Position numbers and translations under genes: made by a program
NCBI GenBank assembly: GCA_016000195.1
Contig: JAECRO010000003.1
Span: 1-64,000 of the forward strand
Reading direction: 5' to 3'
From: Burkholderiales bacterium
GTDB lineage: Bacteria; Pseudomonadota; Gammaproteobacteria; Burkholderiales; Burkholderiaceae_C
Length of the DNA stretch: 64,000 bases
Notes under the pieces: model-generated
The model's input: the letters and a program-made list of their open reading frames with translations, nothing else
What the model was told of the DNA's origin: nothing
Databases searched by the model: none
Part shown: positions 1-64,000 of the stretch, in pieces
How positions within the stretch are numbered: position 1 is the stretch's first letter
How the letters are laid out: each line of letters opens with the position of its first letter

Positions 1-42
1 GTCCAGTGAGAGTTCAAGCCCGACAGGCTGCTAGCATCCCCG

Positions 43-690
43 TTATTGAGGCGAAGGTAGGGGCTTTGCAGAAGGCTTGACGCGCTGCAATTGGTCAGCA
101 TCATGCTTAGCTCGACGTTCCCGGGCTTCCTTCTGGCGCGCATTAAATTTTTTTGCTTCTTCAACACCCTCAGCCTGCTGTCCGGTACGCGCCTGCATTT
201 TTTTCTGGTGCGCCAAAAGCCTTGCAGCACTGGCCTCGCGGGCAGCCGTTTCATTCGAGACTGCGGCACTCCGCTTCTGTTTCTTGTCTTTTTCAACCTC
301 AAGGCGACCTTGATAATCTTCAACTGCCTTGGTACGGCGATTGGCCTCCGCCTGCAGCTTCTCAGGCGATGATTTTTCCTCGGTTTTACGTATCTGCTGC
401 GCGCCCTTGATTTTTCGCTCTTCATCGTTGAGCAAAATTTCTTGCTGCCTTAGATCTGCCATGGCCTCCCTTCGCCGGGAATTGACCTTGTCGAGACAAC
501 TATTAACAGCAAATTTTTTGTAGCAAGCAGCATCTTCTGTCAAAAAACCGGCCTCCAGCCTGCTGCGCTCCGCAGAGATGGCTGTGCGCCGTGCATCAAT
601 GTTGCCTATTTCTCCATTCACGCCACTGGTTTGCGCACTTGCAAAACTGCTCAACCAGAGCAACAAGAAAGCAAAAATAATAGGTTTCAT
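43..690 (-). CDS. secreted coiled-coil hypothetical protein
   Basis: 215 aa ORF with N-terminal signal peptide (MKPIIFAFLLLWLSSFASAQ), Lys/Glu/Ala-rich remainder; start overlaps zapE stop. Confidence 0.75.
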   Translation of the reverse strand: MKPIIFAFLLLWLSSFASAQTSGVNGEIGNIDARRTAISAERSRLEAGFLTEDAACYKKFAVNSCLDKVNSRRREAMADLRQQEILLNDEERKIKGAQQIRKTEEKSSPEKLQAEANRRTKAVEDYQGRLEVEKDKKQKRSAAVSNETAAREASAARLLAHQKKMQARTGQQAEGVEEAKKFNARQKEARERRAKHDADQLQRVKPSAKPLPSPQ

Positions 691-1790
691 GTCAGGGTGG
701 TATCCACTGTTCTGTGCTTCAGGGCCAGGAACTCCATGGACTGCATTTCATTGAGTCGTGAGACGGTCCGCGGAAACTCATGCACCAAAGGGCCTTCGGT
801 GTACAACGCTTCCGGCGGCACAGCAGCGGACATGATCAGCTTGACCCTGCGGTCATACAGCACATCCACCAGCCAGGTAAACCGCCGCGCTTCGGAAGCC
901 ATGCGGACAGGCATATAAGGCACATCACTGAGCAGCAGGGTATGGAACTGGGTTGCAATTTCCAGATAGTCGTTTTGGGAGCGCGGCCCTCCGCACAGGG
1001 CTTTAAAGTCAAACCAAACCACGCCACCCGCTTTACGTCTGGCCTGAATCTGCCTGGACTCAATTTGCAGCACTGGATTTTCATCGTGCGATGTAGCCAA
1101 ACGGTTGAAAGTTTCCGTCATTTCGGCATCGGCCTGGGGGCCTAGCGGTGAATGGTAAAGCCTGGCCTGCTCCAGGGTACGTCTGCGGTAGTCCGTCCCA
1201 TTGTCAACATTGATGACTTGCATATGCGTCTTCAGCAACTCAATGGCAGGAAGGATGCGGTCTCGATGCAGTCCGTTCGGATAAAGCTCGTCAGGATGAA
1301 AGTTGGATGTGGTGACGAATCCAACGCCATTGTCAAACAAGGCGACCAGCATGCGATGAAGAATCATGGCATCGGTAATGTCCGCCACATGAAACTCGTC
1401 AAAACAGATCAGCCGGAAGCGCTTGGCAATACGCTTGCCCAACTCATCAAGCGGGTTGGCTGTGCCCTGCAGGTCCAGCAATTCCCGATGCACTTCACGC
1501 ATGAACTCATGAAAATGCAGCCGGACTTTTCGCCTGAGTGGCACCGCATTAAAAAAGCAGTCCATCAAAAAGCTTTTCCCACGCCCCACACCACCATGCA
1601 TGTACACGCCACGCGGAATGGGTGGCCGATTGATCAGCTTCTTGAAAGCGTTCGACCGCTGGCCCTTGTACGCAGCCCATTCCGTGGCACAGCGTTCCAG
1701 CGCGTCAATCGCACGCAACTGCGCCGGGTCACTTGCGTAGCCCCGCGCAGCAAGTTCGGTTTCGTAGGCTGAGCGTACAAGGTTCACCAC
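687..1790 (-). CDS. zapE: cell division protein ZapE (AFG1-like ATPase)
   Basis: Walker A GGVGRGKSFLMD, RLICFDEFHVADITDAM motif. Confidence 0.93.
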   Translation of the reverse strand: MVNLVRSAYETELAARGYASDPAQLRAIDALERCATEWAAYKGQRSNAFKKLINRPPIPRGVYMHGGVGRGKSFLMDCFFNAVPLRRKVRLHFHEFMREVHRELLDLQGTANPLDELGKRIAKRFRLICFDEFHVADITDAMILHRMLVALFDNGVGFVTTSNFHPDELYPNGLHRDRILPAIELLKTHMQVINVDNGTDYRRRTLEQARLYHSPLGPQADAEMTETFNRLATSHDENPVLQIESRQIQARRKAGGVVWFDFKALCGGPRSQNDYLEIATQFHTLLLSDVPYMPVRMASEARRFTWLVDVLYDRRVKLIMSAAVPPEALYTEGPLVHEFPRTVSRLNEMQSMEFLALKHRTVDTTLT

Positions 1791-1811
1791 TGAATCTAAA
1801 CTCCGAGAAAA

Positions 1812-3239
1812 TCAGAAGTTCAGTGTGCGCTTTTCCACCGCCAGCGCGGCCTCCTTGGTGGCCTCGCTGAGTGATGGATGGGCATGACAAATCCGGGCGA
1901 TATCTTCGCTGCTGGCACGAAATTCCATCGCCACTACGCATTCAGCAATCAATTCGCTGGCCATGGGTCCGACGATATGAACACCAAGGATTTCATCGCT
2001 TGCAGCATCTGCCAGCATCTTGACCATGCCCGTGGTGTCGCCCAGCGCCCTCGCCCTGCCATTGGCCATGAAGGGGAATATGCCCGTTTTATAAGCACGT
2101 CCTTCAGCTTTCAGCTGTTCTTCGGTCTGGCCTACCCACGCTATCTCGGGGCTGGTGTAAATGACCCAGGGAATGGTGTTGAAGTTGACATGGCCGTGCT
2201 GACCGGCGATGCGCTCAGCCACTGCCACGCCCTCTTCTTCTGCCTTGTGCGCCAGCATCGGGCCGCGCACCACGTCACCCACGGCCCACACATTGGGCAA
2301 GTTGGTTTTGCAATCGCCATCGACCACAATCGCACCACGCTCGTCCAGGCTCAGGCCCACGGCTTCCGGATTCAAGCCGATGGTATTGGCCGTCCGGCCA
2401 ATAGAGATGATGAGTTTGTCCACCTCCAGCATCTGCGCTTCACCCTTGGCATTGGCATAAGCGATAGACACGCCCTTCTCGTCGTTCCTGATCTCGCCGA
2501 CATTGACGCCCAGCTCAATTTTCAGGCCCTGTTTGGTAAATGCCTTGTGCGCTTCCTTGGCGATTTGCTGATCGACCGCACCCAAAAAGGTGGGCAGTCC
2601 TTCGAGGATCGTGACCTCTGCACCCAGCCTGCGCCAGACAGACCCCATTTCAAGGCCGATCACGCCAGAACCGATCACGCCAAGCTTCTTCGGGACAGCG
2701 CCAATGCGCAGGGCTCCGTCATTCGACAGGATATTGACTTCATCGAAAGGCGTGCCGGGCAAAGCCCTGGCATTGGAGCCGGTAGCCACAATGATGTGCT
2801 TGCCAGAGATGGTTTCCTCGGCAATGCCTGCGACCTTGATGTCGTAGGCACCCTCCTTGGCAGCAGAAAACGAGCCTCGGCCATGAAAAAAAGCCACCTT
2901 GTTCTTTTTGAACAGGTAAATGATGCCGTCGTTGTTTTGCTTGACAACCGTATCCTTGCGGCCGACCATCTTTGCCACATCCAGCCCCAAGCCCTTGACC
3001 TCGATGCCATGATCGGCAAAGTGGTGCCCGGCATGCTCATAGTACTCAGAGGACTGCAGCAGTGCTTTGGAAGGAATGCAGCCGATATTGGTACAGGTTC
3101 CACCCAAGGCAGGAGCGCCTTTGGCATTCTTCCATTCGTCGATACAGGCAACGTTGAACCCGAGCTGGGCTGCACGAATGGCCGCAATGTAGCCACCAGG
3201 ACCGCCACCGATGACGATCACGTCAAATTGTTTGGACAT
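1812..3239 (-). CDS. lpdA: dihydrolipoyl dehydrogenase (E3)
   Basis: MSKQFDVIVIGGGPGGYIAAIRAAQLG; GGTCTNIGCIPSKALL redox motif; start chosen at MSKQ within the longer ORF. Confidence 0.96.
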   Translation of the reverse strand: MSKQFDVIVIGGGPGGYIAAIRAAQLGFNVACIDEWKNAKGAPALGGTCTNIGCIPSKALLQSSEYYEHAGHHFADHGIEVKGLGLDVAKMVGRKDTVVKQNNDGIIYLFKKNKVAFFHGRGSFSAAKEGAYDIKVAGIAEETISGKHIIVATGSNARALPGTPFDEVNILSNDGALRIGAVPKKLGVIGSGVIGLEMGSVWRRLGAEVTILEGLPTFLGAVDQQIAKEAHKAFTKQGLKIELGVNVGEIRNDEKGVSIAYANAKGEAQMLEVDKLIISIGRTANTIGLNPEAVGLSLDERGAIVVDGDCKTNLPNVWAVGDVVRGPMLAHKAEEEGVAVAERIAGQHGHVNFNTIPWVIYTSPEIAWVGQTEEQLKAEGRAYKTGIFPFMANGRARALGDTTGMVKMLADAASDEILGVHIVGPMASELIAECVVAMEFRASSEDIARICHAHPSLSEATKEAALAVEKRTLNF

Positions 3240-3308
3240 GTTCTTTTCCAGTAAATGAGAGGCAGGGGCACACGGCCAGACGGCACTTGCCCTCTGCCCC
3301 AATAGGGT

Positions 3309-4571
3309 TTAAATATCGAACAGCAGGCGGGCGGGGTCTTCCAGCGCCTCTTTCATGGTGACCAGGCCCAGCACGGCCTCACGGCCATCAATGATGCGGT
3401 GGTCATAGCTCATCGCCAGGTAATTCATCGGACGAACCACGATCTGGCCGTTTTCGACAACCGCACGGTCCTTGGTGGCATGCACACCCAGAATCGCGGA
3501 TTGCGGCGGGTTAATGATCGGCGTTGAAAGCATCGAGCCGAACGTGCCACCATTGGAAATCGAGAACGTGCCGCCAGTCATCTCTTCGATGCCCAGTTTG
3601 CCGTCCTTCGCTTTTTGGCCAAATTCAGCAATTTTTTTCTCGATGTCGGCAAAGCTCATCTGATCAGCATTGCGCAGGATAGGCACGACCAGACCGCGCG
3701 GCGAACCGACGGCAATGCCAATGTCAAAGTAGCCGTGATAGACGATGTCGTTGCCGTCCACCGATGCGTTGATCATCGGGAACTTCTTGAGCGCATGCAC
3801 AGCAGCCTTGACGAAGAAACTCATGAAACCGATCTTGACGCCATGTTCCTTGCTGAAGGCATCCTGGAACTTCTTGCGCATCTCCATGACCGGAGCCATG
3901 TTGACTTCGTTGAAAGTCGTCAAGATGGCATTGGTCGACTGCGACTGCAAGAGACGCTCGGCAATGCGCGCACGCAGGCGGCTCATGGGAACGCGCTGTT
4001 CAGGGCGGTCGCCCAAGTCAACCGCGTTCACCGGCGCTGCCACTTTTGGCAAGAAAGTGGTCGGTGTGCCCGTCGGGATTGCGCTTGCAGCTATTGATTT
4101 AATAGCACCTGCAGCTGTCGCACCCAGAACATCACCCTTGGTGACACGGCCATCCTTGCCTGTTCCAGGAACCGTGCCTGCAGCCAGATTGTTGTCCGCC
4201 ATCAACTTGGCAGCGGAAGGCATGGGAACGCCAGCCATTGAGCCACCCGTTGATGCAACTGGTGCGGCTGCGGCGACCGATGTGGCAGACGCAGCAGGCG
4301 CTGCTGCGGATGCAATCGCGCCAGCCTTGCCTTCGGTGTCGATTCTTGCAATCACCTGGTCCGACACCACCGTACCGCCATCGGCCACCACCAGCTCAAT
4401 CAGCACACCGGCTGAAGGCGCGGGTACTTCAAGAACAACTTTGTCGGTTTCGATTTCGATCAAAATTTCGTCAACGGCAATTGCGTCGCCGACCTTCTTC
4501 TTCCACTGAAGCATGGTGGCCTCGGCCACTGATTCGGACAATTGGGGAACTTTAACTTCTACGATAGCCAT
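3309..4571 (-). CDS. odhB: 2-oxoglutarate dehydrogenase E2, dihydrolipoyllysine succinyltransferase
   Basis: lipoyl domain [13 protein letters not shown], catalytic [13 protein letters not shown]; adjacent to sucA and lpdA. Confidence 0.96.
4084..4109 (+). repeat. dispersed 17-bp-core palindromic element (inside odhB)
   Basis: core GCTATTGATTTAATAGC at 4090-4106. Confidence 0.7.
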
Positions 4572-4620
4572 TTTGATTCTTTCGTTTGTTTTCTTGTATT
4601 TCCAGGAAGTGGCAGGACGC

Positions 4621-7512
4621 TTATTTGGTCAGCACAAAACCTTTTAATTTGGAAAATGCGCCATCCACCAGCGCTTTTTGCTGTTCCTGATGCAAGTGCG
4701 AATAACCGACGGCAGGAGAAGCCGATGCAGCACGTCCTGAATAGCCCAGTTTTTGGCCATCAAACATGTTCTCGTGAATGTAGTGCTGCACAAAGAACCA
4801 GGCACCCTGGTTTTGCGGCTCATCCTGGCACCACACGATGTCGGTTGCATTGGGGTATTTTTTCAACTCTGCGGCAAACGCCTTGTGCGGGAAAGGGTAA
4901 AGCTGCTCAACACGAAGGATCACGGCATCATCAATGCCTTTTTCCTGACGCTTCTTGACCAGGTCGTAATACACCTTGCCCGAGCAGGCAATGATCCGTT
5001 TGACCTTGTCCGCTCTTTTGATGACCTCTTCCTTGTTCTCAGGGATAACCGTCTGAAAAGCACCCTTCGTGAACTCGGACAGCGGCGAGGTCGCATCCTT
5101 GTTACGCAATAGCGACTTGGGCGTCATGATGATCAGCGGCTTGCGAAGGTTACGCACCATCTGGCGACGCAGCACATGGAAAATCTGGCTGGCAGTCGTA
5201 GGCTGAACCACCTGCATGTTGGCATCGGCCGACAGTTGCATGAAACGTTCGAGGCGTGCAGAACTATGCTCCGGCCCCTGGCCCTCATAACCGTGCGGCA
5301 GCATCAGCGTGATGCCATTGACACGGCCCCACTTGACTTCGCCAGATGCAATGAACTGGTCAATCACAACCTGTGCGCCATTGGCAAAATCGCCGAACTG
5401 GGCTTCCCAGATCACCATGGTGCTTGGATCATTGGACGCGTAACCGTACTCAAAAGCCAGCACGGCCTCTTCGGAAAGGATCGAGTCGATGACGACAAAC
5501 GGCGCCTGGCTTTCAGCCACGTTTTGGAGCGGGACATAAGTGCCTGTGTCCCACTTTTCGCGGCTCTGATCATGAATGACAGCATGGCGGTGCGTGAAAG
5601 TTCCGCGTCCGCAATCCTCACCCGACAAACGCACCGGATAGCCGCTGGCCACAAGGGAGGCAAATGCCATGTGCTCGCCCATGCCCCAGTCCACCGGAAT
5701 ATCGCCACGCCCCATGGCGGCGCGGTCGTCATAAACCTTCTTGACCAGATTGTGCGGCGTCACGGTCGAGGGAATATTCGTGATCTTGTCGGCCAGTCGC
5801 TTCCACTCGGCCATGGGAATGGCGGTGTCACCTGCATCGGTCCACTTCTTGCCCACGTAGGGACTCCAGTCCACTGCGTATTTGCTTTTGAAATTGGTCA
5901 ATACCGGATCAAAAGTGCTCTTTCCTGCGTCAAGCGCAGCACGCGTCGCCTTGACCATGTCATCACCCAGGGTATCGCCCATGCCTTGCGCCGTCAGCTT
6001 GTCGGCATAAAGGCGGCGTGTGCCGGGATGCTGTGCAATCTTCTTGTACATCAGCGGCTGGGTCAGCGCCGGTGTATCCTGCTCGTTGTGGCCGAGCTTG
6101 CGAAAGCAGATGATGTCAACCACGACATCTTTCTGGAACTCCATGCGGAATTCAAGCGCCAGCTGGGTAGCCAGCACCACGGCTTCCGGATCGTCACCGT
6201 TGACGTGCAGCACAGGCGCCTCAATCATCTTGACGACGTCGGTGCAATACAGCGTGGAACGGCTGTCGCGCGGATCGCTGGTGGTAAAGCCGATCTGGTT
6301 ATTGATCACGAGGTGGACCGTGCCGCCCGTGGAGTAACCCCGGGTTTCGGCCAGGGCCAGCGTTTCCATGACCACGCCCTGCCCGGCAAATGCCGCATCG
6401 CCATGCACCAGCACAGGCAACACCTGCAGACCTTTGGGGTCGGCACGGCGGTCCATGCGGGCACGAACCGAACCCTCCACGACCGGGTTCACAATTTCAA
6501 GGTGAGAAGGATTAAAGGCCAGCGACAGGTGAACCGGACCGCCTGGCGTCGTCACGTCGGAGCTGAAACCCTGGTGATATTTGACATCACCGCTAGGCAG
6601 ATCTTCAGGTGCCGTATGGTCAAATTCAGCGAACAGATCAGCAGGCACTTTGCCCAGCGAATTGACCAGCACATTCAGCCGGCCGCGGTGTGCCATGCCA
6701 ATCACGATTTCCTGCACGCCGATTTCGCCGCCGCGCTGGATCAACTCATCCATGCTGGCAATGAAGCTTTCGCCGCCTTCCAGGGAGAAACGCTTTTGGC
6801 CCACATATTTAGTATGCAAAAAGCGCTCAAGGCCTTCAGCAGCGGTGAGGCGGTCCAGAAGATGAAGCTTCTTTTCCCTGGATAAATTAGGCTTGCTGCG
6901 AATGCTTTCGAGCTTTTGTTGCCACCAGCGTTTCTGGTTCTGGTCGGTGGCGTACATGTATTCGGCGCCAATCGTGCCGCAATAGGTTTCGCGCAGCGCA
7001 TTGAGCAACTCGCGCAAACTCATGGTTTCTTTGCCGAAGAAGGTGTTGCTGGTATTGAACACAATCTCCTGATCGGCATCGGTGAAGCCGTAAAAAGATG
7101 GAGCCAGTTCAGGAATATTGTCGCGTTCGGCGCGTTTGAGTGGATCCAGATCAGCCCAGCGGGCACCAACGTTGCGGTAAGCCGCAATCAACTGTTGGAC
7201 AGCTGTGCGCTTGCGCCCCATTTCGGAGTCGGCGCCGCTGGCAAGCACGACTCTTGTCTGGCCCTGCTTGGCACGCTCGGCAAAAGCGTTGACAACCGGC
7301 AAGTGGGGAACATCCTTGGCGCTACTGCCATCCGTTGCGGGGACGTGCTGGAGTGCGTCGAAATATTCACGCCAGTTATCGGTGACGCTGCCAGGATTGG
7401 CGAGGTAATTTTCGTACATCTCTTCGACATAAGGCGCATTGCCGCCGAAAAGATAGCTATTGCCCTGATAGGCTGTATATACAGACGCAGGTGACTGCAA
7501 GTTTGAACTCAT
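4621..7512 (-). CDS. sucA: 2-oxoglutarate dehydrogenase E1
   Basis: about 960 aa; [31 protein letters not shown]; start at MSSNLQ preceded by GGAGG. Confidence 0.96.
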
Positions 7513-7889
7513 ATCCGCTGACCTCCGTTTCCCTTGGGGAAACATTAGCTGGTTAAAGCTGGTTAATTAACCTTCCGCAACACGGCTGAACCGATTAGCG
7601 GATGCGACTGTGGCAAGGAAGGACCTTCAGAAACAGCTGGGATTGTGCCACCTTACGGCTGAAACACAAAGACCCTTGCTATCTTTTTGAATCACACTTT
7701 CAAATTTTCATATGTTTTTAAAGCCTGCATGATTGAAGACAGTTTTTCAGCAATTGATGCTTCAAGCGTGGGAAGTTGTCAGCGTCGAGCTGACTTTTGC
7801 ATGCTATGCATCTGTTGGCGCATCAGCCTATGGGCAAAAGCGGCTCAGAAAACCCGTGCAGTTCCATGCATCGAAAGGCTGCTCAAGAA

Positions 7890-7914
7890 GCCCGGCGGAC
7901 AATGCCGGGTTTTC
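7890..7914. terminator. stem-loop terminator-like
   Basis: GCCCGGC-GGACAAT-GCCGGGTTTTC downstream of rng (minus strand). Confidence 0.5.
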
Positions 7915-7945
7915 CTGATTTGACATGCGTGCAAATCGACCTCGG

Positions 7946-9445
7946 TCACAACAGCACGATATCGTATTGTTCTTGCGCCATGACTGCTTCAGCCTGCAGG
8001 GAAATGGGTTTTCCAATAAAGTCGCTCAAGCTCGCCAGATGCTGGCTTTCTTCATCCAGAAATAGTTCAATCACTTTGGGTGAAGCCACTACCCTGAATT
8101 CCCTTGGATTGAACTGCCGCGCCTCGCGCAAAATTTCACGCAGAATGTCATAGGTCACGCTGCGGGCCGTTTTGACAATGCCTTTTCCGGTACAGGCACT
8201 GCAAGGTTCGCAGAGCTGATGCGCCAGCGACTCACGGGTCCGCTTGCGCGTCATTTCGAGCAATCCCAGCGCCGAAAAGCCGTTCACCGCTGTCTTGATG
8301 CGATCCCGGGCCAGCTGCCTTTTGAACTCGGCCAGCACCGCACCACGGTGGTGTTCCTTGCTCATGTCGATGTAATCGACAATTACGATCCCGCCCAGAT
8401 TGCGCAGACGAAGTTGCCGGGCAATTGCCTGAGCGGCCTCAAGATTGGTTTTATAAATAGTTTCTTCGAAATTACGGGCTCCGACAAACCCGCCGGTATT
8501 CACGTCAATGGTTGTCAAGGCTTCGGTTTGGTCAATGACCAGATACCCACCGGATTTGAGATCCACTCTGCGGCCAAGCGCTTTGGCGATTTCCTCGTCA
8601 ATATTGAACAGGTCAAAAATAGGCCGTTCGCCGCTGTAAAGCTGAAGTTTTGACACCGTTGAAGGCATGAACTCTACCGCGAACGCTTTCAGTTTTTCAA
8701 ACTGCTCACGGGAGTCAATGCGAATGGTTTGCGTATTTTCCAACACCATATCGCGCAATACACGCTGCACCAGACTCAGATCCTGATGCAAAACCGACGC
8801 AGCAGGCAAACGCAATGAGGCTTCCTTGATACGTACCCAGGTTTTCCGTAAATAAGCGATGTCCTCGGACAGTTCTGTTTCGGTAGCATCTTCCCCGTTC
8901 GTGCGAAGGATAAACCCGCCTCCGAGATCACCGACCAGCGCCTGAACACGCTGACGCAAGTCTTCGCGCTGCCGGGGCGGAATTTTTTGCGACACACCGA
9001 TATGGTTGTCCTGGGGCAAAAAGACCAGCAAACGGCCAGCGATGCTGATTTGCGCCGTCAGTCGGGCGCCTTTGGTACCCATCGGATCTTTCAACACCTG
9101 CACCATCACGGTCTGCCCTTCGAACAGCTGCTTTTCAATTGGCTGAAGGGCTGAACCCGGCGGCGCTGTCGATGAATTGCCAGCCTGCGGCTCGGGTTCT
9201 GCATGACGGCTGTTGATGCTGCTCATCAAGTCGGCAACATGCAGAAATGCGGCGCGGTCCAGGCCTATGTCGATGAATGCAGACTGCATTCCCGGCAGCA
9301 CCCGCACCACCTTGCCAAGGTACACATTACCGACCAAGCCACGTTCAAGCGTGCGCTCGACCTGCAACTCCTGCACGGCTGCATGCTCCACCACAGCAAC
9401 TCGCGTTTCCTGCGGCGACCAGTTAATCAGGATTTCTTGTTGCAT
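7946..9445 (-). CDS. rng: ribonuclease G
   Basis: MQQEILINWSPQETRVAVVE, GNVYLGKVVRVLPGMQSAFIDIG, CSACTGKGIVKT. Confidence 0.95.
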   Translation of the reverse strand: MQQEILINWSPQETRVAVVEHAAVQELQVERTLERGLVGNVYLGKVVRVLPGMQSAFIDIGLDRAAFLHVADLMSSINSRHAEPEPQAGNSSTAPPGSALQPIEKQLFEGQTVMVQVLKDPMGTKGARLTAQISIAGRLLVFLPQDNHIGVSQKIPPRQREDLRQRVQALVGDLGGGFILRTNGEDATETELSEDIAYLRKTWVRIKEASLRLPAASVLHQDLSLVQRVLRDMVLENTQTIRIDSREQFEKLKAFAVEFMPSTVSKLQLYSGERPIFDLFNIDEEIAKALGRRVDLKSGGYLVIDQTEALTTIDVNTGGFVGARNFEETIYKTNLEAAQAIARQLRLRNLGGIVIVDYIDMSKEHHRGAVLAEFKRQLARDRIKTAVNGFSALGLLEMTRKRTRESLAHQLCEPCSACTGKGIVKTARSVTYDILREILREARQFNPREFRVVASPKVIELFLDEESQHLASLSDFIGKPISLQAEAVMAQEQYDIVLL

Positions 9446-9465
9446 GGTTGTCAGACGATATAAGG

Positions 9466-10068
9466 CTAAATTTCAAGACCGGCCGCCTGAAGCAACGAGG
9501 CTGTTTCCCATAGAGGCAGCCCCATGATGCCGCTGTAGCTGCCGTTGATACGGGTGATGTGCATCGCCACCCTGCCCTGGATGGCGTAAGCTCCCGCTTT
9601 ACCCATGGGTTCACCAGTGGCCACGTAAGTCCCGATCTGCCTGGCGGTCATGGACTCAAAACTTACGCGTGAGGTACTGAGTGCTTCAAATCGCTGCAGC
9701 CCCTGCTGGACAGCAACCGCAGTCAGAACACGATGGGTCTTGCCAGCCAGTTCAGACAACATGCGTGCTGCATCCTGGGAGTCGTCCGGCTTGCCGTAAA
9801 TGATGCGCCCCAGTGCCACGGTGGTGTCAGAGCACAAAATAGGCGCAGGCAGCAGTTTGCGCTGAGCTAAACGCACCGAGGCCGCATCAAGCTTCAGCCC
9901 TGTAACCCGCTTGACGTAGGCCGCAGGCGCCTCATTGGGCAGTGCAATCTCCAGCGCTTCCGCATCTTCGGCGGCATCTGGCAACAGCAACTCATAACGA
10001 ATACCCAACTGTTCCAGCAGCTGACGACGCCTCGGACTTTGAGAAGCCAGATAAACAAAATTCACCAT
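9466..10068 (-). CDS. maf: Maf-family nucleotide pyrophosphatase
   Basis: MVNFVYLASQSPRRRQLLEQLG motif. Confidence 0.92.
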   Translation of the reverse strand: MVNFVYLASQSPRRRQLLEQLGIRYELLLPDAAEDAEALEIALPNEAPAAYVKRVTGLKLDAASVRLAQRKLLPAPILCSDTTVALGRIIYGKPDDSQDAARMLSELAGKTHRVLTAVAVQQGLQRFEALSTSRVSFESMTARQIGTYVATGEPMGKAGAYAIQGRVAMHITRINGSYSGIMGLPLWETASLLQAAGLEI

Positions 10069-10088
10069 ACTCAAAATACCTGCAAAAA

Positions 10089-10556
10089 CTACTCGCGATG
10101 ATACGGGTGATTGATGGTGATACTCCACGCCCGGTAAAGCTGCTCAATCAGCAGCACGCGCACCATGGCATGTGGCAGGGTCAGGTCCGAGAGACGAATG
10201 CGCTGATGGGCTGACTGCTTGAAACCGGCATCCAGACCATCCGGCCCACCAATCACGATGGCAACATCGTCACCGGACAGTTGCCAGCTTTTGAGATGCT
10301 CGGCCAGCGCCATGGTGGTGACGGCCAAGCCACGCTCATCCAGCGCAACGATCCGGCAGCCCCGGGCAATGGCGCCTTCAATGCGGGTGCGCTCCGCTGA
10401 CAGCAGGTTTTCCAGGGTTTTGGAGCCGCGCGGCTCGGTTTTGACTGCCTTGAGCTCAACCTTCAGCTCAGGCGGAAAGCGTTTGGCGTAGTCGTCATAA
10501 GCCGTCTGGGCCCAGTCGGGCACTTTCTGGCCGACGGCTACGATGGTCAGCCTCAT
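10089..10556 (-). CDS. rlmH: 23S rRNA (pseudouridine1915-N3)-methyltransferase RlmH
   Basis: [10 protein letters not shown] and [28 protein letters not shown]-terminus. Confidence 0.95.
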
Positions 10557-11401
10557 TCGCTCCGGGGCGTGGTTTTCTTGACGGCAGGCTTTTTGGCAGT
10601 CGTCTTGGTAACGGTTTTCTTGGGTGCCAATTTTTTAGCGGCAGGAATTTTGACAATCGGCGTCTTGGCTGGTGCTTTTTTAACCGCTGCCTTTTTCACT
10701 GCGGGCTTCACCTCTGGCTCGGCTACCCTCGCTGGTTTGCGAGCCTTGATGGTTTTTGCCTCGGGCTCGACGGCAGGTGCGGTGGCATTGCGCTTGGCGG
10801 TCCAGTCGTTGGTCTTGCCAACCCGGCCCACATAAGTTCCGTCATCGGTACGCGCCATTTTTTTGGCATCGGGCTGATTTTCGTCCGAGGCATCTTTTTC
10901 GGCCTTGAACGGCTTGGCGGCAGGCCTGGGCTTGCTGCCAGCGCCAGCACGCGATCGGGTCGGCTTGGCCTCTACCTTCGGTTCGACTTTCGCGGCCTTG
11001 GGCAAGGGCGCGGGCGCACCGAGCTTGAGCTTGATGGGCTTGTCGCCCCAAAGTTCTTCCAGGTTGTAATACTGGCGAATCGTGGGCTGCATGATGTGCG
11101 CAACAGCCGCACCGCAGTCAACAATGATCCACTCGCCGTTTTCCTCGCCTTCGATGCGCGGCTTGGCAAAACCAGCATCACGCACAGCATCGCGCACGCT
11201 GGCGGCAAGGGCCTTGGTCTGACGATTGGATGTTCCCGAGGCAACGATCACGCGCTCAAAAAGAGAAGTGATGTGCTCGGTATCAAACACCTGGATGTTT
11301 TGCGCCTTGACATCTTCCAGCCCGTCAACAATGGCGCGCTGCAGTTTTTGGACATCTTTTTTGCCCTCAGTGCTTGGGGTTTTGACAATCGTAGAGGTCA
11401 T
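10553..11401 (-). CDS. rsfS: ribosome silencing factor RsfS with long Lys/Ala/Pro-rich C-terminal tail
   Basis: [36 protein letters not shown]...[14 protein letters not shown]; about 150 aa basic low-complexity tail. Confidence 0.92.
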
Positions 11402-11431
11402 GCAATGCTTTGCTTCAATATAAGATAAAAA

Positions 11432-12064
11432 TTAACCGGGGCCGTACAGCTGATGAAGCGAAATATAACGTGCAACCGGTTCGGGAACCCATTTGGCGAC
11501 TGCTTCGGCAGTGGCAACGCCTGAAGCCATCAACCGACGGACCTGAGTGGCGCTGACCGACATCAAGGGCAGTTTGAGAGTGAAAAAGCGGTGATTATGC
11601 GGCGCGTAAGCATCAAATTGGGTTTGAGCCAGCATGGATTCTGCGCGATCAGCTATACAAATTATAGCGATTTCAAGAATCTCCTGCCATTTGTGCCATT
11701 GCCTGAAAGCTGCAAACTGGTCAGCACCGATGAAAAGGTAGAGCTGGCATTCAGGATTCTCGGCTTGCAGTGTCTTCAGGGTATCTATCGTAAAGGTCGG
11801 TCCCATGCGCTGCAACTCACGGTCATCCACCACCACGCCCGGGACATTGGCAAAAGCCAGCCGTGTCATGGCCAGCCGGTGTTCGGGCGCGCTGAGCGCC
11901 CTGGCCTTGTGCCACGCATGGCCGGTTGGAATGATATGCAGTGCATCCAGGTCGAACTGTGCCAGTGCAGCCCTGACCAATGCCACATGGGCATTGTGCG
12001 GGGGATCAAAGGCCCCGCCAAACACGCCTATGCGCCGGGGTTCGTGCGTGGCTTCAGCGCTCAA
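11432..12064 (-). CDS. nadD: nicotinate-nucleotide adenylyltransferase
   Basis: [42 protein letters not shown]. Confidence 0.94.
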
Positions 12065-12993
12065 ACCCAGTCCCGCCTGACAAGAAACTCTTTGTAAAGA
12101 CGTTCTTCGGGCGAAGCGGCTTCATTCGACCGCTGGTAAGACCAGCTTGCCAGCGGTGGCATCGACATCAGGATCGATTCGGTGCGCCCGCCCGACTGCA
12201 GGCCAAAATGGGTTCCCCGGTCCCATACCAGGTTGAATTCCACATAGCGTCCCCGGCGGTACAACTGAAAATCGCGCTCCCGTTCGCCGAAAACGCTGTC
12301 CTTGCGACGCAGGGCAATGGGTAGATAAGCCTGCAAAAACGAATCGCCGACGCTTTGCATCATGGCAAAACTCTGCGCCAGGCCAAGCTCCTGGAAATCG
12401 TCGAAAAACACCCCGCCGATACCGCGCTGCTCCTGCCGGTGCTTGAGGTAGAAATACTCATCGCACCACTGCTTGAAGCGCGGATATTTGTCATCGCCAA
12501 ACGGCGCCAGCGCATCCTTGCAGACCTGGTGAAAATGCACGGCGTCTTCATCAAAGCCGTAAAAAGGCGTCAGGTCCATGCCGCCGCCAAACCAGCAAAC
12601 CGGCTCGCAATTTTCGCCAACAGGTGTTGCAGCCAGCATCCGGACATTCATGTGAACAGTCGGCACATACGGGTTGCGGGGATGAAACACCAGCGACACG
12701 CCCATGGCTTCAAACGGAGCGCCTGCCAGTTCGGGCCGGTGCTGGGTGGCAGAAGGCGGCAGCCTCGGACCGCGCACATGCGAAAAACCGCAGCCGGCGC
12801 GCTCGAAGACCTTGCCCTGTTCCAGGATTTTGGTAATGCCATTGCCTTGCAGTGCCTCGCCGGGCTCTTTTTGCCAGCGGTCGGTCATAAATGGCTGGCC
12901 GTCCACCTCGGCAATTGCCTGGGTGATGCGCTCCTGCAAACCCAATAGAAAGGTGCGAACGGTTGAAAGGTCGATGCTGGACATGATCGGCAA
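12061..12993 (-). CDS. hemF: oxygen-dependent coproporphyrinogen III oxidase
   Basis: [55 protein letters not shown]. Confidence 0.97.
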
Positions 12994-14286
12994 TCAGGAC
13001 TTGATAGCCCGGTAGCCAATGTCCTTGCGGTATTGCGCGCCCTCAAAATCAATCCCGCGCGCGACTTCGTAGGCGCGCTGCTGCGCGGCCTTGACCGTGC
13101 TGCCGAGTGCCGTCACGCACAGAACGCGGCCGCCCGAAGTGATGGTGGCGCCGTTCTGCCGTTGCGTGCCGGCATGAAACACCATTGAATCTTCAGTCGC
13201 CGGGGGCAGGCCGTGGATGACATCGCCCTTGCGCGGATGCAGCGGATAGCCGTGCGCGGCCATGACCACGCCCAGAGCCGGCCGACGGTCCCATTCCAGT
13301 TCCACCTTGTCGAGGGTGCCCGAGGTGGCGGCCATCATCACGTCGAACAGATCGGTTTTCAGCCGCATCATGATGGGCTGGGTTTCCGGGTCGCCCATGC
13401 GGCAGTTGAACTCCAGCGTCTTGGGCTTGCCGTGGGCATCAATCATCAGGCCAGCGTACAGGAATCCGGTGAACGGAATGCCGTCTTTCTCCATGCCCTT
13501 GATCGTGGGCAGGATGATTTCGCGCATGGCGCGTGCGTGGACATCGGGCGTGACCACCGGGGCGGGCGAATACGCGCCCATGCCGCCCGTGTTCGGCCCC
13601 AGGTCGCCGTCGAGCAGGCGCTTGTGGTCCTGGCTGGTGGCCATGGCCGCCACGTTCTTGCCGTCGCACATGACGATGAAGCTGGCTTCCTCGCCCTGCA
13701 GGAATTCCTCGATGACGACGCGCGCGCCGCCTTCATTGTGCGTGACGCCCAGCGGATTGAACTCAGGGTCAGGCGCCAGCATGAACTCGATGGCCTCGTG
13801 CGCCTCGTGCAGCGTCATGGCAACCACCACACCCTTGCCCGCCGCCAGGCCATCGGCCTTGACCACAATCGGCGCCCCCTTTTCATCAACATAGGCGTGT
13901 GCCGCCGCCGCATCGCTAAAGGTTTCGTAGTCGGCCGTCGGAATGTGGTGGCGCTTCATGAACGCCTTGGAAAAGGCCTTCGAGCTTTCCAGCTGGGCCG
14001 CCGCCCGGGTCGGGCCAAACACCCGCAAGCCATGATTGCGGAACTCATCGACAATGCCGGCGGCCAGCGGCTGCTCGGGGCCAACGACCGTCAGCGCTAT
14101 CTTTTCAGTAGCTGCCCACGCCCGCAGCGCCTGCACATCGGTGATATTTATGTTCTCAAGCCTGGAATCAAGGGCTGTTCCGCCATTGCCCGGCGCGACA
14201 TAAACCGCCTGGACCTTGGGCGACTGGGCCAGTTTCCAGGCCAGCGCATGCTCACGGCCGCCGCCGCCCACCACTAGAACTTTCAT
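12994..14286 (-). CDS. purD: phosphoribosylamine--glycine ligase
   Basis: MKVLVVGGGGREHALAWKLAQS; MGAYSPAPVVT. Confidence 0.97.
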   Translation of the reverse strand: MKVLVVGGGGREHALAWKLAQSPKVQAVYVAPGNGGTALDSRLENINITDVQALRAWAATEKIALTVVGPEQPLAAGIVDEFRNHGLRVFGPTRAAAQLESSKAFSKAFMKRHHIPTADYETFSDAAAAHAYVDEKGAPIVVKADGLAAGKGVVVAMTLHEAHEAIEFMLAPDPEFNPLGVTHNEGGARVVIEEFLQGEEASFIVMCDGKNVAAMATSQDHKRLLDGDLGPNTGGMGAYSPAPVVTPDVHARAMREIILPTIKGMEKDGIPFTGFLYAGLMIDAHGKPKTLEFNCRMGDPETQPIMMRLKTDLFDVMMAATSGTLDKVELEWDRRPALGVVMAAHGYPLHPRKGDVIHGLPPATEDSMVFHAGTQRQNGATITSGGRVLCVTALGSTVKAAQQRAYEVARGIDFEGAQYRKDIGYRAIKS

Positions 14287-14324
14287 GCTGCAGCTTTCAT
14301 TGTTGTTGTGTTTGCAAGAGTGGC

Positions 14325-15050
14325 TTATTCGGAAAGCTCGGCGTTGTGGAAGACTTCCTGCGTGTCGTCCAGGTCTTCCAGCACATCCAGCAGCTTTTGC
14401 ATCTTCTGGGCCTCTTCGCCGGTCAGCTCAATCGTGTTGTCGGCGCGCATGGTGACTTCGGCCAGTTCAGGGATCAAACCGGCCGCTTCCAGGGCGTTCT
14501 TGACGGTTTCAAGCTCGGTGTAAGGCGTGAGCACTTCAATCGCGCCGTCTTCATGCGCGATCACATCGTCGGCGCCGGCCTCCAGGGCCACTTCCATGAC
14601 CTTGTCTTCGCTCGTGCCGGGCGCGAAAATCAGCTGGCCGCAGTGCCTGAACTGGAACACCACCGAGCCTTCGGTGCCCATGTTGCCGCCGTGCTTGGAA
14701 AACGCATGGCGAACCTCGGCCACCGTGCGAACCTTGTTGTCGGTCATGCAATCGACCAGAATCGCCGCGCCGCCAATGCCGTAGCCTTCATAACGAACTT
14801 CCTCGTAGTGAACGCCTTCCAGGTTGCCCGTGGCCTTGTCGATGTTGCGCTTGACCGTCTCGGCCGCCAGATTGGCCGCCTTCGCCTTCTCGACGGCCAG
14901 GCGCAGGCGTGGATTGGTCGCCAAGTCACCGCCGCCCAGACGCGCAGCCACCATGATTTCACGGATCACCCGTGTCCAGATCTTGCCGCGTTTGTCGTCC
15001 TGGCGACCCTTGCGGTGTTGAATATTCGCCCATTTACTATGACCAGCCAC
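14325..15050 (-). CDS. YebC/PmpR family DNA-binding regulatory protein
   Basis: [32 protein letters not shown]. Confidence 0.96.
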
Positions 15051-15144
15051 GGAAAATCCTTTTGCAATTGATTTAATCTACAGCACTCATTTTACTTTTC
15101 GCTTGTCTTGCCCCGGGCAAGTTTCATCAGGACTCTCCCTCATC

Positions 15145-16662
15145 ATGGCCGATCCGCTCCTCATTGCCAAAAATGCCTCGACTCAATGCGAGCTTCTGCC
15201 CGCGCTGGCCAACCGGCATGGGCTGATCACCGGAGCCACCGGAACGGGCAAGACAGTCACCTTGCAGACCCTGGCCGAAAACTTTTCCAGAATCGGCGTG
15301 CCGGTCTTCATGGCCGATGTGAAGGGCGACCTGACCGGCATCAGCCAGGCGGGCACGCTGGGCGAAAAAATGGCCGGCATCCTGAAAGAGCGTGGCATTG
15401 CCGCACCCGAACCGCTGGCCTGCCCGACCACGCTCTGGGACGTGTTTGGCGAACAGGGCCATCCGGTGCGCGCCACCGTGTCCGACATGGGGCCGCTGCT
15501 GCTCGGCCGCATGCTCAACCTGAATGAAACGCAAGAAGGCGTGCTCAACCTGGTTTTCAAGATTGCCGACGACAACGGCTTGTTGCTGCTGGACCTGAAG
15601 GACTTGCGCGCCATGCTGCAGTATGTCGGCGAAAACGCCAAGGACTTCACGACGAAATACGGCAACGTCAGCGCTGCCAGCGTGGGCGCCATCCAGCGCG
15701 GATTGATGCGGATCGAAACCCAGGGCGGCGACAAATTCTTCGGCGAACCGATGCTCAACATCAGCGACTTCATGCAGACCGACAGCGCCGGGCATGGCGT
15801 CGTCAACATCCTGGCGGCGGACAAGCTGATGCATTCGCCGCGCCTGTATGCCACTTTCCTGCTCTGGATGCTGTCCGAGCTGTTCGAGCAATTGCCCGAA
15901 ATCGGCGACCCCGACAAGCCCAAGCTGGTGTTCTTTTTTGACGAAGCCCATTTGCTGTTCACCGACGCACCCAAAGCACTGGTCGAACGCATCGAACTGG
16001 TGGTGCGGCTGGTTCGCTCCAAGGGCGTGGGCGTTTACTTTGTGACGCAAAACCCGCTGGATATTCCCGATTCGGTGCTGGCGCAACTGGGCAACCGGGT
16101 TCAGCACGCCCTGCGCGCCTACACCCCGCGCGACCAGAAAGCGGTCAAGGCCACGGCCCAGACCATGCGGCAAAAGCCCGGGCTGGACATTGAAACCGCC
16201 ATCACCGAACTCGCCGTGGGCGAAGCGCTGATCAGCTTTCTGGACACCAAAGGCCGGCCCAGCGTGACCGAGCGGGCTTACGTGCTGCCGCCCGCAAGCC
16301 AGGTCGGCCCCATCTCGCTCCAGCAGCGCCAGCAACTGATGCAAGACTCTCTGGTCGCAGGCGTGTATGAAAAAGAAGTGGACCGCGTGTCGGCGCACGA
16401 AATGCTTCAGGAACGCGCTGGCGCAGCGGCTGGCCAGGCCAGCTCGGCGCCCAACGGCGGCGCGGCGGGCGAGTCGGCATTTGGCGGCATGCTGGGCGGG
16501 CTCAATGACGTGCTGTTTGGCAGCACCGGGCCGCGCGGCGCCAAGCACGACGGTCTGGCGCAAAACATGGCCAGGTCCGCCGTTCGCACCATGGGCTCTA
16601 CGGTAGGCCGGGAAATCATCCGAGGCGTACTGGGCAGCCTGTTTGGCGGCAAAAAACGCTGA
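15145..16662 (+). CDS. HerA-like ATPase/helicase (DUF853 family)
   Basis: [21 protein letters not shown] Walker [11 protein letters not shown]; start at MADPLL. Confidence 0.93.
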
Positions 16663-16699
16663 AAATCCGAACCAAGCACAACCAGAAAGCCTCTTATCC

Positions 16700-17329
16700 A
16701 TGAGCAACGTCCACCTCATCGACCACCCGCTGGTGCAGCACAAGCTGACGCTGATGCGCCGCAAGAATGCTTCGACCAGCACCTTTCGCACCCTGCTCAA
16801 TGAACTGAGCAACCTGATGGCCTATGAAGTCACCCGCGACATGCCGCTTCAGGACATCGAGGTCGAAACACCGCTGGAAACCATGACCGGCAAGATCATC
16901 GACGGCAAAAAGCTCGTTCTGGTTTCCATCCTGCGCGCCGGCAACGGCTTTCTGGATGGTTTCCTCAACGTGGTGCCAGGCGCCCGCGTCGGCCACATCG
17001 GCCTGTACCGCGACCCGCAAACGCTGGAGCCAGTCGAGTATTACTTCAAGATGCCGCAGGAGATGGAGGCGCGCGACATCGTCATCGTCGATCCCATGCT
17101 GGCCACCGGCAATTCCGCCATCGCGGCGGTCAACCGGCTCAAACAACTCAAACCGAAGTCCATCAAGTTCGTCTGTCTGCTGACCTGCCCGGAAGGCGTT
17201 GCCGCCCTGCAAAAGGCCCACCCCGACGTGGCGATCTACACCGCAGCGATTGACCGCCAGCTCAACGAGCACGGCTACATCCTGCCGGGCCTGGGCGATG
17301 CCGGGGATCGTATTTTTGGAACAAAATAA
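16700..17329 (+). CDS. upp: uracil phosphoribosyltransferase
   Basis: [35 protein letters not shown]. Confidence 0.97.
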
Positions 17330-17382
17330 GGCTCTTGCGCAAGCATGACGGGCACAACCAGCTATCAAATGTGTAGCAAATC
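17330..17382 (+). repeat. dispersed palindromic element (upp-aat intergenic)
   Basis: GGCTCTTGCGCAAGCATGACGGGCACAACCA + core GCTATCAAATGTGTAGC (17361-17377). Confidence 0.85.
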
Positions 17383-17425
17383 AATGAATACCTGCAGCCG
17401 ATGACACGCCAGCCGGAACCCTTTC

Positions 17426-18229
17426 ATGCCGCTGGCTGAGCAAGGCCCGGCATCAACGCGGCCCCTGCCGTGGCTGGTGGCCGGGCAGGAGTTCCCGCCG
17501 CTGGAAACCGCCTGGGGCAGCAAAGATCCAGCGCCAGGCCTGCTCGCAGCCGGCGAGACACTGGATGTACCCACATTGCTTCGGGCCTACTCGCGCGGGA
17601 TTTTTCCCTGGTTCAGCCTGGGACAGCCGGTACTCTGGTGGAGTCCCGATCCGCGCATGGTGCTGCGGACCTGCGACTTCAGGCTGCACCGTTCCCTGCG
17701 CAAAAGCATCGTGCATTTCATGCATGATGCCCGATGCGAAATCAGGTTTGACAGCGCTTTTGAGCGTGTCATCAGCGCCTGCGCCGGCAAATCCAGGGCC
17801 GGGCAGTCCGGCACCTGGATTGTTTCGGAAGTGGCGCAGGCTTACGGTGAATTGCACCGCGCGGGACAGGCCCACAGCGTGGAAACCTGGATCAATGGCG
17901 AACTGGCCGGCGGCCTGTACTGCGTCAATCTGGGCCGGATGGTCTTTGGCGAATCCATGTTTGCGCATCAGACGGACGCCTCCAAGATCGCCCTGGCGGC
18001 ACTGGTGGCCTTTTGCCGTGCCGAGGACATCGAGATGATCGACTGCCAGCAAAATACCGGCCATCTCGCGTCACTGGGCGCCGCTGAAATCAGCCGCGCC
18101 GAGTTCGCCATTCACCTCAGCCGGAACGTGGATAAAACCGCTCCCGCATGGCATTTCGATTCTCTATACTGGCAGCAGATTTTGACGGCCACAGCCCCCG
18201 CCAGGCCCACAATTCCCGCAACACCGTGA
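17426..18229 (+). CDS. aat: leucyl/phenylalanyl-tRNA--protein transferase
   Basis: [30 protein letters not shown]. Confidence 0.95.
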
Positions 18230-18987
18230 CGCACCTCAAAGACCTGCCTCTGCACACCCTGCAGTTTTACGCAACGGCGCCCTACCCCTGCAGTTATTTG
18301 CCGGGCAGGCAGGCCCGCTCGCAGGTCGCAACGCCCAGCCACCTTATCCACAATAACGCCTATTCGGAACTGGTCACGCAGGGCTTCCGGCGCAGCGGGA
18401 TGTTCACCTACCGACCCTACTGCGACGGCTGCCAGGCCTGCGTGCCGCTGCGTGTGCCGGTCAACACCTTCCAGCCTGACCGCAGCCAGCGCCGTGCCTG
18501 GAAGCGGCACCAGACATTGCAGGTCAGCAGTCTCAAGCTGTGTTTTTTGCCCGAGCATTACCAGCTCTACCTGCGCTACCAGAACAGCCGCCATGCCGGC
18601 GGCGGCATGGACCACGACAGCATTGACCAGTACACCCAGTTTCTGCTGCAAAGCCGGGTCAACTCGCGCCTGGTGGAGTTTCGCGAGTGTTTGCCCAATG
18701 GCGAGGCCGGCGCCCTCAAGATGATCTCCATCCTCGACGTGCTGGAAGACGGCATCTCGGCGGTGTATACCTTTTACGAGCCGGAAGATCGGGCCGGCTA
18801 TGGCAACTACAGCGTGCTTTGGCAGATTGAGCAGGCGCGGCATCTTGGCCTGCCTTTTGTCTATCTGGGTTACTGGATCGCGCAAAGCCCGAAAATGAAT
18901 TACAAGCTCGGGTTCAGGCCCAACGAGATACTGTTGAACGGCCAATGGGTCACTTCCAGCGCGGCAGAGGCCCCGAATCACGAATGA
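18226..18987 (+). CDS. bpt: aspartate/glutamate leucyltransferase (arginyltransferase family)
   Basis: [30 protein letters not shown] start overlapping the aat stop (GTGA). Confidence 0.93.
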
Positions 18988-19078
18988 TCAGCCGGTCAAA
19001 CCGCGTGTGCCGCCTGACGCAGGTTCAAGTTACACAGCCTTATTTCACAAGGTAAAATCTGATGCAGAAAGTCTGCAC

Positions 19079-19858
19079 ATGATAAAACCCGACAGCGACC
19101 TTCCCGTCAAACCGACCGTTCAGGTGATTGAACGCATGTTCACCCTGCTTGAAATTCTGGCAGCCCGGGAAGAGGCCGTTTCCCTCAAGGAGATCAGCGA
19201 AAAATCAGGCCTTCACCCTTCGACAGCGCACCGCATCCTGAACGACCTCGCCACGGGCCGTTTCGTGGACCGGCCAACCGCAGGCAACTACCGGCTGGGC
19301 ATGCGTCTGCTCGAACTCGGAAACCTGGTCAAGGCACGCCTGAATGTCCGTGATGCGGCGCTGATCCCGATGCGGGAACTGCACAAGCTGACGCAGCAGC
19401 CGGTCAATTTGAGCATGCGCCAGGGCGACGAAATCCTGTACGTCGAACGCACCTACAGCGAACGCTCCGGCATGCAGGTGGTGCGGGCCATTGGCGGACG
19501 GGCGCCGCTGCACCTGACGTCAGTCGGCAAGCTGTTCCTGGCTTCCGACGACCCGCAGCGCCTGCGTGCCTATGCGACACGCACCGGCCTGCCTGGCCAG
19601 ACCCGCAACAGCATCACCGAGTTGCCGGTTCTGGAGCGTGAACTGTCAAAGGCGCGCCAGTACGGCATTGCACGCGACAACGAAGAACTGGAATTGGGCG
19701 TTCGCTGCATGGCCGCCGGCATTTATGACGACCAGAACAAGCTGGTGGCGGGCCTGTCGATTTCAGCGCCCGCTGACCGCCTGGACGAAAGCTGGCTACC
19801 CAAGCTGCAGGCAACCGCCAACGAAATATCGGCGGCGCTTGGCTACACGTTAAGGTAA
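19079..19858 (+). CDS. IclR family transcriptional regulator
   Basis: VIERMFTLLEILAAREEAVSLKEISEKSGLHPSTAHRILNDL HTH. Confidence 0.93.
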   Translation: MIKPDSDLPVKPTVQVIERMFTLLEILAAREEAVSLKEISEKSGLHPSTAHRILNDLATGRFVDRPTAGNYRLGMRLLELGNLVKARLNVRDAALIPMRELHKLTQQPVNLSMRQGDEILYVERTYSERSGMQVVRAIGGRAPLHLTSVGKLFLASDDPQRLRAYATRTGLPGQTRNSITELPVLERELSKARQYGIARDNEELELGVRCMAAGIYDDQNKLVAGLSISAPADRLDESWLPKLQATANEISAALGYTLR

Positions 19859-19869
19859 AAAATGAACTT

Positions 19870-19919
19870 CCCGCATATGGTGCGGGCATATTCAGCTATC
19901 AATACGATAGCTGAATATG
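19870..19919. terminator. tandem hairpins between convergent genes; second hairpin contains a repeat core
   Basis: CCCGCA-TATGG-TGCGGG followed by CATATTCAGCTATC-AATAC-GATAGCTGAATATG (14-bp perfect stem). Confidence 0.6.
19887..19919. repeat. dispersed palindromic element (IclR-pbpG intergenic)
   Basis: core GCTATCAATACGATAGC at 19895-19911. Confidence 0.65.
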
Positions 19920-19940
19920 TGAATAGTTGATCTGCTGCGG

Positions 19941-21029
19941 TTAGCCGCTGATCTGCTTGGCTGAAGCGCTGACCTTCATTTTTTGCTCAGTGATCGGGTT
20001 GGTTTCCACCCAGCGGCGCACACGCTCCGCATCACCCAGCCGGCTCAGCTTGCCTGCGGAATCCAGAAACACCATGATCAATTTACGGCCGGCAATTTTG
20101 GTCTGCATGACCAGGCACTGGCCAGCTTCATTGATATAGCCGGTTTTCTGCAGGCCAATATCCCAATCCGGATTCTTCACGAGACGATTGGTATTGTTGA
20201 ACTGCAAAGTCCGGCTACCAATAGCCACCTGATAGCTCGGAGAGGTTGTCAACTCACGAAGCACCGGGTCGCCATGCGCTGCATTGACCAGCGCGGCCAG
20301 ATCTTGTGCGCTGGACTGGTTGCGGCTGGAAAGGCCGGTAGGCTCTGCATAGCTGGTGTCATGCATGCCCAGCATTTTTGCCTTGGCATTCATCAGGCTG
20401 ACAAAGGTGGCCATGCCGCCAGGGTAAGTGCGTCCCAGGGCATGGGCCGCCCGGTTTTCACTGGACATCAGCGCCAGGTGCAGCATTTCGCCGCGCGACA
20501 GCGTAGTGCCTACGCCAAGCCGGGAACGGCTGTGCTTTTCGGTATCAACGTCATCCTGCGTGACCGTGATCATTTCATCCATGGGCAGCCTGGCACCGCT
20601 GATGATGACGCCGGTCATCAATTTCGTCAGGGATGCAATGGGCAAGACGGCATGGTCGTTTTTGCTGAACAGCACTTCACGCGTGTCCTGGTCAATCACC
20701 AAGGCTACGCTGGACTTCAAGTCCAGCGGATCGATGGCGCTGTGCAGGCCGGCAATTTGTCCAAACGAAGGAATGGCCGGAACCAGAGCCTGAATAATGG
20801 AGGGGCGACGGGTTCTGGCGACCTTGGCGCTGGCTTCAAAACGAACGCTCTTGCGCGTTGAAACCACTTTTCTGGAAGCTGTCGATTTAGCGACATGGGG
20901 CTTCTTGACAATCGCGCGCTTGGACGATGATTTCGCCGGTGCCGCGTTGGCTGCGGGTACGGCCAGGGCAAACGACAAAGCAAGGCATCCGACGATTTTT
21001 AGTGCGCGACTCAAAAGCTGATTAGACAT
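19941..21029 (-). CDS. pbpG: D-alanyl-D-alanine endopeptidase (PBP7-like, S11)
   Basis: LPIASLTKLMTGVIISGARLPMDE, SSENRAAHALGRTYPGG, NPDWDIGLQKTGYINEAG. Confidence 0.93.
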   Translation of the reverse strand: MSNQLLSRALKIVGCLALSFALAVPAANAAPAKSSSKRAIVKKPHVAKSTASRKVVSTRKSVRFEASAKVARTRRPSIIQALVPAIPSFGQIAGLHSAIDPLDLKSSVALVIDQDTREVLFSKNDHAVLPIASLTKLMTGVIISGARLPMDEMITVTQDDVDTEKHSRSRLGVGTTLSRGEMLHLALMSSENRAAHALGRTYPGGMATFVSLMNAKAKMLGMHDTSYAEPTGLSSRNQSSAQDLAALVNAAHGDPVLRELTTSPSYQVAIGSRTLQFNNTNRLVKNPDWDIGLQKTGYINEAGQCLVMQTKIAGRKLIMVFLDSAGKLSRLGDAERVRRWVETNPITEQKMKVSASAKQISG

Positions 21030-21088
21030 GGTGAATATTGCCTGTTTTGGTTGCGGTGAAAGGAAGGCTGAAGTGTATAGAAATAGAA

Positions 21089-21122
21089 AAAGTCACGCAA
21101 TATCAGGAGCTTGCGTGACTTT
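21089..21122 (-). terminator. intrinsic terminator of leuA
   Basis: AAAGTCACGCAA/TTGCGTGACTTT 12-bp perfect stem, T-rich on minus strand after the stem. Confidence 0.75.
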
Positions 21123-21223
21123 CTTAAATAAGTACCGGATGTCTGGCTGCAAGCCTTGGCCCACCAGCAAAATGGGATGCCAAGCCTTTGAATATGAACG
21201 GTATTGTTCAATTATCCAGGGTA

Positions 21224-22762
21224 TTACCCCTGCGCGGCAACCCGGTCAGCTTTACTTTGCAGTTTATTCAGCGCACTCAGGTAGGCCTTGGCCGAGGCGA
21301 CCACAATATCGGGATCAGACCCTACGCCATTGACCACACGTCCGCTGTTTTGCAGGCGCACCGTCACTTCGCCCTGGCTTTCAGTCGAGCCGCTGATGGC
21401 ATTGACTGAATAAAGCACCATTTCCGCACCACTCTTGACGTGGGTCTCAATCGCCTTGAGCGACGCATCCACCGGGCCATTGCCGTCTGACTCGCCTTTA
21501 ACCTCTGTGCCCGCCACCGTGAAAATCACGCATGCCTGGGGACGCTCTCCGGTTTCGCTGTGCTGCGACAGGGAGACAAAGCCATATTGCTCGTTGCTAT
21601 GGGTGACGCTCTCATCGCTGACCAGAGCAAGAATGTCCTCGTCGAAAATGTCGCTTTTGCGGTCCGCAAGGTCTTTGAACTTGATGAAGGCGTTGTTGAT
21701 GTCGGTTTCACTTTCCATCGCCACGCCCAGCTCCTGCAGGCGCTGCTTGAAGGCATTGCGGCCGCTCAGCTTGCCGAGCACAATTTTATTGGCCGACCAG
21801 CCCACATCTTCGGCCCGCATGATCTCGTAGGTATCACGCGCCTTCAGGACGCCGTCCTGGTGAATGCCCGAGGCATGGGCAAAGGCGTTGGCGCCCACCA
21901 CGGCCTTGTTGGGCTGCACCACAAAACCTGTCGTCTGGCTCACCAGGCGACTCGCGGCCAGTATCTGCCGGGTGTCGATGCCCATGTCGAGTCCGAAATA
22001 ATCCTTGCGCGTTTTCACGGCCATGACCACCTCCTCCAGCGAGCAATTGCCTGCGCGTTCACCCAGGCCGTTGATGGTGCATTCCACCTGCCGGGCACCG
22101 CCGATCTTCACGCCAGCGAGCGAATTGGCAACCGCCATGCCCAGGTCGTTATGGCAATGAACCGACCAGACCGCCTTGTCGCTGTTGGGAATGCGCTCGC
22201 GCAGGTTTTTGATGAAGTTGCCGTAGAGCTCGGGAATCGCATAACCCACGGTGTCGGGAACATTGATGGTGGTGGCGCCTTCATTAATGACCGCCTCGAT
22301 GACACGGCACAAAAAATCCGGGTCGGAGCGATAACCGTCTTCGGGGCTGAATTCGATATCAGACATCAGGTTGCGCGCGAAGCGCACTGAAAGCCTGGCC
22401 TGCTCAAATACCTGGTCGGGCGTCATGCGGAGTTTTTTCTCCATGTGCAGCGCACTGGTGGCCAGAAAGAGGTGCAAACGCCCCGAGTTGGCCGGCTTCA
22501 ATGCTTCTGCGGCACGCGAAATATCGCGGTCGTTGGCGCGCGCCAGCGAACAGATGGTGGACTCCTTGATGATCTCGGCAATGGCCTTGACACATTCAAA
22601 ATCGCCGTTCGAGCTGGCTGCAAAACCGGCCTCAATAACATCGACCCTCAGACGCTCCAGCTGGCGGGCAATGCGAAGTTTTTCGTCGCGGGTCATGGAC
22701 GCACCAGGTGACTGCTCGCCATCGCGCAAGGTGGTGTCGAAAATAATGAGTTTGTCGGTCAT
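21224..22762 (-). CDS. leuA: 2-isopropylmalate synthase
   Basis: [38 protein letters not shown]. Confidence 0.97.
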
Positions 22763-22892
22763 GGGAAATTTCTCGGTTTTGAAGAGGTTGGCTCAGCGCT
22801 GCAAAAGCGCAGCAGAGGAAAGACGAATATCAGGACGCAGGCTCAGGCAAATTTCAATTTCATATAGTTTTCCAAAAATAAAAACCGGCAAC

Positions 22893-22970
22893 CAAAAAAA
22901 ACGGCCCGTTGCTGGTGCAAACGGGCCGTTGAATGAGGTGTACGCGTGCGCTACCGTCTCGGCCCGTTGG
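22893..22970 (-). promoter_or_regulatory. predicted leucine attenuator of leuA (terminator plus competing antiterminator segment)
   Basis: minus strand: CCAACGGGCCG (inside leader ORF) ... AACGGCCCGTT-TGCACCAGC-AACGGGCCGTTTTTTTT; segment 1 and the last arm are both complementary to the middle arm. Confidence 0.8.
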
Positions 22971-23004
22971 CAGATAGCAGTAGCGCTAGCGATATTTTTT
23001 TCAT
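22951..23004 (-). CDS. predicted leuA leader peptide MKKISLALLLSANGPRR
   Basis: 17-codon ORF with Leu codons CTA GCG CTA CTG CTA, 19 nt downstream of pssA and immediately upstream of the attenuator hairpins. Confidence 0.75.
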   Translation of the reverse strand: MKKISLALLLSANGPRR

Positions 23005-23023
23005 CGAATCAATGTACCACAAT

Positions 23024-23836
23024 TTATTTGTGCAACCCACGCTCATCCGGCTCATCGGTAGAGGTCGAAATAACGCTGGTCTGCTGGCCCTTGGCCTTGC
23101 GCCAGCCATACAGCACATAGCCCGAAAGTCCATAAACCACAAACAGGCCAAAGATAACGGTAGGCGGATCGATATTGATGACAGCAATGCCGAGTGCAAT
23201 CAATACGATGACAACAAACGGAACACTGCGCTTCATCTGGACATCCTTGAAGCTGTAAAAAGGCACGTTGGTAACCATCGTCAGCCCGGCATATAGCATC
23301 AGGCCAAAAGTCATCCAGCGCACTTCCAGCCCCTCAAAGCCCAGGTCGTTCATCAACCAGATAAAGCCAGCCACCAAAGCAGCTGCGGCAGGCGAAGGCA
23401 AACCCTGGAAAAAGCGCTTGTCAACCACGGCGGTATTGACATTGAAACGCGCCAGACGCAATGCAGCGCAAGCACAATAGACAAACGCGCCAATCCAGCC
23501 CCAGCGGCCCAGGCTGGTCAAAGCCCAGACATAGGCAATCAAGGCAGGCGCTGCGCCAAACGACACCATGTCGGACAGTGAATCCATCTGCTCGCCAAAA
23601 GCGCTCTGGGTATTGGTCAGGCGGGCAACCCGGCCATCCAGGCTGTCGAGCACCATGGCGCAAAAAACGCCGATTGCCGCTTGGTCAAACCGTCCATTCA
23701 TGGCCATCACGATGGCATAAAACCCGCCAAACAAAGCGGCCAGCGTGAACAGGTTAGGCAAGATGTAAATGCCTTTGCGCCGCTTGCGCGGCACGCGCTC
23801 TGCGCCTGTTGCCAGATTATCCTCGCCATCATGCAT
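23024..23836 (-). CDS. pssA: CDP-diacylglycerol--serine O-phosphatidyltransferase
   Basis: IYILPNLFTLAALFGGFYAIV; DSLDGRVARLTNTQSAFGEQMDSLSDMVSFG. Confidence 0.95.
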   Translation of the reverse strand: MHDGEDNLATGAERVPRKRRKGIYILPNLFTLAALFGGFYAIVMAMNGRFDQAAIGVFCAMVLDSLDGRVARLTNTQSAFGEQMDSLSDMVSFGAAPALIAYVWALTSLGRWGWIGAFVYCACAALRLARFNVNTAVVDKRFFQGLPSPAAAALVAGFIWLMNDLGFEGLEVRWMTFGLMLYAGLTMVTNVPFYSFKDVQMKRSVPFVVIVLIALGIAVINIDPPTVIFGLFVVYGLSGYVLYGWRKAKGQQTSVISTSTDEPDERGLHK

Positions 23837-23861
23837 AAAATATACTCCTCACGCACGACTG

Positions 23862-23898
23862 GTGCGCGCCAATAGCTATCAAATTAATAGCATATAAA
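23862..23898 (+). repeat. dispersed palindromic element (upstream of pssA)
   Basis: GTGCGCGCCAATA + core GCTATCAAATTAATAGC (23876-23892). Confidence 0.8.
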
Positions 23899-24010
23899 AG
23901 AACTGCCTCCCTGCGCCAAACCACCTGATGACACCACAAGCGCTGGCATGGCAGGTTGGCCGTACTCGGCAATTGCGCATCGGGAAGCGCCGATTCTGCC
24001 AGCACCATTG

Positions 24011-24043
24011 AAAAAGCCGCGCAAGAACTTTGCGCGGCTTTTT
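24011..24043. terminator. bidirectional intrinsic terminator downstream of ilvC
   Basis: AAAAAGCCGCGCAA-GAACT-TTGCGCGGCTTTTTT. Confidence 0.85.
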
Positions 24044-24074
24044 TGCAGGACAAGGTCCGTGACGATCAGGACGA

Positions 24075-25100
<1,026 letters not shown>

Positions 25101-25163
25101 CTAAATAAATCAGCAATAAAAATAAAAAAACCTGCCCAATCCGCTAGCCGGATTGAGGCAATC

Positions 25164-25655
25164 TCAAACCCTCAGAATCCGCTCGCCCCGGCCAATGCCG
25201 CTTGAACCGGTTCGCACCGTCTCTAAAATGGCGCTGCGGTCAATGGCTTCCAGAAATGCATCGTTCTTGGTCTGGTCGCCCGTCAGTTCAATCGTGTAAC
25301 TTTTCTCGGTCACATCGATAATTCGACCGCGAAATATATCAGCCATGCGCTTCATCTCTTCGCGCTCCTTGCCGACCGCGCGCACCTTGACCATCATGAG
25401 CTCGCGCTCGGTGTAGGAGCCTTCGGTCAGGTCCACCACCTTGACCACCTCGATCAGGCGGTTCAGGTGCTTGGTGATCTGCTCGATCACGTCGTCCGAG
25501 CCCGAGGTCTGGATCGTCATGCGCGACAGCGTCGGGTCTTCGGTCGGCGCGACGGTCAGGCTCTCGATGTTGTAGCCGCGGGCCGAAAACAGGCCGACGA
25601 CGCGGGAAAGAGCGCCCGGCTCGTTCTCCAGCAAAACTGCAATGATGTGTTTCAT
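25164..25655 (-). CDS. ilvN: acetolactate synthase small subunit
   Basis: MKHIIAVLLENEPGALSRVVGLFSARGYNIESLTVAPTED. Confidence 0.96.
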   Translation of the reverse strand: MKHIIAVLLENEPGALSRVVGLFSARGYNIESLTVAPTEDPTLSRMTIQTSGSDDVIEQITKHLNRLIEVVKVVDLTEGSYTERELMMVKVRAVGKEREEMKRMADIFRGRIIDVTEKSYTIELTGDQTKNDAFLEAIDRSAILETVRTGSSGIGRGERILRV

Positions 25656-25801
25656 ATAGATAGATTCCTCTTTTCGCTGCCCTCCCCTGCGCACGGTAAC
25701 GCGCAGGCTCGGCAGTCAATAGATTCGTCAGTTGACGGGGTGTTTCAATCCGCGCCCAAGCACAGCTTGAGCGAACTTGGAAAAGTAAAAAAGCAGCGCG
25801 C

Positions 25802-27580
25802 TCAGAGGTCTTCTGACCCCAGCAGCATCTCCGTGATGCCCTTGCCGGCCTTCACCATCGGAAACACGTTCTCCGTCGGGTCGGTGCGGAAATCCATGAA
25901 CACCGTGCGGTCCTTGAGCTTGCGCGCTTCGCGCAGCGCCGGCTCCACATCCTGCGGCTTTTCGATCAGCATGCCGACGTGGCCATAAGCCTCGGCGAGC
26001 TTCACGAAATTGGGCAGCGCATCCATGTAGCTGCTGCTGTAGCGGCCGGCATATTCGATTTCCTGCCACTGGCGCACCATGCCGAGGTAGCGGTTGTTGA
26101 GCGAGACGATCTTGATCGGCGTGTTGTACTGCAGGCAGGTTGAAAGCTCCTGGATGCACATCTGCACCGAGCCTTCGCCCGTAATGCAGAACACTTCCGA
26201 GTCCGGCTTGGCCAGCTTGATGCCCATGGCATAGGGAATTCCGACGCCCATGGTGCCCAGACCGCCTGAATTGATCCAGCGGCGCGGCTCGTCGAACTTG
26301 TAGTACTGCGCGGCCCACATCTGGTGCTGGCCCACGTCGGACGTGATGTAGGTGTCGGCGTCCTTGGTCATGTTCCACAGTGTCTCGACCACATACTGCG
26401 GCTTGATCACGTCGCCGCTGCCCAGGCTGTACTTCATGCAGTCCCGCTTGCGCCATTCGTCAATCGTGCTCCACCAGCCGCCCAGCGCATCGGCGTCCGG
26501 CTTCAGGGCCGACTCGCGGATCATCGCGATCAATTCGGTCAGCACATCCTTGACATCGCCGACGATGGGAATATCAACCTTGACCCGCTTGGAAATGCTT
26601 GACGGGTCGATATCGATGTGAATGATCTTGCGTTCGTTCTGGGCGAAGTGCTTGGGATTGCCGATCACGCGGTCATCGAAACGCGCGCCGACGGCCAGCA
26701 GCACATCGCAATTCTGCATGGTATTGTTGGCTTCCAGCGTGCCATGCATGCCCAGCATGCCGAGGAACTTCCTGTCGCTGGCCGGATAGGCGCCCAGGCC
26801 CATCAGCGTGCTGGTGCAGGGGTAGCCCAGCATGTCCACCAGTGTGCGCAACTCCTGCGAGGCGTTGCTGAGCAGCACGCCGCCGCCGGTGTAAATATAG
26901 GGCCGCTTGGCCGTCATCAGCAGATGCAGGGCTTTGCGGATCTGGCCGGCATGGCCTTTGCGGACCGGGTTGTAGGAGCGCATTTCAATGCTCTTGGGAT
27001 AGCCGGTATACAGAGTCTTGTTGAACGAGACGTCCTTGGGCACATCGACCACCACAGGACCGGGCCGGCCGGTACGGGCGATATGGAAAGCCTTTTTCAT
27101 CGTCTCGGCCATGTCCCGCACGTCCTTGACCAGGAAGTTGTGCTTGACGATGGGGCGCGTGATGCCGACGGTATCGCATTCCTGGAAGGCATCAAGGCCA
27201 ATGGCGGCCGTCGGCACCTGGCCGCTGATGATGACCATGGGAATGCTGTCCATGTAAGCCGTGGCGATCCCTGTCACGGCATTGGTCAGGCCAGGGCCGG
27301 AAGTGACCAGCGCAACGCCGACATCGCCGGTGGCGCGGGCGTAGCCATCGGCTGCATGCACGGCAGCCTGTTCATGGCGCACCAGAACATGCTGGATCGA
27401 GTCCTGCTTGTAAAAAGCGTCGTAAATATGCAGCACCGCGCCGCCTGGATAGCCCCAGATGTACTTGACACCTTCAGCCTGAAGCGCCTTGACGAGGATT
27501 TCAGCGCCCCGAAGATCCTGAGGGCTGGTTTGGGCAGATGCTGCCGTTGCGGAAGCGATTTCCGCCTTTGTGATTTCCAT
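25802..27580 (-). CDS. ilvI: acetolactate synthase large subunit
   Basis: GAEILVKALQAEGVKYIWGYPGGAVLHIYDA; ThDP enzyme motifs. Confidence 0.97.
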   Translation of the reverse strand: MEITKAEIASATAASAQTSPQDLRGAEILVKALQAEGVKYIWGYPGGAVLHIYDAFYKQDSIQHVLVRHEQAAVHAADGYARATGDVGVALVTSGPGLTNAVTGIATAYMDSIPMVIISGQVPTAAIGLDAFQECDTVGITRPIVKHNFLVKDVRDMAETMKKAFHIARTGRPGPVVVDVPKDVSFNKTLYTGYPKSIEMRSYNPVRKGHAGQIRKALHLLMTAKRPYIYTGGGVLLSNASQELRTLVDMLGYPCTSTLMGLGAYPASDRKFLGMLGMHGTLEANNTMQNCDVLLAVGARFDDRVIGNPKHFAQNERKIIHIDIDPSSISKRVKVDIPIVGDVKDVLTELIAMIRESALKPDADALGGWWSTIDEWRKRDCMKYSLGSGDVIKPQYVVETLWNMTKDADTYITSDVGQHQMWAAQYYKFDEPRRWINSGGLGTMGVGIPYAMGIKLAKPDSEVFCITGEGSVQMCIQELSTCLQYNTPIKIVSLNNRYLGMVRQWQEIEYAGRYSSSYMDALPNFVKLAEAYGHVGMLIEKPQDVEPALREARKLKDRTVFMDFRTDPTENVFPMVKAGKGITEMLLGSEDL

Positions 27581-27911
27581 GATGAACCTTTGTGAATTTC
27601 TCTGACGAAATACCTAGGGTGCCTCTTGGCCCGCTCTTGTGAAGCTGCGTCGAGACTTGAGGCCAAAACCATAAGCAGAAACATAATCCGCCGAGCCATG
27701 ACCCGTTTGCCTTTTGATTTGCAGGCAGCATTATGACACCGCAGGGTACTTGCTGACCGCGAAGAGCCTGCCAATCCCTGAAAACAGCAGACATCAGGCA
27801 CTCGGCAACGTAATGCGATAATTTTCAGGCGGAACATTGGCTTGAAGGCCGTGCAACGAGATATTCAGACCTGAGCACAATAAAACCGCTGGACAACCCG
27901 GAATCACACCG

Positions 27912-28478
27912 TTGGCAACTGAACAAGAACTTTCCGACTTCCTGAAAAGCGTTGAAAAACGGGCCTTCAAACGCAGCATTTATCACGTCCGGGACGAAGA
28001 AGCCGCGCTTGATATCGTCCAGGACAGCATGATGAAACTGGCGCAGCACTACGGCGACAAGCCGGCTGCGGAGCTACCCATGCTGTTCCAGCGGATTTTG
28101 TCGAACACCACACTAGACTGGTTCCGGCGCCGCAAGACCCGCAACGCCCTTTTTTCCAACATGAGCGAGTTCGCTTCGTCTGGAGAAGATGGTGATTTTG
28201 ATCTTCTGGAAACTCTGGAGAGTCTGACCAACTCTGAAGGTACGGAAAGCGCCCAGGACGCCACCGAACGGGCGCAAATATTGCATGAGATCGAACTTGA
28301 GATAAAGGAGCTTCCAGATCGTCAACGGGAAGCGTTTCTGATGCGTTATTGGGAGGAAATGGATGTGGCTGAAACGGCCGCCGCCATGGGTTGCTCGGAA
28401 GGCAGCGTCAAAACACACTGTTCCCGTGCAGTTCACGCCCTCAGTAAAGCGCTGAGCGCCAAAGGGATAAAACCATGA
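27912..28478 (+). CDS. RNA polymerase sigma factor (sigma-70/ECF type)
   Basis: TTG start; region 2 DEEAALDIVQDSMMKLAQHY, region 4 LPDRQREAFLMRYWEEMDVAETAAAMGCSEGSVKTHCSRAVHAL. Confidence 0.9.
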   Translation: MATEQELSDFLKSVEKRAFKRSIYHVRDEEAALDIVQDSMMKLAQHYGDKPAAELPMLFQRILSNTTLDWFRRRKTRNALFSNMSEFASSGEDGDFDLLETLESLTNSEGTESAQDATERAQILHEIELEIKELPDRQREAFLMRYWEEMDVAETAAAMGCSEGSVKTHCSRAVHALSKALSAKGIKP

Positions 28479-28921
28479 AGAATCCACCGCAAAAAAGAGC
28501 CGATATTCTGCAAGACCGCTTCGGTCTGAAAACCGCATCCTACCTGTCTGCGGGTACGACAGAACTGCCACACGACATCTCCGAGCGCTTGCGGGCTGCG
28601 CGCGCGCAAGCCGTTGCCCGGCGCAAGATTGCAAAGACCCAAACTGCTGGCAGCGTGGTCAACACGGGCAGTAGCGCAGCGCTTAACTGGGGTTCCGATG
28701 AAGGCTTGAGCTGGTGGGGCTGGATTGGTTCGGTACTGCCGCTGATTGCCCTGGTGGTGGGCCTGCTGGCCATCAACTCCTTTCAAAACGACAACCGCAT
28801 GCAGGAACTTGCCGAAGTGGACTCTGCGCTGCTGACCGATGAGTTGCCTCCGGCTGCATTTGCAGATCCCGGTTTTGTCCAGTTCCTGAAAACCACACGT
28901 CAAACGGCAACCGTCCAATGA
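28475..28921 (+). CDS. DUF3619-like single-pass membrane protein
   Basis: overlaps sigma gene stop; one TM segment GWIGSVLPLIALVVGLLAIN. Confidence 0.75.
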   Translation: MKNPPQKRADILQDRFGLKTASYLSAGTTELPHDISERLRAARAQAVARRKIAKTQTAGSVVNTGSSAALNWGSDEGLSWWGWIGSVLPLIALVVGLLAINSFQNDNRMQELAEVDSALLTDELPPAAFADPGFVQFLKTTRQTATVQ

Positions 28922-29649
28922 CCCTACAGGCAGAATCACCTCCGGCTGCGCGGCACCTCGGCTTGACGCCCCAGACACGGGACAGATTGACTTCCAGCGT
29001 ACTGTCCCTGGGACTGGTGCTGGCCAGCCTTCTGGCCTGGTCTCCGGCCGGTTTTGCACAGGCCCGGAAACCACCGGCGCTTTCTGCCAGCGCAGCGGTT
29101 CCGGGCAAGCCTGTGGCAGCGTCAGGCCCGGACTGGTCTCAACTGACGCCTTCGCAGCAGCAAGCCCTTGCACCGCTGGCGCCGAGCTGGAACACCGGCA
29201 TGAGTGACGCGCAAAAGCTCAAGTGGCTGGAAATCTCCAAAAATTACAGCAAACTCTCGCCCAAGGGTCAGGCCACGCTGAACAGCCGCATGAACGAATG
29301 GGTGGCCCTCAGCCCGCAACAGCGCGCGCAGGCACGACTGAACTTTGGCAAAACCAAAGAGCTGTCCAGGCAATTGACACCCGAAGAAAAAAAGGCCAAG
29401 TGGGAGGCCTACCAGGCCCTGAGCCCCGAGGAAAAACAGAAGCTTGCCGCCAAAGCCAGCCCCAGGCCGAGCGGTGCGGCCACGGCGGTCAAACCCGTGG
29501 CACCGCAAAAGCTGGCCACCATTCCCGCATCGGCTGCCAGCAAGCCGGCGGTCAGGCCTGCGCCTAAAATCATGCCGTTGTCCCCTGCGGCAATGCCCGC
29601 GCCCTCAACACCGCCTGCGGCCGGAACCGGCGCAGTGCCTCAGCGATAG
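28918..29649 (+). CDS. DUF3106-like secreted protein
   Basis: hydrophobic N-terminal segment; repeated W..LSPxQ / LTPEEKKAKW units; overlaps upstream stop. Confidence 0.75.
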   Translation: MTLQAESPPAARHLGLTPQTRDRLTSSVLSLGLVLASLLAWSPAGFAQARKPPALSASAAVPGKPVAASGPDWSQLTPSQQQALAPLAPSWNTGMSDAQKLKWLEISKNYSKLSPKGQATLNSRMNEWVALSPQQRAQARLNFGKTKELSRQLTPEEKKAKWEAYQALSPEEKQKLAAKASPRPSGAATAVKPVAPQKLATIPASAASKPAVRPAPKIMPLSPAAMPAPSTPPAAGTGAVPQR

Positions 29650-29717
29650 AACCGGCGCTGCATTGCGCCTGGTTTTTTGCCAAATTATTGCTGCAGCCCG
29701 CTGCGGGCCTACACCAT

Positions 29718-29740
29718 AAGCTATTCAATTGATAGTAAAC
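29718..29740 (+). repeat. dispersed palindromic element (start of RDD gene)
   Basis: core GCTATTCAATTGATAGT (29720-29736) followed by AAAC. Confidence 0.75.
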
Positions 29741-30271
29741 GATATTCAAATACCATCCATCCCGAGGCGCATGGCCTGCTGGATGTACGAAGGCATGCTG
29801 ATGTTTGGCGTGGTCTTCATTGCCGGCTACCTGTTCAGCACCCTGAGCCAGACGCGCAATGCGCTGGACAACCGCCATGCCCTGCAGGCTTTTGTATTTG
29901 TCGTTTTTGGCATTTACTTTGTCTGGTTCTGGGCCAAAGGGCAGACGCTGGCGATGAAAACCTGGCACATTCGCGTCGTTGACGTGCAGGGCGCCCCGAT
30001 TACCCAGCAGCGTGCCCTGCTGCGCTATGCGCTCAGCTGGATGTGGTTTTTACCGCCGCTCGGCGTGAGCTGGCTGATGGACCTGCCCGCCCTCAAAGGT
30101 GCCGTGCTGACGCTGGGCTGGATTGCCGTCTGGGCCATTCTGGCGCGCTTTCATCCGCAGCGGCAGTTCTGGCACGACGCCTGGGCGGGCACCCGCCTGA
30201 TTACCTGGATCACTCCGGCCAAAACAAAACGCCCGGCACCTGACAAAACCCTGGTGTCCGGGCCATCCTGA
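29729..30271 (+). CDS. RDD family membrane protein
   Basis: RRMACWMYEGMLMFGVVFIAGYLF; TLAMKTWHIRVVD; TTG start inside a repeat copy. Confidence 0.85.
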   Translation: MIVNDIQIPSIPRRMACWMYEGMLMFGVVFIAGYLFSTLSQTRNALDNRHALQAFVFVVFGIYFVWFWAKGQTLAMKTWHIRVVDVQGAPITQQRALLRYALSWMWFLPPLGVSWLMDLPALKGAVLTLGWIAVWAILARFHPQRQFWHDAWAGTRLITWITPAKTKRPAPDKTLVSGPS

Positions 30272-30308
30272 AAGCCAGCGGTCACAAGGCTGCGAGACAA
30301 TCCGCCTC

Positions 30309-30713
30309 ATGCCTGAACAAGTTCCGTTTTCCGTAGCCGCCAATCCCCAAAAAAATCGCCGTGGCGTGAGCCGCGTCTGGCATGCCGCCGGCTATTCCCT
30401 GGCCGGCCTGCGCGCGGGCTGGAAGGAAACGGCTTTTCGGCAGGAGGCGCTGGCTTCGGTGGTGCTGCTTCCGGCGGCCTTCTGGCTGGGCGGCAGCTGG
30501 ACTGAAATCGCCTTGCTGGCTGGCGTCGTCATGCTGGTGCTGATTGTCGAGCTGCTCAACACCGGCATCGAGGCGGCCATCGACCGCATCGGGCCTGAAT
30601 GGCATGATCTTTCAAAACGCGCCAAGGACATGGGCAGCGCGGCGGTGCTGCTCAGCCTGCTGCTCTGCGCGGGAACCTGGACACTGGCGCTGGCTCACCG
30701 GTTTGGCGCATGA
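30309..30713 (+). CDS. dgkA: diacylglycerol kinase
   Basis: FRQEALASVVLLPAAFWLG; VELLNTGIEAAIDRIGPEWHDLSKRAKDMGSAAVLL. Confidence 0.95.
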   Translation: MPEQVPFSVAANPQKNRRGVSRVWHAAGYSLAGLRAGWKETAFRQEALASVVLLPAAFWLGGSWTEIALLAGVVMLVLIVELLNTGIEAAIDRIGPEWHDLSKRAKDMGSAAVLLSLLLCAGTWTLALAHRFGA

Positions 30714-31321
30714 ATTTTGAAACAACCCACATGAATAAACCTTCTTTTTCCCTGTGCGTGTACTGCGGCTCGCGACCCGGCAGCAATGCCGGATTTGCAG
30801 CGGTGGCGCGCGAAGTCGGCACCTGGATAGGCGAGCGCGGCGGCCAGCTGGTGTACGGCGGCGGCCACAATGGCTTGATGGGCATCCTGGCCGATGCGGC
30901 GCTGGCGGCGGGCGCCCGGGTCATCGGCGTGATTCCGAAGGCGCTGGTCGAGAAGGAGTGGGCGCATACCGGCTGCACCGATCTGCACATCGTGGAGAAC
31001 ATGCACGAGCGCAAGCGCATCATGGCAGAGCATGCCGATGCCTTTCTGGCCTTGCCAGGCGGCATCGGCACGCTCGAAGAATTCTTTGAGGTCTGGACCT
31101 GGCGCCAGCTCGGCTATCACGACAAGCCGGTGGGCCTGCTCAACATGGACGGTTTTTACGACAGCCTGCTGACTTTCCTGAACTCGGCGGTCTCCACCGG
31201 TTTCATGAATGAATGGCAGATGGGCCTGATTCGCACTGGCAGCAATGCGCAGCCGCTGATGGAGCAACTGGTGCAAGAGGCAGGCGCCACGGCGCAGACC
31301 CTCCAGCTTGACCAGATTTAA
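30710..31321 (+). CDS. LOG family protein (TIGR00730, lysine decarboxylase-like)
   Basis: GGQLVYGGGHNGLMGILADAAL; ALPGGIGTLEEFFEVWTW. Confidence 0.95.
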   Translation: MNFETTHMNKPSFSLCVYCGSRPGSNAGFAAVAREVGTWIGERGGQLVYGGGHNGLMGILADAALAAGARVIGVIPKALVEKEWAHTGCTDLHIVENMHERKRIMAEHADAFLALPGGIGTLEEFFEVWTWRQLGYHDKPVGLLNMDGFYDSLLTFLNSAVSTGFMNEWQMGLIRTGSNAQPLMEQLVQEAGATAQTLQLDQI

Positions 31322-31327
31322 GCCGGA

Positions 31328-33443
<2,116 letters not shown>

Positions 33444-33479
33444 GTGGAAAATTGAACCTCGAAAAACACCAGGAAACAA

Positions 33480-34739
33480 GTGAAAAACAACGCAAACGAT
33501 TATGTCATCCGCATCCTGGATTCGCCGCTGGCGGTGAATAGCGGCGAGTGGAACGCGCTGCTGGCCGCGCAAAGCCCGGACGGCATGCTGAACCCCTTCA
33601 TGCGCCACGAATACCTGGCGGCGCTACACGCCAGCGGCAGCGCCACGCCAAAGACCGGCTGGACGCCGTGCTTTGTCACGCTCTGGCAAGGCGGGGCGCT
33701 GGCCGGCGCCTGCGCGCTGTACCTCAAGGCGCATTCCTACGGCGAATACGTGTTTGACTGGGCCTGGGCCAATGCCTACCAGCAGCACGGCCTGGATTAC
33801 TACCCCAAGGCTGTGGTCGCCGTGCCCTTCACGCCCGTGCCCGGCGCGCGCCTGCTGGCGCGCAATGCGGCGGAGCGCACGCTGCTGGTCAAGGCGCTGG
33901 TGGGCTGGTGCGAAACGGAAAAGCTGTCCTCGCTGCACCTGTTGTTTGTCGCCGATGACGACGTGAAGGCTTGCGAGGAAGCCGGACTGATGCTGCGCCA
34001 CACCGTGCAGTTCCACTGGACAGCCCCGCCTGCCGGCTACCGCGACTTCGACGACTTCCTGATGTCCCTGAACCAGGAAAAGCGCAAGAAAATCCGCCAG
34101 GAACGGCGCAAGGTGCTGGAGGCCGGCATCACCTTTCGCTGGTCGCGGGGCCAGGACATCAGCCGCGCCGACTGGGATTTTTTCTACCGCTGCTACGAAC
34201 GCACCTACCTGGAGCATGGCAATGCACCTTACCTGAGCCGCGATTTTTTCAGGCGCATGGAGAGCACCATGCCGGAGAACTGGCTGCTGTTCGTGGCGGA
34301 GCGCGGCGAAATTCCGGTTGCTAGCAGTTTGATAGCTGTCAGCGCACGTCCTGACTGCGCTAGAAGCCAAAATTACCCTGAAAATCAGCCAGAACAAGCC
34401 GCCAGCCAGCCGATGCCGGGCCTGACCGCCTACGGCCGCTACTGGGGCGCGCTGGCCCGGGTGGACTGCCTGCATTTCGAGGCCTGCTATTACCAGCCGC
34501 TGCAGTGGTGCATCGAGCACGGCTTTCAGCGCTTTGAAGGCGGCGCCCAGGGCGAGCACAAGATGGCGCGCGCGCTGCTGCCAATCAAGACCACCAGCGC
34601 GCACTGGCTGGCACACCCGTCGTTTGCCGATGCCATCGAGCGCTTTCTGGAGCGCGAAGGCGCGGGCATCGACCATTACATGGACGAGTTGGAGCGGCGT
34701 AGCCCCTTCAAGTCGCCACCCCCTTCCCCATCAACCTGA
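33480..34739 (+). CDS. GNAT/peptidogalycan biosynthesis-like protein (DUF482)
   Basis: GTG start; SLNQEKRKKIRQERRKVLEAGI, EGGAQGEHKMARALLP; carries an in-frame repeat copy. Confidence 0.88.
   Translation: MKNNANDYVIRILDSPLAVNSGEWNALLAAQSPDGMLNPFMRHEYLAALHASGSATPKTGWTPCFVTLWQGGALAGACALYLKAHSYGEYVFDWAWANAYQQHGLDYYPKAVVAVPFTPVPGARLLARNAAERTLLVKALVGWCETEKLSSLHLLFVADDDVKACEEAGLMLRHTVQFHWTAPPAGYRDFDDFLMSLNQEKRKKIRQERRKVLEAGITFRWSRGQDISRADWDFFYRCYERTYLEHGNAPYLSRDFFRRMESTMPENWLLFVAERGEIPVASSLIAVSARPDCARSQNYPENQPEQAASQPMPGLTAYGRYWGALARVDCLHFEACYYQPLQWCIEHGFQRFEGGAQGEHKMARALLPIKTTSAHWLAHPSFADAIERFLEREGAGIDHYMDELERRSPFKSPPPSPST
34320..34374 (-). repeat. dispersed palindromic element (inside DUF482 gene)
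   Basis: core GCTAGCAGTTTGATAGC (34320-34336) + AGCGCACGTCCTGACTGCGCTAGAAGCCAAAATTACC. Confidence 0.88.
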
Positions 34740-34754
34740 CCCGGCAAGCCCCCC

Positions 34755-35084
34755 ATGAGCGAAACAACCCAGCCCTACACCCTCAAGCTGGCCAACGCCA
34801 TCGGCCTGAGCGCCGCCGAACGCAGCGCCGCCGAATTGCGCTTTCGCATGGCGCTGGAATCTGGCGTCGGTGGCCGCGAATTTGTCGTTCCCACGCTGCA
34901 GGCCTGCATGCTGGCACGCTCGCTGACCAGCCAGCTTTCGCCGGAAGAACTGGCCCATGCCGACCACGATGCCGAACGCGAAGTGATCGCCCTCTGGGAA
35001 AATGCCGAAGACAAGGCCATCCTGTTCGCGCTGAAGCCGCTGAACCGCGACATGGGCGAAGCACGGTTCGAGATCGGCGCCTGA
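34755..35084 (+). CDS. conserved hypothetical protein
   Basis: 109 aa ORF directly after DUF482 gene with start MSETTQPYTLKLANAIGL. Confidence 0.65.
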   Translation: MSETTQPYTLKLANAIGLSAAERSAAELRFRMALESGVGGREFVVPTLQACMLARSLTSQLSPEELAHADHDAEREVIALWENAEDKAILFALKPLNRDMGEARFEIGA

Positions 35085-35099
35085 GCATCCGCTTGATCT

Positions 35100-35156
35100 G
35101 CTTCTTTATTGATAGCTGCTTATGCCCGCGCTGACTGCGCAAAAGGCTTGTTTGAC
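35100..35156 (-). repeat. dispersed palindromic element (left flank of transposase remnant)
   Basis: core GCTTCTTTATTGATAGC (35100-35116) + GCGCTGACTGCGCAAAAGGCTTGTTTGACC. Confidence 0.82.
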
Positions 35157-35159
35157 CAT

Positions 35160-35495
35160 GAACTCCCTGTTCAGCCCCGATCTCAATGCGCCGCCAGGGT
35201 GCCTGTTCTTCGTCGATGTGCAGCGTTTGCTCGCGCAGTTGGCCCGTCTCGCAGCGGCCCGCGTCCCGCCAGGGGCTTTCCTGCACGCTCACCGGGTGTT
35301 TGCTGTGCTGGCGCACGATGAAACCGGCCCCGGCCCCGACCTCGTGGCAGCACTGCAGGATGGTGCGGGTACTGGCGCTGGCGGTTAGCTCCGAACACCT
35401 CGTCGATCCAGGCCGCCGGCATGGCCTGCTCCAGCGCAATGCGCGCCATCAGAAAAAGCCTGAACAGGCTGCCCGGGCGTTGAGCAGCTCCAAAA
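35160..35495 (-). pseudogene. IS4-like transposase remnant with internal deletion/frameshift
   Basis: minus frame 1 RPGSLFRLFLMARIALEQAMPAAWIDEVFGANRQRQYP; then in another frame RTILQCCHEVGAGAGFIVRQHSKHP...WRDAGRCETGQLREQTLHIDEEQAPWRRIEI. Confidence 0.75.
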
Positions 35496-35499
35496 TACG

Positions 35500-35561
35500 G
35501 GTCAAATCAGCCTCTAGCGCAAGCAGAGCATGCACATGCAGCTATCAAAATTATAGTAAAC
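35500..35561 (+). repeat. dispersed palindromic element, full-length (right flank of transposase remnant)
   Basis: GGTCAAATCAGCCTCTAGCGCAAGCAGAGCATGCACATGCA + core GCTATCAAAATTATAGT (35541-35557) AAAC. Confidence 0.9.
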
Positions 35562-35600
35562 AGTGAAGCTTCCAGCACCCGGAATTGGTGCTACCATTCC

Positions 35601-35614
35601 TGAAACTGGTTTCA
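35601..35614. promoter_or_regulatory. LacI-type operator-like palindrome
   Basis: TGAAAC-TG-GTTTCA, 43 nt upstream of the LacI-family start codon. Confidence 0.6.
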
Positions 35615-35656
35615 ACAAACAGCCAGAAACTGCCTGTTTTTACCCTGGCCTTGCCC

Positions 35657-36733
35657 ATGCCCACCCCAAAAACCAAACCCTCTCCTGCCCCGTCCCATGC
35701 GCGCGCCACGATTGCGGATGTGGCGCGCGAAGCAGGCGTTTCCAAGGCCACGGTGTCGCGCTTCCTGAACCACCGCGAAACCCTGCTCACACCGGACATT
35801 GCCACACGCGTCGAGGTGGCGATAGCCGCGCTGGCCTACAGCCCCAGCCCGATGGCGCAGGCGCTCAAGCGCGGCCACTCGCGGCTGATCGGCCTGGTCG
35901 TGGCCGACGTGGGCAACCCGTTTTCGGTGGCGGTGCTGCGCGGCGCCGAAAAAGCCTGCCAGGAAGCCGGCTACCTGCTGATGCTGTTCAGCCTCGGAAA
36001 CGACAGCCAGCGCGAAGGCGAAGCCATCCAGGCACTGGCCGCCTACCAGGTGGAAGGCTTCATCTTGAACACGCTGGGCCGGGATGACGGCGCGGCAGCC
36101 GACGCCGCCCGCCATGGCAAGCCGGTGGTGCTGGTGGACAGGCGACACCACGACATGCAGGCCGACTTTGTATCGCTCGACAATGCCGGCGCCGTGCGGC
36201 TGGGCGCGCGCCACCTGACGCAGGCCGGCTACCGGGAGCTGCTGTTCATCTCGGAGCCGATCAAGAACGTCAGCTCACGCATGGAGCGCGACGCCGCGTT
36301 CCGCAGCTTTATCAACGACGCTGCGGCAGACACGGCCGGCCTGCACGGCAGCACCTTTGAAAGCACGCAAGATGACAGCGAAGGCCTGGACCAGGCGCTG
36401 CGCAGCCTGCGCCAGCGTGCCCAGGGGCGTTTGCCCGCCGTGATTTCAAGCAATGCCGTGGTCACGCTGCGGGTGGTGGCCGCCATGGCGCGGCTGGGCT
36501 GGCGCTTTGGCAGCGACCTGGGGCTGGTCGGTTTCGACGACACCGAATGGTCGCCCTACATCGGTCCGGGCCTGACCAGCATCGCCCAGCCCACCGAAGA
36601 GCTGGGCCGGCTGGCCGCCGGCTGCCTGATCGAGAGGCTCAAGGGCCTGAACCTGCCGCCGCGCCAGATCTTGCTGTCGGGCCGGCTGATGCCGCGCGGC
36701 TCCTCGATTCCAGCCGCGCCACCGCAAGCCTGA
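35657..36733 (+). CDS. LacI family transcriptional regulator
   Basis: ATIADVAREAGVSKATVSRFLNHRETLLTPDIATRVEVAIAAL HTH/hinge; GFDDTEWSPYIGPGLTSIAQPTEELG. Confidence 0.94.
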   Translation: MPTPKTKPSPAPSHARATIADVAREAGVSKATVSRFLNHRETLLTPDIATRVEVAIAALAYSPSPMAQALKRGHSRLIGLVVADVGNPFSVAVLRGAEKACQEAGYLLMLFSLGNDSQREGEAIQALAAYQVEGFILNTLGRDDGAAADAARHGKPVVLVDRRHHDMQADFVSLDNAGAVRLGARHLTQAGYRELLFISEPIKNVSSRMERDAAFRSFINDAAADTAGLHGSTFESTQDDSEGLDQALRSLRQRAQGRLPAVISSNAVVTLRVVAAMARLGWRFGSDLGLVGFDDTEWSPYIGPGLTSIAQPTEELGRLAAGCLIERLKGLNLPPRQILLSGRLMPRGSSIPAAPPQA

Positions 36734-36796
36734 CAAGCTGGCGACCCAGGGTTGTCACCGGGTTACAAGGCCGGTACGCCTGCTTTTGTAATTCAA

Positions 36797-36810
36797 TGGA
36801 ACCGGTTTCA
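36797..36810. promoter_or_regulatory. second LacI-type operator-like palindrome
   Basis: TGGAAC-CG-GTTTCA, just downstream of a possible sigma-70 promoter (TTACAA 36763, 18 nt, TGTAAT 36787). Confidence 0.5.
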
Positions 36811-36857
36811 TGGTGATTCAAAAGCAGCTCCCCACCGCGTGATCTACAAGATCAGCC

Positions 36858-36887
36858 TTGACGACCCGGATCGTCGTCAACTGCTTT
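36858..36887 (+). terminator. stem-loop with short T-run
   Basis: TTGACGAC-CCGGATC-GTCGTCAA followed by CTGCTTTTTC. Confidence 0.5.
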
Positions 36888-37089
36888 TTCTAGGATGAAG
36901 TGCCAAAAAACCCGGTTTCGGCATGATGACCGAAGACCAGGGCTCCTTCTATTGTCCGGCGCGCCAAGCCGGGGCTGAACAGCCGCCGGCTTCGGTGGAA
37001 TCACCAGACAGCAAGGCGTTGAAGCCGTTTTTCGGCTTCCGGGGCTGTGCGCAAGACACTTCACGATGGCCGGAAAAGTTCGCCGGCGC

Positions 37090-39921
37090 TCAGTGCGCCT
37101 GTTCCCAGTTCGGGCCAAAGCCGATTTCGGCCAGCAGCGGCACCTTCAAATCGGCCACGCCGGCCATGAGGCGCGGAATCTCAAGCCTGACCCATTCGAC
37201 TTCGGCCTCGGACACCTCGAACACCAGTTCGTCATGCACCTGCATGATCATCTTGGTGCCGCGCTTTTCGGCATCCAGCACGTGCTGCACCTTGTTCATG
37301 CTGAGCTTGATGAGGTCGGCGGCGGTGCCCTGCATGGGCGCGTTGATGGCGGCGCGCTCGGCGCCGGCGCGGCGCGGGCCGTTGGGCGAGTTGATTTCGG
37401 GCAGGTACAGACGCCGGCCGAAGACCGTCTCGACGTAGCCCTGGCTTTTGGCCAGCAGGCAGGTTTCATCCATGTAATGCTTCACGCCGGGGTAGCGCTG
37501 GAAATAGCGGTCGATGTAGGCGGCTGCGGCTTTTTTTTCAATCCCCAGGTTTTTCGCCAGGCCAAAACTGCTCATGCCGTAGATCAGGCCGAAGTTGATG
37601 ACCTTGGCATAGCGGCGCTGCTCGCTGCTGACCTGCTCCAGCGGCACGCCGAACACCTCGGCGGCGGTGGCCCGGTGGACATCCAGCCCGGCGGTGAAGG
37701 CATTGAGCAAGGCCTCGTCGCCGCTGATGTGCGCCATGATGCGCAGCTCGATCTGCGAGTAGTCGGCGCTGGCAATCACGCTGCCGGCGGGGGCCACGAA
37801 GGCCTCGCGCACGCGCCGGCCTTCGGCGGTCTTGACCGGAATGTTCTGCAGGTTGGGGTCGTTGCTCGACAGCCGGCCGGTCACGGCGACGGCCTGCGCG
37901 TAGTGGGTGTGAACCCTGCCGGTTCGCGGGTTGGCCAGCTGGGCGAGCTTGTCGGTGTAGGTTCCCTTGAGCTTGGACAGGCTCCGGTGCTCCAGTATCC
38001 TGGCGGGCAGCGGGTAGTCTTCGGCGAGCTTTTCAAGCACTTCCTCGTCGGTGCTGCGCGCGCCGCTGGGGGTTTTCTTGACCACCTTCATGCCCAGCTT
38101 GTCAAAGAATATCTCGGCCAGCTGCTTGGGACTGCCCAGATTGAAGGGCTGGCCGGCCATCTCGTAGGCTTCGGTTTCAAGCTGCAGCATGCGCGCGCCC
38201 AGTTCGCCGCTTTGCCTGGCCAGCATGGGCGCATCAATCAGCACACCGTTGCGCTCGATGCGAAAGAGTGTTTCGCTGCTCTGCACTTCCAGCTGGTAGA
38301 TGAACAGCAGCTTGTCGCTGGCCTGCAGTTGCGGCCACAGCACGCGATGCACGTCCAGCGTCTGGTCGGAGTCTTCGCACGAGTATTCGGCCGCCTTGGC
38401 AATATCGACCTGCCTGAAACTGATCTGGTTAGCCCCCTTGCCGCACAGGTCTTCGTAATTGATGCCGCTGCGCCCCACATGGCGCTCGGCCAGGCTGGCC
38501 AGCCCGTGCGGCTTGTGCACTTCGAGCACATAGCTTTGCAGCATGGTGTCGTGCGCGTAGCCCTGCACTTCAATGCCGTGGTTGGCGAACACATGGCGGT
38601 CGTACTTGACATGCTGGCCGAGCTTGGCCCTGGCCGGGTTTTCGAGCCAGGGCTTGAGGCGGGCCAGCACTTCGTCCAGCGGCAGTTGCGCCGGCGCGTC
38701 GGGGTAGTCATGCGTCAGCGGAATGTAGGCGGCTTCGCCGGGCGTGACGCTGAAACTCACGCCGACGATCTGCGCCTTCATTTCATCGAGCGAGGTGGTT
38801 TCGGTATCGACCGCCACCAGCTCGGCGGCTTCGATCTTGGCGAGCCAGCGGTCAAACGACGCCCACGTCAAAATCGTTTCGTACAGCAGGTTGGTGGCCC
38901 GGGCCGCCAGCGGCGTGTCCAGCAGCGAAGGCGCGTGCGCCGGCTCGTCGAACAGGCCGGGCGCATCCGGGTTGCTGGCGGACTTGTGCGGCTTGCGGCG
39001 TTCGGCATGGCCAATCAGCTCGGGCGGCGTGCTTTCAATGTCAATCTGGCTGACCAGCCCCTTGAAGCCATATTTCAGATAAAAAACCCTCAATGCGCTT
39101 GTATTCTGTGCGCCCATAGCTATGGAATCCATAGCAGGCAGGCCGTCAATGTAAGCAGCCAGTTCGCAGTCCTTCTTGATGGTCAGCAATTCGCGCCCCT
39201 TGGGCAGCCAGTCCAGCGACTTGCGCAGGTTCTCGCCGACCACGCCCTTGATCTCATCCGCTTTGGCCACCAGCGCATCGAGCGAGCCGTATTCCAGCAG
39301 CCACTTGACGGCGGTTTTCGGGCCGACCTTGGGCACGCCGGGCACGTTATCGACCGCGTCGCCGACCAGCGCCTGGTAGTCCACCATCAGGCGCGGCGGC
39401 ACGCCGAACTCGGCCTGGACGCCGGCCAGGTCGCGGCGGCGGTCGTTCATGGTGTCGATGACGGTGATGTGTTCATCGACCAGCTGGCTCAAGTCCTTGT
39501 CGCCGCTGGAGATAATGACCTCGATCTGCTGCGCCGAGGCCATGCAGGCCAGCGTGCCGATCACGTCGTCGGCCTCCACGCCAGGCACGGCCAGCACTTT
39601 CCAGCCGAGCAGCTGCACCACTTCATGGATGGGCTCGACCTGGCTGCGCAGGTCGTCGGGCATGGCCGAGCGCTGGGCCTTGTACTCGGGGTACAGCGCA
39701 TCGCGAAAGGTCGGACCCTTGGCGTCAAACACGCAGACCGCATAGTCGGCCCGCACGTCCTTGCGCAGCTTTTGCATCATGTTGACCATGCCGCGAATCG
39801 CGCCGGTGGCCGGGCTGTGCGGGTCGCCGGGGTTGACGCGCAAATCAGGCATGGCATGAAAGGCGCGGTACAGGTAGCTGGAACCATCGACCAGCAGCAG
39901 GGTTTTTTTCTCAAGGCTCAT
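37090..39921 (-). CDS. polA: DNA polymerase I
   Basis: KTLLLVDGSSYLYRAFHAMPDL; ADYSQIELRIMAHISGDEALL; FGLIYGMSSFGLAKNLG. Confidence 0.97.
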   Translation of the reverse strand: MSLEKKTLLLVDGSSYLYRAFHAMPDLRVNPGDPHSPATGAIRGMVNMMQKLRKDVRADYAVCVFDAKGPTFRDALYPEYKAQRSAMPDDLRSQVEPIHEVVQLLGWKVLAVPGVEADDVIGTLACMASAQQIEVIISSGDKDLSQLVDEHITVIDTMNDRRRDLAGVQAEFGVPPRLMVDYQALVGDAVDNVPGVPKVGPKTAVKWLLEYGSLDALVAKADEIKGVVGENLRKSLDWLPKGRELLTIKKDCELAAYIDGLPAMDSIAMGAQNTSALRVFYLKYGFKGLVSQIDIESTPPELIGHAERRKPHKSASNPDAPGLFDEPAHAPSLLDTPLAARATNLLYETILTWASFDRWLAKIEAAELVAVDTETTSLDEMKAQIVGVSFSVTPGEAAYIPLTHDYPDAPAQLPLDEVLARLKPWLENPARAKLGQHVKYDRHVFANHGIEVQGYAHDTMLQSYVLEVHKPHGLASLAERHVGRSGINYEDLCGKGANQISFRQVDIAKAAEYSCEDSDQTLDVHRVLWPQLQASDKLLFIYQLEVQSSETLFRIERNGVLIDAPMLARQSGELGARMLQLETEAYEMAGQPFNLGSPKQLAEIFFDKLGMKVVKKTPSGARSTDEEVLEKLAEDYPLPARILEHRSLSKLKGTYTDKLAQLANPRTGRVHTHYAQAVAVTGRLSSNDPNLQNIPVKTAEGRRVREAFVAPAGSVIASADYSQIELRIMAHISGDEALLNAFTAGLDVHRATAAEVFGVPLEQVSSEQRRYAKVINFGLIYGMSSFGLAKNLGIEKKAAAAYIDRYFQRYPGVKHYMDETCLLAKSQGYVETVFGRRLYLPEINSPNGPRRAGAERAAINAPMQGTAADLIKLSMNKVQHVLDAEKRGTKMIMQVHDELVFEVSEAEVEWVRLEIPRLMAGVADLKVPLLAEIGFGPNWEQAH
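39092..39139 (+). repeat. dispersed palindromic element (inside polA)
   Basis: AATGCGCTTGTATTCTGTGCGCCCATA + core GCTATGGAATCCATAGC (39119-39135). Confidence 0.75.
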
Positions 39922-40086
39922 AAGGCCAGATTGTCGGGGATATCGGCCCGGCGCTGCGTGCCGCGCATCCAGCCCTTGCCGGCACGCTCCGGCAGGATTT
40001 ATGGCGTCGCCTTGAGCGCCTTTTGATCACTGGAAATGCCCTTTTATTCATTGGTCAGCGTGCTTGCGCGCGCCTACAATGCAGAC

Positions 40087-40428
40087 ATGAAAACCGCCTC
40101 TCGCCTTCTCCTTGCCGCTGCCCTGGCAGCGCTGCCGCTGGCTGCGGCCATGGCTCAAACACCGGCGCCCGCCACCAGCGCGGCGTCGGCGCCAAAGGTG
40201 AAGCCAGCCCGGCCGGACAAGAAGATCGAGCGCATTCGCACCGAGGACGCGGGCACCCGCATCGACGAGTTGCGGGTCGGCGGTGAAACGCAGCAAATCA
40301 CGGTGCAGCCCAAAACCGGCGGCGCGGCCTACGAGGTCAAGCCCGCCGAAGGCGCCCGGGGCGCGCCACCCGCCGCCACCAACAACGACACCAACGGTTC
40401 ACGCGTCTGGAACGTGCTGAAGTTCTAA
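40087..40428 (+). CDS. small secreted hypothetical protein (DUF2782-like)
   Basis: signal peptide MKTASRLLLAAALAALPLAAAMAQ; RIRTEDAGTRIDELRVGGETQQITVQPK. Confidence 0.75.
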   Translation: MKTASRLLLAAALAALPLAAAMAQTPAPATSAASAPKVKPARPDKKIERIRTEDAGTRIDELRVGGETQQITVQPKTGGAAYEVKPAEGARGAPPAATNNDTNGSRVWNVLKF

Positions 40429-40461
40429 TCTTTCCTTTTTTTCCAGGGTTCAGTTTCACGC

Positions 40462-41412
40462 ATGGCCGTATTTACCGAAGTCTCGTTTGACGAGGCTGCA
40501 GCGTTCTTGCGCTTTTTGAATTTGGGGCAACTGCAGAACATCAAGGGCGCTGCAGGCGGCATCGAAAACACCAACTACTTTGTTGACACCGATCAGGGCC
40601 AGTATGTGCTGACGCTGTTTGAACGCCTGACGTTCGAGCAGTTGCCGTTTTACCTGCACCTGATGAAACACCTGGCGGCGCACGGCATCCCCGTGCCGGA
40701 TCCGGTGGCCGATGCCAAAGGCAATATCCTGCACCGCCTGAAGTCCAAGCCGGCCGCCGTGGTCAACAAGCTGCGCGGCCACAGCGAACTCGCGCCGACA
40801 CCGCTTCACTGCGCCGGCGTCGGCGAGATGCTGGCCCGCCTCCACCTGGCCGGGCTGGACTATCCACGCCAGCAACCCAACCTGCGCGGCCTTGCCTGGT
40901 GGAACGAAACCGTGCCGGTGGTGCTGCCTTTCCTGACCGAAGATCAGCGCAGCCTGATCCTGGGCGAGCTGGCTTATCAGAACCACATTGCCGCCTCGCC
41001 CGGCTACCGCAGCCTGCCGCGCGGCGCCATTCACGCCGACCTGTTTCGCGACAACGTGATGTTCGACAAGGGCCGGCTGACCGGCTTTTTTGACTTTTAC
41101 TTTGCCGCCTGCGACACGTTTTTGTTCGACATCGGCATTTGCCTGAATGACTGGTGCATAGCCCCGGAAAGCGGCAAGCTCGACGCCACGCGCGCCGATG
41201 CCTTCATGGCGGCCTATCAGACGGTGCGGCCGCTGACGGCGCAGGAACGCACCCTGCTGCCCGCCATGCAGCGCGCCGGCGCCTTGCGCTTCTGGGTGTC
41301 CCGGCTGTGGGATTTTCACCTGCCGCGCGATGCCGCCATGCTCCAGGCGCACGACCCCGGCCATTTCGAGCGCGTGCTGCGCGAACGGCTGGCGCATCCC
41401 TATCTCCTGTAA
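40462..41412 (+). CDS. thrB: homoserine kinase
   Basis: MAVFTEVSFDEAAAFL; GIENTNYFVDTDQGQYVLTLFE; GAIHADLFRDNVMFD. Confidence 0.94.
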   Translation: MAVFTEVSFDEAAAFLRFLNLGQLQNIKGAAGGIENTNYFVDTDQGQYVLTLFERLTFEQLPFYLHLMKHLAAHGIPVPDPVADAKGNILHRLKSKPAAVVNKLRGHSELAPTPLHCAGVGEMLARLHLAGLDYPRQQPNLRGLAWWNETVPVVLPFLTEDQRSLILGELAYQNHIAASPGYRSLPRGAIHADLFRDNVMFDKGRLTGFFDFYFAACDTFLFDIGICLNDWCIAPESGKLDATRADAFMAAYQTVRPLTAQERTLLPAMQRAGALRFWVSRLWDFHLPRDAAMLQAHDPGHFERVLRERLAHPYLL

Positions 41413-41451
41413 CCCACCCGGAAGTCCGGATCATGCATCCGGCCCCATGCC

Positions 41452-42243
41452 ATGAAATTGAACATTGTTCCCGCCCGCACGGGCCTGACCTGGGTCAAGC
41501 TGGGCATCACGACCTTCATCAGGCAGCCGCTGGCCATGTCGGGCCTGTTCTTCATGTTCATGGCGCTGCTGTCGGTTGCCACGCTGGTGCCTTTTATCGG
41601 CGCGGCGCTGGCCCTCGCCCTGCTGCCCGCCGCCACGCTCGGCCTGATGGCCGCCACGCTGGAAGCCACCAAGGGCAAGTTTCCGATGCCCTCGATCCTG
41701 ATCAGCGCCTTTCGCGCCGGCCAGCAGCGCATGCGGGCCATGATGGTGCTGGGCGCGCTGTATGCCGCAGGCTTCCTGGCGCTGATGGGCGTGTCGGCCC
41801 TGGTCGATGGCGGGCAGTTTGCCAAGCTCTACCTGGTCGGCGGCAAGATCACCGAAGAGCTGGTGCTGCAGGACAGTTTCCAGATGGCGATGTGGGTTGC
41901 CATGGCGCTGTACCTGCCGCTGTCGCTGCTGTTCTGGCATGCGCCCGCGCTGGTCCACTGGCACGGCGTGTCGCCGGTCAAGAGCCTGTTCTTCAGCTTC
42001 ATCGCCTGCTATAAAAACTTTGGCGCCTTCACCGTGTTCGGTCTGGCCTGGGCTGGCGTTTTCGTGCTGGCCGCCCTCGTGGTGTCGCTGGTGGCCACGC
42101 TGCTGGACAGCCCGACGCTGGCCACGGTCGCCATGTTTCCGGTGGCGTTGGTGATCGTGGCGATGTTCTTCACCTCGATCTACTTTACGTTTCGGGACAG
42201 CTTTTCCGAAATGGATGAGCCGGTGCCCGACGAACTTTCATGA
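41452..42243 (+). CDS. BPSS1780-type membrane protein
   Basis: multi-TM protein with VLQDSFQMAMWVAMALYLPLSLLFWHAPALVHWHGVSPVKSLFFSFIACYKN. Confidence 0.8.
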   Translation: MKLNIVPARTGLTWVKLGITTFIRQPLAMSGLFFMFMALLSVATLVPFIGAALALALLPAATLGLMAATLEATKGKFPMPSILISAFRAGQQRMRAMMVLGALYAAGFLALMGVSALVDGGQFAKLYLVGGKITEELVLQDSFQMAMWVAMALYLPLSLLFWHAPALVHWHGVSPVKSLFFSFIACYKNFGAFTVFGLAWAGVFVLAALVVSLVATLLDSPTLATVAMFPVALVIVAMFFTSIYFTFRDSFSEMDEPVPDELS

Positions 42244-44682
42244 CTGAGGGGCTTTGACGCCCTGGATCACCGTCAGCTTGGCCACGCTCAGCGCCAGCCA
42301 TTTCACGCCGTGCCGGGTGAAATTGATCTGCGCGCGCGCATCGTCGCCGCTGCCTTCGAGCATCGTCACCTGGCCTTCGCCGAACTTGGCGTGAAACACA
42401 TTCATCCCGCTTTTAAGCCCATGCGAAGGCGCGCTCTTTTGCGCTACCGCTGGGCTGGCAAAACGTTCCGCGCTGCCTGATTTTGAAGAAAATACGCCGC
42501 TGGCCCAATCCCCACGGCCACCACCAGCTCCTGAATTGGTAGCACTTCCCCAGCCTCCCGAACCCTGGCCCTGGCGCTTCGGCGTGATCCACTTGAGCGC
42601 CGACTCGGGCAGCTCGTCAAAAAACCGGCTTTTGAGGTTGTAGCGCGTCTGGCCGTGCAGCATGCGGGTCTGCGAATGGCTCAGGTACAGCCGCTTCCTC
42701 GCCCGGGTGATGGCGACATACATCAGGCGGCGCTCTTCCTCGATGCCGCCGGCGTCGCTCAAGGCGTTTTCATGGGGAAAGATGCCGTCTTCCAGCCCGG
42801 TGATGAACACGCAGTCGAACTCCAGTCCCTTGGACGAATGCACCGTCATGAGCTGCACCGCGTCCTGGCCGGCCTGCGCCTGGTTGTCGCCCGACTCCAG
42901 CGCCGCATGCGTCAAAAAGGCTGCCAGCGGCGACAGCGTTTCGCCGGTCTCAAGGTCGGGCGCCAGCAGTTCAGGCGAAGGCTGGTCGAGCAAGGGCGCC
43001 GACGGGTCCAGCCCCTGGCTGGCGGGCGACTGGCTCAAGCCGGCGCCCAGCTCATCGACCGGCAGCGCCACGGCATCGCGGCCAAAGCCTTCCTGGCTGA
43101 CAAAGGCCTCGGCCGCATTCACCAGTTCGGCCAGATTTTCCAGCCGGTCCTGGCCGTCCTTGTCGGTTTTATAGTGTTCTTCAAGCCCGCTGTGCTGCAG
43201 CACCAGTTCGATGATTTCGCGCAGCGTGCAGCCGGCGGTCTGCTCGCGCATCACATCGAGCTTCGCGACAAAAGCGCCCAGGTTGGCGCCCGCCTTGCCC
43301 GGCACCGCGCTGACGCCGTCGTGCAGCGAACAGCCCGAAGCCTTTGAAATATCCTGCAACTGCTCAAGGCTGCGCGCGCCGATGCCGCGCGGCGGAAAGT
43401 TCACCACGCGCATGAAGCTGGTGTCGTCGTGCGGGTTCTCCAGCAGGCGCAGATAAGCCAGCGCGTGCTTGATCTCGGCGCGCTCGAAAAACCGCAGGCC
43501 GCCATACACGCGGTAGGGAATGCTGGCGTTGAACAGCGCGCTCTCCATGACCCGGCTTTGCGCATTGCTGCGGTACAGCAGCGCGATTTCCCTGGCGGGG
43601 GTGCCGTCACGCACCAGTTGCTTCACTTCATCCACAAACCATTGCGCCTCGGCAAAATCGCTGGTCGATTCATACACCCGCACCGGCTCGCCGGGACCGG
43701 CCTCGGTCGTCAGGTTCTTGCCAAGGCGCTGGGTGTTGTGGCTGATCAGCGCATTGGCTGAATCCAGGATGTTGCCGAAGCTGCGGTAGTTGCGCTCCAG
43801 CTTGATCTGGTGCGTCACATTGAACTCGCGCACGAAATCGGCCATGTTGCCGACGCGCGCGCCGCGAAAGGCGTAAATGCTCTGGTCATCGTCGCCCACC
43901 GCAATCACCGAGCCGCCCGGCATGCCCTGCACGCCGTGCGTGGCCTCGTCGCCCTGCCCGGCCAGCATCTTGATCCAGGCGTACTGCAGCTTGTTGGTGT
44001 CCTGGAACTCGTCGATCAGGATGTGGCGAAACCGCCGCTGGTAATGCTCGCGTATCGGGGCGTTGTCACGCAGCACCTCGTAGCTGCGCAGCATCAGCTC
44101 GCCGAAATCGACCACGCCTTCGCGCTGGCATTGCTGCTCGTAGAGGTCGTAGATTTCGACTTTCTTGCGGCTGTTTTCATCGTGCGCAGGCACGTCTTTT
44201 GCGCGCAGGCCGTCTTCCTTGCAGCCGGCAATGAAACGCATCAAATCCTTGGGCGGAAAACGCTCGTCATCAATGCCGAACTGCTTGCTCAATCGCTTGA
44301 TGGCCGATAGCTGGTCCTGCGTGTCCAGAATCTGGAAGGTCGAGGGCAGATTGGCCAGCTTGTAATGGGCGCGCAAAAAACGGTTGCACAGGCCATGGAA
44401 GGTGCCTATCCACATGCCGCGCACATTGATGGGCAGCATGGCCGAGAGGCGAGTCAGCATTTCCTTGGCCGCCTTGTTGGTGAAGGTGACGGCCAGGATG
44501 CCGCCGGGCGATGCCCGGCCGGTTTGCAGCAGCCAGGCGATGCGGGTGGTCAGCACGCGGGTCTTGCCCGATCCGGCGCCCGCAAGAATCAGCGCGTGCG
44601 TGGCCGGCAGCGTCACCGCAGCCAGTTGCTCTGGATTAAGATTTTGCAGGAGGGGGGATGAAGAATCAGCGTCTGAGAACAT
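42238..44682 (-). CDS. UvrD/Rep-family DNA helicase
   Basis: LNPEQLAAVTLPATHALILAGAGSGKTRVLTTRIAWLL; GDDDQSIYAFRGA; MTVHSSKGLEFDCVFITGLEDG. Confidence 0.96.
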   Translation of the reverse strand: MFSDADSSSPLLQNLNPEQLAAVTLPATHALILAGAGSGKTRVLTTRIAWLLQTGRASPGGILAVTFTNKAAKEMLTRLSAMLPINVRGMWIGTFHGLCNRFLRAHYKLANLPSTFQILDTQDQLSAIKRLSKQFGIDDERFPPKDLMRFIAGCKEDGLRAKDVPAHDENSRKKVEIYDLYEQQCQREGVVDFGELMLRSYEVLRDNAPIREHYQRRFRHILIDEFQDTNKLQYAWIKMLAGQGDEATHGVQGMPGGSVIAVGDDDQSIYAFRGARVGNMADFVREFNVTHQIKLERNYRSFGNILDSANALISHNTQRLGKNLTTEAGPGEPVRVYESTSDFAEAQWFVDEVKQLVRDGTPAREIALLYRSNAQSRVMESALFNASIPYRVYGGLRFFERAEIKHALAYLRLLENPHDDTSFMRVVNFPPRGIGARSLEQLQDISKASGCSLHDGVSAVPGKAGANLGAFVAKLDVMREQTAGCTLREIIELVLQHSGLEEHYKTDKDGQDRLENLAELVNAAEAFVSQEGFGRDAVALPVDELGAGLSQSPASQGLDPSAPLLDQPSPELLAPDLETGETLSPLAAFLTHAALESGDNQAQAGQDAVQLMTVHSSKGLEFDCVFITGLEDGIFPHENALSDAGGIEEERRLMYVAITRARKRLYLSHSQTRMLHGQTRYNLKSRFFDELPESALKWITPKRQGQGSGGWGSATNSGAGGGRGDWASGVFSSKSGSAERFASPAVAQKSAPSHGLKSGMNVFHAKFGEGQVTMLEGSGDDARAQINFTRHGVKWLALSVAKLTVIQGVKAPQS

Positions 44683-44704
44683 CCCTTATTGTAGAAAGCC
44701 CCCG

Positions 44705-45100
44705 ATGCCATTTTTCGCGCCCCTGAAGTCAACCCTGCTGCGTGCGCGCCCAGTCGTTCTGCGCCAGCGACGGCCAGCCCCGGCCCGCCCAGCTCATGGA
44801 GCGCTTCATCAGCGCCGACTGCGCCAACTGCTGGAGCGACCCGGCCACGCCCGTTGCGGGCAAAAATGCCGTCACGCTGGACTGGGTCATTCCGGCGTGG
44901 CTGGCGCTGGTCGAAACCCTGCCGGCGGGCCTTGAAGGCTCTCCGGTGGAACGAAATCTGGTCAGAAACGTGCTCCAAAGCACATGGGACTTGCGTAAGC
45001 AGCTATCAAAAGATGAGCAAAATCGCGCTGCGCCGCGCCTTGAAACGGCAAGCGCGGGGATACTGCGACCAGCTCCTGAAAGCGCAGCCTGTTCATCAAC
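44705..45100 (+). pseudogene. decayed gene for a secreted hypothetical protein upstream of guaC
   Basis: start-like [12 protein letters not shown] in one frame, body [48 protein letters not shown]...[24 protein letters not shown] in another; repeat copy within 3' part. Confidence 0.5.
44989..45024 (+). repeat. dispersed palindromic element (in relic upstream of guaC)
   Basis: ACTTGCGTAAGCA + core GCTATCAAAAGATGAGC (45002-45018) AAAA. Confidence 0.75.
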
Positions 45101-45131
45101 CGTTTCTTTTCGGAAGCTTGAGGAAAAAATC

Positions 45132-46109
45132 ATGGAAATTTTCGACTACGACAACATCCTGCTGCTGCCGCGCAAATGCCGCGTGGAAAGCCGCGCCGAA
45201 TGCAATGCCAGCGTGACGCTGGGCCAGCGCAGTTTTCGCATCCCGGTGGTACCGGCCAACATGAAAACGGTGGTCAATGAAGACATCTGCGTCTGGATGG
45301 CGCAAAACGGCTACTTCTACGTCATGCACCGCTTTGACCTGGACAATCTCCAGCTCGTTCGCGACATGAAGGCGCGGGGCGTCTATGCCTCGATCTCGCT
45401 GGGCGTGAAGCAGCCCGACTACGACACCGTGGACCAGCTGCTCGCCGAAGGCCTGGTGCCTGAATACATCACGATTGACATTGCCCACGGCCATGCCGAC
45501 AGCGTGAAAAACATGATCGGCTACCTGAAGAAAAAATTGCCGGAATCGTTCGTGATTGCCGGCAACGTGGCCACGCCCGAAGCGGTGATCGACCTGGAGA
45601 ACTGGGGCGCCGACGCCACCAAGGTCGGCATCGGCCCGGGCAAGGTCTGCATCACCAAGATGAAGACCGGCTTTGGCACCGGCGGCTGGCAGCTGTCGGC
45701 GCTCAAGTGGTGCGCGCGCGTGGCGACCAAACCCATCATTGCCGACGGCGGCATCCGCGAGCATGGCGACATCGCCAAGTCCATCCGCTTTGGCGCGACC
45801 ATGGTGATGATCGGCTCGATGCTCGCCGGCCTCGAAGAAAGCCCGGGCCAGACGGTCGAGGTCGATGGCAAGCTGTTCAAGGAATACTACGGCAGCGCCT
45901 CGGACTTCAACAAGGGTGAATACAAGCATGTCGAGGGCAAACGCATCCTGGAGCCGATCAAGGGCAAGCTGGTCGATACGCTGCGCGAGATGGAAGAAGA
46001 CGTGCAAAGCGCCATCAGCTACGCGGGCGGCACCCGGCTGATGGACATCCGCAAGGTCAACTACGTGGTTCTGGGCGGCAAGAACTCGAACGAAGACCTG
46101 ATGATGTAG
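45132..46109 (+). CDS. guaC: GMP reductase
   Basis: [51 protein letters not shown]. Confidence 0.95.
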
Positions 46110-46115
46110 CGAAAA

Positions 46116-46149
46116 AGGCCGCTGCCCACCCAAAGGTTGGCAGCGGCCT
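46116..46149. terminator. bidirectional terminator between guaC and the RNA helicase gene
   Basis: AGGCCGCTGCC-CACCCAAAGGTT-GGCAGCGGCCT, convergent genes. Confidence 0.65.
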
Positions 46150-46197
46150 GGCGGCTTGCTGGCTGATCATTGCTGATCAGCCACGCCGGATCGGTCT

Positions 46198-48129
46198 TTA
46201 GTCGCGGAAAGACTTGGTGAACTTGCCACCCGGCTTTTTGGCCGCATCGCGGGGCACAAACACCTTGCCGGCTGGCCGGGCGAAAGCGGGCTTGCGGTCT
46301 GCAAAATCGCCACGGGGCGCAAAGCCTTCGTTGCCGCCGCCAAAGTTGCGGTCTTCACGCGGTGCAAACGCGGCGTTGCTGTTGTTGCCGAAACCACGGT
46401 CATCCGGGCGGCGGGCATTGCGATCATTGAAACCGGAACGGTCAGCGTAATTGTTGCCTTGAGGCGCTGGAGGACGGCCCTGGAAGGCGCCGGCGTCACG
46501 GTTGCCGCCGAAACCACCACGGTCGTCTCGGTTGCCACCGAAGCTGCCGGCATTGCCACCGCCGAAGCCGCCACCGGCTGGCTTGCGCCCGCCGAAGCCG
46601 CCACGGTCGCCACCACCGCCGCCGAAGCTGCGCGGGCCACCACGGTCATCGCGGCCGCCACCGAAATTGCCGCGTGGGCGCTCGGAGGTCGGTGCAAAAC
46701 GCTGTTGAGGCTCCAGACCGGCAATCACACTGGCCTTGAGGTTTTGCTGCGTGTAGTGCTCGATGTCCTGGATCTTGCGGCGGTCGCGGAATTCGGCAAT
46801 CGTGATCGCCTGGCCTTCGCGGCCGGCACGGCCGGTGCGGCCAATGCGGTGAACGTAATCCTCGGCTTTCATCGGCAGGCCGTAGTTGATGACGTGGGTG
46901 ATGGTCGGAACATCCAGACCACGGGCGGCCACATCGGTGGCCACCAGTATCTGCACGCGGCCATCACGGAACGCCATCAGGCGGCGGTTGCGCAGGCCCT
47001 GGCCCAAGGCGCCATGCAGCGCCACGGCGCTGAAGCCTTCTTGCACCAGGTCATTGGCCAGGCCGTCGCATTCCACCTGCGTGCAGGCAAACACAATCGC
47101 CTGGTTGATGGTGGTGTCGCGCAGCCAGTGGTCCAGCAGCTTGCGCTTGTGGGTCATGTTGTCAGCCCACAGCAGCGACTGGGTGATCGACGCATGTTTT
47201 TCATGCGGCGAGTCGATTTCAACGCGCTGCGGCTGACGCATCACGCGGGTCGCCAGTTGCATGATGCGCGGCGCGAAGGTGGCGCTGAACATCATGGTCT
47301 GCTTGCGCTCGATGGTGAGCTGGTTGACTTCGGTCAGGTCGTCGGCAAAACCGAGGTCCAGCATGCGGTCGGCTTCGTCAACCACCAGGAATTGCACCTG
47401 GTCGAGCTTGATCTGCATGCTGCGCTGCAAATCGAGCAGACGGCCGGGCGTGGCCACGACGAGGTCGGCGTTTTGCAGCTTGGCAATTTGCAGCTGGTAA
47501 GGAATGCCGCCCACGACGTTGGCAACGCGCAGGCCACGGCAATGGCGAACCAGGTCGATGGCATCGGCGCAGACTTGCTGGGCCAGTTCGCGGGTCGGGC
47601 ACAGGATCAGGGCGCCGGGGGTGGCGGCCTTGAAGTTGCGCATGTTGGTCGGGTCTTTGCGCTTGGGCTTTTTCAAGGGCGCTTCGCCACGGGCGACGGC
47701 CTCGGCGCTCAGGCGTTCAAATTCGGCGCGTTCATTGCGTTCGGCTTCTTCCTGCTGCTTGAGCAGGGTGTGCAGCACGGGCAGCAGGAAGGCGGCGGTC
47801 TTGCCGCTGCCGGTCTGGCTGGAAACCAGCAAATCGGTGAATTTTGGCGCTTTCGGGTCGGCGTCCAGGGCTTGCATGGCCTTGGGGATGGTGGCCATCT
47901 GCACCGAGGTTGGCTGGGTGAAACCCATGTCGGCGACGGCTTGCAGCAGTTCCTTGGCAAGGCCCAGCTTCACAAAGCCGTTAGGCTCGGCGACAACGGC
48001 TTCCAGCGAGGTTGCCACGGCAACAGGCTCGTCGGAAGAGAAGTCAGGAATTACGTGGATTTCCAGGTCGGAAATGGTGTCAAGGGTTTCGGGCGCAAAG
48101 TCGCCGCGATTCTCAAAAGAGTCAGTCAT
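46198..48129 (-). CDS. DEAD-box RNA helicase with Gly/Arg-rich tail
   Basis: SSQTGSGKTAAFLLPVLHTLL; VVDEADRMLDLGF; HRIGRTGRAGREGQAIT; GG-rich C-terminus. Confidence 0.95.
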   Translation of the reverse strand: MTDSFENRGDFAPETLDTISDLEIHVIPDFSSDEPVAVATSLEAVVAEPNGFVKLGLAKELLQAVADMGFTQPTSVQMATIPKAMQALDADPKAPKFTDLLVSSQTGSGKTAAFLLPVLHTLLKQQEEAERNERAEFERLSAEAVARGEAPLKKPKRKDPTNMRNFKAATPGALILCPTRELAQQVCADAIDLVRHCRGLRVANVVGGIPYQLQIAKLQNADLVVATPGRLLDLQRSMQIKLDQVQFLVVDEADRMLDLGFADDLTEVNQLTIERKQTMMFSATFAPRIMQLATRVMRQPQRVEIDSPHEKHASITQSLLWADNMTHKRKLLDHWLRDTTINQAIVFACTQVECDGLANDLVQEGFSAVALHGALGQGLRNRRLMAFRDGRVQILVATDVAARGLDVPTITHVINYGLPMKAEDYVHRIGRTGRAGREGQAITIAEFRDRRKIQDIEHYTQQNLKASVIAGLEPQQRFAPTSERPRGNFGGGRDDRGGPRSFGGGGGDRGGFGGRKPAGGGFGGGNAGSFGGNRDDRGGFGGNRDAGAFQGRPPAPQGNNYADRSGFNDRNARRPDDRGFGNNSNAAFAPREDRNFGGGNEGFAPRGDFADRKPAFARPAGKVFVPRDAAKKPGGKFTKSFRD

Positions 48130-48455
48130 GTTTTTTCTCACTAATCCCCTGCCCGCTTCGTTTGTGACGAATGGACAGGAAACTCCACCCCCCGCGATGC
48201 GGAAGGCTTCGTTCATGGTTAATAAAACATCAACCATCAAACGAATATACGGACCAAGAGCGGAACTGCCTTGATGCGGTGACTCTGAAAATAGAGTCCA
48301 AAAGTGTGAGGTAGATGTACAAATGCAGTTAGCACGGTGTGCAACTGCAAGCCCGTGATTATGGCACGGCTTACGGGTTTCTACCAGTTAACCTTTCCAA
48401 ACCAAGGTTATTGGTCTGCACTACCCGGCGCAAGGTCAAGTTTCGATTCATGCCT

Positions 48456-48480
48456 TCACTATCATTTCAATAGCTTCTCA
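48456..48480 (-). repeat. dispersed palindromic element (orn-helicase intergenic)
   Basis: core ACTATCATTTCAATAGC (48458-48474). Confidence 0.55.
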
Positions 48481-48522
48481 TGACCACCCCATGCGCGGAA
48501 AAGTCTAAAAATGCTTTGAAGC

Positions 48523-49086
48523 TCACTTCAAAAAATGTTCCCGGTAATGCTGGAGTTCGTCAATCGACTCATGCACATCGGCCAAGGCCGTATGACTCTG
48601 GCGTTTCTTGAATGCGTTGTACACCTCGGGCCGCCAGCGTTTGGCCAGCTCCTTGAAGGTGCTGACATCGACGTTGCGGTAATGAAAAAACGTTTCCAGC
48701 TTGGGCATGTACTTGACCAGAAAGCGCCGGTCCTGGCCAATGGTGTTGCCGCACATTGGCGTCGTGCCCTTGGGCACATATTTGGCCAGAAAAGCCAGCA
48801 ACTGCGCCTGCGCATCTTCCTCGGTCACGGTGCTGGCCTTGACCTTGTCGATCAGGCCGCTGCGGCCGTGGGTGCCCTTGTTCCATTTGTCCATCTGGCC
48901 CAGCAACTCGTCGGACTGGTGAATGGCCAGCACCGGGCCTTCGATGCGCGGCGTGAGTTGCGGGCCGGTCACGACTACGGCAATTTCAATGATGCGTTCC
49001 TTTTCGGGATCAAGCCCGGTCATTTCGCAGTCCAGCCAGACCAGGTTCTGGTCGGATTTTTTGAGCAAAGGTTCAGTATCCAGCAT
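48523..49086 (-). CDS. orn: oligoribonuclease
   Basis: [27 protein letters not shown]. Confidence 0.96.
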
Positions 49087-49121
49087 CTTGCGATTCTCGC
49101 CGATAGCCTAAACTTCCCGCC

Positions 49122-50411
49122 ATGACCGACACCTCTCTCGTATTTACCCTGCTGTTTTCCGCCATGCTGGTGCTGGGACTGCTGACGAAGTTCTACCTGG
49201 CCACGCGGCAAATCCGCCATGTGGCGCAGCACCGTGGCCAGGTGCCCGCCGCGTTTGCATCGACCATCACGCTGGCATCGCACCAGAAAGCGGCCGACTA
49301 CACCCTCGCAAAGGCGCGTTTCGGCATGCTGGAAATGGCCTTCGCCGCCACCGTGCTGCTGGCCTGGACGCTGCTGGGCGGCATCGATACGCTGAACCGG
49401 ACCATCGCTCATTCCGGCCTGGCGGCTTATGGCGCGCTGGTGCCGCAACTGGCGCTGCTGGCGGCGTTTGGCTTGGTCAGCGGCCTGCTCGACCTGCCTT
49501 TCGCCCTGTACAAAACCTTCCGGCTTGAGGAGCGTTTCGGCTTCAACAAGATGACGTTCAAGCTCTGGCTGGCTGACCTTGTCAAGTCCACGCTGGTCGG
49601 AGCCGTTGTCGGCCTGCCGGTCATGGCGCTGGTTTTGTGGCTGATGGGCAGTGCCGGCGAGGGGTGGTGGCTGTGGACCTGGGCGGTCTGGATGGGGTTT
49701 AACCTGCTGGTGCTGGTGCTTTTTCCGACAGTGATTGCGCCGCTGTTCAACAAATTCAAGCCGCTGGACGACGAGGCGCTGAAGGCGCGCGTCACGGCCC
49801 TGATGCAGCGCTGCGGCTTTGCCGCCAAGGGCCTGTTCGTGATGGATGGCAGCAAGCGCTCGGCCCATGCCAACGCTTATTTCACCGGCTTTGGCGCTGC
49901 CAAGCGGGTGGTGTTTTACGACACCCTGCTCAAGCAGCTCAACCCCGCCGAAGTCGATGCCGTGCTGGCGCATGAGCTGGGCCATTTCAAGCACAAGCAC
50001 ATCATCAAGCGCATTGCGGTGATGTTTGCCATGAGCCTGGTCGGTTTTGCGCTGCTGGGCTGGCTGTCAACGCAGGTCTGGTTTTACACCGGCCTGGGTG
50101 TGCGGCCCAACCTGACGGGTGCCAACGATGCGCTGGCGCTGCTGCTGTTTTTGATGGTGGTGCCGCTGTTCAGCTTCTTTGTATCGCCGGTGCTGGCGCA
50201 GTTTTCGCGCCAGCATGAGTTCGAGGCCGACGCCTACGCTATCTCGCAAACCGATGGCCGGGATTTGCAGAGCGCCTTGCTCAAGCTTTACAAGGACAAT
50301 GCCAGCACCCTCACGCCCGACCCGGTGTACGTGAAGTTCTACTATTCGCATCCACCCGCTTCCGAGCGGCTGGGACGCATGAACCCTTCCCCTGGAAGCG
50401 CAGCCGCATGA
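49122..50411 (+). CDS. M48 family metallopeptidase (Ste24-like)
   Basis: VDAVLAHELGHFKHKHIIKRI HExxH; multi-TM. Confidence 0.93.
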   Translation: MTDTSLVFTLLFSAMLVLGLLTKFYLATRQIRHVAQHRGQVPAAFASTITLASHQKAADYTLAKARFGMLEMAFAATVLLAWTLLGGIDTLNRTIAHSGLAAYGALVPQLALLAAFGLVSGLLDLPFALYKTFRLEERFGFNKMTFKLWLADLVKSTLVGAVVGLPVMALVLWLMGSAGEGWWLWTWAVWMGFNLLVLVLFPTVIAPLFNKFKPLDDEALKARVTALMQRCGFAAKGLFVMDGSKRSAHANAYFTGFGAAKRVVFYDTLLKQLNPAEVDAVLAHELGHFKHKHIIKRIAVMFAMSLVGFALLGWLSTQVWFYTGLGVRPNLTGANDALALLLFLMVVPLFSFFVSPVLAQFSRQHEFEADAYAISQTDGRDLQSALLKLYKDNASTLTPDPVYVKFYYSHPPASERLGRMNPSPGSAAA

Positions 50412-50728
50412 GCCACCCGATTCATCAAGACCGACGTGCCCTGAGCGCTACCGAAGTCGTTACCCAGTTGAGCAAACTCAACGGCGAGCAGGCGCTGGGC
50501 TGGCGGCTGATCGATGGGGCGCTGGAGAAAACCTTCAGGTTCAAAAACTTCTACGAAACCATCGGTTTTGTAAATGCAGTGGCCTTCATTGCCAATGCAG
50601 AAGACCATCATCCCGACCTGGAGGCAAGTTACGGCCAGTGCAAGGTGCGCTTCAGCACGCACGATGTCAACGGCATTTCCGTCAGTGATTTTTTCTGCGC
50701 GTCGAAGGTTGACGCCTTGCTGGTTTGA
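50408..50728 (+). CDS. phhB: 4a-hydroxytetrahydrobiopterin dehydratase
   Basis: KTFRFKNFYETIGFVNAVAFIANAEDHHPDLEASYGQCKVRFSTHDVNGIS. Confidence 0.92.
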   Translation: MSHPIHQDRRALSATEVVTQLSKLNGEQALGWRLIDGALEKTFRFKNFYETIGFVNAVAFIANAEDHHPDLEASYGQCKVRFSTHDVNGISVSDFFCASKVDALLV

Positions 50729-51696
50729 GCAAGCCGTCACGTCCGGCGCGTGCCGGAGCCGCGCCGCTGGCAGGCACGCAATCAGGTCTGGTGGTGGCCG
50801 GCTTCGGCCGCCATGTGCTGGTCGAAACCGAATCCGGCCAGCGCGTGATCTGCCACCCGCGCGGCAAGAAAAGCAAGGTCGTCGTCGGCGACCGCATCCG
50901 CTGGCTGCCGTCGCAGGACGAAGGCACGATCGAGAAAATCGAGGAGCGCAGCAACCTGTTTTACCGGCAGGACGAGATGCGCACCAAGTCGTTTGCCGCC
51001 AACCTGGACCAAATCCTGATCCTGATTGCCGCAGAGCCCGAATTCTCGGAAAGCCAGCTGACGCGCGCCCTGATCGCGGCGGAAGCCGAGCGCATCAAGC
51101 CCATCATTGCGCTGAACAAAAGCGATCTGGTCGAGCCGTTCGGCCGCGCCTGGTTAAAACTGGCGCCCTACCGGGCCATGGGCTACCAGGTACTGCCGCT
51201 GGCGATCAAGCCCAAGGCCGCAACGGCGCCGGCGGACGATGCGCAGACCGCAGAGCTGATGGAGCTGATGCGCGGCAAGAAAACGCTGGTACTGGGCCCG
51301 TCAGGCGCCGGGAAAAGCAGCCTGACCAACCTGCTGGTGCCTGATGCGCGGGTGCTGACGGCGGAGATTTCGCAGGCGCTGAATTCGGGCAAGCACACCA
51401 CCACCAGCACCACGCTGTACTGGGTCGATGAGGCCAGGACCACCGCGCTGATCGACTCGCCGGGTTTTCAGGAGTTCGGCCTGCACCACATCGACCCAAT
51501 GCAGCTGGCCAATTACATGCCCGACTTCAAGGCCCATGCGCAGGACTGCAAGTTCTACAACTGCACGCACCTGCATGAACCGGGCTGCGGCGTTATTTCA
51601 GAGGTCAAATTGGCCTCTGGCGCAAGCAGCATCAGCGCTAACCGCTATCGTTTATATAGCGAATTGTTTGCCGAGCTGTCGCAGTCGCGGTACTGA
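50725..51696 (+). CDS. rsgA: ribosome small subunit-dependent GTPase A
   Basis: TTG start overlapping phhB stop; VLGPSGAGKSSLTNLLVPDA; NCTHLHEPGCGVISEV; repeat copy in C-terminal coding part. Confidence 0.94.
   Translation: MSKPSRPARAGAAPLAGTQSGLVVAGFGRHVLVETESGQRVICHPRGKKSKVVVGDRIRWLPSQDEGTIEKIEERSNLFYRQDEMRTKSFAANLDQILILIAAEPEFSESQLTRALIAAEAERIKPIIALNKSDLVEPFGRAWLKLAPYRAMGYQVLPLAIKPKAATAPADDAQTAELMELMRGKKTLVLGPSGAGKSSLTNLLVPDARVLTAEISQALNSGKHTTTSTTLYWVDEARTTALIDSPGFQEFGLHHIDPMQLANYMPDFKAHAQDCKFYNCTHLHEPGCGVISEVKLASGASSISANRYRLYSELFAELSQSRY
51603..51663 (+). repeat. dispersed palindromic element, full-length (inside rsgA)
   Basis: GGTCAAATTGGCCTCTGGCGCAAGCAGCATCAGCGCTAACC + core GCTATCGTTTATATAGC (51644-51660). 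Confidence 0.85.
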
Positions 51697-51723
51697 AAAT
51701 ACGCCAGCGGCTGACCGGGCTTT

Positions 51724-52743
51724 TCAGCCCAGCAGCCGCGCCAGCGTGAGCAGCGCCAGCAGCACCATCCACAGCACCACCGAACGCCAGACCAGGCCCA
51801 CGACGCTGCGCAGGTGCGCCACTTCGGGCTCGCGGCCGGGCATTGAAGGGGTTGCGGTCATATCCTCTGCGTCCAGCCCGCCGGCTTCGAACTCCTGGGA
51901 AACAGGGCGCGTCAATACCGCCTTGAGCGCTTCCCCGCCCAGCCGGACATTGACCGCGCCGGAGGTGGCGGCAAGGATCAGCCCGTCGTTGCGGCTGGCG
52001 GTGGCGACTGCGGCGCCGGCCGGGAAGCGCTGGCTGTAGTTTCGCCAGGCATCGATGGCATCTTCAAAACTGCCCACCACCGCAAACCCGAGCGAAGTGA
52101 CGCGGCAAGGCACGAAATCGATGATGCCCCAGGCGCTGTTGGCGACTTGCTGCAGGGCCGGGCTGGCACCCTCCCCTGGCGTGCGGTTTTTGTAGGACCA
52201 GTAGCGCGCCACGAATTCGCTCATGCGGTACAGCACCGCCCCGGCCGGCCCCAGCCCCAGTGCGGCGAGCACCGAAAACCAGCCCAGCACGCCAAACACA
52301 TGGCGATGGGCAGCCAGCACCGAATACTCGATGACGTGGCGAACGATTTCGCTGCGCGGCAGTTCACTGGCATCGACCTGGCGCCAGTCGGCCAGCAGCT
52401 CGCGGGCCGTGTCTTCGTCGCCGTCGTCCAGCGCATCGCGAATGTCGGTGAAGTAGTGGCTGAACTGCCGAAAACCCAGCGTGACATACAAGACCGCCAC
52501 GCTCCAGGCAAACGCCAGCAGCACATTGATCTGCCACAGCAGCCAATGCACCAGCACCGTGAGCAAGGTTGGAATCACGACGGCGAATAGCCAGGTGATC
52601 CATCCGTGATGGGGCTTGCCGGCATCCAGGCTGCGATGGGCCCAGCGTGCCCAGCCCAAAAAACCGGAATGAACCCAGTTGCCACGGGCCAGAGGACGGG
52701 CCTGCTCCAGGATGAGTGCAAACAAAACGGCAAAAAAGCTCAT
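51724..52743 (-). CDS. CobD/CbiB-family membrane protein
   Basis: MSFFAVLFALILEQARPLARGNWVH; YWSYKNRTPGEG; NSAWGIIDFVPCRVTSLGFAVVGSFEDAI. Confidence 0.82.
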   Translation of the reverse strand: MSFFAVLFALILEQARPLARGNWVHSGFLGWARWAHRSLDAGKPHHGWITWLFAVVIPTLLTVLVHWLLWQINVLLAFAWSVAVLYVTLGFRQFSHYFTDIRDALDDGDEDTARELLADWRQVDASELPRSEIVRHVIEYSVLAAHRHVFGVLGWFSVLAALGLGPAGAVLYRMSEFVARYWSYKNRTPGEGASPALQQVANSAWGIIDFVPCRVTSLGFAVVGSFEDAIDAWRNYSQRFPAGAAVATASRNDGLILAATSGAVNVRLGGEALKAVLTRPVSQEFEAGGLDAEDMTATPSMPGREPEVAHLRSVVGLVWRSVVLWMVLLALLTLARLLG

Positions 52744-52823
52744 GCCAAATCATAACGGCCTCCCGGACCCGACCGGCAAGCTTTGTAGCCTGAGACGCGC
52801 TGGTCAGGCCGCCGCTCAGGCGC

Positions 52824-53543
52824 TCAGGCGCTGAGAAAGCGGTAGAAGTTTCGCAGCATGCCGGCGGTCGCGCCCCAGATGTAGCGCTCCCTGGATTCGC
52901 TGCCCGCAGCAGCCTCCACGGGTTCGGTGTAAGGCATGGAAAGCCACTGGCGAACAACCCCGTCGAACTCGGTTTCGTGGCGCCGATGATGCGCAGGATT
53001 CATCAGAAAACCGAGCGGCACTTCAAACACATCAGCCACTTCACCCGGATTGGGTTGCAGCTGAAAGCCCGGTTTGACCAGCGCCACCACGGGCGTGATG
53101 ATGAAGGCCGAGCCGGTGACATAGGTGGGCAAGGTGCCCAGCACCTCTACATGGTCGCGCGGCAAGGCGATCTCTTCCTGCGCTTCGCGCAGGGCGGTAT
53201 CGACGGCATCGCGGTCGGCCTCGTCGGTGCGGCCGCCCGGAAAAGCGATCTGGCCGGAATGATTGGACAAATTCGTGGAACGTTCGGTCAGCAGCAGCAT
53301 GAGTTCGTCGCGCATCACCAAAGGCAGCAACACTGCGGCAAGCGCGGGGGGACGGTCGGAGAATTTCTTTTCGACGCTGTGCTCCGGTGTCCACATGGGT
53401 GGATGCCGAAAACGATCACGCAGGGCTTGCGGCGTAAGCCGATCCAGCCCGACGCCGGCCAGATGACCGTCAATTCCCATGATCGGGATGGAGCGGGGAT
53501 CAAACAGAGGCAAGGACAAGGGCGTGGGCTTGGCGGGGTTCAT
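52824..53543 (-). CDS. NUDIX hydrolase (CoA pyrophosphatase-like)
   Basis: GQIAFPGGRTDEADRDAVDTALREAQEEIALP NUDIX box. Confidence 0.92.
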   Translation of the reverse strand: MNPAKPTPLSLPLFDPRSIPIMGIDGHLAGVGLDRLTPQALRDRFRHPPMWTPEHSVEKKFSDRPPALAAVLLPLVMRDELMLLLTERSTNLSNHSGQIAFPGGRTDEADRDAVDTALREAQEEIALPRDHVEVLGTLPTYVTGSAFIITPVVALVKPGFQLQPNPGEVADVFEVPLGFLMNPAHHRRHETEFDGVVRQWLSMPYTEPVEAAAGSESRERYIWGATAGMLRNFYRFLSA

Positions 53544-53565
53544 GGGCAAACAGCATAGCAAGCAT

Positions 53566-53596
53566 AAAAAAAAGCCGCTCGTTGGAGCGGCTTTTC
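53566..53596 (-). terminator. intrinsic terminator of the rpsP-rplS operon
   Basis: AAAAGCCGCTC-GTTG-GAGCGGCTTTT directly downstream of rplS on minus strand with T-run. Confidence 0.88.
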
Positions 53597-53612
53597 AAGG
53601 CAACAGGTGCTT

Positions 53613-54005
53613 TTACGCAGCCTGTACGGGCTGCACGGCCTTGACAGCCTTGACGCCCAGTTTTTCCTTGATACGTGCAGACTTGCCGCTGCGGCTACGC
53701 AGGTAGTACAGCTTGGCACGACGCACGTCACCCTTGCGCTTGACTTCAATCTTGGCGATCAGCGGGCTGTACACCTGGAAAGTGCGCTCGACGCCTTCGC
53801 CGTTGGAGATTTTGCGAACGATGAAGCTGGAGTTGAGGCCGCGATTGCGCTTGGCAATCACAACACCTTCAAAAGCCTGCAAGCGCTTGCGCGTGCCTTC
53901 AACCACATTCACGCTCACGATGACGGTGTCGCCAGGAGCATAAACAGGAATGGTTTTGTTCAAGCGGGCAATTTCTTCCTGCTCAAGAGTCTGGATCAGA
54001 TTCAT
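53613..54005 (-). CDS. rplS: 50S ribosomal protein L19
   Basis: [51 protein letters not shown]. Confidence 0.98.
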
Positions 54006-54138
54006 GATATTTCCATCTAACTAATTTCGTTCATACACGCGCTACGCTAAAGACCGCAAATCCATGGATTCATTCAAAAGAATGGTCAAGTGGTTGCAGT
54101 GGCCGCCAGAGGATCGAAAAGCCTTTGATTATAGCAAT

Positions 54139-54921
54139 TCAGGAATCGAGGTCAGGATTTTTGGGCAAATCAGCCAGGAAGGCCTCGTCGCTTTTGCTCA
54201 AATTCCCCGCCCTGCGGGCTACCCGAACCAGTTCCGGGCGCTGGCGCTGGGTCAGGGCCAGCCGCTGTTCACGCCGCCAGCGCTCAATATGCGCATGGTT
54301 GCCGGACATCAGGATGGCAGGCACCGACTGGCCGCGCCAGGTTTCGGGACGCGTGTAATGCGGGCAGTCCAGCAAGCCGTCAAGCGCCGGATTGAAACTG
54401 TCCATCTGGTGGCTGCCCTCGTCGTTCAGCACCCCGGGCTGCAGACGCGCCACAGCGTCCAGCAAGGCCATGGCGGCTATTTCGCCGCCGGACAGCACGA
54501 AGTCGCCCAGGCTGATCTGGTGATCGACATGGGCGTCAATGAAGCGCTGGTCCAAACCTTCGTAGCGACCACAAATCAGCACGGCGCCACTCCCGCCGGC
54601 GGACCAGCGCTCGACGCCGGCATGGCTCAGCACTTCGCCTACCGGGGAAAAAAGAACCGTGGGCGCATCAGGCGCGCCGCAGGCCATGCGGTCGGCGCGC
54701 AGGCTTTCAAGGCACAGAGTGAGCGGCTCGGCCAGCATCACCATGCCAGGGCCGCCGCCAAAAGGACGGTCATCGACACGGCGGTAGTTGCCATCGGCAA
54801 AATCGCGCGGATTCCAGAGCCTGACCTCGACCAGGCCGGATTCATAGGCACGACGCGTCACGCCACTGCTCAGGAACGGTGCAAAGATTTCGGGAAAAAG
54901 CGTGATGACATCAAAGCGCAT
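54139..54921 (-). CDS. trmD: tRNA (guanine37-N1)-methyltransferase
   Basis: [55 protein letters not shown]. Confidence 0.97.
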
Positions 54922-54994
54922 GAAAAAACTACTTTGAGTACCAGACAGAAAACTCGATACGCCAAGGCATGATGCCCTGATGCCGCATCAAGCC

Positions 54995-55603
54995 TCAATA
55001 GTCGGGTTGCCAGTCAACGGTGATGCATTTGCCGGCAATGTCAACTTTATCGACATAAGCTGCGACAAAAGGAATCATGCGTTCGGCAGTGATGGCAGCG
55101 CCGTCTTCCTGGGTGCTGGCGTACTCAACACACAGCACCGAATGAGGGCCGGTCGCCATCAGGTCGCGTACGCAGCCCAGGGTGAGGCCTTCACGGTTGA
55201 CCACGTTCAGGCCGATCAGATCGACCCAATAATATTCATCGGCGGAGGCAGCCGGAAAGCTGCTTCGCGAGAGAAAAATCCGGGCGCCGCGCAAGGCTTC
55301 AGCCGCATCGCGGTCGTCAAGACCGGAAAATTTGGCAACCACCGCGCCGGAATGGATTTTGGCCTCGTCCACTTTCAGCGAGACCGTCCCGGAAAAAAGG
55401 CTGAAACCCGGCCGGAACTTGGCGTCAGGCGCCTGCAAGTACCAGGTTTTAGCTGAAAAAATTGCTTCTGGATCCGTGCTGTGCGGCAGGATTTTGACCC
55501 AGCCCTTGACACCCCACGCATCCAGAATGCGCCCAACCTCAAGCGCGTCTTCAGGCAGGCTTGAAGAAATCAAGCCCGGGGACGGTTGCAGGCCAGGCAG
55601 CAT
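54995..55603 (-). CDS. rimM: 16S rRNA processing protein RimM
   Basis: VGRILDAWGVKGWVKILPHSTDPE; EYYWVDLIGLNVVNREG. Confidence 0.95.
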   Translation of the reverse strand: MLPGLQPSPGLISSSLPEDALEVGRILDAWGVKGWVKILPHSTDPEAIFSAKTWYLQAPDAKFRPGFSLFSGTVSLKVDEAKIHSGAVVAKFSGLDDRDAAEALRGARIFLSRSSFPAASADEYYWVDLIGLNVVNREGLTLGCVRDLMATGPHSVLCVEYASTQEDGAAITAERMIPFVAAYVDKVDIAGKCITVDWQPDY

Positions 55604-55618
55604 CGAAAACCCTGAAAA

Positions 55619-55909
55619 TCAGGCAGTTGCGACTTCAGCAGCAGCAGCAGCAGCAGGCGCAACCACCGAGGCGCCGCCCTGTTTGATCAGGCGCAGAACG
55701 GTTGGGGATGCCTGGGCACCGACACCGATCCAGTAGGTCAAACGGTCCTGCACAATGCGCAGGCCTTCTTCGCCGCCTTTGGCAATCGGGTTGTAAAAAC
55801 CGATGCGCTCGATGAAGCGACCATCGCGGCGAACGCGTTTGTCAGCCACAACGATATTGAAAAATGGACGGTGTTTGGAACCGCCGCGTGAAAGCCGGAT
55901 GACGACCAT
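55619..55909 (-). CDS. rpsP: 30S ribosomal protein S16
   Basis: [41 protein letters not shown]; Ala-rich tail. Confidence 0.97.
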
Positions 55910-56113
55910 GATTTATCCTTGGGTGGCGGGGTAAAAGTACCCCAAATATTCCTGCAGCGCTTGAGACACACGACATGGCCACCCGGCCAGCGAAATGCTG
56001 CAAAGCCTGCGATTATATCCCGCGGGTCAGCACTGCGCCGTTTTGAGTGGAAAATCGCCGCAGTTATTAAATCCTCCAGGACAAGCCCGAAAATTTTCAA
56101 GCGTTTATCCAGC

Positions 56114-56638
56114 ATGACCCTCATACGCCCCAGTCGCGACGAAGACATTCCCGCCATCACGGCCATTTACGCCCACCATGTGCTTCACGGCACGGGCACC
56201 TTTGAAACTGAGCCGCCCGCAAACCAGGACATGGCCACAAGACGCGCCGATGTGCTGTCCAAGGGACTGCCGTATCTGGTGGCCGAGCAGGATGGAAAGA
56301 TTCTGGGCTTTGCCTGCGGCAACTGGTTCAAGCCCCGTCCGGCTTACCGGTATTCGGTGGAGGACTCGATTTACCTTGCGCCCGGCCTGCAGCGCAAGGG
56401 ACTGGGCCGCGCCCTGCTGGCTGAACTGCTGGCGCGCTGCGAGGCAGCGGGCATTCGCAAGGTCATGGCCATCGTGGGCGACTCGGCCAATGCGGGGTCT
56501 GTGGGGGTTCACCTGGCACTGGGGTTCACGCAAGTCGGCGTCGTCGAGGCCTGCGGCTGGAAATTCGGTGCATGGCGCGACATCGTCATCATGCAAAAGA
56601 CTCTCGGGTCCGGCAGCACGGAGCCGCCGCTGGAATAG
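56114..56638 (+). CDS. GNAT N-acetyltransferase (phosphinothricin acetyltransferase-like)
   Basis: MTLIRPSRDEDIPAITAIYAHHVLHGTGTFETEPP; YLAPGLQRKGLGRALLAELLARCEAAG. Confidence 0.92.
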   Translation: MTLIRPSRDEDIPAITAIYAHHVLHGTGTFETEPPANQDMATRRADVLSKGLPYLVAEQDGKILGFACGNWFKPRPAYRYSVEDSIYLAPGLQRKGLGRALLAELLARCEAAGIRKVMAIVGDSANAGSVGVHLALGFTQVGVVEACGWKFGAWRDIVIMQKTLGSGSTEPPLE

Positions 56639-56658
56639 CCCGCCCCATAATCCACCGC

Positions 56659-57117
56659 ATGCATACACCCGCTCAAAAAAATAAAACAATCGCCGCCTGG
56701 CTGGCTTTCATCGGGGGCCAGCTTGGGCTGCACCGCCTGTACCTGTACGGATGGAGCGACGCTTTGGCCTGGGCGCATCCCATTGTTGCCGCACTGGGCT
56801 GGTGGGGCGTCGAGCGTGTGCGGATGTACGGCCAGGACGACCACCTGGCCTGGGTGCTGATTCCCTTGCTGGGCTTCACGCTGGCGGGCACGGCGCTGAC
56901 GGGGATTTATTACGGCCTGATGGCACCTGAAAAATGGAATGCCGCCCACAACCCCGCCACGCCTGATGCGCCAGCCGGCAATACCAACTGGCTGACGATG
57001 GGCGCCATCGTGTTTGCCCTGCTGTTTGGCACCATTTCCCTGATGTCGAGCATTGTGTTCAGCTTCCAGCGGTACTTTGAATACCAGGTGGAAGAGGCTA
57101 AAAAAATCAGCCAATGA
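56659..57117 (+). CDS. TM2-domain-like membrane protein
   Basis: TIAAWLAFIGGQLGLHRLYLYG plus TM segments. Confidence 0.78.
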   Translation: MHTPAQKNKTIAAWLAFIGGQLGLHRLYLYGWSDALAWAHPIVAALGWWGVERVRMYGQDDHLAWVLIPLLGFTLAGTALTGIYYGLMAPEKWNAAHNPATPDAPAGNTNWLTMGAIVFALLFGTISLMSSIVFSFQRYFEYQVEEAKKISQ

Positions 57118-57167
57118 AAACCCCTGTCCGCTGAACGGTCAGCCGCTCTTGCAGAAAAATCAGCCCC

Positions 57168-58259
57168 ATGGCCTTGCTCAACAACCTGCACCGACGACAT
57201 CTGCTGCTCGGCGGTCTCGCCGGCTTGTCGGGCATGACGGGATGGACAGGCGAAGCGCACGCCCTGCCCGCCAGGACGCTGGTCTTTCCGCGCGACAGGG
57301 GTTCGCATCCCGACTTTCGCACCGAATGGTGGTACATCACCGGACAAGCCACCTCCCGCGAGGCCAGCCAGCGCACCTTCGGTTTTCAGCTGACTTTCTT
57401 TCGCTCGCGCGTCGATGGCACGCAAGGCATGGCGTCGAAATTTGCCGCCGGGCAATTGATTTTTGCCCATGCAGCCATTACCGATGTACAGAGTCAAAAA
57501 CTGTGGCATGACCAGCGCATTGCGCGCGATGGATTTGGCGTGGCATCTGCCAGCGTGCAGGACATGAACCTCAAGCTGCGCGACTGGTCGCTCAGGGCCG
57601 ACGGCGGGCGCTACACCGCAGAGCTGCCAGCCACCGGCTTTGCGCTCAGCCTGCAGTTTGAGGAAACACAAAGTGTGCTGCTTCAGGGCCATCAGGGTTT
57701 GTCACGCAAAGGCCCCGAAGAAAAGCAGGCCAGTTATTACTACAGCCAGCCCCAACTGGCCACGCAAGGCAACCTGCAGATCAAGGGAAAAACCTTTGCC
57801 GTCACCGGAAAAGCCTGGCTGGACCATGAGTGGAGCGACGAACTGCTGCACCCGAGTGCCGTCGGCTGGGACTGGATCGGCATGAACCTGGACGACGGCA
57901 GCGCCCTGACCGCATTCAGGCTGCGCGATAAGGACGGCCGCACGGTCTGGACCGGCGGCTCCTTCAGGTCAGCCCAGGGCGCATTGCGCATCTTCAATCC
58001 CGGCGATACCTTGTTCAAATCCGGGCGAAGCTGGAAAAGCCCGCTCACGCAAATCACTTATCCGGTGGAATGGGTAGTTCGCACGCCTGCCGAGACTTAT
58101 GCCGTCAAGGCCGTGATTGACAACCAGGAGCTCGACAGCCGCAACTCCACCGGCTCGATCTACTGGGAAGGCCTGAGCGAACTGCGGGACAGCCAGGAGC
58201 GCCGCGTGGGAACGGGTTATCTGGAAATGACAGGCTATGGACAGGCGTTGCGGCTGTAG
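57168..58259 (+). CDS. lipocalin-like/AttH (carotenoid 1,2-hydratase-like) protein
   Basis: FPRDRGSHPDFRTEWWYITGQA; WLDHEWSDELLHPSAVGWDWIGMNLDDGSALTAFRLRD. Confidence 0.88.
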   Translation: MALLNNLHRRHLLLGGLAGLSGMTGWTGEAHALPARTLVFPRDRGSHPDFRTEWWYITGQATSREASQRTFGFQLTFFRSRVDGTQGMASKFAAGQLIFAHAAITDVQSQKLWHDQRIARDGFGVASASVQDMNLKLRDWSLRADGGRYTAELPATGFALSLQFEETQSVLLQGHQGLSRKGPEEKQASYYYSQPQLATQGNLQIKGKTFAVTGKAWLDHEWSDELLHPSAVGWDWIGMNLDDGSALTAFRLRDKDGRTVWTGGSFRSAQGALRIFNPGDTLFKSGRSWKSPLTQITYPVEWVVRTPAETYAVKAVIDNQELDSRNSTGSIYWEGLSELRDSQERRVGTGYLEMTGYGQALRL

Positions 58260-58261
58260 CG

Positions 58262-58540
58262 ATGAATGGCAGCCGGTGCCAGCCAGGCTTTACCTGCTCA
58301 TAAACGGCCGGCGTTCAAGACTTTACTGGCAGAACCGCTCACACGCACTCTCAGTGCATCACGAGGCCCTTGCGGTCATAGGCCTTGGCCGGTGGCGGGC
58401 GGCGCAGGCCGAAGTACATCTCGCCATACACATCGTCTTCAATCCAATCAGCGGCACCTCATGCTCGGCCTTTTGAAGTCAGGCAGTTGGCGAGCAACGG
58501 CCCGGCCGCAGAGGTTCTGGAGGACGGCACTTTTTGGGTA
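58262..58540 (-). pseudogene. remnant of a MocR/PdxR-type (GntR-aminotransferase) regulator
   Basis: minus strand AEHEVPLI | IEDDVYGEMYFGLRRPPPAKAYDRKGLVMH, then degraded ..SASKVLNAGRL*AGKAWLAPAAI; frameshift at GATTGGATTG tandem duplication. Confidence 0.7.
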
Positions 58541-58596
58541 CCCAGATAAAACACGGGCTCCAGCAAGTTCAAGCCCAACGCAGGACAATGGCAGCC

Positions 58597-59598
58597 ATGA
58601 AAGCACTCAACACCATTGCCCTGTCCATGCTCGATCTGGTCTCTGTACGCGAAGGCGGCACGGTCGCCGACGCGCTGGCGATTTCGCTGCGCACCGCCCA
58701 GCATGCCGAGCGCCTGGGGTTTGTCCGCTACTGGCTGGCCGAGCACCACAACATGGCCAGCATCGCCAGTTCGGCCACCGCCGTGCTGGTCGGCTATATC
58801 GCTGGCGGCACCTCCACGATGCGGGTCGGTTCGGGCGGCGTGATGCTGCCCAACCATGCGCCGCTGGTGGTGGCCGAGGCCTTTGGCACGCTGGCCGAGC
58901 TGTACCCGGGCCGCATCGACCTGGGCCTGGGCCGCGCGCCCGGCACCGACCAGGCCACCATGCGCGCGCTGCGCCGCGAGCGCACCGAGACGGCGGATGA
59001 CTTTCCGCAGGACGTGGCCGAGCTGCAACGCCTCCTGGGGCCGGCGCAGCCCGGCCAGCGCCTGATCGCCATGCCGGGCGCGGGCACCAATGTGCCGATC
59101 TGGCTGCTCGGCTCCAGCCTGTTTTCAGCGCAGCTGGCGGCCGAGCGCGGCCTGCCCTATGCCTTCGCCTCGCATTTCGCACCACGCCTTTTGCTGCAGG
59201 CGATTGGCCTGTACCGCCAGAATTTCCGGCCATCGGCCACGCTGGCCAAACCGTATGTGACGATTGGCGTGCCCTTGATTGCCGCGCCCACCGACGAGGA
59301 AGCTGAATACCTGGCCAGCAGCACCTACCAGCGCGTGCTGGGCATCCTGACCGGCGACCGGCGCGGCCTGCAGCCGCCGGTGGAAAATTTCCTGGCCCAG
59401 CGCCATCCGCAGGAGCGGGCCGCCATTGACGACTTTCTGGCGGCCGCCGTGATTGGCGGACCGGAAACCGTGCGCAACGGCCTGAGCGCCCTGGCGCAGG
59501 CCACGGATGCCGACGAATTCATGCTGGTCTGCGACATTTACGACCCGGCCCTGCGGCTGCGTTCGCTGGACATCGCCGCAGCGGCATGCACCGCCTGA
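58597..59598 (+). CDS. LLM class flavin-dependent oxidoreductase
   Basis: [55 protein letters not shown]. Confidence 0.94.
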
Positions 59599-59607
59599 CG
59601 CGGCCAT

Positions 59608-59664
59608 GCTACTCAATTCATAGCTGCTAGCGCAGACTGCGCGTGCGCCATAGGCCTATTTGAT
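59608..59664 (-). repeat. dispersed palindromic element (downstream of LLM oxidoreductase)
   Basis: core GCTACTCAATTCATAGC (59608-59624) + TGCTAGCGCAGACTGCGCGTGCGCCATAGGCCTATTTGA. Confidence 0.85.
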
Positions 59665-59713
59665 GCTGAAAAGTTTGTTTACGGGTTAAAACGAATGCGC
59701 TCTGAAGGCCTTG

Positions 59714-61288
59714 TCAATGCGCGCCTGCCGCTGCATCCGCACTGCCCGCCCCCGAGTGCGTGGGCCGCGTCAGGTACACCAGTGGAATCAGCAGCAGAAA
59801 AATCAGGGCAGAGGCATAAAACACGTCGTTTGCCGCCAGCATGTAGGCCTGCTGGTCCACCAGGCGGTTGATGGTTCCCAGCGCCTGGTCGGGCGTCAGC
59901 CCGGCACTGGCCAGGCCGGACAAGGCGCCCTGGGTGGCCTGACTTCCAGAATTGACGAATTCGCTAAGTTGCGCATGGTGCATCGCGGCACGATCCTGCC
60001 AGATGGTGGTGGCAATCGACGTGCCGAATGAGCCGGCCGTGATGCGCACGAAATTCGACAGGCCCGAGGCGGCCGGAATCTTGTCATAGGGCAGGCCGGA
60101 CAGCGTGATGGTCATCAGCGGGATGAAAAAGCAGGCCATGGCCACGCCCTGGATCAGCGTCGGGATCAATATGGTGCCCATGTCGGCCTGGGTGTTGAAG
60201 TTCGAGCGCATCCACAGCACCAGCGCAAACACGGCGAAGGCAAAAGCGGCAAAGCGACGCGGATCGGTCCTGCCGATGTTCTTGCCCACCAGCGGCGACA
60301 GCAGCAAGGCCATGAGGCCGACGGGCGCCAGCACCATGCCGGCCTGCGTCGCCGTGTAACCCATGTACTGCTGCAGCCACAGCGGCAGCAACACCACATT
60401 GCCGAAAAACAGGCCATACCCGACGGACAGGGCCAGCACGCCAGCCCAGAAATTGCGCTTTTTAAACAAGGTCAGGTCCACCACCGGATGCTCTTCGGTC
60501 AGCTCCCAGATCACGAAGGCGATCAGCCCGACCAGCGCCACGATGCCCAGCGCAATCACTTCGCCGGAATGAAACCAGTCCAGCTCCTTGCCCTTGTCGA
60601 GCATGATCTGCAGCGCGCCGACCCAGATGACGAGCAGCGCCAGGCCAATCGAGTCAATCGGCAGCTTGCGGGTCTGGCTTTCGCGCTTGCGAAAGATGCT
60701 CCAGGTGATGAAAGCGGCGCCAAAGCCGACCGGAATGTTGATGTAGAAAATCCAGGGCCACGAAATGTTGTCGGTGATCCAGCCGCCCAGCAGCGGCCCC
60801 ATGACGGGCGCGACCAGCGTGGTCATGGACCACAGCGCCATCGCCAGCCCGGCCAGCGCTTTCGGGTAGCTCGACAGCAGCAAGGCCTGCGACAGCGGAA
60901 TCATCGGCCCGGCCACCAGCCCTTGCAGGATGCGGAAAAAAATCAGGGTGGACATATTGGGCGCCAGACCGCACAGCCAGGAAGTCAGCACGAACAGCAG
61001 GACGCTGGCGGTGAACAGCCTGACCTGGCCGAAGCGCTGCGACAGCCAGCCGGTCAGCGGAACGGCAATCGCGTTGGCCACGCCGAAACTGGTGATGACC
61101 CAGGTGCCCTGGTTCGGACTGACGCCCAGGTCGCCCGCAATGGCCGGCAGCGACACGTTGGCAATCGAGGTGTCGAGCACATTCATGAAGGTGGCGGTCG
61201 ACAGCGCCAGCGTGCCCCACAGGCGGGCCGAGCCGCTCAGCGGCGGCGGGGGAAGAAAGGCGGGGGCGGAAGGGGGTGCGGAAGCCAT
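59714..61288 (-). CDS. emrB: DHA2 family MFS multidrug transporter (EmrB/QacA type)
   Basis: TATFMNVLDTSIANVSLPAIAGDLGVSPNQGTWVITSFGVANAIAVPLTGWL. Confidence 0.93.
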   Translation of the reverse strand: MASAPPSAPAFLPPPPLSGSARLWGTLALSTATFMNVLDTSIANVSLPAIAGDLGVSPNQGTWVITSFGVANAIAVPLTGWLSQRFGQVRLFTASVLLFVLTSWLCGLAPNMSTLIFFRILQGLVAGPMIPLSQALLLSSYPKALAGLAMALWSMTTLVAPVMGPLLGGWITDNISWPWIFYINIPVGFGAAFITWSIFRKRESQTRKLPIDSIGLALLVIWVGALQIMLDKGKELDWFHSGEVIALGIVALVGLIAFVIWELTEEHPVVDLTLFKKRNFWAGVLALSVGYGLFFGNVVLLPLWLQQYMGYTATQAGMVLAPVGLMALLLSPLVGKNIGRTDPRRFAAFAFAVFALVLWMRSNFNTQADMGTILIPTLIQGVAMACFFIPLMTITLSGLPYDKIPAASGLSNFVRITAGSFGTSIATTIWQDRAAMHHAQLSEFVNSGSQATQGALSGLASAGLTPDQALGTINRLVDQQAYMLAANDVFYASALIFLLLIPLVYLTRPTHSGAGSADAAAGAH

Positions 61289-61334
61289 GGAAACCTTAAA
61301 AACCTGGTGCGGGCCGACTCGGCAAGGAAAACGC

Positions 61335-62642
61335 TCAGTGCTGCGGCAGCTGAACCAGCGCCACGGCATCCGTTTTGGCCGCCGTGCTGATGCGGGCCGG
61401 CTTTGCGCCCTTGCCGGCATTGGCGGCAATCACGCGCCTGACTTCCTCGCTGGCGGCGTCAGCGTCATTTTGCGAGGCAAACGCCTGCGTGTGCGCCTGC
61501 GCGGCATCGCGCGGCGCATCGGCCAGGGTCTTGCCATCCTTTTTGCTCACATCGACTTCGGCATCCATCGACAGGCCGACCCGCAGCGGGTGCTCGCCGA
61601 GCTGCGTGGGGTCCAGCGCAATGCGCACCGGCACGCGCTGCACCACCTTGATCCAGTTGCCGGTGGCGTTTTGCGCCGGCAGCAGCGAGAAGGCCGCACC
61701 GGTGCCCACGCCCAGGCCGGCAACGGTGCCCTTGTAATCCACCTTCTTGCCATACAGGTCGGCCACCAGCGTCACCGGCTGGCCGATGCGGATATGGCGC
61801 AGCTGCACTTCCTTGAAGTTGGCATCGACCCAGACCTGATTCAGCGGAATCACCGACATCAGCGGCGTACCGGCGGCCACGCGCTGGCCGAGCTGCACGG
61901 TGCGCTTGGCGACATAGCCATCGACCGGCGCCACCAAGGCCGTGCGCTGCGAGGCCAGGAAAGCCTCGCGCACCCTGGCCGCCGCCACCTGCACGCTGGG
62001 GTGCTGCTCGATGCTGGTGCCTTCGGTCAGCGCCTGGTTGCTGCTGAGCTGCTCGCGCGCGGCGACCACGCCCGCCCTGGCTGCGGCCAGTGCGCTTTTG
62101 GCGTTGTCCAGCTGCGTTTGCGCATGACTGAGTTCTTCCCTGGAGACCGCGCCGTTGCCGGTCAGCGACTGGCGGCGGTTCAGGTCATCGGCGGCGCGCG
62201 CAATGTCGCTGTTGGCCTTGCTCACATCGGCATCGTGCAGCGCGATTTGCGCGGCCAGCGAGCCATTGTTGGCGTACAGCGTGCGCGCCTGGCGCACGGC
62301 CTGGGCCAGCGCGGCCTCGGCCTGGTCCAGCGCCACCCTGGCATCGGCCGGGTCCAGTTGCACCAGTGTCTGGCCGGCTTTCACAAAGTCGGTGTCGTCC
62401 GCCATCAGGGCCATGACGGTGCCGCCGATTTGCGGCGTGATCTGGATCACGTTGCCCTGCACATAGGCGTTGTCGGTCGATTCGTAATGGCTGGCCACCA
62501 GGTATTCGTAGGCGGCCCAGCCCAGGCCGGCCACCACCACCACGCTGGCCAGCGCGGTCAGTGCCGTCTTGCGTTTGGGATTGCCCGCCGGGGCGGCCGG
62601 GCTGGCGGAAGCTGGGAAAGCGGAAGATTGAGGTGCGTTCAT
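61335..62642 (-). CDS. emrA: HlyD family multidrug efflux adaptor (EmrA type)
   Basis: YESTDNAYVQGNVIQITPQIGGTVMALMADDTDFVKAGQTLVQLDPADARVALDQAEAAL. Confidence 0.93.
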   Translation of the reverse strand: MNAPQSSAFPASASPAAPAGNPKRKTALTALASVVVVAGLGWAAYEYLVASHYESTDNAYVQGNVIQITPQIGGTVMALMADDTDFVKAGQTLVQLDPADARVALDQAEAALAQAVRQARTLYANNGSLAAQIALHDADVSKANSDIARAADDLNRRQSLTGNGAVSREELSHAQTQLDNAKSALAAARAGVVAAREQLSSNQALTEGTSIEQHPSVQVAAARVREAFLASQRTALVAPVDGYVAKRTVQLGQRVAAGTPLMSVIPLNQVWVDANFKEVQLRHIRIGQPVTLVADLYGKKVDYKGTVAGLGVGTGAAFSLLPAQNATGNWIKVVQRVPVRIALDPTQLGEHPLRVGLSMDAEVDVSKKDGKTLADAPRDAAQAHTQAFASQNDADAASEEVRRVIAANAGKGAKPARISTAAKTDAVALVQLPQH

Positions 62643-62726
62643 GATCTTGAATTCAATGTTTGATGTGTTGGGAGCGCTTGCATACCCGGCTTTTGCAGGC
62701 ATTGCTGACGGGTTTCTGTGCGTCTT

Positions 62727-64000
62727 TTATTGATCAAATGTGCTTCTTGCGCTTGCTGGACGGGCACTGACAGCTATTGTTTTTGTAGTGCCTTGCGTGA
62801 CCGCCAGCGCCTCCGGGGTATAGCCGCCACCCAGCGCGCGAACCAGCGCCACCTGCGTGTCCAGTGCGCGGCCCGCCAGATCGACGGCCAGCCGGCGCTG
62901 CGCCAGCACGCTGGTTTCGGCCGTCAGCACATTCAGGTAATTGCCCAGCCCGGCCTTGTAGCGCTGCACGGCGATGTCGTAAGCGCTTTCTGCCGCGTCC
63001 TGAGCCGCCCGCTGTTCGGCCTGCTGGCGGCCTATGGCCTGCGACGAGGCAACCTGGTCGGCCACATCGCGCACCGCGTCAATCACGGCGGCGTTGTAGC
63101 TTTCAACCGCCGCGTCCAGGTCCGCCGTTTTGCCGCGCAGATTGGCGCGCAGCCGGCCGGCATCAAAAACCGGCAGGCGCAGGGCCGGGCCGACGCCCCA
63201 CTGCTGGCTGCCCGAGTCCAGCAGACGGCCCAGCCCGAGGCTGGAAAAGCCGGCAAAGGCGACCAGGTTGATGTTGGGGTAGAACTGGGTCTTGGCATTC
63301 ACCACGTCTTTGGACGAGGCTTCGACACGCCAGCGCGCCGCCGCAATATCGGCACGGCGTCCCAGCAGGTCGGCGGGAATAAGCGGCGTTAACGCTATAT
63401 TTTTTATAGCTACTTGTGCCGATGGAACAAGCGCGACAGCACTGTTTGGCTCTCCAATCAGGGCGTTGATCGCATTGCGCGTCAGGGCCATCTGCTCCTG
63501 CACGGTCTCTAACTGCAGACGCGCCTCGGGCAGCCCGCCTTCGCTCTGGCGCAATTCCAGCCGGCTGTCCAGACCGGCATTCACACGGTCCCGGACCAGC
63601 TTGAGCGTCTCGTTCCGCTGGACCAGCGTGCGGCTTGCCACGGCAGACTGCTCATTCAGCCGCACCAGCTGAAAGTAAGTCCGCGCCACCTGGCTGGCCA
63701 GCAGCACGCGGGCCGCCTGGGCATCGGCCTGGGCGGCGTTCACGCTGCCCAGCGCGGCGTCCAGGGCCGCACGGTTCTTGCCAAAAAAGTCCAGCTCCCA
63801 GCTGGCAGCCAGCTGGGCCGTTCCGCTGTCGCCGATGGAGCCGGCCAAGGGCGCGGGGTAGAGTCCATTGGCGGTGTAGCGCTGGTGCGTCAGGTCGATC
63901 TGGCCATTGACCTGCGGCAAGGTGGCGGCCTTCGCCACTTCGCCCACGGCTTGCGCACGCGCCAGCCGTGCCTGCGCGAGTTTCAGGCTCGGGCTGGTTT
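62727..64000 (-). CDS. NodT-family outer membrane efflux protein, truncated by window end
   Basis: GSIGDSGTAQLAASWELDFFGKNRAALDAA; PADLLGRRADIAAARWRVEASS; ORF stays open to 64000. Confidence 0.9.
   Translation of the reverse strand, partial: TSPSLKLAQARLARAQAVGEVAKAATLPQVNGQIDLTHQRYTANGLYPAPLAGSIGDSGTAQLAASWELDFFGKNRAALDAALGSVNAAQADAQAARVLLASQVARTYFQLVRLNEQSAVASRTLVQRNETLKLVRDRVNAGLDSRLELRQSEGGLPEARLQLETVQEQMALTRNAINALIGEPNSAVALVPSAQVAIKNIALTPLIPADLLGRRADIAAARWRVEASSKDVVNAKTQFYPNINLVAFAGFSSLGLGRLLDSGSQQWGVGPALRLPVFDAGRLRANLRGKTADLDAAVESYNAAVIDAVRDVADQVASSQAIGRQQAEQRAAQDAAESAYDIAVQRYKAGLGNYLNVLTAETSVLAQRRLAVDLAGRALDTQVALVRALGGGYTPEALAVTQGTTKTIAVSARPASARSTFDQ
62767..62800 (+). repeat. dispersed palindromic element (3' end of NodT-like gene)
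   Basis: core GCTATTGTTTTTGTAGT (62773-62789). Confidence 0.55.
63391..63420 (-). repeat. dispersed palindromic element (inside NodT-like gene)
   Basis: core GCTATATTTTTTATAGC (63394-63410) + TACTTGTGCC. Confidence 0.65.

Follow-up and report, generated by a model that had tools for sequence, protein, structure and literature searches.

A predicted leucine attenuator with a putatively leaderless leader ORF upstream of leuA in Burkholderiales

The window, i.e., the whole 64,000-nt stretch of Burkholderiales DNA analyzed here, carries a gene cluster whose protein sequences lead us to take it as ilvB-ilvH-ilvC-pssA-leuA. Between pssA, which ends at 23024, and leuA lies a short Leu-rich ORF followed by a terminator. 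The question is whether this segment senses leucine and governs leuA or belongs to the end of the preceding operon. Judging by conservation, sequence and predicted folding, the leuA leader is predicted with high confidence to be a leucine-sensing, ribosome-mediated transcription attenuator, and stalled ribosomes very probably switch leuA on under leucine shortage. Promoter use, leaderless translation, stalling and the leucine response are the parts of this scheme that we infer.

Elements of the leader in the window

The following elements were assigned, each given with its basis.

23011..23022, minus strand: putative extended -10 promoter TTGTGGTACATT with the hexamer TACATT at 23016-23011 and without a conserved -35 element (89 aligned loci).
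23004..22951, minus strand: leader ORF leuL of 17 codons and a stop, encoding MKKISLALLLSANGPRR (read directly: ATG AAA AAA ATA TCG CTA GCG CTA CTG CTA TCT GCC AAC GGG CCG AGA CGG TAG).
22975..22989, minus strand: putative regulatory codons CTA GCG CTA CTG CTA (Leu conservation at codons 8-10 and CTA excess).
22978..22986, minus strand: segment 1, the 5' arm GCGCTACTG of a predicted sequestering hairpin, within the Leu codons (MFE fold, partial covariation, synonymous recodings).
22960..22968, minus strand: segment 2, the putative antiterminator strand AACGGGCCG, inside the ORF and in the loop of the sequestering hairpin (GGG codon and CGGGC spacing).
22948..22956, minus strand: 3' arm CGGTAGCGC of the sequestering hairpin, with its UAG stop paired to a CUA Leu codon (TAG-stop excess).
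22920..22930, minus strand: segment 3, the middle arm AACGGCCCGTT, which would form the antiterminator with segment 2 or the terminator with segment 4.
22894..22910, minus strand: segment 4, which with segment 3 forms the intrinsic terminator; the distal arm AACGGGCCGTT lies at 22910-22900 and the T8 run at 22901-22894, both read directly (compensatory changes).
21224..22762, minus strand: leuA, 2-isopropylmalate synthase, the putative regulated gene, start at 22762 (ORF; relatives 83-95% identical).

The original prediction had described a leader ORF with four Leu codons in five, three of them CTA, and its position and sequence proved exact. The middle arm, the distal arm and the T8 run are likewise present where they had been claimed. 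CTA, supposed to be rare in this genome, makes up 2 of the 176 Leu codons in five neighbouring CDSs, the window having 60% GC. Three RNA segments had been proposed; four are predicted here, the addition being a hairpin between the Leu codons and the region of the stop codon. The extended -10 promoter and the leaderless start predicted below had no place in the original prediction.

According to the proposed mechanism, transcription would begin at the extended -10 promoter between pssA and leuA, with the 5' end at the leader ATG or within a few nucleotides of it, and ribosomes would load on the leaderless start. When charged Leu-tRNA is scarce, chiefly the CUA-reading isoacceptor, the ribosome would stall in LALLL and break up the sequestering hairpin, leaving AACGGGC free to pair with GCCCGTT. 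This pairing would block the terminator, and leuA would be transcribed. With plentiful leucine, a ribosome at the UAG would cover AACGGGC, the terminator would form and the polymerase would be released after some 110 nt of transcription. Termination would likewise be favoured on RNA that no ribosome has entered, through the sequestering hairpin.

The RNA comprising leader and terminator folds with -49.7 kcal/mol, which is below all 200 dinucleotide shuffles (z -4.4). The combination of an extended -10, a close ATG, a short ORF and a terminator occurs at a single site on both strands of the 64 kb, the leuA leader. Scans for plain -10/-35 promoters and for terminators reported neither the promoter nor the terminator of the leader, the former because no -35 is present and the latter because of the hairpin criteria applied. 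The structured scan returned no comparable leader in the region upstream of ilvB in the window. Two Rfam motifs scored above their gathering cutoffs elsewhere in the window, the ilvH RNA motif before ilvH (25662-25729, minus strand) and the SucA RNA motif (7516-7607, minus strand).

Conservation, promoter and predicted start

A set of 89 distinct homologous leaders directly before type-1 or type-2 2-isopropylmalate synthase genes of Burkholderiales was obtained from the regions upstream of leuA homologues in named genomes and in genomes of the same genus. A locus counted in the scan if a TAnAnT hexamer, with TG among the five bases ahead of it, was followed by an ATG and if a Leu cluster and a terminator were there as well. 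The presence of these features is built into the set, while the spacing, flanking bases, codon choice and remaining peptide were left free; the 89 loci share descent, and counts over them are therefore not independent. The leader ORF, whose lack of conservation in relatives had been set as one refuting outcome, is conserved at 89 distinct loci. Typical leaders have 16-18 codons and read M(K/N)xISLALLL followed by -SANGRRR, -SPHGRRR, -APHGRDV or -LSPNGRSW, and the distant versions from Methylibium and Piscinibacter terminate in LGVPRAR. The leuA relatives in named genomes that are 83-95% identical to the window gene, the nearest being those of Polaromonas, mostly have the same leader in front.

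The covariance model R1, built from 38 leader sequences, matched 261 of the 301 genomes of the window's family at E<=0.1. In a sample of the order, 26 of 300 genomes matched, 9 from the window's own family and 17 from outside; about 13 of these 17 look like terminators matched by chance, the weak ones mostly resembling bare terminators. A LeuA-type gene adjoins the leader in every match of at least 40 bits that was inspected. Three genomes of another family (f10) have R1 matches, with leaders such as MDTRKDSLLLALLLFVPYGRR before type-2 LeuA; for MDTRKDSLLLALLLFVPYGRR and a relative, located before type-2 leuA at loci L148 and L150, shared ancestry, transfer or convergence may be the source. 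A 557-bp contig (G583:C197, L145) bears a leuA start 96% identical to that of the window in a genome placed in another family, and this match is possibly contamination.

The surroundings of the leader differ among relatives. In several Polaromonas and Variovorax genomes it lies about 1.9 kb ahead of leuA; loci with this distance are L003, L002, L012, L016, L019-L021 and others. At L003, from Polaromonas sp. JS666, a type-2 LeuA is found between the leader and a type-1 leuA, which puts two tandem synthase genes behind one attenuator. The leader is absent upstream of leuA at L022, where leuA is close behind pssA, and at L050, where a short spacer separates the two; the leader is therefore dispensable in some relatives.

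Alignment of the upstream regions on the hexamer gave the consensus TTGTGnTACATT (89 loci). Among the features that the scan did not impose are TTG at -17 to -15 in 55-83 of the 89 loci and C as the third base of the hexamer; no information was found at -30 to -36, where a -35 element would be expected. The gap between hexamer and ATG is 6 nt in 44 loci, the window included, and 7 nt in 36 (together 80 of 89), and it is never below 6 nt in a scan that allowed 3-15. Transcription from sigma-70 promoters starts about 7 nt downstream of the hexamer, and a gap of 6-7 nt would thus place the start on or beside the A of the ATG. Shine-Dalgarno motifs (GGAG, GAGG, AGGA) occur in the SD window of 0 of 89 leaders vs. 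88% of leuA starts, with median anti-SD pairing energies of -2.1 and -6.6 kcal/mol, respectively. Because of the tight gap between -10 and ATG, the lack of a -35 and the lack of an SD, the leuL ORF is predicted to be leaderless, its ATG lying at +1 or directly beside it.

The pattern TGTGNTANANT-N5-9-ATG occurs at two sites of the 3.09-Mb genome, the leuA leader and a leader ahead of aroG, while the reversed-pattern control gave two chance matches there; in the related genome G024 it again finds these two leaders, with zero matches for the control. A looser pattern, TGNTANANT with 6 or 7 nt before ATG, gave ten genome sites vs. five for the reversed control, and only at the leuA and aroG leaders is it followed by a short ORF and then a terminator. 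ORFs of 71-426 aa with an equally tight -10-to-ATG gap were noted at G000:C48:70699, C8:50489, C26:4861 and C78:62584, and these four are candidates for ordinary leaderless genes.

The same segment could be read as the terminator of the upstream ilvBHC-pssA operon combined with a constitutive leuA promoter, the Leu-rich ORF being incidental. The terminator stands directly behind pssA and the promoter at the pssA 3' end, as such a reading expects, but the promoter is conserved upstream of the terminator, which leuA transcripts starting there must cross. The ORF frame, the CTA codons and the spacing are conserved as well, and at L046, where the upstream gene is ilvC instead of pssA, the leader still precedes leuA. 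This explanation appears very improbable. Less remote, though still unlikely, is a leucine attenuator with a leadered ORF, in which RNA starting further upstream, by readthrough from the ilv genes or from another promoter, would be translated by reinitiation after pssA. The leader ATG is only about 20 nt past the pssA stop in the window genome, and readthrough of the operon is plausible. Against it, the spacing from the pssA stop to the leader varies widely among relatives while the -10-to-ATG gap is tight, no leader of the 89 has an SD motif, and the same promoter-ATG unit stands at aroG, where no ilv operon adjoins it. A leaderless attenuator is the reading followed below.

Leader codons and folding of the switch

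Codon choice in the leaders departs strongly from that of the genes behind them. CTA accounts for 217 of 401 Leu codons in the leaders (54%) vs. 19 of 4156 in the leuA genes (0.46%). In the 17-codon leaders, codons 8, 9 and 10 are Leu in 54/54, 52/54 and 53/54 cases, the presence of a Leu cluster in all 89 loci being a search criterion. Codon 14 is GGG in 52 of the 54, GGG making up 9.6% of Gly codons in leuA, and of the 36 Arg codons at position 16, 35 are AGA (1.2% of leuA Arg codons). TAG serves as the stop in 74 of 89 leaders vs. 50 of 300 long ORFs at the same loci. As read from these sequences, the GGG, AGA and TAG constraints sit at the codon level and are unexplained by amino-acid selection. 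The residues ahead of codon 6 are variable; together with the fixed GGG, AGA and TAG, this is the pattern that selection on the RNA strand and the Leu codons, rather than on the peptide, would leave. An additional action in trans, by the peptide or by the short RNA after its release, was also considered, Sinorhizobium rnTrpL/peTrpL being a precedent (PMC7298713), but apart from the Leu run and the codons constrained by the RNA, peptide residues vary freely, and we hold such an action to be very doubtful. In the ten stretches of the window's genome examined, there is one tRNA-Leu(UAG) among five Leu tRNA genes.

The distances in the leader are nearly fixed. In 72 of 87 loci, the start of the CGGGC core precedes the stop by exactly 13 nt; in 62 of 87, the last Leu codon begins 11 nt before the antiterminator core. 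With these distances, a ribosome in the Leu run would leave segment 2 free and a ribosome at the stop would cover it. The original prediction placed the antiterminator strand inside the ORF, where a strand complementary to the middle arm does lie, but the long perfect match CCAACGGGCCG is specific to the window genome, relatives having AACGGGCGGAG. The antiterminator helix ACGGGC:GCCCGU is nearly invariant in the family, with about 6-7 bp, and reaches 9 bp in the window genome.

Covariation, proposed earlier as a test of the segments, gave a divided result. The terminator shows compensatory changes (CG to AU in 15 and GC to AU in 8 of 38 sequences), but the antiterminator core hardly varies, and covariation therefore cannot prove it. 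In the predicted sequestering hairpin, the stop region is the partner of the Leu codons (GCGCUACUG:CGGUAGCGC in the window), the UAG stop lying opposite a CUA codon. Its pair 49:74 changes from GC to AU in 8 sequences, and positions 43:83 do not pair in 27 of 38. A column alignment understates this hairpin because leaders of the CTACTGCTA and CTACTACTG kinds pair in different registers, and for this reason a test against synonymous recodings was added. With family codon usage kept, 85% of 86 leaders fold better than their recodings, at a mean z of only -0.8. It is concluded with moderate confidence that the sequestering hairpin holds the antiterminator strand as long as the RNA is free of ribosomes.

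Three states were folded for 87 loci, using the RNA up to segment 3 with the ribosome as a mask. Without a ribosome, the median probability of pairing between segments 2 and 3 is 0.03. It rises to a mean of 0.94-0.96 with the ribosome at the second- to fourth-last Leu codon and is 0.46 with the ribosome at the last one; the value of 0 with the ribosome at the stop is forced by the mask and is no independent prediction. In these models, no ribosome or a fast ribosome would mean termination and a stalled ribosome would mean readthrough. The logic first proposed, with stalling giving the antiterminator and arrival at the stop the terminator, is supported by the conserved ORF, the richness in CTA and Leu, the fixed geometry and the masked folding.

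Known systems and a second switch ahead of aroG

No family of Rfam 15 matches the leuA leader. The Leu_leader family RF00512 gave no match up to E 5 within 22760-23060 with the Rfam covariance models; the best leader-type match over the leader was Thr_leader at 19 bits vs. a 55-bit cutoff, and the Rfam matches there are chance only. The ilvH RNA motif (RF02993; 25729-25662) belongs to the same branched-chain gene cluster but is another motif at another gene, outside the switch. The enteric leuL of Salmonella and E. coli is alike in its short Leu-rich ORF, rare CUA codons, antiterminator and terminator hairpins and downstream leucine genes. At the level of overall layout, it differs in that the window leader has an RNA of only about 110 nt, an antiterminator strand within the ORF and a predicted leaderless start lacking an SD. 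As PMC1183508 relates of Carter et al. 1986, changing three CUA codons to CUG in the Salmonella leu leader lowered its sensitivity. One theory holds that the codon chosen by an attenuator is that with the tRNA whose charging is most sensitive to starvation (PMC1183508), and the CUA choice in the leader fits this.

Leaderless leaders have precedents. The rnTrpL RNA of Sinorhizobium meliloti begins with the ATG of a 14-aa leaderless trpL ORF (PMC7298713); it is leaderless as predicted here, but belongs to Alphaproteobacteria and senses Trp. In Streptomyces lividans, leuL1 and leuL2 are Leu-rich leaderless ORFs of 12-15 aa upstream of leuA and leuS; unlike the window leader, leuL1 (leuA) is without a typical intrinsic terminator (PMC8079986). 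Actinobacterial leuA is also associated with the pseudoknot LEU element, in which codon mutations misfit classical attenuation (PMC1262725). The Leu codons of this element pair with the leuA SD, while in the predicted fold of the window leader they pair with the leader stop region. A search of the open-access literature gave no paper on leucine attenuation or on leaderless leaders in Comamonadaceae; the main earlier survey of proteobacterial attenuators, that of Vitreschak et al. 2004, may contain a mention. Leucine attenuation, CUA use and leaderless leaders are each already known; their combination with an in-ORF antiterminator strand matches no Rfam family.

Elsewhere in the window's genome, R1 matched only once, in front of an AroG-type DAHP synthase.

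G000:C20:12405-12555 (L112, L165): putative aroG leader rich in Phe, Tyr and Trp; also at L166-L194 and L164.

All 30 of the aroG loci fetched from the genus share the layout of the leuA leader, namely TGTGCTACATT or a near version, then after 6-7 nt the ATG of a leader such as MTSAKFYFGYFWFSSASGGRETFA, and finally a CCGCCGG/CCGGCGG terminator. The leader of the window genome departs from this frame downstream of the aromatic codons and stops early (MNSATFSFAYFWTLKRRRR). In another genus, aroG is likewise preceded by such a leader (L164), and the aroG leader at L166 had no Rfam match. In most aroG leaders, 21-22 nt separate the antiterminator strand from the stop, and at this distance simple ribosome masking does not account for termination there. 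It seems somewhat probable that the attenuators of Comamonadaceae and relatives follow an architecture of their own in two pathways or more, leucine at leuA and aromatics at aroG among them, in which an extended -10 is fused to a leaderless ORF bearing the antiterminator strand.

If so, a promoter, a start codon, sensor codons and half of a switch would be packed into about 75 bp, and the promoter-ATG signature alone would find exactly the leuA and aroG switches in the window's genome. The design suggests that leaderless initiation serves where the ribosome must load onto the RNA almost immediately. The leader would add a sequence-supported leucine attenuator, missing from Rfam 15, for a large betaproteobacterial family, with a CUA choice common to the enteric leader and the window family, and the conserved signature may offer a route to further short leader ORFs overlooked by annotation.
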